Assembly (NCBI GenBank): GCA_030432565.1
Contig: JAUIGV010000040.1
Coordinates: 1-42,339, forward strand
Source of the DNA: Verrucomicrobiia bacterium
GTDB taxonomy: Bacteria > Verrucomicrobiota > Verrucomicrobiia > Verrucomicrobiales > Akkermansiaceae
Length of the DNA stretch: 42,339 nucleotides
Direction of reading: 5' to 3'
The number at the start of each line of letters is the position of its first letter. Positions within the stretch are counted from its first letter, which is position 1. The notes under the pieces were generated by a model. It had not been told where the DNA came from, made no database searches, and worked only from the letters and a program-made list of their open reading frames with translations. The position numbers and the translations under genes are program-made. Of this stretch, positions 1-42,339 are shown one piece after another.

Positions 1-3000
1 AGCCGAGGAGGTGAAGAGGATCCGGAGCCGGGACACTATTGATGTCATTTGGGTCGCTTCCTTTTTCAATCTCAAACAAGTCGAACCAAGTGTCGCCATC
101 GGTGTCAGGATTGAGCGGATTGGTGACAGGAGGGCCATTGACCTCTTGAGCATCAGTCAGCCCGTCGCCATCGGTATCAGCATTAAAGGCACTGGTGCCG
201 GCTGCGATCTCGCCTCCGTCATTCAAGCCGTCGCCATCAGTATCAGCAACAAGAGGATCGGTGCCATGAAGGTAATATTCATCAGCACTGGTGAGTCCGT
301 CATCATCATCATCTCCGGCAGTCAGATCATCCAAATTACCGGCCAACGCCATTTCAACAAGGTCAGCAAGACCATCACCATCGCTATCCGGAAGGGAAGG
401 CGCGGTTGGGCTTTCGAGACGAATGTAGAGCTCCGAATAAGGAATGGCATGATTCTCGTAATCAAACTCCCAAAGGAAGGTGTCGGGATCGTTGTTGGCC
501 ACTCCTGAGATGGGTTGACCATAGCTAAAGCCTTTTTGACCACCGTGATTTCCCCACCCCCAGGTGAAGATGCGCGTATAGTCATTGCCGCTTTGAGGAT
601 TGGTGTCCCTCGTGTTAGTTGCCACCGGACCCAGCGGAGATCCTGGTCCTGAAATGACCTCATGCTCGATCGCATAGTTGGTATCCAGGTCGAAGTTCGA
701 CCGCCAGTTAGTCTGGGAAACCGGACGCCAACGGGCCTCCTGATAAGGATTCGTTCCTGCGACATCAGTGGCGCGGCGAATCCGAATCTCCGCACCGGTC
801 ATATCGGCCCCGGAATTAGTCAGGAGGCTTTGAATCGTGGCCTCACTATACATTGCGGGGGCAAAGGCTCCGGTAGTGCCGAGAACTGCCGCGTTCCCCA
901 CCTCAGCAAGAGAACCCTGGCCATCGGCATCGAATTCCCATCCGTTGCGTCCGCGGCCAATCAAGAGCCAACTCACACCACGATAACGATGGACATAACC
1001 CTCGAACACCACTCCTCCTGCGAGGAACTTGTAGTTTCCGGTCGGCAGGACGCTAATCGCGTCGAGATCTTCAATGGCATCGGGTCGACTCCCGGCATCG
1101 TTGGGATCGGAGCCCTCGGCCACCTCGACCCCGTCATTAACCCCGTCCGAGTCGGAGTCAACCAGCAACGGATTCGTGCTATAAACATTCACTTCATCGC
1201 CATCACTCAGACCATCGCTGTCGGAATCGGCAAGAGCAGGACTGGTTCCTGAGGCAATCTCGTCGCCATCGTTCAGGCCATCGCCATCGGTGTCCGCGTT
1301 ATCGGGATCAGTTCCATTATCGAATTCCTCAGCGTTGGGTGAACCGTCTCCATCGAGGTCGAGGGCATCTGCAACATTGGGATCACGTCCGTTCCGCTCC
1401 TCATACCAATTTGGCAATCCGTCGGCATCATCATCGGTCCGGTCAAGGTGCAGGATCATAGCCTGCAAGATCGGATTTCCGTCTCCACCCGGCCAGGCGC
1501 GTCCGCCGATCTGCCTTTGCATGAGAACATTGAGTTCTCCATCTTCGGAAACGGTGAAGTCACCTCGGTAGACGAAGCTATTGTCAGCTGCCCAGACTTG
1601 CGCAGGCGCGGCAGTCGAACCTTCGGAACTGTAGTCATCGACCACCAATTGATCTTCGACTGCAATATCCCAACGACGGTTGGCATCGCGTCCCTCGTTG
1701 GTCAGGAGTTGGACTTCGTAAAGTCCGCCCGGATAGAGACCGGAAACATCGACCGTTACCGGATTGGGAGCATTCATCCAACGGATGTCGCGCATCATTT
1801 CGGCGAGGTTTGCGGCCGAAGTGGCATCTCCATTCGTATAGATGGGTGCCGGGGCCCAATCATTGATCTGATTGGCGGCAGTCGTGACTGCAGTGACAAT
1901 CCCTTCGCTGGCACTGCCTCCTCCGGTAGTCTGTCCGTCGGTCCTGAAGGTCACACCATTCACTTCCCGGTCCATGTCACCGAAGAGATCAATCGCAATC
2001 ACGGCGGAGGCGGGATCAAGGTGGAGGTCGTCCGGTCCCTTGATTTCAAAGACCTCGCCGGTAAAGACGATGGTCCCAGCCGGGAAGAAGTCAGCAGCAT
2101 TAAGTGGGTCGGAACCAAGAGTGAGTTCTTCCGAGTCACTACTCCCGTCACCATCGGTGTCCGAGAGAGTTGGATTCGTTCCGTGAGTCACCACTTCCTC
2201 ATTGTCGAGAAGTCCGTCGCCATCTGAGTCAGAACTGGCGGGATTGGTGCTCTGAAGAAGCACCTGCCCCCTGATTTCACCCGAACCAAAGTTTGAGGTG
2301 TGGATATTCAAATACCAATTCCCGGCGAGAAGGTTCGCCTCTTCGGGATCACCCACGGTGACACCGGTGGCACTTTGAGGGCTCGCCCACGGGCCGGCAA
2401 TCCCCAGCTCGACGCCCCCGGAAGTTCCCGGAGCACCGTTATGGAAGTGCATGCTGGTGACGTCCGAAGTGAGACCATTCCAGGTGAGAGTGTAATCAAG
2501 AAGATTGGAGCGACTATCGTAGGTGCCGCTGATTGAGCCCAGTCCATCGCCGGCCCCGGCAGTTCCCGCATCAAAGGCCCCAAATCCTCCGTTGGATTCA
2601 GCCTGAAGAGGATCAACAGGACCAGAAAGATAGGAAACACCAACCTCGTCACCGTCACTTAGTCCATCGGCATCGGTATCTTCGACCAACGGATTGGAAC
2701 CGTAGAGATTGATCTCATCCGGGCTGCTCAAACCATCACCATCATCGTCACCAGAGGAAAGCTCATCGAGATTTCCCACCAAGCTGTTCTCGATAATATC
2801 AAAGATCCCGTCGGAGTCCGTATCTGGAAGAGATACCGGCGAGGTATTCTCCAGACGGATATAAACTTCGGTGTACGGAATGGCGTGATTCTCATTGGCA
2901 TTCTCCCACCAAAACGAGGTGGTATCGTTCGCACCATCAGTCACCACATTACCGTAGTTGAAGCCTTGCCGGTTGGCGTGACCTCCCCAGGCCCAGGTAA

Positions 3001-3598
3001 ACATCCGGCCGAAATTATTCGGACCGGCATCACGGGTGTTCGTAATGAGCGGTGCGAGAGGACTGCCAATTCCAGACAAAATTTCGTATTCCACCTCGTA
3101 TCCCGATCCTGCGACATCAAATTCGCCAATCCAAGTCGTTTGCGTGGTTGGTCGCCATCGCGCCTCTTGATAAGGATCGGTTCCAGCTGAATCACCGGCA
3201 CGCCGGATTCTAATTTCCACTCCGGTCAAATCGCTCCCGGCGTTGGAAATCAGTTCATTGACAATGGCGTCACTATAAAGAGCCGGCACAAAGGCATCGG
3301 GAGTTCCCAGGACCGACGAGACACCAACGTCTGCCGGCTGCCCCTGGCCATCGGCGTCAAACTCCCAGCCATCACGACCACGCCCGACCAAGAGCCAGCT
3401 GTGGATTCCATCATTGTGCACATAGGCATTGAATGTTTCCCCCGCCGCAGAAAAGGGATAGGCACCGGTTGGAAGAACACTCACAGAATTGAGGTCTGTT
3501 AGAGTCTGGGCAGAAACCGCCGGGGTCGCGACCGTCCATACTTGAGCCGCCGTCAAAAACAGCAACTTCTGGGAGCTTAATAGTTTGTTTGATTTCAT
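1..3598 (-). CDS. Giant secreted multidomain protein with DxDxDG repeats, CHRD domain and duplicated module (3' end missing)
   Basis: The frame stays open from the ATG at 3598 to the window edge, giving 1199 codons with no stop, so the C-terminus is missing. Residues 1-30 form a signal peptide (Lys-rich start, hydrophobic core, likely cut after AVSA). Order of parts: module A (about 34-270); Asp-rich thrombospondin-3-like repeats of the DTDGDGLxDxxE type (about 267-320); a CHRD-like domain (about 334-449, with SMHFHNGAPG and GEIRGQVLLQ); more repeats; an unassigned domain (about 505-717); repeats (about 720-823); module B (about 835-1058), a clear copy of module A; and further repeats to the edge. 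Both modules contain SWLLxGRGRxGWEFDADGQG and EIRIRRAxD, and end near ENHAIPYxExYIRLE. The G-x-Y...SW-LLVGRG start faintly recalls fibrinogen-like domains, which is only a guess. The Asp-rich repeats are expected to bind calcium. An extracellular adhesive or structural role is inferred; no catalytic motif was seen. Confidence 0.9.
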   Translation of the reverse strand, partial: MKSNKLLSSQKLLFLTAAQVWTVATPAVSAQTLTDLNSVSVLPTGAYPFSAAGETFNAYVHNDGIHSWLLVGRGRDGWEFDADGQGQPADVGVSSVLGTPDAFVPALYSDAIVNELISNAGSDLTGVEIRIRRAGDSAGTDPYQEARWRPTTQTTWIGEFDVAGSGYEVEYEILSGIGSPLAPLITNTRDAGPNNFGRMFTWAWGGHANRQGFNYGNVVTDGANDTTSFWWENANENHAIPYTEVYIRLENTSPVSLPDTDSDGIFDIIENSLVGNLDELSSGDDDGDGLSSPDEINLYGSNPLVEDTDADGLSDGDEVGVSYLSGPVDPLQAESNGGFGAFDAGTAGAGDGLGSISGTYDSRSNLLDYTLTWNGLTSDVTSMHFHNGAPGTSGGVELGIAGPWASPQSATGVTVGDPEEANLLAGNWYLNIHTSNFGSGEIRGQVLLQSTNPASSDSDGDGLLDNEEVVTHGTNPTLSDTDGDGSSDSEELTLGSDPLNAADFFPAGTIVFTGEVFEIKGPDDLHLDPASAVIAIDLFGDMDREVNGVTFRTDGQTTGGGSASEGIVTAVTTAANQINDWAPAPIYTNGDATSAANLAEMMRDIRWMNAPNPVTVDVSGLYPGGLYEVQLLTNEGRDANRRWDIAVEDQLVVDDYSSEGSTAAPAQVWAADNSFVYRGDFTVSEDGELNVLMQRQIGGRAWPGGDGNPILQAMILHLDRTDDDADGLPNWYEERNGRDPNVADALDLDGDGSPNAEEFDNGTDPDNADTDGDGLNDGDEIASGTSPALADSDSDGLSDGDEVNVYSTNPLLVDSDSDGVNDGVEVAEGSDPNDAGSRPDAIEDLDAISVLPTGNYKFLAGGVVFEGYVHRYRGVSWLLIGRGRNGWEFDADGQGSLAEVGNAAVLGTTGAFAPAMYSEATIQSLLTNSGADMTGAEIRIRRATDVAGTNPYQEARWRPVSQTNWRSNFDLDTNYAIEHEVISGPGSPLGPVATNTRDTNPQSGNDYTRIFTWGWGNHGGQKGFSYGQPISGVANNDPDTFLWEFDYENHAIPYSELYIRLESPTAPSLPDSDGDGLADLVEMALAGNLDDLTAGDDDDDGLTSADEYYLHGTDPLVADTDGDGLNDGGEIAAGTSAFNADTDGDGLTDAQEVNGPPVTNPLNPDTDGDTWFDLFEIEKGSDPNDINSVPAPDPLHLLG

Positions 3599-3696
3599 AA
3601 TTGGAGATTCAACCGGCACTATGTCACTTCACAATTCAGAGGAAAGGAAAAAGCACTCTATTCGCTCTCATGAAATGACTAGCCAAACCAAAATAC

Positions 3697-3714
3697 CTGT
3701 CTGTATTTCGACAG
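3697..3714 (-). terminator. Weak hairpin just after the EgtB-like gene
   Basis: On the minus strand, 3 bases after the stop codon, a 5-bp stem CTGTC/GACAG with an 8-base loop is followed by GTATTTTGGTTTGG. The stem is short and the T-run is interrupted, so this is at best a weak intrinsic terminator. Confidence 0.3.
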
Positions 3715-3717
3715 ATG

Positions 3718-5001
3718 TCATTTCGCGCAGGTCCGGAAGCCGGTAAAGACATCGGTTCGCCCCGGGAGATAGGCTTGCCGGTAGCTGTTGCGGATTAGTC
3801 CCGAGGAAGTCGCGCAGGATCCCCCCTTGGTGACACGATGATCGCCAAACTGGAGAACCGACATATAGTGATACATGTCGATCTCAAATCCCGCATAAGG
3901 CAGGAACTGGTTTGAAGTCCACTCCCATGCGGTCCCCACCATCTGGAGACAACCTGATTCACTGGCCCCCTCCTCGAAAGCACTTGCCGGAGCAGTGCCA
4001 AAATAAGTTCCATCCATATCCACTTTTGAAGAAGCGATCGCAGTTCGCCCCCACGGGAAATCAAGTGCTCCCGTTCCACGTGCCGCCGCTTCCCATTCCT
4101 GCTCGGTTGGCAGCCGCCGCCCTGACCAGCGGCAAAAGGCCTCCGCCTCGAAGACACTCACGTGTAACACCGGAGCATCGGGCGGAAGCACCTCCCAGCG
4201 ATCAAACTTTCGATGTCGAAACGAGCCGTCGTCCTCTCTCCGCCAATACTCCGGCATTCCCCGTACTTCCTCCGGGCGATCCGCCAACCAACATCGGCCT
4301 CCAAAATCCCAAAGCTTCTCGTTCTGATATCCCCCACCCTCCACAAACTGCAGAAACTCACCATTTGTCACCAGGGTTTTTGAAATCTCGAACGGGTCTA
4401 CTTCAACCCGATGCCCCGGCCGTTCATTGTCAAAGCTAAACTCACCCGATGAAAGAGGGGGCTTTCCGATAAAAAACTCACCACCGTCAATCTTCGCATC
4501 CCCCGAAACACAGGAAGCCTGCGGCACCGCAAGCTCTCCCTGATGAAGATCTGGTTTCGGATAGCCCAGAGTTTGGCGGGCCCAAATGAGTGACTCAAGA
4601 TGCATCTGGTGGTGATGAATCACATAGCGAAAAAGATAGCGCTCCTTCCCGCTGATCTCACCCCTTGTCAAACGTTGACGAGCCTCGGCAATCACCCCGC
4701 CGTAGTATTCAAGCATCCGGCTCTTCTCCGGCACCACACCCGGCGTCCAGCGATGTTTGTGCGAGATTTCAAAAGAGTCCCAAATGTCATCATACCCCGG
4801 CATACGGGCATGATTTCCAGCTAATTCGCGGAGCAGGAAATACTCATAAAAGAATGCCACATGTCCCAGCTCCCAAACCGGCGGATTGATTCCACGAGAA
4901 TAGGGCACGGCGAGTTGTGAGTCATCCAGATCATCGAGCAAAGCCCGGGCCCGCCGATCCACCTCGTCCAGCTCTCTGACAATCTCTTCCTGACAATTCA
5001 T
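3718..5001 (-). CDS. EgtB/SenA-type non-haem iron sulfoxide synthase (DinB_2 + FGE-sulfatase domains)
   Basis: The family uses non-haem iron and O2 to join a sulfur (EgtB, OvoA) or selenium (SenA) donor to the imidazole of hercynine or histidine. Numbering from the ATG at 5001 (427 aa), the N-terminal DinB-like domain has WELGH (H47) and an HxxxH pair (H130, H134). The 83- and 4-residue spacing equals that remembered for the iron ligands of mycobacterial EgtB (H51, H134, H138). The C-terminal formylglycine-enzyme-like domain has RRLPTEQEWEAAARG, WEWTSNQF and GGSCATSSGLIRNSYRQ, which are typical of the family. The NPPVWELGHVAFFYEY stretch resembles what I recall of SenA more than EgtB's WHLAH pattern, so the donor is undecided. 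No EgtD, SenB or SenC gene is in the window. Start: a TTG at 5058 with GGAGAG upstream is possible, but the ATG at 5001 follows GGGGA closely and fits the domain start. It is divergent from a rhodanese gene. Confidence 0.85.
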   Translation of the reverse strand: MNCQEEIVRELDEVDRRARALLDDLDDSQLAVPYSRGINPPVWELGHVAFFYEYFLLRELAGNHARMPGYDDIWDSFEISHKHRWTPGVVPEKSRMLEYYGGVIAEARQRLTRGEISGKERYLFRYVIHHHQMHLESLIWARQTLGYPKPDLHQGELAVPQASCVSGDAKIDGGEFFIGKPPLSSGEFSFDNERPGHRVEVDPFEISKTLVTNGEFLQFVEGGGYQNEKLWDFGGRCWLADRPEEVRGMPEYWRREDDGSFRHRKFDRWEVLPPDAPVLHVSVFEAEAFCRWSGRRLPTEQEWEAAARGTGALDFPWGRTAIASSKVDMDGTYFGTAPASAFEEGASESGCLQMVGTAWEWTSNQFLPYAGFEIDMYHYMSVLQFGDHRVTKGGSCATSSGLIRNSYRQAYLPGRTDVFTGFRTCAK

Positions 5002-5174
5002 AGATTCCCCATCGGTTTCATACCCTCTTAGTTCATCCAAGTTGGCTTCAATCTTCAAGGGATAAACTTCTCTCCGATTTCCACCACCCCTCGTCGACTA
5101 AGAAAAAACTGGAAATATTGCCGGACGAGAGAACTCTAACATCCGGCAGCGGGCATTCACCACTCCGATCATCG

Positions 5175-6206
5175 ATGAAACTGGAACCAGCAAACACAGG
5201 CGAATTTCTCCAGGGCACCTTCCTCAGTCACCCGGGGTGCTTACATGACGAGGAACAGTTCGCTTTGGTCGGACCGGAATATTTGCTGGAAGCCCAAAGT
5301 TCCGCGGCAGATTCCGGTGATCTCATCGTGCTGGAAGCGCACTTCTCCTCGGTCGACCACCCCCTCGATCCTGAGATGCCCGTCTTTCGACATATCCCCG
5401 GAGCGGTTCAGATTCACCCCTCGTATCTGGAGGCCGGACTGAATCGCGAAAAGTATTATCCCCATTACGACCACCCCGAAGAGTCGAACATCATGAAGGG
5501 ACGCGCCCTTACGGATGCGCTCGAACATCTTGGCATCCACCCGGAGTCGACTGTCGTCGTCTACGGCAGTGACCCTGATGGCGTCATGGCGGCCGCCCGC
5601 CTGATCTGGGGGCTCATGTATGCCGGAGTCAAACGAGTCCGCCTTCTTGACGGAGGAATCGAAGCCTGGATCGGGCATGGCCAGACGGCTGAGATGAGCA
5701 TTACAAGTGTTTGGGATGTGATCACGCCACCACGCCGATCCTCATCATGGTCTCTTCAGGAGGGGTTTCTAGCCAGCTCGGAAGCAATCAGACAACACGT
5801 GGCAAATGCTTCGGATTCACCGGTCGGCAAATTGATCGACGTTCGGACCGATGGCGAGTGGAACGGCTCGACCCCTCAAAAATACACCTTCTTTTCACGA
5901 GCCGGACACATTCCCGGTGCCATTCATCAAGGGGATTGGGACAACCTCCTCGATGGGACTTCAAAGCGCCTTGCCCGGCACCTTGCCGTCGTTGCCCGAC
6001 GCTGGCGCGACCAGGGCATCATCGACCCCGAGGTCGAGGATGGCAAGACGCCCCTGACCTTTTACTGCGGCACCGGCTGGCGCTCGAGCATCGCGTTTCT
6101 TGTCGCCCACCTCCTCGGCCTACGCTCCCAAAATTACGAGGAAGGGTTCTTTGGCTGGTCGCATTACCCGGAACATCCTGTTGAGCGCCCCAGCACCCTC
6201 GACTAG
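5175..6206 (+). CDS. Two-domain rhodanese-family sulfurtransferase with CGTGWR active loop
   Basis: Rhodaneses carry a persulfide on an active-site cysteine. Numbered from the ATG at 5175 (343 aa), the N-terminal domain (about 30-165) lacks a cysteine at the loop position (VVVYGSDPDGVMAA), as in typical tandem rhodaneses. The C-terminal domain (about 195-335) has LIDVRTDGEW, GHIPGAIHQG and the active loop FYCGTGWRSS with Cys298. This loop differs from the CGSGVTA of mercaptopyruvate sulfurtransferases. A Tyr-Cys-Gly-Thr-Gly-Trp-Arg order agrees with my memory of EanB, the green sulfur bacterial enzyme that sulfurates hercynine with polysulfide (Y411, C412, T414), but EanB is longer, so this is a lead and not an assignment. 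A TTG at 5118 would add 19 residues; neither start has a strong ribosome site. It sits head to head with the EgtB-like gene and probably shares its promoter region. Confidence 0.85.
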   Translation: MKLEPANTGEFLQGTFLSHPGCLHDEEQFALVGPEYLLEAQSSAADSGDLIVLEAHFSSVDHPLDPEMPVFRHIPGAVQIHPSYLEAGLNREKYYPHYDHPEESNIMKGRALTDALEHLGIHPESTVVVYGSDPDGVMAAARLIWGLMYAGVKRVRLLDGGIEAWIGHGQTAEMSITSVWDVITPPRRSSSWSLQEGFLASSEAIRQHVANASDSPVGKLIDVRTDGEWNGSTPQKYTFFSRAGHIPGAIHQGDWDNLLDGTSKRLARHLAVVARRWRDQGIIDPEVEDGKTPLTFYCGTGWRSSIAFLVAHLLGLRSQNYEEGFFGWSHYPEHPVERPSTLD

Positions 6207-6272
6207 GCACACTCCGTTACCCGGGAGCAATTTGGAAGAGCCACCCCGGTCCGCTCGTATCTGGAAATCCAG

Positions 6273-9200
6273 ATGAACCTTGCGCAAAAGATCCTTATCG
6301 GCAGCTTGTTGATTGCTCCCCTCAGTGGACAAACGCCTGATCCCGGGTCATTGATATTTTCAAAATGGACCCGCGACTTCCAGGTTCCCGACCCCGTGGC
6401 CATTTCCTTTGATGAGAAGGGCCGCGCCTACGTCACCCAGACCCAGCGCCGCAAGGCCAACGATCTCGACATTCGAAACAACCGCGATTGGATTCCCAAC
6501 GATCTTTCTTTCACCTCACCCGACGACAAACGCGCCTTCTATCAGAAGGTCTTCACGGCCGAAAATAGCAGCAAGAACAAACGCCGGGTGAAGGACTACA
6601 ACAAGGATGGTCGCCATGATATCCTTGACCTCCAGGCTCTTACGGAACGTATCCATCTCATCGAAGACACCGATGGTGATGGCTTGGCCGACAAGACATC
6701 GATCTATGCGGAAAACTTTCACGATCAAATCGCAGGGATTGCGGCCGGAGTCCTCCATCACGATGGCGACGTTTACACCACCATCGTTCCTGATGTCTGG
6801 AAACTCCGTGACACCGATGACGATGGTAAGGCCGACACCCGTGAATCAATCGCCTACGGATTTGGAGCACACCTCGCCTACGCCGGCCACGACATGCATG
6901 GCCTCACGGTTGGCCCCGATGGCCGCATCTACTGGACCATTGGTGACAAAGGAGTAAGTGTAAAATCAAAGGAAGGCCACCATTTCAAATACCCCAATCA
7001 AGGCGCGGTCCTGCGTTGTGACCCGGACGGCAGCAACTTCGAGGTCTACGCCCGTGGACTCCGCAACGTTCAGGAGATCGCCTTCGACCAATACGGCAAC
7101 CTCTTCGGTGTCGATAACGACTCGGACCGCCCCGGCGAGAAAGAGCGGTTCATCTATATCGTGCAACATATGGACGCTGGTTGGCGCTCCAACTGGCAGT
7201 ACCGCAAGGGAGAATTCAACCCGTGGATGGACGAAAACCTCAGCGTTCCCTATCAGGAAAGCCAACCCGCTTACGTCCTCCCTCCCATCAGCCTCTACAA
7301 CAACGGCCCGGCCGGCATGGCTTTCAATCCAGGCACCGCACTCGGCGAAGAATGGAAGGATTACTTTTTCCACACCAGCGCACCCAACGGCCAGCAATGG
7401 GCCTTTCAAGTCGAGGAGAACGGAGCCTCCTACAAGATGGTCAACGAGATGCAAATCGGCAACGGCGTTCCGATTGTCGGCATCAACTTCGGACCCGATG
7501 GCGCCCTCTATGGCGTCGACTGGGGCGGCGGCTACCCGCTCAATCAGAAAGGAGCGGTTTGGAAATGGGATGTGAAAGACAGACATCCGCTTCGCGAGCA
7601 AACCGCCCGACTCTTAAAAGCAGATTTTTCAAAAACCTCCATTCAAAAACTCATCGCCACCTTGAATCACCCCGACCAACGGGTTCGCCTCAAAGCACAA
7701 TTCGAATTGGTGAAACGAGGTGCCCGGGCAGAATTAACATCGGCCGCGAAACAAGGCACGCAGATCTCAAGGATTCATGCCATCTGGGGATTGGCCCAAC
7801 TCGCGCGAAAAACAAAAAACATCTATCCTGACCTCCTTCAACTCACTTCCGACAAAGATCCCGAGATTCGTTCCCAAGCCGCAAAGATTTGGGGTGATTT
7901 CTTCTCCGCAAAGCTCGCTCTCCATCAAGCACCAACGCCAGAGAACCAAATCTTTCAGGACGAAGAATTGCTTCATCTCCTTGAGGATGGGTCGGAGCGC
8001 GTCAAATTTCACGCCGCTATAGCTGTCGGGCATCTGGCAGGACCTGGTAGTGCCCAACTACTTCTAAAAATGGCCCGCTCCATCAAAACCGAAAGCGACA
8101 CCTACCTCCGTCACGCTGCCATCGTCGGGCTCACCGGATGTGCTTCGACTGATTTCCTCGCGGCCCTCGCCAAGGATGAATCCGAGCTCATCCAGAAGAT
8201 CGCGGTCGTGGCTCTCAGACGCCGGGCCGAACCAGTTGTTGCTCATTTTTTAAATTCCAGGTTCGAGCAGGTCACCGCCGAAGCCGCCCGCGCCATTCAC
8301 GATGATTGGACCATCCCCAAAGCAATGCCCGCCTTGGCGGGCTGCCTCGAAACGACTCAGTGGATTAAGAACGAATCCATTACCCGACGCGCCATCAACG
8401 CCAATTTCCATCTCGGAGGCTTGGACGCGGCAAAGCGCGTGGCCGCATTCGCCCTCCGCCCCGGCGTGCCTGAAACCCTCCAACTCGACGCTCTCGATGC
8501 CCTCTCTCAATGGACCAACCCAAGAGAACTTGATCGCGTTGTCGGCCGCTACCGCCCCCTCGAAAAACGGGATCCCGCGATTATTGAAGAGGCTCTCAAA
8601 GAACAACTCGCCGCTTTGCTTTCCAGCCCCAGTCAAAAGATCCAAAGTCAAACCATGAGTCTGGCCCGGTCGCTCAAAATAGAAATCCCGGCCCCCGCTC
8701 TCGTTGCCCTTGCCGGCAACAAAGCCTCCTCCTCCGAACTCAGAATCGAAGCCCTTCGTTCTCTTGCCGCCCAGAAGCACCCCGGAATCGAAGCCGTTCT
8801 GGCTAGATCCCTCGAAGCGAAAGACGCTGAATTGCGGATCGCCTCTCTCAAGCTTCTCGCCGGGATCAATCCCGAGATCGCACTCGATTCAGCGAAAAAA
8901 ACACTCACTCAAAATACCGGTTCAATTCGCGGGAAACAGACCACCATCCGTCTCCTCGCAAAGCAACTGGCCTCAAAAAAAGGCGACGACATTCTCAAAA
9001 AACTGGTCGACCAGTTCGAAGAATTACCCGTCGCTCTGCAACTCGATCTCACCGAAGCAGCGGCTTCCCGCAATCTCAAAGCTCCCGCCCCTGATTTTGC
9101 CCACACCCTCCAAGGAGGCGACGCCGTGAAAGGCAAAGACCTTTTCATGAACCACCTCGCCGCCCAATGCATCCGCTGTCACAAGGTCGCAAAAGGAAAA

Positions 9201-9536
9201 GGCAGCGACATCGGTCCAAACCTCCAATCAGTGGGGTTAAAGGAACGCACGCACCTCCTCGAATCCATCATCGAGCCACAAAAGATCATCACCGAAGGCT
9301 ATGGCACCATTTCACTCACTCTCAAAGATGGCAAATCGGTGGCCGGACTTTTTCTCCGGGAAAAAAGCGGCGTGATTGAAATCCGTGATCCCGAAGGAAA
9401 GACAAGCAAAGTCAAATCAAGCGACGTCAGGGAGCGCAGCCCCGTGATCTCGACCATGCCTCCCATGGGACAGATCCTGAAGAAACGCGAAATTCGCGAT
9501 CTCATCGAGTATCTCTCCACACTCAAGGTGAACTAA
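6273..9536 (+). CDS. PVC-type membrane-bound dehydrogenase domain protein with HEAT repeats and C-terminal haem c
   Basis: A protein of 1087 aa with a signal peptide (residues 1 to about 20, ending LSGQT). Residues about 30-440 form a propeller-like dehydrogenase domain of the Pirellula/Verrucomicrobium type (TIGR02604), with blades such as GLTVGPDGRIYWTIGDKG and GVDNDSDRPG, and an Asp-rich insert DTDGDGLADK. Residues about 450-930 are alpha-helical HEAT-like repeats (for example DKDPEIRSQAAKIWG). The end (about 955-1087) is the matching haem domain (TIGR02603 type) with C966-IR-C969-H970 and a Met-rich STMPPMG stretch that may supply the sixth ligand. A periplasmic electron-transfer oxidase or dehydrogenase is likely; substrate and cofactor are unknown. 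It needs the ResB/CcsA system encoded nearby. It begins 66 bases after the rhodanese gene with no obvious terminator between. Confidence 0.92.
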   Translation: MNLAQKILIGSLLIAPLSGQTPDPGSLIFSKWTRDFQVPDPVAISFDEKGRAYVTQTQRRKANDLDIRNNRDWIPNDLSFTSPDDKRAFYQKVFTAENSSKNKRRVKDYNKDGRHDILDLQALTERIHLIEDTDGDGLADKTSIYAENFHDQIAGIAAGVLHHDGDVYTTIVPDVWKLRDTDDDGKADTRESIAYGFGAHLAYAGHDMHGLTVGPDGRIYWTIGDKGVSVKSKEGHHFKYPNQGAVLRCDPDGSNFEVYARGLRNVQEIAFDQYGNLFGVDNDSDRPGEKERFIYIVQHMDAGWRSNWQYRKGEFNPWMDENLSVPYQESQPAYVLPPISLYNNGPAGMAFNPGTALGEEWKDYFFHTSAPNGQQWAFQVEENGASYKMVNEMQIGNGVPIVGINFGPDGALYGVDWGGGYPLNQKGAVWKWDVKDRHPLREQTARLLKADFSKTSIQKLIATLNHPDQRVRLKAQFELVKRGARAELTSAAKQGTQISRIHAIWGLAQLARKTKNIYPDLLQLTSDKDPEIRSQAAKIWGDFFSAKLALHQAPTPENQIFQDEELLHLLEDGSERVKFHAAIAVGHLAGPGSAQLLLKMARSIKTESDTYLRHAAIVGLTGCASTDFLAALAKDESELIQKIAVVALRRRAEPVVAHFLNSRFEQVTAEAARAIHDDWTIPKAMPALAGCLETTQWIKNESITRRAINANFHLGGLDAAKRVAAFALRPGVPETLQLDALDALSQWTNPRELDRVVGRYRPLEKRDPAIIEEALKEQLAALLSSPSQKIQSQTMSLARSLKIEIPAPALVALAGNKASSSELRIEALRSLAAQKHPGIEAVLARSLEAKDAELRIASLKLLAGINPEIALDSAKKTLTQNTGSIRGKQTTIRLLAKQLASKKGDDILKKLVDQFEELPVALQLDLTEAAASRNLKAPAPDFAHTLQGGDAVKGKDLFMNHLAAQCIRCHKVAKGKGSDIGPNLQSVGLKERTHLLESIIEPQKIITEGYGTISLTLKDGKSVAGLFLREKSGVIEIRDPEGKTSKVKSSDVRERSPVISTMPPMGQILKKREIRDLIEYLSTLKVN

Positions 9537-9915
9537 AAACCAAGCCTTCAATCGAGGATTGCTGATTGAAGACGGTGGGGGTTTGGCCTCTGGGATGAAG
9601 CTCAGCCCCCTGTGACCTCGGTGCTTTATCAGCGCCGCGAGTGCCCACATTAGCGAGCACATTCAATCCCCGACCGACCTCGAAAGGGTCTCCAAAATCA
9701 CCCTCCCAATTTCACCGGAGGGCGCAACCCTCCAGATTGATGAACCATGAAATCATGGCGTAAATGAAGGAAGCCTCTGGTGGAAGTTTTCCGCGTCGCC
9801 GTTCCCCTCACTCAAATTCAAGATCATTCAAGGCCATTTACCAGGTTCGAGGTTCGACCGACCAAAAGCGAAAACTGAAGAAGTCGACACCTGCCAACTT
9901 TCGGAGCCGAACTTT
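9537..9915 (+). other. 379-bp gene-free region with several hairpins
   Basis: I see no coding frame worth calling here. The region holds a stem CTTCAATC/GATTGAAG (9546-9553 with 9564-9571), a small stem GACCT/GGGTC (9676-9680 with 9686-9690), a three-arm CCCTCC/GGAGGG/CCCTCC set (9701-9733) and an interrupted palindrome CCATGA-AA-TCATGG (9745-9758). The first hairpin lies just after the upstream stop but has no T-run. The rest may form the leader of the DUF21/CBS gene. No known riboswitch class was recognised. Confidence 0.45.
9701..9733 (+). promoter_or_regulatory. Mutually exclusive hairpin arms (CCCTCC / GGAGGG / CCCTCC)
   Basis: GGAGGG at 9717-9722 can pair either with CCCTCC at 9701-9706 (10-base loop) or with CCCTCC at 9728-9733 (5-base loop CGCAA). 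Both pairings are perfect 6-bp GC-rich stems. The arrangement is seen directly; a regulatory switch is only inferred. Confidence 0.3.
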
Positions 9916-11046
9916 TTGCTTCCGTTTCGCTGCCGTTCGAGTTTCGTCGTGGCTGTGGATATATTTTTACTCGTTACCTACCTGCTGATTGCGCTGGTTT
10001 TTTCGTTCCTTTGCTCGGTCTTTGAGGCCGTCCTCCTAAGTGTCCGGCGACCCTACATTGAAACTCAAAAAGAAGATAAGCCGCACAATGCAGCCGTTTG
10101 GGATGCTCTCGCAAACGACATCAACCGCCCATTATCGGCCATCCTCATCTTGAACACGGTCGCCCACACCGTGGGCGCTGCCGGCGTAGGAGCCCAGGCC
10201 ATGAAAATCTTTGGTGATGCCCCGTTGACGACCGGTATCATTTCAGCAGTCCTGACTCTTCTCATCCTAATTCTTTCCGAGATCATTCCGAAAACCCTTG
10301 GTGCCGTGTATTGGAAGCAACTGGCCCCGTCAACCGGGGTCATGCTCACCACCCTCACCAGGATCATGTCACCACTCATCTGGATCACTGAGAAAATCAC
10401 CAGTGGGATTTCCGGGGGCAAGAAAAAGGGAGCCTTTAGCCGTGCCGAGTTTATTGCGATGGCCGATGTCGGAGAAAAGGAAGGCGCCATCGAAGAAAGT
10501 GAAGGGCGGATCATGAAAAACCTCTTTGGCTTGCGGGAAATGCTGGCAAGACACGCAGCCACCCCCCGGACCGTGGTCTTTGCTTTGCCGGAGACGTGTA
10601 CCATTGACGAGTTTATGACTACCCATTCCGACACACCGTTTTCACGAATCCCGATCTATGAGACAAGCATGGATCACGTGAGTGGGTTCGTGCTCAAGGT
10701 TGATCTCTTCCAGGCAAAGGCCGAAGGCCGGTCGGAACGCACCTTGGCTGAATTTAAGCGACCCCTCCACACTATTCCCAACACCCAAAATCTCTCCGAT
10801 CTTTTCAACAGCATGATCGCCGACCAGATCCACATCGCCGCAACTCTCGATGAATTCGGCTCCTTTGCCGGACTCATTACCCTCGAAGACGTCATCGAAA
10901 CCCTTCTCGGAATCGAAATCATTGATGAGGTCGATGATACCGAAGACATGCAGCAGAAGGCTCGCGATCTCTGGAAAAAACGTGCCAAAAAAATGGGCAT
11001 CGAACTGGCTGAATTCGACACCACAGAAGACGACTCAAACGTATGA
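9916..11046 (+). CDS. CNNM/CorC-type membrane protein (DUF21 + CBS pair)
   Basis: A protein of 376 aa. The DUF21 membrane domain (about residues 14-175) has four hydrophobic segments, including VDIFLLVTYLLIALVFSF and GIISAVLTLLILILSEIIPK with the family's SEIIPK signature. A CBS-domain pair follows (about 215-340, with SRIPIYE, GFVLKVDLF and GLITLEDVIETLLG). Family members are linked to Mg2+ or Co2+ transport or efflux, or to membrane integrity. The usual C-terminal CorC_HlyC domain is absent; the protein ends in a charged tail (DLWKKRAKKMGIELAEFDTT). The TTG at 9916 has GGAG 9 bases upstream; GTG at 9949 or 9955 are alternatives closer to the first membrane segment. Its stop overlaps the ATG of the following sulfatase in ATGA, suggesting co-translation. 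Confidence 0.87.
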   Translation: MLPFRCRSSFVVAVDIFLLVTYLLIALVFSFLCSVFEAVLLSVRRPYIETQKEDKPHNAAVWDALANDINRPLSAILILNTVAHTVGAAGVGAQAMKIFGDAPLTTGIISAVLTLLILILSEIIPKTLGAVYWKQLAPSTGVMLTTLTRIMSPLIWITEKITSGISGGKKKGAFSRAEFIAMADVGEKEGAIEESEGRIMKNLFGLREMLARHAATPRTVVFALPETCTIDEFMTTHSDTPFSRIPIYETSMDHVSGFVLKVDLFQAKAEGRSERTLAEFKRPLHTIPNTQNLSDLFNSMIADQIHIAATLDEFGSFAGLITLEDVIETLLGIEIIDEVDDTEDMQQKARDLWKKRAKKMGIELAEFDTTEDDSNV

Positions 11047-12497
11047 AACACTCAAAGCTCCAACTCCTGGTGAGCGCCGCCATGCTCATCTCCACCAGCC
11101 TGGTCAATGGTAAGCCCAACATTCTTTTCATCGCCGTTGACGATCTGAGGCCCGAACTCCGGTGCTACGGCAACAAGGACATCCACTCGCCAAATATCGA
11201 TGCCCTGGCGGCACGTGGCACCCTCTTCGAACGTAGCTACTGTCAGGTTGCGGTTTGTGGTGCCTCGCGCGCCAGCCTCATGACCGGCCTGCGCCCGCAA
11301 ACAACCCGCTGCTGGAACTACAAAACGCCGATGCGTGAGATGAATCCCGACGCCCTTTCGATGCCACAATACTTCAAAACTCACGGCTACGAGACGATTT
11401 CCATTGGCAAGATCTACCACGCCACCAACGACGATTTCCCGCAAGGTTGGTCCGAGAAGCCCTTGCGAGGATTGGGCAAACAGTACGCTTCGCCCGCAGG
11501 TATCGCTGCTCATAAAAAGGCGACCCGGATCCAGAGGGAAACCGGCGTTCGCTCCAATGGCCCTGCCAGTGAAAATGGCGGAAATGTCGATGATGACGTT
11601 TACAACGACGGCGGGGTCGCCAAGGCCGCGACAGGGCGCATCCGGCAATTTGCCATCTCCGGCAAGCCATTCTTTCTAGCGGTTGGTTTTTCAAAACCGC
11701 ATCTTCCTTTCAATGCGCCCGGAAAATACTGGGACCTCTACAAACGCGAGGACATTAAAATCCCTTCCCGCGACAAAATGATCAATGGGCTTGGATATGA
11801 TGGCTCCACCTGGGGAGAACTTAAAAACTACTCAGACATTTCAAAGAAGGCCAAAGTTCTCGATGATGCCCAAACCCGTGAACTCATCCATGGATACCGC
11901 GCGGCAGTGAGCTACATGGATGCGCAGGTCGGTCGGCTCATGAAGACGCTCGACGAAACCGGACTGACCAAAAATACCATCATCGTCCTCTGGGGTGATC
12001 ATGGATACTACCTCGGCGACTACGGCGAATGGTGCAAGCACACGACATACGAGATCGCGACCAGGGTCCCGCTCATTGTTGTCGCACCCGGCCAAAAGAA
12101 GGGACAACAAACCAAAGCGCTCGCCGAATTGGTCGACCTCTTCCCAACTCTTTGCGAGCTCACTGAATTGCCTGTCCCCGAAAATCTTCACGGAGCATCT
12201 CTCAAACCACTTTTGACAAACCCGAACGCTCCCTGGAAAAGAGGGGCCTTCAGCCAATACTTCAAAGGAAAACCGGGCACAGGCAAAGTCCTCGGAACAA
12301 GCCTGCGAACGGACCGCTATCGCTACACCGAGTGGCGAAAAAATGATCACACCGGCAAACTCGAGGACATCACTCTCATCGACTTCCAGGGAGACCCGAA
12401 AAAGAACGTCGCAGCCGATCCCGCCCACAAAGAGCTCATCAAGGAATTGGCAAGGCTCACCAAGAATTCCGGAGCCGGTTTGAAGCCCCAACCCTAA
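11043..12497 (+). CDS. Sulfatase, iduronate-2-sulfatase-like
   Basis: A protein of 484 aa with a signal peptide (residues 1-23, ending LVNG). It belongs to the alkaline phosphatase/sulfatase superfamily: metal-binding D33-D34 in NILFIAVDDLRPELRCYG, the formylglycine signature C72-GASRASLMTG (Cys-type, matured by a formylglycine-generating or anaerobic enzyme), KPHLPFNAP, and WGDHGYYLGDYGEW supplying further metal and active-site residues. The DDLRPELxCYG and PHLPF motifs point to the iduronate-2-sulfatase branch (S1_7 style) rather than plain arylsulfatase. It likely removes sulfate from a polysaccharide in the periplasm; the substrate is unknown. It is coupled by a 4-base overlap to the upstream DUF21/CBS gene. 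Its TAA overlaps the TAG of the convergent Fic gene. Confidence 0.92.
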   Translation: MKHSKLQLLVSAAMLISTSLVNGKPNILFIAVDDLRPELRCYGNKDIHSPNIDALAARGTLFERSYCQVAVCGASRASLMTGLRPQTTRCWNYKTPMREMNPDALSMPQYFKTHGYETISIGKIYHATNDDFPQGWSEKPLRGLGKQYASPAGIAAHKKATRIQRETGVRSNGPASENGGNVDDDVYNDGGVAKAATGRIRQFAISGKPFFLAVGFSKPHLPFNAPGKYWDLYKREDIKIPSRDKMINGLGYDGSTWGELKNYSDISKKAKVLDDAQTRELIHGYRAAVSYMDAQVGRLMKTLDETGLTKNTIIVLWGDHGYYLGDYGEWCKHTTYEIATRVPLIVVAPGQKKGQQTKALAELVDLFPTLCELTELPVPENLHGASLKPLLTNPNAPWKRGAFSQYFKGKPGTGKVLGTSLRTDRYRYTEWRKNDHTGKLEDITLIDFQGDPKKNVAADPAHKELIKELARLTKNSGAGLKPQP

Positions 12498-13312
12498 CGA
12501 TTATCGTTCTCGATCAGCTCGAAGAACCCGGCAATCCGGCGGAGTGTTTCCAGGTAGCTGTATTCCAGAAATTGACGGAGTGGAGCAGTATCCTGCGTTG
12601 AACTTTCCGACATGGCATCGAGGTAAAAGCTCCGGTAATCCTGCATGATGACGTCGTAATAGAAGCCGTGCACCAGCATTGCGTAATCACCCGCAGCGCG
12701 GGCAACGCGCCCATTCCCATCCTCGAAGGGATGCACCTGGGCCACGAGGTAATGCACCTCGGCCGACAGCTGCAAGATCTCAAAAAAATTTTCAGGGGTG
12801 ACCTCTTTTATCGCGAACAAGCGGTCATTGATCGAAGCAAACGATTGATAGAGTTGCTCCTGCACCTTTGAGTAATGGGGGGGGCGGTGCGCCATATCAG
12901 CAATACGGACTTCTCCCTGCCGAAAACGGCCTGCCGTGTCCGGCCAACTCTTTTCAAACATGCCATGATGCATCTCAAGAAGCATGGACAGCGAAAACGG
13001 AGTGGATTGCCCCGCCTGTTCCTCGAGTGATCTCAGAATTTTTTCCTGCCCGCGCAACTCATGGGAAGCGTTGTTATAATGATTGGAGATGAGAGACTTG
13101 TCTTCCACCCCGGCACCATGAAGAAGCACCTGAAGGAAAATCCGGTCCACTTTTTTATCTTCGATCGCATTTGAGTGAACGGCTTTGAGACATCGAAGGG
13201 CGGTCAACGCCTCGGCCCGCGCGTGTGGATGCAGCTCCCCTTTTTTCCGAAGCTTGAAGAACAGTTCCACCAACTCTTCCCGCTCCCTGCTGGTAATAAC
13301 AACGTAACTCAT
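12494..13312 (-). CDS. Fic family protein (AMP-transferase fold)
   Basis: A protein of 272 aa. Fic enzymes transfer AMP or another nucleotide-derived group to target side chains. The catalytic motif H194-PFEDGNGR (194-202), followed by VAR, matches HPFx[D/E]GNGRxxR completely. Near the N-terminus, SNAIED (47-52) fits the auto-inhibitory [S/T]xxxE[G/N] motif except that Asp replaces Gly or Asn at the last place, suggesting a self-inhibited, N-terminal-motif type enzyme. RPPHYSKV and AGRFRQGEVRI are typical of chromosomal Fic/DUF4172-like proteins. No signal peptide is seen, so it is cytoplasmic. It starts 6 bases after the sulfatase stop and is probably co-transcribed with it. No antitoxin gene is adjacent. 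Confidence 0.92.
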   Translation of the reverse strand: MSYVVITSREREELVELFFKLRKKGELHPHARAEALTALRCLKAVHSNAIEDKKVDRIFLQVLLHGAGVEDKSLISNHYNNASHELRGQEKILRSLEEQAGQSTPFSLSMLLEMHHGMFEKSWPDTAGRFRQGEVRIADMAHRPPHYSKVQEQLYQSFASINDRLFAIKEVTPENFFEILQLSAEVHYLVAQVHPFEDGNGRVARAAGDYAMLVHGFYYDVIMQDYRSFYLDAMSESSTQDTAPLRQFLEYSYLETLRRIAGFFELIENDNR

Positions 13313-13318
13313 TCAGAT

Positions 13319-14839
13319 TTAATGAGAGGTTGAATCGGTTCGACCCGACTTCTTCGACTCCTCAAGAAGAGTCTTCAACTTGGTGACAATCTCTGGATGC
13401 TTTGAGTAAAGGTTTACCGTTTCACCCGGATCCGTCTTTAAATTGTAGAGCTGACCAGGAGCGTCCGGATCAGTATCGGGAATAGCATACTGCCCCATCG
13501 ACCATTCGTTTTTCTTCTCGTAGTTGTTTCCACCTGATCCCTTGTGGTCGATATACTTCCAATCACCCTGACGGATCGAGAGCTTCATCGCAAAGGTCTG
13601 TTGCAAGAGATAAGGCCGAATTGGTTTTTCATTTTTTTCACCTTTGAGGACCGGGCTGAGATCGAAACTATCTTCGCCCGCGGAATCAGGAACCCGAGCG
13701 CCGATGGTCTTTGCGCACGTCGCAAAAACATCGGTGAGACTTACGATTTCGTCGCTCGTAGACCCCGGCTTCACCACTCCGGGCCACCTCACGATGAAGG
13801 GGGTGCGATGCCCGCCTTCCCACTGGTCACGCTTCACACCGCGCCAGGGTCTTGCCCCATCGTGCCCGTGATCACGCCGCATCGCGATCACCGAGGGAAC
13901 CTCCGGCCCATTGTCAGAGCCAAACATCACGATGGTGTTTTCTGCGACCCCAAGATCATCGAGGGTCTTCATCAGGTCTCCGACGATCCAGTCCATCTGA
14001 TAAATAAAGTCTCCGTGCGGTCCCGAGCCAGATTTCCCTTGAAATTGCTTCGCGGGAAATGAAGGAAGGTGAACGGCCTGCATCGAGTGCATCAGGAAAA
14101 ATGGCCTGTCGGGCGACTCTTTCACCCGGGCTTTCAGGAAGGCTTTGCTCTTATCGAGAAAAACGAGATCCACTTCCTCCAAATTGAAATTGGGAGCAAT
14201 CATACCCGGGCGGCAGTCGTTTGCGTATGGATGTTTTGGCAGTGCGCTTTTATCGATCTGCTTGGTGGGAGGCACCGGGACGCGATTACCATCGATGTAG
14301 GCATAAAGCCAATCGGTGGTGGGGCAGCAGGCAGTCCCGTAAAATTCATCAAACCCGAATTCCACAGGAGACCCGCCCACCGGCTTTGAGTAATCGATCT
14401 GCTGCACTCCCTTCAAGCCCATATCGCTGATACGCTCCCCCTTCTTGTCAAAGAAGCTCATCCCAACATGCCACTTTCCAAACAGGGCGGTGGAGTAGCC
14501 CTTCGTCTTCAACATCGCAGGAAGAGTGAGACGATCTTTTTCGATCAAGCAGGGACCCCCGACACCCGAAAAAACACGCGAGCGACCGGTCCGAAAACAC
14601 ATCCGCCCGGTCAGTAAACTATAGCGCGTCGGTGTGCAGACCGTTGCCGGGCTGTGGGCATCAGTGAAGCGCATACCCTCGCTTGCGAGCTTATCCAGAT
14701 TCGGAGTCGGAATCTTCGAGGTCGGATTGTAACAAGCGAGGTCGCCATAACCCAGATCGTCCGCGAGGATGAAAACGATGTTCGGAGTCGCCGCGACGGC
14801 AACCTGAAACAATCCCACAAGGGCAGCAAGCAATCTCAT
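13319..14839 (-). CDS. Arylsulfatase-like sulfatase
   Basis: A protein of 506 aa with a short signal peptide (residues 1-17, ending VAVAA). D27-D28 in IVFILADDLGYGDLACY bind the metal, and C68-TPTRYSLLTGR is the Cys-type formylglycine signature. ALFGKWHVG carries the conserved Lys and His, and MFGSDNGPE the further Asp-Asn metal ligands. The C-terminal part has the usual QLYNLKTDPGETVNLYSKHP closing motif. It is longer than many family members because of inserts around CCPTTDWLYAYIDG. A periplasmic sulfate-ester hydrolase is expected; the substrate cannot be named. AGGA lies about 8 bases before the ATG. It lies 98 bases after ccsA and 6 bases before the Fic gene, so it may be part of a longer minus-strand transcript. 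Confidence 0.93.
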   Translation of the reverse strand: MRLLAALVGLFQVAVAATPNIVFILADDLGYGDLACYNPTSKIPTPNLDKLASEGMRFTDAHSPATVCTPTRYSLLTGRMCFRTGRSRVFSGVGGPCLIEKDRLTLPAMLKTKGYSTALFGKWHVGMSFFDKKGERISDMGLKGVQQIDYSKPVGGSPVEFGFDEFYGTACCPTTDWLYAYIDGNRVPVPPTKQIDKSALPKHPYANDCRPGMIAPNFNLEEVDLVFLDKSKAFLKARVKESPDRPFFLMHSMQAVHLPSFPAKQFQGKSGSGPHGDFIYQMDWIVGDLMKTLDDLGVAENTIVMFGSDNGPEVPSVIAMRRDHGHDGARPWRGVKRDQWEGGHRTPFIVRWPGVVKPGSTSDEIVSLTDVFATCAKTIGARVPDSAGEDSFDLSPVLKGEKNEKPIRPYLLQQTFAMKLSIRQGDWKYIDHKGSGGNNYEKKNEWSMGQYAIPDTDPDAPGQLYNLKTDPGETVNLYSKHPEIVTKLKTLLEESKKSGRTDSTSH

Positions 14840-14937
14840 GAGGAGGTCCTACCACAATTGTCGAAACATCCCAAACTGAGAACCAATTGGACTGAAGGAT
14901 CCCGGCAGACACTCATCAGTTTGACGTGGATGGAGCG

Positions 14938-17034
14938 CTAGACTTTCGGTGCAACTGCCGGTGACCCGGGTGTCACCCGGGCGGTTTTGGAGGCCCGCTC
15001 AAGGAGCCAGGCCGCCACCCCGACACCTGTTGCCACGAGGGTGACAAAGTAGAAGTAGTAGACCGTCGAGGCTCCCTCAATAAATCCATAAGAGTGAAGA
15101 CCAACTTCGAGCATATTGACTCCCCACCAGGAGAAGACGACCACTGAACCGCCGAGAATGCTCATGATGTGAAGCCCCCAACCGGTCATCCAGCCTGCCA
15201 ATCGCGAATGGAGAATAATCAGGCACCAGAGAACAATCAGCAATGCTCCGTTCTCCTTGGGATCCCAGCCCCAGAAGCGGCCCCAGGAATCGTTCGCCCA
15301 AATTCCTCCCAGAATCGTTCCGACAAGCGAGAACAAGAGAGTGAAGCAGGTAATCCCATAGACGGTTCGGGTCATGAAGCGATGGAAGGACTTCTGATCC
15401 TTGATCACGCCGGCGAGGGCCAGGTGGACGTAAACCAAAGAGAGGAAGCAAGCGACAAGCCCTCCGCAATAACCGATGGTGATCGAGACCACGTGGGTTG
15501 CCAGCCAGTAGTTTGAATCAAGAACCGCACGCAGCGGATCCATATTATCCTTGGCGTCTCCCAACTCGAAGCTGAAGGCGAAGAACAAGCCAACCACTCC
15601 AAGCCCCGCACCCAGCGAGAGGAGCACCTTGCGCCGGGTCATCGCCTCGGCAGCAGCCAAAATTACGACCGCTCCGGCCGTGATAAAGGGAATGGTATCA
15701 TAAAGATTCGAGACCGGCGGACGACCCGTGATCATATATCGATGAAACAGCCCACCTAGAACGTAACCGGTCGCGACCCCATAAATGATCGCCGTGAGCC
15801 AACTCACAACCTTGCCTGCCGTCCCATCCCTGATGATCCAGCCTACCGCCGACACGAGAAAGGCAATGATGAAGTAAACCAGCCCCTTCATGAAATAGTT
15901 CCGGTTGTAATAGCTCACCTCGGAAGTCACCGAGTCTCCTTCCGCACGCATGTTCGCACGCTCGGTCAAACTGTTTTGCCAGTCGGTTAAGGCAGTCAAA
16001 AATTCATCACCATTTGGACGCTTAATCGCCGCCGCAGCGACTGCTTCCAGCTTCTTGAAATCCTTAAGAATCTCCACCGAGTCAGTGAGCTCTTTTTTGA
16101 GAAACTTCGTCACTTTCGCCTCAATCGTTTGCCATTCCTCTTCCTCACCTTCCTGTGGGGGGATCCAGGCCGGCCCCCACCGGGCAAAGCTGAGCTGGCG
16201 ATTCAATTCATATTCAAATTCCCGGGCCTGCTGGGACTCGAGGCGTTGCGTAGATTGAACGGTCTCGGGAAGAATCGGGAGCCAAAAACCAAATTGACCG
16301 GGGTCCATCTTTGATCTCAGCATTTGATAGACCTCTTGGTCAACGTAGGCCAACTGGGCGGGATCCAAATCAGGCAACCCACCCCGGACGATATCCATCG
16401 AGTCTCGAATACCTGTATAATTCAAGGCAAGCTGCGCGAATCTCACCACCTCTTTCTCCTCGCTGTTGAGCGATTCCTCGCCTTCTTCCGACTGCTTCTC
16501 AAGCAATTCGCGACCACGATTGACGAGCTGGATAAATCCGTTCTCCTCCGGGTCGCCGCCCTCTTCGAGATCTTTAAAACTGAGACGGGCTCTTCGATCT
16601 TTAACGTCAATTCCGAAGGGCTTCAGGATCTCAGTGTCATCAAGAAGGAAGACCGGGAGTTTGTCGGCAAGATCGGGCCGGAACATGCAATCGAGAATCC
16701 AGGCCACCGGACCGATTTTATGAACCTTGCCACCTGCCTTTACCTTCATCTTCAAGGAACCGTGGAAGGACATCATCTTGAACCGGGCATAAGTCCGCAA
16801 CGGTTTGATTCGACCACCTTCCTGGACTGGGATCGCCTCTGCAACCTCGATGACCTCATCACTCCAAGGCTCGTAGCCGCTCACCTCGCGAACGTCGCCG
16901 GGAGGAATAGCTCCCCGAATGGCATACCCGATAAGCGCAAACTCTGCGATCAGGAAGACGCTCACCAAAATCCAGCGGATTGGATTGAGCCCTTGATTTG
17001 TCTGAGTTGAAATGGGTGAAGGATTTTGGCTCAC
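14938..17034 (-). CDS. ccsA: Cytochrome c biogenesis protein CcsA (system II) with large N-terminal extracytoplasmic domain
   Basis: A protein of 698 aa. A first membrane segment (about residues 19-40) precedes a long soluble part of about 330 residues, then a multi-spanning region from about residue 378 to about 680. The CcsA/CcmC-type tryptophan-rich WWD stretch is at about residue 580-600 (NDSWGRFWGWDPKENGALL), and conserved histidines occur in THVVSITIGYCGG and GLHSYGF. CcsA works with ResB to bring haem out and attach it to CxxCH apocytochromes. The soluble insert between the first and second membrane segments is not part of a minimal CcsA and I could not assign it; it contains Glu/Lys-rich helices (EKQSEEGEESLNSEEKEVV). 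The start overlaps the resB stop by 4 bases (ATGA), so the two are translated together. Confidence 0.9.
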   Translation of the reverse strand: MSQNPSPISTQTNQGLNPIRWILVSVFLIAEFALIGYAIRGAIPPGDVREVSGYEPWSDEVIEVAEAIPVQEGGRIKPLRTYARFKMMSFHGSLKMKVKAGGKVHKIGPVAWILDCMFRPDLADKLPVFLLDDTEILKPFGIDVKDRRARLSFKDLEEGGDPEENGFIQLVNRGRELLEKQSEEGEESLNSEEKEVVRFAQLALNYTGIRDSMDIVRGGLPDLDPAQLAYVDQEVYQMLRSKMDPGQFGFWLPILPETVQSTQRLESQQAREFEYELNRQLSFARWGPAWIPPQEGEEEEWQTIEAKVTKFLKKELTDSVEILKDFKKLEAVAAAAIKRPNGDEFLTALTDWQNSLTERANMRAEGDSVTSEVSYYNRNYFMKGLVYFIIAFLVSAVGWIIRDGTAGKVVSWLTAIIYGVATGYVLGGLFHRYMITGRPPVSNLYDTIPFITAGAVVILAAAEAMTRRKVLLSLGAGLGVVGLFFAFSFELGDAKDNMDPLRAVLDSNYWLATHVVSITIGYCGGLVACFLSLVYVHLALAGVIKDQKSFHRFMTRTVYGITCFTLLFSLVGTILGGIWANDSWGRFWGWDPKENGALLIVLWCLIILHSRLAGWMTGWGLHIMSILGGSVVVFSWWGVNMLEVGLHSYGFIEGASTVYYFYFVTLVATGVGVAAWLLERASKTARVTPGSPAVAPKV

Positions 17035-18281
17035 GATGTCGGGATTTTAGGAGGTAAAGCAGCGGCGGAATTTGGCTTGCGCCCGGACCTGCTACTGCCG
17101 TCAATGAAGCGGAACAACATTGTCAGGAAGTGGAAAAGAAGCCCGGCTGCCGAAGCCCACAAGGCATACTCCGGCCACTTGTCAGAGGGATTGTTCACGA
17201 CGGCAAAGGTTGATGATGGGGTCTCGCCCTCGGCGGCACGGGTAAAGCCGGCCTGATATAAAGTGTAACCACCATGACGGGCAGGCTCGTTCATCACGAT
17301 TTTGTAGTCGGCCCGGTCATCGCCATCGACCTTGGTGATGTCACTCTGGAACCAACGTGGAATCTCGGTGCCAGGGTGATTTTCCCCAAAGGTTTTATGC
17401 AACTCAACCTCGAAGGGCATGGGCCAGATCTCCATAAGATAAGTGACACCATAACGCTTTCCCTCGTAGTTAAAAGTCACCGGATAGGGATTACCGGCCC
17501 AGAGAACCAATCTCTGAATGAGCTCGTCGTCCTCGTCCCTGATACTCACATAACAACCGGGAATGTTGCGCTCCTCGGTTTTCACGTCTTTCTCAACCTC
17601 AACGAGGAAAAATCCATCAACGACCTCCTCCCCTTTGGGCGGGCGGCTGGTTGGAGAATCGAGCGCCAGCTCCGAATAAGGAAGGTATTTGTCGACCTCT
17701 AATTTGAAATCAAACTTCTCGAAAGTCGCCTCAAGTTTATCTTTCCTGCCGAGATCCTTGATATACTTCGAGCGGACGATGGCTGGCTCCTCGCGGTCAC
17801 CCTCTTCGTCGTAGGCAAAGACCTCGATATCATGTTTGAAAAGCTTCTGGGCATAATCGGATTTTTCCCCCTGTAAAACGCGCATGTTCCCTTCCTCTTT
17901 GTAGAGACTGGAAACCGCACCCGCCACCAGCATGAAAAGAATGGCGAAGTGACTTACCAAAACACCCGCTTTCCTCCACCCCTTGCGGGCTCGCACGATG
18001 CCCCCGAGGAACATGTTAATCGATAGCACCACGATCACCCAGTATGCCCCCGGAAGCGGAAAGAAAATCAGCTTCTGATCCGCGTTCATGGGCTGAACCC
18101 ATACGGAGTTGTAATCGAAGTATTTGTGAATGGTTGTCCAGAGACCAAACCACCTTTGTTCGATCGTTCCGAAGAAAGTCAGCAGGAAAAGCAGACTCAG
18201 GCAGGCCACCGCAATTTCGTAACCGGCCGCGATCCGGAAAATGCGTTGCCCAATGGACATATCTTTAAATTTTTTGGCCAT
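17031..18281 (-). CDS. resB: ResB-family cytochrome c biogenesis protein
   Basis: A protein of 416 aa with ResB/Ccs1 topology: membrane segments at about residues 21-43, 72-92 and 103-128, a large extracytoplasmic domain (about 130-370) and a last segment (about 372-394). GTIEQRWFGLW, KAGVLVSHFAILFMLVAGAV and GGYTLYQAGF are recognisable family motifs, the last near the conserved C-terminal end of the soluble domain. ResB binds haem and apocytochrome in complex with CcsA. It starts 3 bases after the lipoprotein stop and overlaps ccsA by 4 bases, so the three genes form a tight operon. Its clients could include the haem proteins at 6273, 30939 and 38528 in this window. Confidence 0.9.
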   Translation of the reverse strand: MAKKFKDMSIGQRIFRIAAGYEIAVACLSLLFLLTFFGTIEQRWFGLWTTIHKYFDYNSVWVQPMNADQKLIFFPLPGAYWVIVVLSINMFLGGIVRARKGWRKAGVLVSHFAILFMLVAGAVSSLYKEEGNMRVLQGEKSDYAQKLFKHDIEVFAYDEEGDREEPAIVRSKYIKDLGRKDKLEATFEKFDFKLEVDKYLPYSELALDSPTSRPPKGEEVVDGFFLVEVEKDVKTEERNIPGCYVSIRDEDDELIQRLVLWAGNPYPVTFNYEGKRYGVTYLMEIWPMPFEVELHKTFGENHPGTEIPRWFQSDITKVDGDDRADYKIVMNEPARHGGYTLYQAGFTRAAEGETPSSTFAVVNNPSDKWPEYALWASAAGLLFHFLTMLFRFIDGSSRSGRKPNSAAALPPKIPTS

Positions 18282-18284
18282 GGT

Positions 18285-18884
18285 TTACTCGTTTCCCTCC
18301 CCGGTTTCAGTTGCCTTGGCCTTCACCGGTGACTCGATCTTGTGATCATAAATCGGCTCAAAGCTCCGCATGTATTCAAAAAAGGCTTCCCTTTGCTTCT
18401 CTACTTCCGCTGCTGGACCGATCATCTTCAAAGTGATCAAATTGACGGGACTCTCGCGAATCACCCCAATCATGGCATAATCCTCCTCGACAGGGCGTCC
18501 CATCCCGGGGTTGTACGTCCCCTTCCCTTCAACAAGATAGGCGTTACGTCCCAACATAGCCGTTTTGCCTAGAAATTCCAGCGACTGCACCGGAGTAAGC
18601 CCGAATTGCCCCAGCCAGCGGTTCGCATTGGCCAAAAGATCGCCCTGGGTCTCTCCTACCACAATCTCTACGGAATCGTTTTCACCAGCCAAGTAGTTAA
18701 TAAGACGGAACTGGGTTCCCGGGAGCCGGCGCCACCCCATCGGAGGGGCGTCCTTGTAATCACCGGGGTAGACCTTGTCATGCAAGGTCAGACGGCGGGT
18801 CTCCGTCACGTGGATGGCAGTCTCGGGCTGACGACAACCTGCTAGGAAAGTCGCGGCAGTCGCGAGGAGAACGATGAATCGCAT
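18285..18884 (-). CDS. Lipoprotein of unknown function at the head of the resB-ccsA operon
   Basis: A protein of 199 aa. The ATG at 18884 gives a clean lipoprotein signal with lipobox FLAGC (Cys17). A frame extension to 18980 exists but would bury this signal and run into the divergent promoter region. The mature part is soluble, with GWRRLPGTQFRLINYLAG, VEIVVGETQGD and ANRWLGQFGL, and looks like a small alpha/beta domain, but I do not recognise a family. It lies 3 bases before resB, so a role in cytochrome maturation or another envelope process is possible by position only. Confidence 0.8.
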   Translation of the reverse strand: MRFIVLLATAATFLAGCRQPETAIHVTETRRLTLHDKVYPGDYKDAPPMGWRRLPGTQFRLINYLAGENDSVEIVVGETQGDLLANANRWLGQFGLTPVQSLEFLGKTAMLGRNAYLVEGKGTYNPGMGRPVEEDYAMIGVIRESPVNLITLKMIGPAAEVEKQREAFFEYMRSFEPIYDHKIESPVKAKATETGEGNE

Positions 18885-18957
18885 GGCTGAAGAAGACGTA
18901 GTGGCTTGTGGTGAAATTTCAAATTTCAAATTCCTGAATCGTCGCCATGCTGCCGGG
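18885..18957. promoter_or_regulatory. Divergent promoter region with AAATTTC tandem repeat
   Basis: The 73 bases between the lipoprotein start and the proposed GTG start of psd contain three 7-base units in a row, AAATTTC, AAATTTC and AAATTCC (18914-18934), the first being part of the palindrome GAAATTTC. This AT-rich patch is unlike its surroundings and fits a promoter or operator. No clear -35/-10 pair was assigned. Confidence 0.35.
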
Positions 18958-19866
18958 GTGGAACCAATCAAGTATCTCAATCGCGAAACCGGCGAAATGG
19001 AAACCGAAAAAGTTTACGGCGAGGGATTCCTCCGCTGGGCGTATGGGAATCCCCTCGGGAAGCTTGCCCTGCATAGCTTTGTGAAGCGGCCCTTCTTTTC
19101 CAGATGGTATGGAAAGCGCATGGATGCACCCGAAACCACCGGGAAAATAGCACCCTTCCTCGCGACCTATGGCCTCGACCCCGGAGATTTCGAAAAAGCA
19201 CCGGATAAATTCACCTCCTTCAACGACTTCTTCTACCGAAAGCTGAAACCAGGGGCCCGACCCATTGACGAATCCCCTGTTGTTTTGCCCGCTGATGGCC
19301 GCCATTTGGGCTTCGCGAAAGCCAGCGAGATCCGGTCCGTCTTCGTGAAAGGCCAGAAATTCAGCGTGGCCGGACTGCTCGGCTCGGACGAGCTCGCCAG
19401 GAAATACCAGGATGGCCCCCTCCTGCTCTCACGCCTCTGCCCCGTCGATTACCATCGTTTCCACTTCCCCTGTGCCGGAACACCCGGGGAAACCCGCCTG
19501 ATCAACGGCCCCCTCTTTTCGGTCTCTCCGCTGGCCCTGCGCCAAAAACTTTCCTACCTCTGGGAAAACAAGCGGACTGTCACCGAGTTGGTTACCAAGG
19601 AATTCGGAACTGTCATCTGCATGGAAATCGGCGCGACCTGCGTAGGCTCCATCCACCAAACCTTCACGCCGGGCCAAGAGGTCGCCAAAGGAGCCGAAAA
19701 GGGCTACTTCGCCTTTGGAGGCTCCTCCACGCTGCTCATGTTCGAACCCGGCACCGTGACCCTCGCCGATGACCTTCTGGAGTCGAGCCGCCAAATGATC
19801 GAACTTTACGCCAAAGTCGGAACCAACGCCGGGCATTGCTCCAACCTGAAAACTCCACAAACGTAA
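18958..19866 (+). CDS. psd: Phosphatidylserine decarboxylase proenzyme
   Basis: A protein of 302 aa from the GTG at 18958. It makes phosphatidylethanolamine from phosphatidylserine and is a self-cleaving, pyruvoyl-dependent membrane-associated enzyme. Seen: EKVYGEGFLRWAYGNPLGKL at the N-terminus, SFNDFFYRKLKPGARP, the Asp of PADGRHLGF, DYHRFHFPCAG with conserved histidines, and the C-terminal processing site FGGSSTLLMF, where the Ser after Gly-Gly becomes the pyruvoyl group. GGSS replaces the LGST of the E. coli type, which fits the other PSD group. An ATG at 18874 would add 28 residues but overlaps the start of the divergent lipoprotein gene; the N-terminal residues added look non-conserved. 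It is 2 bases before the next gene. Confidence 0.9.
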   Translation: MEPIKYLNRETGEMETEKVYGEGFLRWAYGNPLGKLALHSFVKRPFFSRWYGKRMDAPETTGKIAPFLATYGLDPGDFEKAPDKFTSFNDFFYRKLKPGARPIDESPVVLPADGRHLGFAKASEIRSVFVKGQKFSVAGLLGSDELARKYQDGPLLLSRLCPVDYHRFHFPCAGTPGETRLINGPLFSVSPLALRQKLSYLWENKRTVTELVTKEFGTVICMEIGATCVGSIHQTFTPGQEVAKGAEKGYFAFGGSSTLLMFEPGTVTLADDLLESSRQMIELYAKVGTNAGHCSNLKTPQT

Positions 19867-19868
19867 CC

Positions 19869-21062
19869 ATGAAGATATTGGCAGCAACCTTGCTCGCGAT
19901 GAGCCTGGCATCAGGGGAAACGCCCGACGAAGCCTGCGTAAAGCTGACGAAAGCCTATTTCGAGGGTGAAGGCCACACCCTCGTTTACCAGCTTTCCAAG
20001 AAGGGCGTCCCAAAAGGGCCAACCATTAAGATGAACATCGCAAAGGGAAGGAAGCACAGTGCCTTCTCCATGCAGACCCCGGACGGGGCTCCCATGTCCG
20101 GCCTCGCACACTATCCAACCGGGAAAGGGGCAAAAGGAAGCACCCTGATAAGTAGGGCCGGCGTTTTAATCGACTTCTCTCTCGGTGAAGACATGCAAGA
20201 TTTGCTCAATAATCTTCGGGGGAAAGAGGACGCGAAATTCTACTTCAACCCACAATGCTCCCTCACCCCGGAAACAATAAATATGGGTGCCGGTTATACG
20301 GTTGGAGACTTGAAACCCTTTCCCTGGAGATCCTTGATTGAAGAAGACATCGAGCGGGTCGAACGGAAGGGAGATTCGGTAACTCTTCACGGCAGGAACG
20401 GAGTTCGCATGAAATTTCAATCCGCCACCGGACTTCTTTTGGAACAATCGTTTCCAGGACCCGGCGAAAGACGGATGAAGCTGGTTTCCCGGGAGAAACT
20501 GGACACATTCGAGGCCAAAAAACACGGACTGTCCGCTCAGCCCGGAATAAACGACGTTCTCGTAGAAATGGCACAAGCCAGTTTCAACGGAGGCCACAAA
20601 CTAATGACCATGATCGCCGCCGGGTGGCTCCTGCAGCTCCCCGAAGAACAACAGGCGGAAAAATTGGCGGACTTCCAGACCAAGCTCAACGAGCACTACC
20701 GCAAAATTGGTCAGGAGCACCCCTACCTCACTGATCCGATGAAGATGAAAGCCGAATTGAGAACCACGATCTCGACCCCGCTCGATCGGTTCATGAAGGC
20801 GGCACGCGACGCAGGAAAAGATCCCCTTCCAATTTTGAAAAGGGAACGCGCCAAGCTGATCGAGACAGCGATCCGGAAAGCGGAACAACTTGCCGCCGTG
20901 ATGACGAAGAAGCCCGTCTTTGAGCTCGATCCGAAAGCGGTGCATCCCGATGAGCGTCCGGCTCTCGAAAAAGTCATTCTTGCTCAGAAGGTCGCGATCC
21001 TCCGCAACCTCGCCCGCACCTTGGCCGAAGAAGAGATCGACAAGCGAATCGGCGAAAACTAG
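19869..21062 (+). CDS. Secreted protein of unknown function
   Basis: A protein of 397 aa. The ATG at 19869 gives a short signal peptide (KILAATLLAMSLASG). The first half is beta-rich (GHTLVYQLSKKG, HSAFSMQTPDGAPMSG, RVERKGDSVTLHGRNGVRM), resembling in layout periplasmic lipoprotein-carrier or outer-membrane-sorting folds, though I see no signature. The second half is helical and charged (KLADFQTKLNEHYRKIG, ILKRERAKLIETAIRKAEQL). It starts 2 bases after psd, so the two are probably translated together; an envelope role is inferred from this. Confidence 0.8.
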   Translation: MKILAATLLAMSLASGETPDEACVKLTKAYFEGEGHTLVYQLSKKGVPKGPTIKMNIAKGRKHSAFSMQTPDGAPMSGLAHYPTGKGAKGSTLISRAGVLIDFSLGEDMQDLLNNLRGKEDAKFYFNPQCSLTPETINMGAGYTVGDLKPFPWRSLIEEDIERVERKGDSVTLHGRNGVRMKFQSATGLLLEQSFPGPGERRMKLVSREKLDTFEAKKHGLSAQPGINDVLVEMAQASFNGGHKLMTMIAAGWLLQLPEEQQAEKLADFQTKLNEHYRKIGQEHPYLTDPMKMKAELRTTISTPLDRFMKAARDAGKDPLPILKRERAKLIETAIRKAEQLAAVMTKKPVFELDPKAVHPDERPALEKVILAQKVAILRNLARTLAEEEIDKRIGEN

Positions 21063-21169
21063 CGCTGCCCCGGGCCGTCTTCTTGACCGGAGGAATTCTT
21101 CTGCCTAACTTGATCGAGCGCCCTTCGGTCAATGACGACCAACCGCCCCAACACACTCACGTCGACACG

Positions 21170-22498
21170 ATGAAACGAACTCCATTATTTCTAACAATTT
21201 TTGCCGCGCTGGCCCTTCCGGCCAGCGCTGAGGATGATTTTGAAAATGCCACCGCGATCGAGTTCCTCGCCAGCGAGCTCACCGAAACAGTCCTCGGAAC
21301 GAACGCCGGAGCCAGCGCCGAACCCTTCGAGCCCGCCCACGCCGGAATCACCGCAACCCGAAGCATCTGGTATTCCTTCACCGTCGATGCAGCGCGGCGA
21401 GTAGAGCTGATGGCATCTCCCGGCACCGCCCCGGCACTCAACAATCTTGTCGTAGCCGTCTACACGGGCACCCGCCTGCGCGACCTGCAAGAGGTCAGCC
21501 GCTACAATCGCCTCTTTAAATCTGCCAGCAGCCGGAGACGCCACCCGGGAGGCGAACCTTTCGCCATCAACGCCCGCCTTGCATTCAATGCCGAGCCCGG
21601 CACCACCTACTACATCGCCGTCGATGGAGAAAACAACGCCCAGGGGACCTTTCAACTCGATTTCTCGACCAGCCGCGACACGCTCAATCCCGAATTTGAG
21701 CTCGTTCCTGCGGAAGCCGAGTGGAGCTACTATCAAGCGCTGAACGGGACCACCGCCGCCAATCCCGCGACAGCCGACCCTGATTTTTACACCACCTGGC
21801 ACACCACAGCCAACTATAACGGGCCGGCCTTTCTGGGCCCCCGCCCAACTCCGATGGGCTATGGTGCGATCGCTGAAGAACCCTCGCTCGCCTTCACCCT
21901 GACAACCCCGGCCAGCGGGCAAAGACTGGCTGTGACCTACTTCCGCACCACCGTCACGGCAGAGCGTGGAATTCAAGGACTGGGCTTCGAGGGGTTGATT
22001 GATGATGGAGCCGTCATCTACATCAATGGAAGCGAAGTCGCTCGAATGAATATGAGCAATGTCACGCCCATCTTCAACACAGCCAGCGGCCCGGCGACCT
22101 TAACCGAAAATCAAATCCAATATGCTTTTGCCACGGGGCTCGACCTCCCCGCGGAAGAAGAGATCGAAATCGGAGTCTCGCTTCACAACGCCAGCACCAC
22201 GAGTAGCGACAGCAATTTTCACATGCGCATTTACGCCACCGAGGCCGACCCACTCCCTGCCGAGGTTACTCTGGAAAACTCCGATTTTCCGGATACCTAT
22301 ATTCTCGCCTGGGAAGGCCGCCAGGGCTTCAGTTATCAATTGGAATTCGCCGACGCTAATTTCGCAACAGATGGCTGGAGCACCGAAGGTCAGGAAGTCA
22401 TCACTCCTGACGAGGATGGAGTGATTCGAAAGTTTGTTCTCAACGAAGGACCCAACGGTCTGTGGCGCGTTCGCACCTTCCCGGCAGCGGGGGAATAG
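21170..22498 (+). CDS. Secreted modular beta-sandwich protein
   Basis: A protein of 442 aa from the ATG at 21170, with a signal peptide ending ALPASA. Residues about 20-170 resemble a bacterial pre-peptidase C-terminal (PPC-like) beta-sandwich (DDFENATAIEF, SIWYSFTVDA, GTTYYIAVDG). The middle (about 180-370) is a separate domain with GLIDDGAVIYINGSEVARMN. The C-terminal part (about 370-440; YILAWEGRQGFSYQLEFAD ending GLWRVRTFP) has the same kind of W...G-x-x-Y...RVR ending as the large secreted protein at 25104. No catalytic residues are evident; binding or surface role is inferred. Confidence 0.78.
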   Translation: MKRTPLFLTIFAALALPASAEDDFENATAIEFLASELTETVLGTNAGASAEPFEPAHAGITATRSIWYSFTVDAARRVELMASPGTAPALNNLVVAVYTGTRLRDLQEVSRYNRLFKSASSRRRHPGGEPFAINARLAFNAEPGTTYYIAVDGENNAQGTFQLDFSTSRDTLNPEFELVPAEAEWSYYQALNGTTAANPATADPDFYTTWHTTANYNGPAFLGPRPTPMGYGAIAEEPSLAFTLTTPASGQRLAVTYFRTTVTAERGIQGLGFEGLIDDGAVIYINGSEVARMNMSNVTPIFNTASGPATLTENQIQYAFATGLDLPAEEEIEIGVSLHNASTTSSDSNFHMRIYATEADPLPAEVTLENSDFPDTYILAWEGRQGFSYQLEFADANFATDGWSTEGQEVITPDEDGVIRKFVLNEGPNGLWRVRTFPAAGE

Positions 22499-22510
22499 GC
22501 CCCTGCCTCT

Positions 22511-23374
22511 ATGGTGCGCGATCATCTGAAGCTTCAGGTCATCATCGTCCTCTGGGGCTTCACAGCCGTTCTGGGGGAATTGCTGACTCTTCCGGCTGTC
22601 GGAATTGTTGCTTGGCGCACCGGTCTGGCCGCCTTTTTCCTACTTCTCTGGATCCGGCGCCGGAGCCTGGTGGGAGTGAAGAATGCCCTCATCTTCATTG
22701 GAACCGGATTTGTCATCGGCGGTCATTGGATCACCTTCTTCCTCGCGGTCAAGGTGGCCAATGTTTCCATCTGCATGATCGGAGTGGCCACTCTTTCACT
22801 TTGGACCGCCATCCTTGAACCTCTCATTATCAAGGGCCGCAAATTCCGCCCGATTGATTTGCTCTTCGGGTCCGTCACCGTGATCGGTGTCTCCATCATT
22901 TATCGGAGCGAGCTCGAATACAGCAACGGTTTCCTCATCGCAATCTTCTCAGCCTTCCTCGCAGCGGTCTTCTCCATCGTCAACAGCTTCCATATTGAGA
23001 AAGCCCACCACTACGTCATCACATTTTACGAAATGCTCGGTGCCTGCCTCTTTGCCAGCGCTTTCCTACTCGTGAAGGATGGATCAATTCCGCTTCCAGA
23101 CGGATCGCGGGACTGGCTTTGGATGATGATCCTGGCCTTCTTTTGCACCGTCGTCGCTTATTCGCAATATGTTGAACTGCTCAATCGCCTGAACATCTTC
23201 ACCATTAAATTCGCCGGCAATCTTGAACCCGTCTACGGAATCGCGCTGGCCGCTCTTTTTTTTCAAGAACACAAGAATCTCAACCCGGGATTCTATCTGG
23301 GATCGGCGATCATCATCACAAGCATCTTACTCTACCCCTTTGTGCGCCGCAGCATTGCGAGACGAACTGCTTGA
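22511..23374 (+). CDS. EamA-family (DMT superfamily) transporter
   Basis: A protein of 287 aa with about ten hydrophobic segments arranged as two repeated halves, the EamA pattern. Recognisable stretches include IIVLWGFTAVLGELLTLP, WRTGLAAFFLLLW, the second-half start NGFLIAIFSAFLAAVFSIVN, and AGNLEPVYGIALAALFFQE, the usual penultimate-helix motif with Glu-Pro. These proteins export or import small metabolites such as amino acids; the substrate cannot be told. It starts 12 bases after the previous stop. It could equally be called a DMT permease of the RhaT/EamA type. Confidence 0.88.
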   Translation: MVRDHLKLQVIIVLWGFTAVLGELLTLPAVGIVAWRTGLAAFFLLLWIRRRSLVGVKNALIFIGTGFVIGGHWITFFLAVKVANVSICMIGVATLSLWTAILEPLIIKGRKFRPIDLLFGSVTVIGVSIIYRSELEYSNGFLIAIFSAFLAAVFSIVNSFHIEKAHHYVITFYEMLGACLFASAFLLVKDGSIPLPDGSRDWLWMMILAFFCTVVAYSQYVELLNRLNIFTIKFAGNLEPVYGIALAALFFQEHKNLNPGFYLGSAIIITSILLYPFVRRSIARRTA

Positions 23375-23425
23375 AAGCCGCATTCCACGTTGCATCGACT
23401 CGAAGTGATCCATAGCATTTCCAAG

Positions 23426-24193
23426 ATGAAAAAAATTCAGATTCTAGCATCCATCCTATCGCTCAGCCTTTCCTTCGGGCAGGAAGCTAACAAAAAAGCA
23501 GAGACTCAAGCTGATAAGACGGACTGGATTCCCCTCTTCAATGGCAAGGATCTCGATGGCTGGACGCCAAAGTTTGCCGGATCAGACCTGGGTGTGAACT
23601 ACAAGGATACCTTCCAGGTCAAAGACGGTCTCCTCACCATCGACTACTCGAAGTGGGAAAAATTTAACGGCGAATTTGGCCACCTTTACTACAAGACCCC
23701 CTACTCGAATTACAAAATCCGCGGGACCTACCGCTTCATCGGCAAACAAGTCAACGGTGGCCCCGGTTGGGCCAAGCGGAATAATGGCTTCATGCTGCAT
23801 TGCCAGGACCCGAAAACGATTAAGAAGAACCAGGACTTCCCCAACTCCATCGAGGTCCAATTACTCGGCGGCTTTGGCAAGGGTGACCGCGGAACACTCA
23901 ACATCTGCACTCCCGGCACCCACCTTCATTGGAACGAGAAGCTGACCAAGGCTCACGTCATCAACACCAAGGGTCCGACCTTCCACGGCGACCAGTGGGT
24001 GACCGTCGAAATCGAGGTCAGAGGCGATAAATTCAAGCACATCGCCGAAGGCAAAGTGGTCTGCGAATACGATAAGACCCAATTGAACGATGGAACGCCC
24101 CTCACCAGCGGCTACATCTCCATTCAAGCCGAAACCGCCCCCATCCAGTTCAAGTCAATCGAGCTTATGGTTCTGGACGACGAAGCGAAGTGA
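23426..24193 (+). CDS. DUF1080 protein (3-keto-disaccharide hydrolase-like)
   Basis: A protein of 255 aa from the ATG at 23426, with a signal peptide ending SLSFGQ. The domain (about residues 32-250) has the family start WIPLFNGKDLDGWTPKF, then FGHLYYKTPYSNYKIRGTYR, NNGFMLHCQDP, NSIEVQLLGGFG, DQWVTVEIEV and a closing GYISIQAETAPIQFKSIEL. The fold is a concanavalin-like jelly roll. Some DUF1080 members cleave 3-keto-glycosides; others are only known as PVC secreted proteins, so the activity here is inferred. It is the first of a run of exported proteins in the same direction. Confidence 0.88.
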   Translation: MKKIQILASILSLSLSFGQEANKKAETQADKTDWIPLFNGKDLDGWTPKFAGSDLGVNYKDTFQVKDGLLTIDYSKWEKFNGEFGHLYYKTPYSNYKIRGTYRFIGKQVNGGPGWAKRNNGFMLHCQDPKTIKKNQDFPNSIEVQLLGGFGKGDRGTLNICTPGTHLHWNEKLTKAHVINTKGPTFHGDQWVTVEIEVRGDKFKHIAEGKVVCEYDKTQLNDGTPLTSGYISIQAETAPIQFKSIELMVLDDEAK

Positions 24194-24222
24194 TTGATGG
24201 GAAGTGGGTTCAGGCCTAAAAT

Positions 24223-24228
24223 TTGACA
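24223..24228 (+). promoter_or_regulatory. Possible -35 element upstream of the PEP-CTERM gene
   Basis: A perfect TTGACA hexamer lies 57 bases before the ATG at 24286. No good -10 stands at 16-18 bases; the nearest AT-rich hexamer AATAAT is about 22 bases on. Low confidence as a real promoter. Confidence 0.25.
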
Positions 24229-24285
24229 TTTCTACTTGATTCGGGGTCTGAATAATCGCTACCTTGGGGGCATACGACACACATT

Positions 24286-25020
24286 ATGAAATCGATTATT
24301 ACCTCAACCGTCTTGCTTGGCTCTCTCGGCATTACTGCCCATGCCGCAAGTATTGGAATCAACTTCGGCGCGGGCCGGGCCGAGGCTTCACTTGGAGCAA
24401 GCGACACCGCCGGCGTAGTCGCTCAATCGAATTGGAACAACGCTTCCGGAGGATCCGGATCCCTGGCCGTTTTAAATGACGACACCGGCTCGGCCAGTGG
24501 TGCCTCTCTGGCTTGGTCCACCGACGAACAGTGGAGCGCAGGCACCGGAGTCACCGACCCGAACGCCACCCTTCTCAACGGCTGGATTTCCGCAAATAAT
24601 TCAACAGATCCCGACGCCACAATCGACATCAACAACATCCCATTCTCGGTTTATGACCTTTATGTTTACATGAACCATGACCGCGCAAGCGAGGATGTCG
24701 ATATTTCCGGCCCATTCGGGACATTCCGCCTGCACGAGACCGATCTTGACCTCGAAGTCGATATTGCGGGCACGGTGACCTTCGTTCAGCAAACCGCTAC
24801 CGCTGACGGAGACCCCTCCCAGGAGGGTAACTACGCTGTCTTTAGCGGCCTGACCGCCTCGGATCTCAATCTCATTCTCGCACCCGCAGGCGCAGAGGGC
24901 TCTGCCGATCGTGGGGCCATTACCGGCATCCAAATTGTCGAGTCGAACATCCCCGAGCCTTCCGCTTCCCTTCTTTTGATTCTTGCAGGAATTGCCGGAG
25001 GGATCCGCCGGCGGCGCTAG
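24286..25020 (+). CDS. PEP-CTERM sorting-signal protein with INFGxGRA domain
   Basis: A protein of 244 aa with a signal peptide (ending THAAS). Almost the whole mature part (about residues 22-218) is one domain starting IGINFGAGRAEASL and ending DRGAITGIQIVE, with WSTDEQWSAG, LLNGWISANN and YVYMNHDRASEDV between. The last 22 residues (PEPSASLLLILAGIAGGIRR and two more residues) are a PEP-CTERM tail: Pro-Glu-Pro, hydrophobic segment, Arg cluster, expected to be processed by an exosortase that is not in this window. The domain occurs twice more in the next gene. I do not know its family; a carbohydrate-binding or structural surface role is guesswork. A strong terminator follows. Confidence 0.85.
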   Translation: MKSIITSTVLLGSLGITAHAASIGINFGAGRAEASLGASDTAGVVAQSNWNNASGGSGSLAVLNDDTGSASGASLAWSTDEQWSAGTGVTDPNATLLNGWISANNSTDPDATIDINNIPFSVYDLYVYMNHDRASEDVDISGPFGTFRLHETDLDLEVDIAGTVTFVQQTATADGDPSQEGNYAVFSGLTASDLNLILAPAGAEGSADRGAITGIQIVESNIPEPSASLLLILAGIAGGIRRRR

Positions 25021-25051
25021 GAGACGCAGCTAGAAAGTTTCTTTGTGGCAG

Positions 25052-25082
25052 GCCGCGGATCTTTGCTGATTCGCGGCTTTTT
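25052..25082 (+). terminator. Strong intrinsic terminator after the PEP-CTERM gene
   Basis: A 10-bp stem GCCGCGGATC/GATTCGCGGC with one G-T wobble and a TTTGCT loop is followed by five T residues. It lies 31 bases after the stop and separates this gene from the next. Confidence 0.85.
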
Positions 25083-25103
25083 CACCCTCACACATCAACA
25101 ATT

Positions 25104-27431
25104 ATGAGACAACTCAAACAAATCATCCTGCTGGTCATCCTATCAGCACCATTTCATCAGGCTTTTTCCGGGCCCATCGGGATTAACTTTGGCTCCGGGC
25201 GAGCCGACGCCGCCCTTTTGCCGGCAGACTCCGCCGGAGTGATCCCGCAAACCAACTGGAACAACGCAGACGGAGCCGCAGGCGGGCCCTTGGCCCTCAA
25301 CGACTCGGATGGCGTAGCCACCACCGCAACCCTCACCTGGTCAACCGACGAACAGTGGAGTGCCGGTGGACCCGCCGCTGACGCCAATGGAACTCTCCTC
25401 AATGGATGGATTTCTGCCAACAATACCACTGCCCCCCCCGCATCCGTTTCGATCACTGGAATCCCTTTCGAGAATTACAGTATTTACGTTTACCTCAATC
25501 ATGATCGTGCCACCGAGGATGTCTTAATCAGCGAGGCCTCCTCGCTTTTCGCGCCCATCCTAGCCCACGAAAACGACACCGATATTCTCGCCCCCGTCAT
25601 CTTCACCGAACAAACTGCCTCCGCAGAAGGCGATATCACCCAAGCAGGAAACTACGTGGTGCTCTCGAACCTAAACCAAGTCGATATCGAAATCATATTG
25701 GAACCTGGCGGAAGTGCCGGTTCCGTTGATCGAGGAGCCATTACCGGCATTCAAATCATCGAGGTTCTGATCGGAGACGCCGACGGTGACGGTCTCGATG
25801 ACACCTGGGAAGCCTCCTTCGGTCTTGATCCCAACGACAACGGACTCAACCCCAACAACAACGGAATCGCCGGAAATCCCGACAACGGAGCCGACGGTGA
25901 TCCCGACAACGACGGCTCAACCAACATCGAGGAACAGGCTCGCGCCACCTTCCCCAACGATGAAGACACCGACAACGACACTCTTCTCGATGGGGTCGAG
26001 ACGGGCGATGGCAACTACATCAACGCAACCATGACCGGCACCAACCCGCTTTCGCCCGACTCGGACGGAGACAACTTGCCGGACAATGTGGAGACCAACA
26101 CCGGAACCTTCATTGATGAAAACGATACCGGAACGGATCCCAACTCCAACGACACTGACAACGACACCTTGCTCGATGACTGGGAAATTAACAACAACCT
26201 GGACCCCTTCGACGACGGGACGACCAATCAGAACAACGGAGCCGCTGGCGACCCAGATAACGACAACTCATCCAATGCCGACGAACAAACCGCCGGCACC
26301 GATCCCAACGATAACGACAGCGATGATGACAACCTCCTCGATGGTGTCGAATCCAACACCGGCACCTATGTTGACGCAAACAACACCGGAACCGATCCCC
26401 TCAATCCTGACTCGGACTCCGATGGTCTTATCGATGGTGTCGAAGATAACAGCGGTTCCTTCGTAGATTCCGGCCAAACTGGAACCGATCCCAACAACAA
26501 CGATACGGACGGCGATCTATTCGCAGATGGTTGGGAGACCGCCAATGGTAGAAATCCCATCGATTCAAGTGACAACCTCGCCACCGCAGGTGCGATTGGC
26601 CTCAACTTCGGAGCCGGACGGGCCAATGCCTCACTGCTTGAATCCGATCTCGCAGGAATCGCCCCACAGGTCAATTGGAACAATCTTTCCTTCGCCACCG
26701 GCTCGAATGTCACCCTCAATGATGACCAGGGCAACAATTCCGGCGCGGTCGTAAACTGGTCCCTCGACGAGGAATGGAGCGTGGCAGGTCCAGCAGCTGA
26801 CGCGAATGGGACTCTGCTCACCGGCTGGATCTCGGCAAATGGGGCGGGAGCGACCAACTCAATTGATATCTCGGGGATCCCCTTTGGCACCTATGATCTC
26901 ATTGTCTACCTCAACCATGACCGGGGAACCGAAGATGTCTTGCTCTCAGAAAACAATGGTGCTTTTGAGAACTTTCTCGCCCACGAAAATGACACGGACG
27001 TTCTCAACCCCGTGACCTTCTCCCAACAAGTCGCCAGCGCAACCGATGACGGAACACAGCTTGGCAACTTTGTCGCCATTCCAAACCTGACAAACGAAAC
27101 TCTCAATCTCGTTCTCGGTTCAGGCGGCGATTGGGGAAGCGCCGACCGGGGAGCCATCACCGGCATCCAACTCGTTAACCGTGGGACCGCCGAAGGGCTG
27201 AAGATCACCAGCATCACTCCCGATTTGGAGGCCGGAACAGTCACCATTACCTGGAATTCAGTCAATGGCCGGGTTTACGCCATCGACGCCGGATCGAGCC
27301 CTGCCCTCTCGGCAGCCAATGAAATCAATGACTTCACGGCCACCGGCGAGGTCTCCTCTTTCACTGAATCATTTATCGACTTTTCAGCGAATCCGAAAAG
27401 ATTCTATCGTGTCCGTGAACTGAACGAATGA
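25104..27431 (+). CDS. Large secreted protein: two INFGxGRA domains around Asp-rich calcium-type repeats
   Basis: A protein of 775 aa with a signal peptide (ending QAFSG). Domain copy 1 (about residues 24-215) starts IGINFGSGRADAALL and ends DRGAITGIQIIE. An Asp/Asn-rich thrombospondin-3-like region (about 220-490) follows, with units like DADGDGLDDTWEASFGLDPN and NDTDNDTLLD. Copy 2 (about 495-695) starts IGLNFGAGRANASLL and ends DRGAITGIQLVN. The C-terminal beta module (about 700-775) ends KRFYRVRELNE and resembles the end of the protein at 21170. There is no PEP-CTERM tail, unlike the neighbour with the same domain. The Asp-rich region should bind calcium and stiffen the protein. The stop overlaps the next ATG (ATGA). 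Confidence 0.88.
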   Translation: MRQLKQIILLVILSAPFHQAFSGPIGINFGSGRADAALLPADSAGVIPQTNWNNADGAAGGPLALNDSDGVATTATLTWSTDEQWSAGGPAADANGTLLNGWISANNTTAPPASVSITGIPFENYSIYVYLNHDRATEDVLISEASSLFAPILAHENDTDILAPVIFTEQTASAEGDITQAGNYVVLSNLNQVDIEIILEPGGSAGSVDRGAITGIQIIEVLIGDADGDGLDDTWEASFGLDPNDNGLNPNNNGIAGNPDNGADGDPDNDGSTNIEEQARATFPNDEDTDNDTLLDGVETGDGNYINATMTGTNPLSPDSDGDNLPDNVETNTGTFIDENDTGTDPNSNDTDNDTLLDDWEINNNLDPFDDGTTNQNNGAAGDPDNDNSSNADEQTAGTDPNDNDSDDDNLLDGVESNTGTYVDANNTGTDPLNPDSDSDGLIDGVEDNSGSFVDSGQTGTDPNNNDTDGDLFADGWETANGRNPIDSSDNLATAGAIGLNFGAGRANASLLESDLAGIAPQVNWNNLSFATGSNVTLNDDQGNNSGAVVNWSLDEEWSVAGPAADANGTLLTGWISANGAGATNSIDISGIPFGTYDLIVYLNHDRGTEDVLLSENNGAFENFLAHENDTDVLNPVTFSQQVASATDDGTQLGNFVAIPNLTNETLNLVLGSGGDWGSADRGAITGIQLVNRGTAEGLKITSITPDLEAGTVTITWNSVNGRVYAIDAGSSPALSAANEINDFTATGEVSSFTESFIDFSANPKRFYRVRELNE

Positions 27432-30400
27432 TCATTCGGAAGCACTCCCAATTCCAAACCTTGGGCATCATGGCTGCAACTGCGGCCATGATGTCTTCAT
27501 GTAAACCAGAATCACCGGAAGCCCATACCGGAAGCCCGGAGCCTCCCCCCCCCAATCAAACCCAACTTCTTGCACCTCCGGCGGCCTCCGGTGGCAGCAC
27601 CCTTTTCGAAAAGATCGCCGGCACTGAATCGGGAATCAACTTCGTCAACCGACTCGAAAAAGACCATCCCATGGCCCGCCTCTACTTCAGCGGCTTCGCC
27701 TGCGGCTCGGTGGTCATGGGTGACTTCAACGGCGACGGCCGAAATGATCTTTTTTTCACCAGCGGTGCCGGCCCAAACGGCCTCTTTCTTCAAAAGGAGA
27801 CGGCTTGGCAATTCGACGACGTCTCGGATAAAGCCGGTATCAAGGGCGGCGAAGCCTGGGCCTCGGGCTCGGCCGCATTGGATATCGATCAAGATGGCGA
27901 CCTCGACTTACTGGTCTGTAACTACGACCGCCCGCCCCACCTCTTCATCAACAATGGCAACGCAGTCTTCACCGACAAAGCGAAGCAGTGCGGTTTGACG
28001 CAGAGTGATCCTTACATCATGCCCACCTTCGCGGACTACGATCGCGATGGTGATCTCGACCTCTTTCTCGTGTCCAATCAGCTCTTTCGAAAAGGGGGTC
28101 GCCCATCAAAACCACCGGTCGAAACCGGCCCCGACGGAGTCACCCGGGTGAAGGAGGAATTTGCCCGCTATTATCGTCTCAAAAAGAATCCCGACGGCAA
28201 AACCGTCCTCGATGATTCCGGACGGCCAGACCTTCTCCTTCGGAATGATTCGAGACCCGGCGAGGAACTCCCGATTTTCACCGACGTCACAAACGCGGCC
28301 GGATTAACCGCAAATGGTTTCGGTCTCGCTGCCACCTGGTTTGATCTTAATCAAGACGGCTGGCTTGACCTTCATGTAGGAAACGATTTCAGCTCACCGG
28401 ACCGACTCTACGTCAACCGGGGCAATGGCACCTTTGTCGATGTCGCCACCGGAGCCTTTCCGACCTGCGCTTGGTTTTCCATGGGATCGGATTCCTGCGA
28501 CATCAATGGAGACGGCCTTGAAGACCTTTTCTGCGCCGACATGGCCTTCACCACCCACTACAAACAAAAGGTGGGCATGGGGCAAATGGGAGCCAGTCAA
28601 AAGCTTCTCGAAAGCATCCGCCCCCTTCAGCTGATGCGAAACCATCTCTTTCTCAATACCGGAACCGGAAGATTTCAAGAGGCTGCCCAAATGGCCGGAC
28701 TGGGCAAAACCGATTGGACCTGGTCGGTCAAATTTCAGGACTTTGATTTGGATGGCAAACCCGACCTCTTCGTCACCAACGGAGCGTGCCGCTCCTTTAA
28801 TCATTCCGATCTTCCGGGAGCCACGCCCGAACGGCTCATTGGTCAAAATAAATGGGATATCTGGAAGGATACTCCTCCGCGCCCCGAAACCAACCTTGCC
28901 TTCCGTAATCTGGGGGGAGTCAAGTTTGCCAACACCTCGACATCGTGGGGCCTCGACGAAAACGGAATTTCACACGGGCAGGCCTGCGGAGATCTCGATG
29001 GCGATGGCGACCCCGATCTCGTTGTCACCAATATTGACTCCACCATCTCGCTTTACAAAAACACCAGCGAGGCTCCGCGCATCATCATCGAACTCGACGA
29101 CAAGATTACCGAAGGAGCGCTCGTGGAATTGAGCTCGCCAAACCGGAAGCAACTTCTCCGCGTCCGCAGCGCAGGCGGCTACTTTACCACCTCGATCCCC
29201 ACCCTGACCTTCGCTGCCGATGAAACCTCCCAGGCCAGGATCACCTGGCCCGATGGCACCATCCAAACCCTGGGAGATTTGCAACCGGGCTCACGTTACC
29301 AAATTACCAAAAACAGCGCCCCATCATCTCCGGAAAAGAAGCCCGCCTCCCTCTTTGGCTCTCCTCAATTCTTGCAAGGGGTCGCACATCGTGAAGCCAT
29401 TTTTGATGACTTCATCAGGCAACCACTCCTCCCTCACAAGCTCTCCCAACTCGGACCCGCAAGCGCCTGGGCCGACATCGACGGTGATGGCGACAAGGAC
29501 CATTTTCTCGGAGGAACCACCGGATCACCCGGTCAAATATTCCTCAATAATGCAGGCAAACTCATCGCAAAAGAAACTCCGGACTTCCTCCTCGATCAGG
29601 ATAGCGAAGACGCCGCTGCGGAATTTTTTGACCACGATCAAGATGGTGACCTCGACCTATACGTCGCAAGCGGCAGTTACGAGAACGACGTTGACTCTCC
29701 ACTTCTCCGCGACCGGCTCTATCTTAACGATGGCGATGGAAATTTCACGAAAGCAGATCTCCTTCCAGACCTTCGTGATGTTGGATCCGTCGTCAGACCA
29801 TGCGACATTAATGGCGATGGCGTCCTCGAAATCTTCGTAGGAAGTCGCGTTACCCCCGGCGAATATCCCACCTCCACCGCAAGCCGCCTTCTCTTTCAAA
29901 AGGATGGCCGCTACCAGGATATGCATCCAAGCCTGGCACCCGGTCTCGGTAAAGCCGGCATGATCACCGACGCTTGTTGGGGCGACTTCAATGGCGACAA
30001 GAAAGCAGATCTCATAACTGTTGGCGAATGGACCACTCCCCGTCTCTTCGTGCAAAAGGAAGGACGCTTTACCGAAACCACCGAACTCGAAGAACTATCC
30101 GGATGGTGGACCCGGACCCAGGCGGCTGATATCGATGGCGACGGCGACCTCGACCTCGCGCTCGGAAACTTCGGCCTGAACACGAAGTACCATGCCAGCT
30201 CCGACAAACCGGCTCTTCTTTACTACGGAGATTTTCAGGGTAACGGCATCAAGCGAATCGTCGAAGCCGAGTTTGAAGATGACAACCTTTTCCCGGTGAG
30301 GGGCAAGAGCTGTTCCACTGCCGCCATGCCTGCACTCGCCTCAAAATTCAAAACCTATAATGCCTTTGCCCTCGCTGAACTCACCGACATTTACTCTCTC

Positions 30401-30826
30401 AAAGAAGCCAGCCGCTTCGAGGCCAGGGTTCTCGAAAGCGGGTTCCTCATCAACGACGGAAACGGCACATTCACCTTCAGACCGATGCCTCATCTGGCTC
30501 AGATTTCACCGATCCAGGGAATGGTTTTCGAGGACTTCACGGGCAATGGGTTCCAGGACCTCGCAATCGTGCAAAACTTTTACAACCCGCAATTTGAGAC
30601 CGGCCCCTACTCAGGCGGAATCGGAATCATCCTTGCGAATCAAGGGGATGGCACTTTTAAGGAGATCCACCCTCTCGAGAGCGGAATTCTCATCCCCGGC
30701 GACCCGAGAAATCTCCATCTCATCGATCTCAATGGCGACTCTCTCAAGGATCTTGTTTGCCCTCTCAACAATGGCCCAACCCTTTGGCAGCCAAGGCAGC
30801 AAAAGCATCTTCCTTCCCGCCAATAA
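27428..30826 (+). CDS. CRTAC1-like FG-GAP/VCBS repeat lipoprotein with ASPIC/UnbV domain
   Basis: A protein of 1132 aa with a lipoprotein signal (lipobox MSSC, Cys25). Many FG-GAP/VCBS-type blades are visible: GDFNGDGRNDLFF, DIDQDGDLDLLVCN, DYDRDGDLDLFLV, DLNQDGWLDLHVGN and DLDGDGDPDLVVTN in the first half. An ASPIC/UnbV-like segment (about residues 560-620, with RSAGGYFTTSIPTL and ARITWPDGTIQTL) comes next. A second set follows (DIDGDGDKDHFLGG, DHDQDGDLDLYVASG, DIDGDGDLDLALGNFG, DLNGDSLKDLVCP). Two seven-bladed propellers are likely, with Ca2+ in the Asp-rich loops. These proteins are cell-surface or periplasmic and of unknown function in PVC bacteria. It is coupled to the preceding secreted protein by a 4-base overlap. 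Confidence 0.9.
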   Translation: MIIRKHSQFQTLGIMAATAAMMSSCKPESPEAHTGSPEPPPPNQTQLLAPPAASGGSTLFEKIAGTESGINFVNRLEKDHPMARLYFSGFACGSVVMGDFNGDGRNDLFFTSGAGPNGLFLQKETAWQFDDVSDKAGIKGGEAWASGSAALDIDQDGDLDLLVCNYDRPPHLFINNGNAVFTDKAKQCGLTQSDPYIMPTFADYDRDGDLDLFLVSNQLFRKGGRPSKPPVETGPDGVTRVKEEFARYYRLKKNPDGKTVLDDSGRPDLLLRNDSRPGEELPIFTDVTNAAGLTANGFGLAATWFDLNQDGWLDLHVGNDFSSPDRLYVNRGNGTFVDVATGAFPTCAWFSMGSDSCDINGDGLEDLFCADMAFTTHYKQKVGMGQMGASQKLLESIRPLQLMRNHLFLNTGTGRFQEAAQMAGLGKTDWTWSVKFQDFDLDGKPDLFVTNGACRSFNHSDLPGATPERLIGQNKWDIWKDTPPRPETNLAFRNLGGVKFANTSTSWGLDENGISHGQACGDLDGDGDPDLVVTNIDSTISLYKNTSEAPRIIIELDDKITEGALVELSSPNRKQLLRVRSAGGYFTTSIPTLTFAADETSQARITWPDGTIQTLGDLQPGSRYQITKNSAPSSPEKKPASLFGSPQFLQGVAHREAIFDDFIRQPLLPHKLSQLGPASAWADIDGDGDKDHFLGGTTGSPGQIFLNNAGKLIAKETPDFLLDQDSEDAAAEFFDHDQDGDLDLYVASGSYENDVDSPLLRDRLYLNDGDGNFTKADLLPDLRDVGSVVRPCDINGDGVLEIFVGSRVTPGEYPTSTASRLLFQKDGRYQDMHPSLAPGLGKAGMITDACWGDFNGDKKADLITVGEWTTPRLFVQKEGRFTETTELEELSGWWTRTQAADIDGDGDLDLALGNFGLNTKYHASSDKPALLYYGDFQGNGIKRIVEAEFEDDNLFPVRGKSCSTAAMPALASKFKTYNAFALAELTDIYSLKEASRFEARVLESGFLINDGNGTFTFRPMPHLAQISPIQGMVFEDFTGNGFQDLAIVQNFYNPQFETGPYSGGIGIILANQGDGTFKEIHPLESGILIPGDPRNLHLIDLNGDSLKDLVCPLNNGPTLWQPRQQKHLPSRQ

Positions 30827-30938
30827 AGCCCTCGCCCGTTTCAGTGCAGAATCGGCAGGCGATATAGCCAACTGCAACTTGCCAGCAGGCCTCATCTACG
30901 GAAGATTGCTCCCAAGGCAACCGTAAGCTGGCATAGCA

Positions 30939-33900
30939 ATGGATCTCTCTTCTCGCATCACCAAATTCATCTTGATTGCATCCACCTTGGGCGCGTCCGG
31001 CGCCGCTTCGGCTAAAGATTCCGAAGCAATTTCCTTCTCAAAAGACATCCGCCCCATCCTCTCAGCCAATTGTTTCAAATGCCACGGTCCGGATGACGCC
31101 AGGGATGACAAGGGAAAGTCTCTGCGAAAGGCAGGCCTTCGCTTGGATATCGACGACAACCAGGACTGGAAAGAAGTCGTCTCTCGAATCGTCTCAAAGG
31201 ACCCGGACGAAATCATGCCTCCTCCCGAGGCCAACAAAAACCTCACGCTTGAAGAGATTGAAATCCTCAAACGCTGGATCAAGGAGGGAGCCAAATACGA
31301 GAAGCACTGGGCTTTTGTCGCTCCCAAAAAATCTCCCATCCCCGCCAGCAAACATGCCATCGATCATCTCCACCGGAAACCTCTCGCCGAAAAAGCTGAC
31401 GCCTATACCCTTGTCCGGCGTGTCCACCTCGACCTCATTGGGCTCCCCCCCTCGATCGAGGTCGCCGATCGCTTTGCCGCCGATCCCTCGCCTGAAGCCT
31501 ACGCCGCCATTGTTGATGAGCTCTTAAAATCCCCCCGGTATGGCGAACGATGGGCCCGCAGATGGCTCGACCTCGCCCGTTATGCCGACACCAATGGTTA
31601 TGAAAAAGATCGTGACCGTTCGATTTGGCCCTACCGCGACTACGTCATTAGATCGCTCAACGCCGACAAACCATTCGATCAATTCACGATCGAACAACTT
31701 GCCGGCGACATGCTTCCCAATGCAACTCCCGAGCAAATCATCGCCACCGGCTTCCACCGTAACACCATGCTCAACGAGGAGGGGGGCATCGATCCCCTTG
31801 AGTTCCGTTTTCACGCCATGACCGACCGCGTCGCCACCACCGGCACCACTTGGCTCGGCCTCACTACCGGCTGTGCCCAGTGCCACACCCACAAATACGA
31901 TCCCATCACCCACCACGACTACTACGGTCTGATGGCTTACTTCGACAACACGCTTGAGCCTGACTATCACATCCCCAATCCAACGCTTGCCGAAAAAGAA
32001 AAAGAAAATTTTGCCAAAGCCGAAAAACTTCTCGCGGAGCTCCCAAACCGCTGGCCTGCTCCCACGGGCAAAATCAACTTCAAACCATCCACGGTCACCT
32101 CGGCAGAAGCAAAGAACGCCAAGCTGAGCATCGAGCAAATCTTCATCACCCCTTCCGGAGAAGTTCCAGATCGAGATACCTACACCATCACCATCGAGAC
32201 CAAGCAACCCGATATCGCCGCCGTCCGGCTCAAAACCTTCGCCATGAATGGCAGGGGCCCCGGACGAACGGAGCACGGAAACTTCGTTCTCTCCGAGATT
32301 GAAGTCACCGCCTCCCCTCTCGATGAATCCTCCCCCCCCACCAAAATCACCCTCCACAATCCTTCCGCGAGCATTGAACAGGAGGGATTCCCCGTCGGAA
32401 ATGCCGTTGATGGAGACCCGGCCACCGGCTGGGCCATCCACGATCCCGCCAAGGGAATTGGTCAAAACCATTACGCCGACTTCCTTTTTGCGCAACCTGT
32501 CTCCCAGCCATCCGGAACCCGCTTCACCATCACTTTGCATCAGGACCACGGAAGCAATCACACCATCGGATCATTCCAAATCTGTCTCGGCCAGACCTCC
32601 AACCCGGGCGGCAATCCAAAAGAACATTTGAACAAATCCTATCAGGAATGGCTTGCTGAAATCCAACCCGACCTCACCCCTTGGCAAGTTCTCACGCCAT
32701 CCGAACTTACAGCCAATACCCCCTATCTCACCCTCGAGGACGACGGTATCATTTTCGCCGCCGGAGACATCTCAAAGCACGATATCTTCACCCTCACTTT
32801 CCCGGCCTCCGCCCAACCCGTTCACTCAATCCGCCTCGAAGCCCTCACCGACGAACGCCTTCCCGAAAGCGGCCCCGGCATGACTTACTATGAAGGCCGC
32901 AAAGGCGACTTCTTCATGTCCGAATTCCAGATTAAAACCGACAAACCTCTCACCTTCTCAGGCGCTTCCGAAACCGCCTTTGGCGCGCAATACGGTCAAG
33001 GCAACGCCGCCGCCTCCGCCGCTATTGATGGTGACATTCAGTCCGGCTGGTCCTTGAAAACCCACATTGGCACTAATCAAACCGCGGTCTTCAATCTTGC
33101 CGAGGCGATTCCGCCCGGGACTCCTTTCGAAATAAAGATGCACTTCGGCCGACACTTTGCCTCCACCTTGGGAAAATTTCGGATTTCGGGGTCACCTCTC
33201 CCCAAAATCAAAGCCATCGATCATCAGGGCACCCTGAATGACTTCCTTCTCCAGGCCCCGGAGGTCAAGAAGCATGCCGATCAGATCAAGGCTCTCCGAA
33301 AGCCCCTCAAGAGAGATCAGACCCTCGTCATGCAAGAACGGCCGAGCGATCACATCCGCCCGACCCATCTTCGACACCGCGGGGAATACACCCAACCAAA
33401 AGACATTGTCGCTCCCCGGCTCCCGAACGCAATCTTTCCCGAAGGAAAGGAATTTCCCAAAGACCGCCTCGAGCTGGCTCGCTGGCTCGTCTCGCCGGAA
33501 AATCCGCTCACCGCCCGCGTCGTGGTCAATCGCCACTGGGCCGCCTTCTTTGGCGAGGGCATTGTCCCAACCGTCGATGACTTCGGAATGCAGGGTAAGC
33601 TTCCCACCAACCCCGCTCTCCTCGACCACCTTGCCGTTACTTTCATGGAGCGAGATTGGTCGATCAAAGAACTTCACCGACTGATCGTCACTTCGGCTGC
33701 CTACCAGCAGCAATCCATCATCGAATCCAGTAGCGCACCGCACTTCCCACGCCAGCGTCTTGAAGCAGAGATCATCCGTGACTCGGCGCTGCACGCAGCC
33801 GGATTGCTTGGGTCTAAGATGTTTGGACGCCCGGTCCGCCCGCCTCAACCTGCCGGCGTCAGTGAAGTCGCTTATGGGCGCCCCAAATGGAATCCCAGCC

Positions 33901-34277
33901 AAGGCGAAGACCGCTTCCGCCGCAGCATTTACACCTACCAAAAGCGCACCGCCCCCTTCGCCATGTTCACAACCTTCGACGCGGGATCGGGCGAAGCCTG
34001 CCTTGCCCGCCGCGACCGCTCGAACACTCCGCTGCAAGCCCTCACTCTGATGAACGACCCCATGTTCATTGAAATCGCCGACCACTACGCCAAGCTCATT
34101 GAAAAGAGCCAGGGAGACACCGAAGAAAAAATAATCCTCGCCTTCCGCCGACTCCTGACCCGCCCTCCCGAACCCGACGAAGTACGACTCTTATCTGACT
34201 TCCACCAAAAACACGAATCCTGGAAGGCCCTGACCCGGGCCATCCTCTCCCTGGATGAATCCGTCACCAAAAACTAG
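30939..34277 (+). CDS. PSCyt1/PSCyt2/PSD1 (DUF1549/DUF1553) cytochrome protein
   Basis: A protein of 1112 aa with a signal peptide (ending AASA). PSCyt1 (about residues 32-130) has C45-FK-C48-H49 and EIMPPPE with Met93 as likely axial ligand. PSCyt2/DUF1549 (about 150-345) has LDLIGLPPS, RWARRWLDLARYADTNGYEK, NEEGGIDPLEFR and a second CxxCH, C312-AQ-C315-H316. The middle (about 380-770) holds two discoidin-like stretches with similar cores (GNAVDGDPATGWAIHDPAKG and AAIDGDIQSGWSLKTHIGTN). PSD1/DUF1553 (about 830-1100) has RLELARWLVSPENPLTARV, VNRHWAAFFGEGIVPT and LIVTSAAYQQQS. The protein type is common in Planctomycetes and Verrucomicrobia and usually paired with DUF1501, as here 9 bases downstream. 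Reaction unknown. Confidence 0.93.
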   Translation: MDLSSRITKFILIASTLGASGAASAKDSEAISFSKDIRPILSANCFKCHGPDDARDDKGKSLRKAGLRLDIDDNQDWKEVVSRIVSKDPDEIMPPPEANKNLTLEEIEILKRWIKEGAKYEKHWAFVAPKKSPIPASKHAIDHLHRKPLAEKADAYTLVRRVHLDLIGLPPSIEVADRFAADPSPEAYAAIVDELLKSPRYGERWARRWLDLARYADTNGYEKDRDRSIWPYRDYVIRSLNADKPFDQFTIEQLAGDMLPNATPEQIIATGFHRNTMLNEEGGIDPLEFRFHAMTDRVATTGTTWLGLTTGCAQCHTHKYDPITHHDYYGLMAYFDNTLEPDYHIPNPTLAEKEKENFAKAEKLLAELPNRWPAPTGKINFKPSTVTSAEAKNAKLSIEQIFITPSGEVPDRDTYTITIETKQPDIAAVRLKTFAMNGRGPGRTEHGNFVLSEIEVTASPLDESSPPTKITLHNPSASIEQEGFPVGNAVDGDPATGWAIHDPAKGIGQNHYADFLFAQPVSQPSGTRFTITLHQDHGSNHTIGSFQICLGQTSNPGGNPKEHLNKSYQEWLAEIQPDLTPWQVLTPSELTANTPYLTLEDDGIIFAAGDISKHDIFTLTFPASAQPVHSIRLEALTDERLPESGPGMTYYEGRKGDFFMSEFQIKTDKPLTFSGASETAFGAQYGQGNAAASAAIDGDIQSGWSLKTHIGTNQTAVFNLAEAIPPGTPFEIKMHFGRHFASTLGKFRISGSPLPKIKAIDHQGTLNDFLLQAPEVKKHADQIKALRKPLKRDQTLVMQERPSDHIRPTHLRHRGEYTQPKDIVAPRLPNAIFPEGKEFPKDRLELARWLVSPENPLTARVVVNRHWAAFFGEGIVPTVDDFGMQGKLPTNPALLDHLAVTFMERDWSIKELHRLIVTSAAYQQQSIIESSSAPHFPRQRLEAEIIRDSALHAAGLLGSKMFGRPVRPPQPAGVSEVAYGRPKWNPSQGEDRFRRSIYTYQKRTAPFAMFTTFDAGSGEACLARRDRSNTPLQALTLMNDPMFIEIADHYAKLIEKSQGDTEEKIILAFRRLLTRPPEPDEVRLLSDFHQKHESWKALTRAILSLDESVTKN

Positions 34278-34286
34278 GACCCGACC

Positions 34287-35684
34287 ATGATCCAATCATC
34301 GCTATCACGACGCTACTTCCTGGGTGAATGTGGCGTTGGCCTCGGAAAAATTGCCGCGGCCTCGCTCCTTACCAATAACCTGGCAGGCCGCTCCCTGGAG
34401 CCAAGGCCCGCGCATACCCAGCCCAAAGCCAAAGCAGTCATTCACCTCTTCATGGCCGGCGCGCCTTCGCAACTCGAGCTCTTTGACCCAAAACCCCACC
34501 TCTCGAAACTGGAAGGTTCACCTCTTCCGAAATCCATCATCGGCGACCAACGATACGCATTTATTCAACCCGATGCCGCTGTCCTCGGACCACAGTTTGA
34601 GTTCAAACAATACGGGGACACGCGGGCCACTCTCGGTTCACCGCTGGCCCCGCTCGGCGCGGTTGCCGATGATCTCTGCATCGTCAAGTCCTGCACGACC
34701 GATCAGTTTAATCACGCCCCCGCCCAACTCTTTCTCAACTCCGGCTTCTCACAACCCGGCCGCCCCTGCCTGGGTTCGTGGACCCTTTACGGACTGGGTT
34801 CTGAAACCGAAAACCTTCCCGCTTTCGTCGTCATGTCCACCGGTGGCGGCCTCTCGGGCGGCTCCGCCCTTTGGTCATCCGGCTTCCTTCCCACCACTTA
34901 TACCGGAGTTCAGTTCCGGAAGGGCAAGGATCCCATTCTGAATGTTTCAACTCCGGAGGGAATCTCGAACGACCTGCAAAAAGACACTTTTGGCCTCGTC
35001 AACCAACTCAATGCCAAGCGGCACGCCGTCATCAACGACGATGAGATTGCCACCCGAATGGCTTCATACGAAATGGCGGCGCGACTCCAAAGCTCGGCTC
35101 CCGAATTAATGGATCTCAAGGATGAGTCCGACGAAACAATCAACCTTTACGGCTGCGATCGCGATAAACACTCCTTCGCCCGCGCCTGCCTTCTCGCCCG
35201 GCGTATGGTGCAACGCGGGGTGCGTTTCATCAACATCTACCACTCCGGATGGGATGCCCATTCCAATGTAAAAGGATCAACCGAAAACAACTGCAAGCAA
35301 ACCGCCCAAGCCACCGCCGCCCTCATTCAGGACCTCAAACGACATGGTCTCCTCGACGAAACACTCGTCGTCTGGGGTGGCGAATTTGGCCGCACCCCAA
35401 TGGTCGAAACCAATCCCGCGCTGGGGCGCAAAGCCGGCCGTGACCATCACCCCCAGGCCTTCACCACCCTCATGGCCGGGGGCGGCACCAGGCCGGGGAC
35501 TTACGGCGAGACCGATGACTTCGGCTTCCATATCACCAAAGACAAAGTCCACGTCCATGACCTTCAGGCCACTATTCTCCACCTTCTAGGATTCGATCAC
35601 GAGCGCCTCACCTACCACCACGCCGGTCGTGACTTTCGTCTCACCGATGTTCACGGCCACGTCGTCCACGATCTGCTGGCCTGA
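34287..35684 (+). CDS. DUF1501 protein with Tat signal
   Basis: A protein of 465 aa. The twin-arginine signal SRRYFLG (residues 7-13) and the following hydrophobic stretch indicate folded export. The body is the DUF1501 form of the alkaline phosphatase/sulfatase superfamily: HLFMAGAPSQLELFDPKP, FNHAPAQLFLNSG, GWDAHSNV, LVVWGGEFGRTP, GRDHHPQAFTTLMAGGG and DLQATILHLLGFDHERLTY supply the Asp and His residues expected at a metal site. Activity is not established for the family. It starts 9 bases after the PSD1 protein stop, and the pair is a hallmark of PVC genomes, so they probably work together in the periplasm. Confidence 0.93.
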   Translation: MIQSSLSRRYFLGECGVGLGKIAAASLLTNNLAGRSLEPRPAHTQPKAKAVIHLFMAGAPSQLELFDPKPHLSKLEGSPLPKSIIGDQRYAFIQPDAAVLGPQFEFKQYGDTRATLGSPLAPLGAVADDLCIVKSCTTDQFNHAPAQLFLNSGFSQPGRPCLGSWTLYGLGSETENLPAFVVMSTGGGLSGGSALWSSGFLPTTYTGVQFRKGKDPILNVSTPEGISNDLQKDTFGLVNQLNAKRHAVINDDEIATRMASYEMAARLQSSAPELMDLKDESDETINLYGCDRDKHSFARACLLARRMVQRGVRFINIYHSGWDAHSNVKGSTENNCKQTAQATAALIQDLKRHGLLDETLVVWGGEFGRTPMVETNPALGRKAGRDHHPQAFTTLMAGGGTRPGTYGETDDFGFHITKDKVHVHDLQATILHLLGFDHERLTYHHAGRDFRLTDVHGHVVHDLLA

Positions 35685-35812
35685 TTTCACAACAAAAATT
35701 AATTCCTTTCAGGCAACCCGCACTGAATATCGAACAGGGAAACCAGATCTCCGCCATCGAACAAGGCGGGCGATTCATCCCTCAATTCAAATCAGTTCCA
35801 AATTTTTATTGC

Positions 35813-35829
35813 TTCGATCACCAATCGAA
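35813..35829. promoter_or_regulatory. Inverted repeat TTCGAT-N5-ATCGAA upstream of the coiled-coil gene
   Basis: Two perfect 6-base arms (35813-35818 and 35824-35829) flank CACCA, 50 bases before the ATG. The size fits a small operator, but no regulator is known and chance is not excluded. The rest of the 194-base gap (35685-35878) shows only a weak CCGCC/GGCGG stem. Confidence 0.25.
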
Positions 35830-35878
35830 AGGTATTTGAACTGCCTCTTCGATTTTTCACCTAACACGAGACAGACCA

Positions 35879-36115
35879 ATGGCATTCACACCAAGCAAAG
35901 ACCACAAGCGCATCGCGCGGGAACAGAAGAAACTCGAAAAGCGCATGGCTCGCGAGGAAGCGAAAGCTGCGAAGCTCGAAGAACAACGGGCCGAGGAAGA
36001 GGCCGCCGAACTCGCGGCTGCCAGGAAGGCAGAAAAAGATGAAGAGGCCCGCATCGAGGCTGAATTTGAGGCCGAGTTGAAAGCTGAAGAAGAGGCCAAG
36101 AAGAGCGCCGGATAA
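35879..36115 (+). CDS. Small charged coiled-coil protein, unknown function
   Basis: A protein of 78 aa, almost entirely Glu, Ala, Lys and Arg after the first ten residues (for example KLEKRMAREEAKAAKLEEQR), so a single long helix or coiled coil is expected. The start MAFTPSKDHKRIAREQ is not hydrophobic, so it is cytoplasmic. I do not recognise the family. It stands alone, with the DEAD-box helicase gene ending 6 bases away on the other strand. It could be an RNA- or ribosome-associated basic/acidic helix, but this rests on composition alone. Confidence 0.65.
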   Translation: MAFTPSKDHKRIAREQKKLEKRMAREEAKAAKLEEQRAEEEAAELAAARKAEKDEEARIEAEFEAELKAEEEAKKSAG

Positions 36116-36121
36116 TCCACC

Positions 36122-37363
36122 TCAGGATTCGTTATCCCGCGCTTCACGTGCCGCCTTTTCGCGCAGTTTGTCCTTCTTGCTCTTGCGCCGACCTTTGACT
36201 CCACCAACCCCGGATGATTTGGGAACCGGATCTTTTGGCTCAAAACCGGGGATAGTCTCGCGATCGAGTACGATTCCATTTCGCTTTTCGATCAAGCAGA
36301 AGTGAGCGGTATCCGCGGCGGTCACAAAGCTAACAGCCACTCCTGCTTCACCAGCCCGCCCCGTCCTGCCAATCCGGTGGAGATAAACCTCCGGAGATCG
36401 CGGCAGCTCGTAATTCACCACCGCCGGCAGACGAACAATGTCGAGGCCACGCGCGGCAAGGTCGGTTGCGACCAGAACCTTCACGTTACCATTCTTAAAA
36501 TCCTGCAAAACTTCGCTCCGGGCTCCCTGGCTCAAATCACCATGAAGAGAGAGCGCTTCGATTCCATTGCGATGCAACTTATCGGCAACGTGGTCCGCTG
36601 TGTATTTTCTCCCAACAAAGACCAACACCCTTTCCCACTGTTCCCGCTCAATCAAGTGGCGCAGCAATGGAGTCCGGCTCACTCGATCAACCCGAATCGA
36701 TCGTTGCTCGATATCCGGAATCTCCCCGGGTTTTGATTCGATTTCAATTCGTTTTGGATCATCCAAAAAATCACGCGTGACTCCTTCCATCACCTGGGGG
36801 AAAGTCGCGGAGAACAGGAGATTCTGGCGAGTCTTGGGCAGCAGTGAAAAAACACGAGAAAGCTCCTCTCCAAATCCCAGGTCAAGCATGCGATCAGCCT
36901 CGTCCAGCACCAGAATGTTTACCTCATCGAGCCTAAGCGCATTTTGATCTACCAAGTCAAGAAGTCTTCCCGGAGTTGCCACCACCATGTCAGCACCGCC
37001 ACGCAAGGCCATCATCTGCGGGTTAATCGATACCCCTCCCACCGCACTGACCACTTTGACCCGATCAGGAAGATGCCTCGCATACTCCTGCAACACCTCC
37101 CTCACCTGGGCCGCCAGCTCCCGGGTCGGAACCAGAATGAGCGCAAAAATCTTCTTGGGCTTCGTCCGCGGCTCTCGAAGCCACCGTTCAAGAACTGGCA
37201 GTAAGAAGGCCGTGCTCTTTCCAGAGCCTGTTTTCGCGGTCACCAACAAGTCGGCACCTGAAAGCGCAGCAGGGATTCCCTCCAATTGCACCGGGGTGGC
37301 CTTATCAAATTTTGAAACCGCATCCAGCAAAGGCTTCGATAATCCCAGGGAGGAAAAGCTCAT
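36122..37363 (-). CDS. DEAD-box RNA helicase (RhlE-like)
   Basis: A protein of 413 aa from the ATG at 37363. The Q-motif region (FSSLGLSKPLLDAV...TPVQLEGIP) precedes Walker A AKTGSGKS, PTRELAAQ, TPGRLLD, the DEAD box in VLDEADRMLDLGF, SAT, and in the second RecA domain VFVGRKYTADHVADKLH, LVATDLAARGLDI and HRIGRTGRAG. Walker A ends in Ser where Thr is usual; Gln of AQTGSGKT is Lys here. The C-terminal tail is short and basic (KGRRKSKKDKLREKAAREAR), as in RhlE-type helicases, and likely binds RNA. An upstream start at 37411 would add 16 unconserved residues. Expected roles are ribosome assembly or mRNA decay. Confidence 0.92.
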   Translation of the reverse strand: MSFSSLGLSKPLLDAVSKFDKATPVQLEGIPAALSGADLLVTAKTGSGKSTAFLLPVLERWLREPRTKPKKIFALILVPTRELAAQVREVLQEYARHLPDRVKVVSAVGGVSINPQMMALRGGADMVVATPGRLLDLVDQNALRLDEVNILVLDEADRMLDLGFGEELSRVFSLLPKTRQNLLFSATFPQVMEGVTRDFLDDPKRIEIESKPGEIPDIEQRSIRVDRVSRTPLLRHLIEREQWERVLVFVGRKYTADHVADKLHRNGIEALSLHGDLSQGARSEVLQDFKNGNVKVLVATDLAARGLDIVRLPAVVNYELPRSPEVYLHRIGRTGRAGEAGVAVSFVTAADTAHFCLIEKRNGIVLDRETIPGFEPKDPVPKSSGVGGVKGRRKSKKDKLREKAAREARDNES

Positions 37364-37438
37364 CCGCTTGTTTAGGGCCGCTTCCCCTCTCCGACAACTC
37401 CCATCCTTCAAAAATATCCAACGTGCCGCACCGCGCCT

Positions 37439-37957
37439 TTATCGACGTCCCCGCCCATTTGAAAGAATCCCTACCACAAAATACCTTCCGTCTGCAGGCA
37501 GTCGCGTTTCCACACCCATCACTCTTCGATCAGGATGAAGGATGGCTCTGCGATGATTCGTGCTGTTCAACCAACCTTTGATGGTCCGCTCCGCCACAGC
37601 CGACAAATCTCCGGCGTAGCCGATCATCACAACTTCCGATACAACCTGATAGCCCTGCTTGGCGGCATTCCGTGAGCGCAGCTTGAATCCGGCGTGGGCC
37701 GTACTTGAGCGCGGTTTGCCACGAGTTGGGTCGACATTATGAACAAGAAAGGACGCGTGCTGACTTGCCAGCATCCGCAATGATCCATCTGAAGCAACCG
37801 GCCTCAACCCCCTCCTCGCCCGCTCTTGATTCACTCCCTTCAACACCTGCCGACTCATCAGATTCTCAGTCGCACGATCCGAAGGAACACCGCCGCATGA
37901 AACGAGAAAGCAGTTCGTTACAATCAGCAATAAAAATCTGGAAAAGGAAGCTTTCAC
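37439..37957 (-). CDS. CAP-domain (SCP/PR1-like) lipoprotein
   Basis: A protein of 172 aa. The lipoprotein signal has lipobox LVSC (Cys21). The CAP domain begins VLKGVNQERARRGLRPVASD, continues LRMLASQHASFLVHN with the conserved His, and closes with IKGWLNSTNHRRAILHPDRR and GVETRL, the usual W...S..HR..IL pattern. CAP proteins in bacteria are extracellular; few have a known activity. It ends 75 bases before the helicase gene on the same strand. It could be co-transcribed with it, but no terminator or promoter was assigned. Confidence 0.85.
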   Translation of the reverse strand: MKASFSRFLLLIVTNCFLVSCGGVPSDRATENLMSRQVLKGVNQERARRGLRPVASDGSLRMLASQHASFLVHNVDPTRGKPRSSTAHAGFKLRSRNAAKQGYQVVSEVVMIGYAGDLSAVAERTIKGWLNSTNHRRAILHPDRRVMGVETRLPADGRYFVVGILSNGRGRR

Positions 37958-38019
37958 TCCCGAAAGATGACACGAATCCTCACCGGGTCAAAACCTCGTA
38001 CACGAATGAAATGGTGATT

Positions 38020-38424
38020 TTAATCCCGCTCGCTCCCACCCTCCATCTGCCCCAGGAGAATCCGCAAGGCCCCACCCGAGATCAAGATTTCGACAACGAG
38101 CGAGGCCAGTGAAAGACTCATCAGAACGACAGCAGCGAAGAACGAGCCATTTGCAAGATCTTGGCCTCCCGACAGAATCGCCAACATCGAGATCACGCAG
38201 AGAAGCAGACTGAGTGCTCCAAGGAGTTGCATCCACCGAATCAAAAACAAGCGTTTGCGAAGGTTGTCGATCTGCACTCTGGCTGATTCCATGCGGTTCC
38301 TCTCCCACTCCCCGTGCAAGGTTCGAACCAGGGCCGCGAGATGCAAAAAGCGGTTGGTGTATGAAAGAAAAAGTAAACTCACTGCCGGAAAAAGCAGTGC
38401 GGGAGTAGAGATTTCCAGAGTCAT
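38020..38424 (-). CDS. DUF2721 membrane protein
   Basis: A protein of 134 aa with three hydrophobic segments: about residues 7-27 (STPALLFPAVSLLFLSYTNR), 63-83 (WMQLLGALSLLLCVISMLAI) and 93-113. Between the first and second lies a charged helix (GEWERNRMESARVQIDNLRK). Length and layout match DUF2721, a bacterial inner-membrane family without known function. It is divergent from the cytochrome gene at 38528 across about 103 bases, which must hold the promoters of both; no clear hexamers were assigned there. Confidence 0.75.
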   Translation of the reverse strand: MTLEISTPALLFPAVSLLFLSYTNRFLHLAALVRTLHGEWERNRMESARVQIDNLRKRLFLIRWMQLLGALSLLLCVISMLAILSGGQDLANGSFFAAVVLMSLSLASLVVEILISGGALRILLGQMEGGSERD

Positions 38425-38527
38425 GGGGATTCGGTCAGCCCCAGCTAAGAGAACAAATCCCGAAAATCACTCCAAAAAAGAAACTTCCCCTACCAAGGCT
38501 CCGTTCTCTACAAAGATTTCCAACTTT

Positions 38528-41092
38528 ATGAAGCGACTATTGCCCCTTTTTCTCACCGCCCCCCTTCTCGCCGAGCCGGGTGACACCATTTACCAGAAAG
38601 GCTTTCTTTCCATTGAGGAAGCCCACAAATCGATTGAGCTGCAAGACGGTTATGCTCTCGACCTCGTGCTGAGCAACCCGGACATCCACGAACCGGTCGC
38701 CATGGCTTGGGATGGAAACGGCGCACTTTACGTTGTTGAAATGCGCACCTACATGCAGGACGCGGACGCCACCGGCGAGCAAACTCCAAAGTCCCGCATC
38801 TCGCGTCACGAAGACACCAATGGAGATGGCGTTTATGACAAGCACTCGGTCTTCATCGACAATCTGCTTCTCCCGCGCATGGTCCTGCCGCTGGACGACC
38901 GTATCATGGTCGGTGTGACCAACACTCTCGACCTATGGACTTACCGTGACTCCGATAAGGACGGAGTCGCCGATGAAAAAGTGAAAATTTATGAAGGTGG
39001 CAAACGCGGGGGAAATATGGAGCACCAACCTTCCGGCCTGATCTGGAACCTGGACAACTGGATTTACCTTACTTACGAGAACAAGCGCTATCGTTTCACC
39101 GACGGAAAACTCGAAGTCCAAACCATGCCTCGTGGCGGCGGACAATGGGGAATCGGAATGGACGACGCAGGACGTAACTACTATTCCGCTGCAGGAGGCG
39201 AAAAACCCGCCTTCTACTTCCAGCAACCCATCGCATACGGAGCACTTGACCTCCCGGGTCAGGAAGCCAACGGTTTCCGCGAAGTCTTCCCGATCGCCGA
39301 TGTTCCCGATGTTCAGGGTGGACCACGCCGCGTCAACAAACGGGGCGGACTCAATAATTTCACCGGATGTGCCGGTCAAGGAATCTACCGGGGCGACCGC
39401 CTCCCGGCCGATCTCAAGGGAGACCTCATCATTCCCGAGCCCGTGGGCCGCCTTATCCGCCGGGCAAAGGTGGATCGCAAAAACGGACGAACCGTCCTCA
39501 CCAATGCCTATCCCGGCAGCGAATTCATCCGGACAAGGGACATCAACTTCCGCCCCCTTTGGGCCACGACCTCGCCGGACGGAGCGATGATGATTATCGA
39601 CATGCATCGCGGCATCATCCAACAAGGAAACTGGACCCGCCCCGGCTCATACCTTCGCAAGGTCATCGACAAATGGGGCATTCACAAGAACGTGCAACAA
39701 GGCCGCATCTACCGCCTCACCCACGACACCTTCCGCCCGGACAAGCAACCTCGCATGCTTGACGAAACCACCGAGGAACTCGTTGCCCACCTCGCCCACC
39801 CCAACGGATGGTGGCGCGACACCGCACAGAAGCTCATCATTCTGAGAAAAGACCGTGACTCGGTCATCCCTCTTCTCGAGAAACATGTCCGCGAAAACAA
39901 AAGCGAACTCGGCCGCCTCCACGCTCTTTGGACACTCGAAGGAATCGGCAAGGCGGATCCCGACCTTGTCGTGACCGCCATGGCCGACTCAAGCTCGCTC
40001 GTCCGTAGCAACGCGGTCCGGGTCTCGGAACCTTTCCTCGCAAGCGGAAATTCATCCGTGGTTGCGGCCTTCACGGACTCCGCCCATCTTGAGGATGATC
40101 CTGAAATGTTTTTGCAGGCCATCAACTCCATTCGTTTTTCCGGCACCGAGAACGAGGCTCTCCTCTCACTTCAAGACTCCTTGATAGAGAACAATTCCGA
40201 AAATCCCATTATTGCACGTTTCAAGCAGATGCGACGTGACAATCAAACCGAGCAGGAAAAGAAGAGGGCTCAGGCCCAACGCAGCGCACGCTTCGCAAAG
40301 GCAATGGAGAGCGGAAAAGTCATTTACCAGCAACTTTGCTTCTCTTGTCACGGAGCCGATGGAAAAGGCACCCCGATGCCGGGCCAACCCGGGCACAAAC
40401 TCGCCCCTTCATTTGTGAACAATCCCCGTCTCATGGGTGATGAGGACACGGCCATTCTCACTTTGCTGCATGGTCTTACCGGACCGCTCGACGGGAAGAA
40501 ATATGAAGGGCTCATGGTTTCCATGGCGACCAACGACAACGAGTGGATCGCCAACATTACCACTTACATCCGTAACTCCTTTGGGAACAAGGCCGACCCA
40601 ACCCGGGCCAATCACGTCGGGAAAATCCGCCAGGATTACAAGAGCCGCAAAGAACCCTGGACTCAAGCCGAGCTTGAAACGCTCTTCCCTCCCGTTCTCG
40701 CCAACCGCCGCTCATGGAAGCTCACTGCTAGTGACAATGCCCAGGAACTCAAGGGTTGCGTTGATGGCGACCCGAAATCCCGATACACCACCGGAGCCTC
40801 CATGAAGGCTGGAATGTGGGTCCAGGTTGAATTCCCCAAGAACTCCCAAATCAGCGGAGTCACTCTTGATGCGCGGGGTTCCGACGGGGATTACCCGCGC
40901 AATTATGAAGTCGAGGTTTCCGTCGATGGAAAAAAATGGAGCAAGCCTGTAGCCCAAGGAAAGGGCAAAGATCCGCTGACAAAGATCAAATTCAAGCCAA
41001 CCGAGGCAAAGTTTGTCCGCATTACCCAAACCGGCAAACACTCACTCTTCTGGTCTATCCACGAACTCTCGATCAACGGAAAAGAGCTTTAG
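38528..41092 (+). CDS. PVC-type membrane-bound dehydrogenase domain protein with cytochrome c and discoidin-like tail
   Basis: A protein of 854 aa from the ATG at 38528, with a short signal peptide (ending PLLAEPG). Residues about 30-410 form a propeller-like dehydrogenase domain of the Pirellula/Verrucomicrobium type (EPVAMAWDGNGALYVVEMRT, DTNGDGVYDKHSVF, PSGLIWNLDNWIYLTYEN). A short HEAT-like helical part (about 420-560) follows. The cytochrome c domain (about 590-700) has C604-FS-C607-H608-GADGKG and a likely Met ligand in GLMVSMATN. The last 130 residues are an F5/8-type discoidin-like domain (CVDGDPKSRYTTG, MWVQVEFPKNSQISGVTL, FVRITQTGKHSLFWSIHEL). It is a distant relative of the protein at 6273, with a different tail. 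A carbohydrate-bound substrate is suggested by the tail but not shown. An upstream in-frame extension exists but lacks a signal peptide. Confidence 0.92.
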   Translation: MKRLLPLFLTAPLLAEPGDTIYQKGFLSIEEAHKSIELQDGYALDLVLSNPDIHEPVAMAWDGNGALYVVEMRTYMQDADATGEQTPKSRISRHEDTNGDGVYDKHSVFIDNLLLPRMVLPLDDRIMVGVTNTLDLWTYRDSDKDGVADEKVKIYEGGKRGGNMEHQPSGLIWNLDNWIYLTYENKRYRFTDGKLEVQTMPRGGGQWGIGMDDAGRNYYSAAGGEKPAFYFQQPIAYGALDLPGQEANGFREVFPIADVPDVQGGPRRVNKRGGLNNFTGCAGQGIYRGDRLPADLKGDLIIPEPVGRLIRRAKVDRKNGRTVLTNAYPGSEFIRTRDINFRPLWATTSPDGAMMIIDMHRGIIQQGNWTRPGSYLRKVIDKWGIHKNVQQGRIYRLTHDTFRPDKQPRMLDETTEELVAHLAHPNGWWRDTAQKLIILRKDRDSVIPLLEKHVRENKSELGRLHALWTLEGIGKADPDLVVTAMADSSSLVRSNAVRVSEPFLASGNSSVVAAFTDSAHLEDDPEMFLQAINSIRFSGTENEALLSLQDSLIENNSENPIIARFKQMRRDNQTEQEKKRAQAQRSARFAKAMESGKVIYQQLCFSCHGADGKGTPMPGQPGHKLAPSFVNNPRLMGDEDTAILTLLHGLTGPLDGKKYEGLMVSMATNDNEWIANITTYIRNSFGNKADPTRANHVGKIRQDYKSRKEPWTQAELETLFPPVLANRRSWKLTASDNAQELKGCVDGDPKSRYTTGASMKAGMWVQVEFPKNSQISGVTLDARGSDGDYPRNYEVEVSVDGKKWSKPVAQGKGKDPLTKIKFKPTEAKFVRITQTGKHSLFWSIHELSINGKEL

Positions 41093-41122
41093 AGAGACCT
41101 TAATTCAACTTCAACTCGTTCC

Positions 41123-41157
41123 AAGTGCCGCTCTGTCCTAACAGTGCGGCACTTTTT
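41123..41157 (+). terminator. Strong intrinsic terminator
   Basis: A 9-bp stem AAGTGCCGC/GCGGCACTT continues past a T-T mismatch into a 4-bp CTGT/ACAG stem with loop CCTA, and is followed by TTT-G-TT (five T in a row counting the stem end). It lies 30 bases after the stop of the plus-strand gene. On the minus strand no T-run follows, so it acts mainly for the plus strand. Confidence 0.88.
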
Positions 41158-41163
41158 GTTGAC

Positions 41164-41688
41164 TCACTCTGAAATGTCCAGCTGAAAGCGCGCCATGATC
41201 CGCCCGTTCAAATCAATATCACTCACCCTGGTAAACCCAAAATCTTCGTAGATCCGGCGCAACCGGTCCCGCGATACCTCGCAGTCCAGTCTCAAATGCG
41301 ATCTCTTTAGCTCACCGGTTCTTTTTGCGGCCCATTCCAATATCCTCGTTGATAACCCCTCTCCCGCATACGCCCTCCTTACGACCAGTTTATGCACGTA
41401 AGCCGCTTCGCCAGCAATCGAATCGGGCCAGTAGGTCAGATCTTCAAGTTGGAATTTTACAACGCCCGCCAATTCGCTTTCCCTGAAAAACAACCAAAAC
41501 TCCCCATTGAGCACTTGGGTTTTTATCCGGGAGTCGGACAACGAGTCCGCATCCCACAGTGGAATCCCCTTCTCTTCCAACCAAATTGCCGCTTCCGTGA
41601 GAACCGCCGAGACTGCAGAAAGATCGGAAGCCCTTGCACGTCGCACCTCTAAATCTTCCACTTGTCTCGGTAAGAGCGGCCAAGCCAT
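41164..41688 (-). CDS. GNAT family N-acetyltransferase
   Basis: A protein of 174 aa. The GNAT fold is shown by VRRARASDLSAVSAVLTEAA at the start, GEFWLFFRESELAGVVKFQL, and the acetyl-CoA loop AYVHKLVVRRAYAGEGLSTR (RxxGxG/A type), then LRLDCEVSRDRLRRIYEDFG and GFTRV. The acceptor is unknown. The start overlaps the end of the Gfo/Idh/MocA remnant by 40 bases; a GTG at 41646 just after that stop is an alternative start and would keep the whole domain. The overlap suggests the gene was read from the same transcript as the oxidoreductase, which is now cut by an IS element. Confidence 0.87.
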   Translation of the reverse strand: MAWPLLPRQVEDLEVRRARASDLSAVSAVLTEAAIWLEEKGIPLWDADSLSDSRIKTQVLNGEFWLFFRESELAGVVKFQLEDLTYWPDSIAGEAAYVHKLVVRRAYAGEGLSTRILEWAAKRTGELKRSHLRLDCEVSRDRLRRIYEDFGFTRVSDIDLNGRIMARFQLDISE

Positions 41689-42215
41689 GCTTCCGGATGC
41701 TTCGAACCCTTCGCAAAAGTATTTGTCTCGGGATTCCAGGGAATCTCAGTGTGGTGATGGTAAGCCAGGTTCATGAGGTGTGCGACATTGATCGAACGTG
41801 ATCCTACGATCGCATTCGTGATGGGTTGCTTGCGACTCTTGATACAGTTGAGAAAATCACGAACATGACCCGGCGAGCGGTAAAGTTTCACTTTGGCATC
41901 CTTCAAATACCCCTCTTCGGCTTTATCCAGCTCCTTTCCCAGATTCCCACCTCGAGCCAGATGAGAAGCGATGATCTTGTCTCCCAACTTTAGCTCAAAG
42001 CGGCCCCGGGTGACCTGAATCTCACCGTCAGTCCCTACCAAATGGACGCCAATTCCCTGACCGTGCGTAATTTCGATTCCATCATACACCACTGCAGCCC
42101 CACTTTCATCCCCCTGCTTGGCCGGAGGCTTTGCCAAATTTGGCCCGGATTCATCTTTCCCAAGAGCCCATTGCACGATGTCGAGATGATGAGCCCCCCA
42201 GTCTGTGATCATCCT
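41649..42215 (-). pseudogene. Gfo/Idh/MocA oxidoreductase, 5' part cut off by an IS element
   Basis: The C-terminal half of an NAD(P)-dependent Gfo/Idh/MocA oxidoreductase remains: MITDWGAHHLDIVQWALG, then GIGVHLVGTDGEIQVTRGRF, SPGHVRDFLNCIKSRKQP and a C-terminal end with HLMNLAYHHHTEIPWNPET. The Rossmann NAD-binding domain is missing, because the match stops at about 42215 where an IS3-type end begins. An in-frame ATG inside the IS (42245) could still start a 198-residue fragment, but without the cofactor domain it would not work. Intact relatives in PVC bacteria are usually about 430 residues. Its lost half may lie beyond the IS, outside the window. Confidence 0.85.
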
Positions 42216-42339
42216 GGCCTGACCCCGGAAAATTGGACAATTCAAAAATGTAGATTTGGTGGTAGAAGCAAATCGAAAAAATGAAGAGAAGTCGCTTTAG
42301 CGAAGAACAGAAGGTCCGCATCCTGGAAGAACTCAGGGG
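42215..42339 (+). mobile_element. Left end of an IS3-family insertion sequence
   Basis: The sequence from 42215, TGGCCTGACCCCGGAAAATT followed by GGACA, has the form of an IS3-family terminal repeat (5'-TG, then a TGACCCC...TTGGACA core), and a transposase OrfA start follows 66 bases later. It interrupts a Gfo/Idh/MocA gene exactly here. The element runs off the right edge, so OrfB, the right end and the target-site duplication cannot be seen. The exact first base is estimated. Confidence 0.75.
42281..42339 (+). CDS. IS3-family transposase OrfA (start only)
   Basis: Only the first 19 residues are in the window: MKRSRFSEEQKVRILEELR. The MKRSRFSEEQ start is typical of IS3-family OrfA proteins, which carry an N-terminal helix-turn-helix for binding the IS ends. 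Full OrfA proteins are about 90-100 residues, and the transposase is normally made as an OrfAB frameshift fusion. The rest lies to the right of the window. Confidence 0.8.
   Translation, partial: MKRSRFSEEQKVRILEELR

Follow-up and report, generated by a model that had tools for sequence, protein, structure and literature searches.

A predicted OvsA-type selenoxide synthase beside a tandem rhodanese in a verrucomicrobial genome

Two divergent genes in a 42,339-nucleotide stretch of DNA from a bacterium of the Akkermansiaceae (the window), one for a sulfoxide-synthase-like protein and one for a tandem rhodanese, raise the question of whether the pair makes up a thio- or selenoimidazole pathway, on which substrate, and with which chalcogen donor. 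Here we report that sequence comparison, phylogeny, fold, and active-site residues group the synthase with OvsA, which acts in ovoselenol synthesis as a histidine selenoxide synthase; a function in ergothioneine or selenoneine synthesis is improbable. Of the two routes that the initial annotation had proposed, the seleno route is the likely one, and the rhodanese is probably no part of it.

Both frames are present as first described, with 173 bp between their probable start codons, ATG at 5001 and ATG at 5175 (Table 1). The open frame of the synthase (446 aa) reaches up to a TTG at 5058, its first ATG being M20, and the spacing of the iron ligands originally given as H47, H130, and H134 proved correct when counted from that ATG, these residues being H66, H149, and H153 of the full frame, the numbering used here. 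The rhodanese likewise has the reported F-Y-C-G-T-G-W-R loop and two Pfam Rhodanese stretches.

Table 1. Coordinates of the two genes and of their predicted functional residues within the window
Feature	Position	Strand	Remarks
Predicted OvsA-type selenoxide synthase (P0001)	3718..5001	-	427 aa from ATG at 5001
Tandem rhodanese (P0002)	5175..6206	+	Frame open from a TTG at 5118; divergent from P0001; probably outside the pathway
His66 (H47 counted from ATG), predicted iron ligand	4861..4863	-	Kept in 80/80 loci and 12/12 references
His149 and His153 (H130 and H134 from ATG), predicted iron ligands	4600..4614	-	Kept in 80/80 loci and 12/12 references
W93-D-S-F-x3-H100-x2-R-W104 motif	4747..4782	-	Common to OvsA and SenA
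Met399, equivalent of OvsA M401	3862..3864	-	Tyr in EgtB/SenA references
Gln428-Ala429, equivalents of OvsA Q430-A431	3772..3777	-	Asn-Phe/Trp in readable EgtB/SenA references
Rhodanese active loop C317-G-T-G-W-R322	6066..6083	+	

The window was compared with 80 related loci, 24 from Verrucomicrobiota and Planctomycetota (including L084, from the genus of the window) and 56 from proteobacteria (including L115, Thiobacillus). Eight of them (L080-L085, L097, and L111) come from the same genomes as G021, G004, G005, G009, G002, G006, G033, and G039 of our genome set. Counts of EgtD, SenB, and methyltransferase genes refer to 33 OvsA genomes, namely the 24 of Verrucomicrobiota and Planctomycetota and nine of gammaproteobacteria, leaving out L099; counts and p values at the genus level ignore kinship.

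Family and substrate of the synthase

The synthase combines DinB_2 and FGE-sulfatase domains (Pfam), and its assignment to the non-heme-iron EgtB/SenA superfamily, as opposed to plain SUMF proteins, is borne out by domains, bit scores, fold, and tree. A plain SUMF1/FGE protein could be ruled out, with DinB_2 present, FGE matches at or below 80 bits, and a fold Z score of about 12 as against 34.8 for OvsA. Among solved structures the best match is OvsA (8u41, 420 bits, compared with 200 for EgtB and 177 for SenA), and similarity to OvsA over the whole length of the alignment is 48%. The AlphaFold model, weak at residues 373-422, the stretch containing Met399, places OvsA 8u42 (Z 34.8, rmsd 2.6, 380 aligned residues) and OvsA with histidine (8u41, Z 34.4) ahead of EgtB (4x8b, 31.9) and SenA (8ryz, 27.5). 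In a tree that took 14 of the 56 proteobacterial rows, a branch with support of 93/90, slightly below what the program stars, has on one side the window synthase, the 24 sequences from Verrucomicrobiota and Planctomycetota, 14 gammaproteobacterial rows, and the PDB OvsA, and on the other three SenA-type, seven EgtB-type, and one OvoA row. The labels of two of these references are our own: an unannotated Nocardia row was called EgtB-type, and a Hydrogenophaga row annotated as SUMF1/EgtB/PvdO family was called SenA-like.

Residues M399, Q428, and A429 align with M401, Q430, and A431 of OvsA, and the title of PDB entry 8ux5 describes OvsA M401Y/Q430N/A431F as a hercynine-binding variant with selenoneine-biosynthetic activity. 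The M-Q-A triad occurs in the window and in 79 of the 80 related loci, the exception being M-Q-S in L093, whereas the readable references (Variovorax SenA, the Hydrogenophaga SenA-like protein, and seven EgtB-type proteins) carry Y-N-F/W; the triad of the Methylorubrum plasmid SenA, whose C-terminus is cut by an insertion element, is not readable. W93, D94, S95, H100, R103, and W104 are kept in all 80 loci and may form the selenosugar side of the active site. The three iron-ligand histidines are conserved throughout these loci and in 12 of 12 reference rows representing EgtB, SenA, OvoA, and OvsA. A search for EgtD (PF10017) gave no match in the whole window genome, which is 97.3% complete, and thus no route to hercynine was found there; EgtD was likewise missing from all 24 OvsA genomes of Verrucomicrobiota and Planctomycetota searched, and present in three of the nine gammaproteobacterial ones. 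Hercynine, the substrate originally suggested, accordingly gives way to histidine as the predicted one, on the strength of the M-Q-A triad and of the EgtD searches in the genome itself and its 24 relatives.

An EgtB or SenA acting on hercynine was rejected on the triad together with the negative EgtD search, and that the protein is a SenA or EgtB making selenoneine or ergothioneine from imported hercynine seems to us highly improbable. The W/Y-D-S...H..R-W motif shared with SenA would fit such an enzyme, as would a score of 417 bits against the NCBIfam SenA model, just below the cut-off of 420; however, the OvsA-type protein of locus L118, sister of the PDB OvsA in the tree, passes that model with 430 bits, so the model cannot separate SenA from OvsA. 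Against imported hercynine stand the M-Q-A triad in place of Y-N-F/W, the lack of EgtD matches in the window genome and its 24 relatives, and the proximity to OvsA in both tree and fold.

At two positions, Q150 (H in three of four) and S251 (D in all four), the OvsA proteins of the window clade depart from the others, without pointing to a clear substrate.

The rhodanese neighbour

The initial annotation suggested that the rhodanese may pass sulfane sulfur to the synthase, or serve as an anoxic, EanB-like alternative to it. The head-to-head arrangement, found in the window and at one further locus (L080, in G021), speaks for such a partnership, as do the residues Y256, C317, T319, and R322, which in alignments are the equivalents of EanB Tyr353, Cys412, Thr414, and Arg417. 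The EanB numbering agrees with passages of two papers, one giving Tyr353, Cys412, and Arg417 (PMC10903977) and the other Tyr353, Cys412, and Thr414 (PMC9103826). The same CGTGWR loop and Tyr, however, occur both in EanB (6h98) and in E. coli YnjE (2wlr), so the loop cannot be taken as a sign of EanB chemistry. P0002 scores almost alike against the two (71.0 bits to EanB, 68.7 to YnjE), with nothing singling out EanB; it is shorter than either, and its alignments span residues 180-436 in the EanB chain and 110-405 in YnjE. According to a passage of PMC9103826, EanB pairs with the EgtD-type methyltransferase EanA, and no EanA/EgtD-type partner, hence no hercynine source for an EanB, was found in the window genome. 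The nearly equal YnjE score and the negative EgtD search, along with the gene neighbourhoods and genome-size trend described next, led us to reject the rhodanese as an EanB.

Gene neighbourhoods also argue against a partnership, the two genes being adjacent at only one of the 80 related loci, and the rhodanese gene of two relatives (G018 and G009) lying instead behind a sulfatase and a glycerophosphodiesterase. Co-occurrence of the pair was upheld in part: within the genus the rhodanese gene is associated with OvsA (four of seven OvsA genomes, one of the four genes being a fragment, versus one of 20 OvsA-less genomes; p 0.009, uncorrected for kinship), but both genes go with larger genomes and only two of the seven have them adjacent. 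A further suggestion, that the rhodanese replaces a C-S lyase, loses its purpose if selenium comes from a selenosugar, because the SenA selenoxide is reported, in a passage of PMC10903977, to fragment by itself. Weighing these points, we regard a role of the rhodanese as sulfur donor or anoxic alternative as very unlikely and the gene as probably a mostly accidental neighbour. A CGTGWR rhodanese next to an EgtB-like gene is, by itself, no evidence for oxygen-independent thioimidazole synthesis.

Partner genes and the source of selenium

Candidate genes for the remaining steps of an ovoselenol route are present in the window genome, all unlinked: a SelD gene on contig C73, a SenB-type gene on C77, and an OvsM-like gene on C28 (28114-28818), with OvsA on C57, the contig of the window. 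The statement that EgtD and SenB are missing from the window therefore stands, for EgtD genome-wide and for SenB with a family match on another contig. SelD scores above its cut-off and has one in-frame TGA; it was not found in two (G021 and G033) of the nine OvsA-bearing relatives searched.

The SenB family is matched at E 1e-40 or better in all 33 OvsA genomes (16 above the cut-off) and in none of 14 controls, and SenB lies immediately upstream of OvsA in 20 of the 24 loci of Verrucomicrobiota and Planctomycetota. The window clade (the window genome, G000, with G004, G006, and G021) has no operonic SenB. The genome's own SenB-type protein (P0003) scores 229 bits against a family cut-off of 300, stands in the tree across a 96/97 branch from all SenB proteins partnered with SenA or OvsA, and belongs to a cysS-SenB-NahK operon. 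Sixteen genus genomes carry this divergent type, and the operon was examined in 11 of them. A mycothiol-like role for cysS beside a SenB-like gene was considered and rejected: no other gene in the genome matches strongly (35 bits for the runner-up, 396 for this one), so this cysS probably encodes the housekeeping enzyme.

These observations admit a changed donor, in which the clade would have lost its dedicated SenB and the OvsA-type enzyme would take selenium or sulfur from some other small molecule such as a thiosugar, cysteine, or selenocysteine. The lack of an operonic SenB in all four genomes argues for it, as do the clade-specific changes at positions 150 and 251 of OvsA and the nature of the remaining SenB-type gene, which is distant and also exists without OvsA (in 12 of 20 OvsA-less genus genomes, not tracking OvsA; p 0.72, uncorrected for kinship). 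On the other side, the clade retains the D-S...H..R-W motif and the M-Q-A triad, and the divergent SenB shares with V. paradoxus SenB 11 of 16 compared residues (N20, T23, H58, T83, T85, D86, R155, V157, K158, E231, and E239) in 11 of 11 rows; among the others, R61 is K, H235 is N, and Q131 and T214 are changed in all 11 rows, and L209 is kept in nine. Moreover, among OvsA genomes of the genus the divergent type complements the operonic one, being present in four of four without an operonic SenB and in none of three with it (p 0.029, from small numbers uncorrected for kinship). We therefore consider a changed donor unlikely. A further possibility, of fairly low probability, is that the genus carries a second, undescribed Se-glycosyltransferase in a conserved operon of cysS, a SenB-like gene, and an N-acetylhexosamine-1-kinase gene. 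Its selenosugar would have a use outside selenoneine and ovoselenol synthesis, in keeping with its presence in 12 of 20 OvsA-less genus genomes, and in the window clade it would have taken over the supply of OvsA after loss of the original SenB.

Of the 33 OvsA genomes, 32 match the TIGR04345 methyltransferase model at E 1e-20 or better (17 above the cut-off), as does one of 14 controls, a comparison without OvsA-less Verrucomicrobiota. At 20 of the 56 proteobacterial loci the methyltransferase gene is the next one downstream of OvsA, whereas no OvsM-like gene was found at any of the 24 loci of Verrucomicrobiota and Planctomycetota. The window genome's own copy (171.6 bits, cut-off 170), unlinked to OvsA, has as its best solved match OvsM, a 5-selenohistidine N-methyltransferase (162 bits, versus 135 for OvoM). 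Neighbourhoods were inspected in 20 of the 23 genomes of Verrucomicrobiota and Planctomycetota with a match, and in a tree of these 20 copies, 17 of the 20 proteobacterial OvsA-adjacent copies, and two of five further copies, the OvsM-like proteins of Verrucomicrobiota and Planctomycetota form a separate clade.

Proposed pathway and known systems

We thus favour, as likely, an ovoselenol route in which an OvsA-type enzyme would act on histidine and a selenosugar, supplied by unlinked SelD, SenB-type, and OvsM-like proteins, with no need for the rhodanese. SelD would provide selenophosphate, from which the SenB-type glycosyltransferase would make the selenosugar; the synthase, dependent on iron and O2, would join the selenium of the 1-selenosugar to imidazole C5 of unmodified L-histidine; the resulting selenoxide would fall apart to 5-selenohistidine, and the OvsM-type methyltransferase would convert this to ovoselenol. 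The chemistry of SenB, OvsA, and OvsM is taken from papers and PDB titles. For the window genome, sequence data provide the OvsA family placement, the active-site residues, the four genes, and the negative EgtD search; histidine and a selenosugar as substrates, supply of OvsA by the divergent SenB, and ovoselenol as end product are what we infer from them. Several observations count against the proposal: the low score, separate clade, and OvsA-independent occurrence of the SenB-type protein; the two relatives in which SelD was not found; the OvsM-like genes of Verrucomicrobiota and Planctomycetota, which lie away from OvsA and form their own branch; the window-clade differences at positions 150 and 251; and the weak model around Met399.

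On this reading, Verrucomicrobiota and Planctomycetota would have selenium chemistry of the ovoselenol type. Their compact senB-ovsA operon is a clean expression target, and the window clade offers a testable example in which a distant relative would have taken the place of a lost partner gene. Among the papers listed by our literature search, none joined OvsA-type enzymes with Verrucomicrobiota, and the phylum survey of the main OvsA paper may already include the group.

Among known systems, OvsA of Halomonas utahensis (8u41, 8u42, 8ux5) resembles the window protein in its iron-ligand histidines, M-Q-A triad, D-S...H..R-W motif, and fold. In a Halomonadaceae contig (L118), senB, ovsA, a TIGR04345-type methyltransferase gene, and an opposite-strand SelD-type gene stand in a row, whereas the window protein has neither senB nor ovsM alongside. 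SenA of Variovorax (8ryz, 8k5i) has the same fold, iron ligands, and D-S...H..R-W motif, but differs in its Y-N-F triad and hercynine substrate and reaches only 177 bits. EgtB (4x8b) shares the fold and iron ligands, and differs in its Y-N-W triad, the lack of the full D-S...H..R-W motif, and its partner EgtD, not found in the window genome. In the ovothiol route of OvoA and OvoM (8khq, 9bxl), finally, histidine is likewise the substrate and OvoM is of the same methyltransferase family as OvsM, but OvoA is distant in the tree and has an F-Y-A triad in the single row read.

Family and substrate side of the synthase

The two divergent frames of the initial annotation and the residues named in them are present in the window, including the predicted iron-ligand histidines H47, H130 and H134 (numbered from the first ATG), which are kept in all 80 related loci and all 12 reference rows. 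The tree with references and the structure prediction proposed there have now been run, and both group the synthase with OvsA, described in the PDB as the selenoxide synthase of ovoselenol biosynthesis. NCBIfam scores were 417 bits for SenA (cut-off 420), 279 for EgtB and 133 for OvoA; among sequences of solved structures OvsA was the top match at 420 bits, followed by EgtB (200) and SenA (177). The predicted model (mean pLDDT 71; residues 373-422 poor) was closest in fold to OvsA (8u42, Z 34.8; 8u41, 34.4; 8ux5, 34.1), then to EgtB (4x8b, 31.9) and SenA (8ryz, 27.5). A formylglycine enzyme identity was rejected, with a fold Z only near 12 against 34.8 for OvsA. In the tree, whose references include long branches flagged by the program, a 93/90 branch, slightly under the program's star mark, sets apart a group made up of the window protein, PDB OvsA, and 24 rows from Verrucomicrobiota/Planctomycetota and 14 from gammaproteobacteria; the sister of the window protein is the protein of locus L080 (99/95).

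Within the aligned stretch, 8ux5 and 8u41 differ at three positions, and the PDB title of 8ux5 reads OvsA M401Y/Q430N/A431F, a hercynine-binding variant with selenoneine-biosynthetic activity. The window protein carries the histidine-type residues there (M399, Q428, A429), as do 79/80 related loci, L093 having M-Q-S. At these positions Y-N-F or Y-N-W stands in seven EgtB-type rows, in Variovorax SenA and in a SenA-like protein of Hydrogenophaga, and F-Y-A in OvoA; one plasmid SenA, cut short, was left out of this count. The motif W/Y-D-S-x4-H-x2-R-W occurs in the window protein and 80/80 loci as well as in OvsA and three SenA-type rows, and none of the seven EgtB-type rows has it in full; it can be read as the selenosugar side of the enzyme.

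EgtD and SenB, which the initial annotation suggested seeking beyond the window, fared differently: the whole-genome search gave no EgtD match, and SenB- and SelD-family genes lie on other contigs. EgtD likewise gave no match in any of the 24 OvsA genomes from Verrucomicrobiota/Planctomycetota that were searched, and is present in 3/9 gammaproteobacterial ones; for L104 see the table.

Features and their locations (L, loci; G, genomes)
Feature	Location	Remark
cysS / SenB-like glycosyltransferase / N-acetylhexosamine 1-kinase	L015:8365-12148 (G000:C77, outside window)	gene ends overlapping or close
Relatives of the window's rhodanese behind sulfatase and glycerophosphodiesterase	L078:5226-8784; L079:4542-8212	G018, G009
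Two sulfatase genes near the synthase-rhodanese pair	window 11043-12497; 13319-14839	Pfam Sulfatase
Operonic SenB, one in-frame TGA near N-terminus	L059:1204-1206 (G039)	codon 28 of matched frame
Small conserved protein just before OvsM-like gene (4/20 loci read)	L201:5264-6363; L208:4856-5997; L209:4582-5808; L213:5353-6492	4-base overlap with that gene in two; cupin domain in L208
Divergent second member of OvsA's similarity cluster, close to OvsA	L104:10515-11831; L105:9462-10778	opposite strand; two gammaproteobacteria; EgtD also in genome of L104
Annotated senA stopping at IS6-type element, without usual C-terminal active-site part	L160:4037-6030	Methylorubrum populi plasmid pMPOP01; gene probably broken

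Probable partner genes and a divergent SenB type

SenB-family genes were found at E 1e-40 or better in 33/33 OvsA genomes searched and 0/14 controls, 16 of the 33 exceeding the curated cut-off; at looser thresholds ordinary glycosyltransferases match in all 14 controls. In 20/24 Verrucomicrobiota/Planctomycetota loci the gene immediately upstream of OvsA, in the same orientation, is SenB, the exceptions being the window's three nearest relatives and L092, at a contig end. The in-frame TGA of the G039 SenB may reflect error, decay or recoding. A TIGR04345-kind methyltransferase directly follows OvsA in 20/56 proteobacterial loci (one scoring 324 bits, cut-off 170), and in a Halomonadaceae contig (L118) SenB, OvsA, the methyltransferase and an opposite-strand SelD-type gene stand in a row. 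TIGR04345 matched at E 1e-20 or better in 32/33 OvsA genomes (17 over cut-off; no match in G005, 80% complete) and in 1/14 controls, a set holding no OvsA-less Verrucomicrobiota. The window genome's own copy (G000:C28) has as best solved match OvsM, the 5-selenohistidine N-methyltransferase. The SelD gene of the window genome contains one in-frame TGA, a putative selenocysteine codon; SelD gave no match in 2/9 OvsA-bearing relatives.

In the window's clade (G000, G004, G006, G021) the sole SenB-family gene found is of a divergent type, represented by P0003 and sitting between cysS and an N-acetylhexosamine 1-kinase gene. This order recurs in 11/11 genus loci read, genomes without OvsA included, and the operon is a possible selenosugar pathway. 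P0003-type proteins form a 100/100 clade, separated by a 96/97 branch from SenB partnered with SenA or OvsA. All 11 P0003-type rows equal Variovorax paradoxus SenB at 11/16 compared positions, including N20, T23, H58, T83, T85, R155, K158, E231 and E239 (residue roles, with K158 proposed as catalytic, from PMC10891094); R61 is replaced by K and H235 by N, and Q131 and T214 differ. Among genus OvsA genomes, the P0003 type is absent from 3/3 with operonic SenB and present in 4/4 without (p 0.029), and it may supply OvsA in the window's clade. Because it also occurs in 12/20 OvsA-less genus genomes and shows no tracking with OvsA across the genus (p 0.72), it must have another role besides. Across the 58 relatives, searching with P0003 at E 1e-15 gave a SenB-family match of any type in 9/9 with OvsA versus 21/49 without (p 0.0013, uncorrected for kinship).

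The rhodanese neighbour

The loop FYCGTGWR is present as annotated. Among solved proteins the rhodanese comes closest to EanB (71.0 bits) and Escherichia coli YnjE (68.7), both of which carry its loop and Tyr. Homologues occur in 6/58 genomes, a figure that includes a fragment and a weak match. Conservation of the pair, which the initial annotation suggested testing, holds for co-occurrence in the genus (4/7 OvsA genomes versus 1/20 without; p 0.009) and fails for adjacency, seen only in the window and G021 (L080); in G021 a sulfatase comes after the rhodanese. Both genes favour larger genomes (p 0.0035 and 0.011), and we consider a functional link improbable.

Proposed route and relation to known enzymes

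SelD produces selenophosphate, and SenB places selenium onto a UDP-sugar (PMC10891094). SenA couples the selenosugar to hercynine, and the selenoxide reportedly fragments spontaneously (PMC10903977). Given its histidine-type active site, the window enzyme would be expected to perform the same chemistry on histidine, yielding 5-selenohistidine for methylation by OvsM (roles from PDB names); attachment at imidazole C5 is suggested by the PDB name of OvsM. None of the literature matches listed linked such enzymes with Verrucomicrobiota; the main OvsA paper, Kayrouz 2024, Nat Chem, as cited in PMC13188914, falls outside this scope. The window protein appears to be a further member of a known family, with its gene set scattered and its selenosugar supplier apparently changed. 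SenA works on hercynine with a Y-N-F triad, whereas the window protein has M-Q-A.
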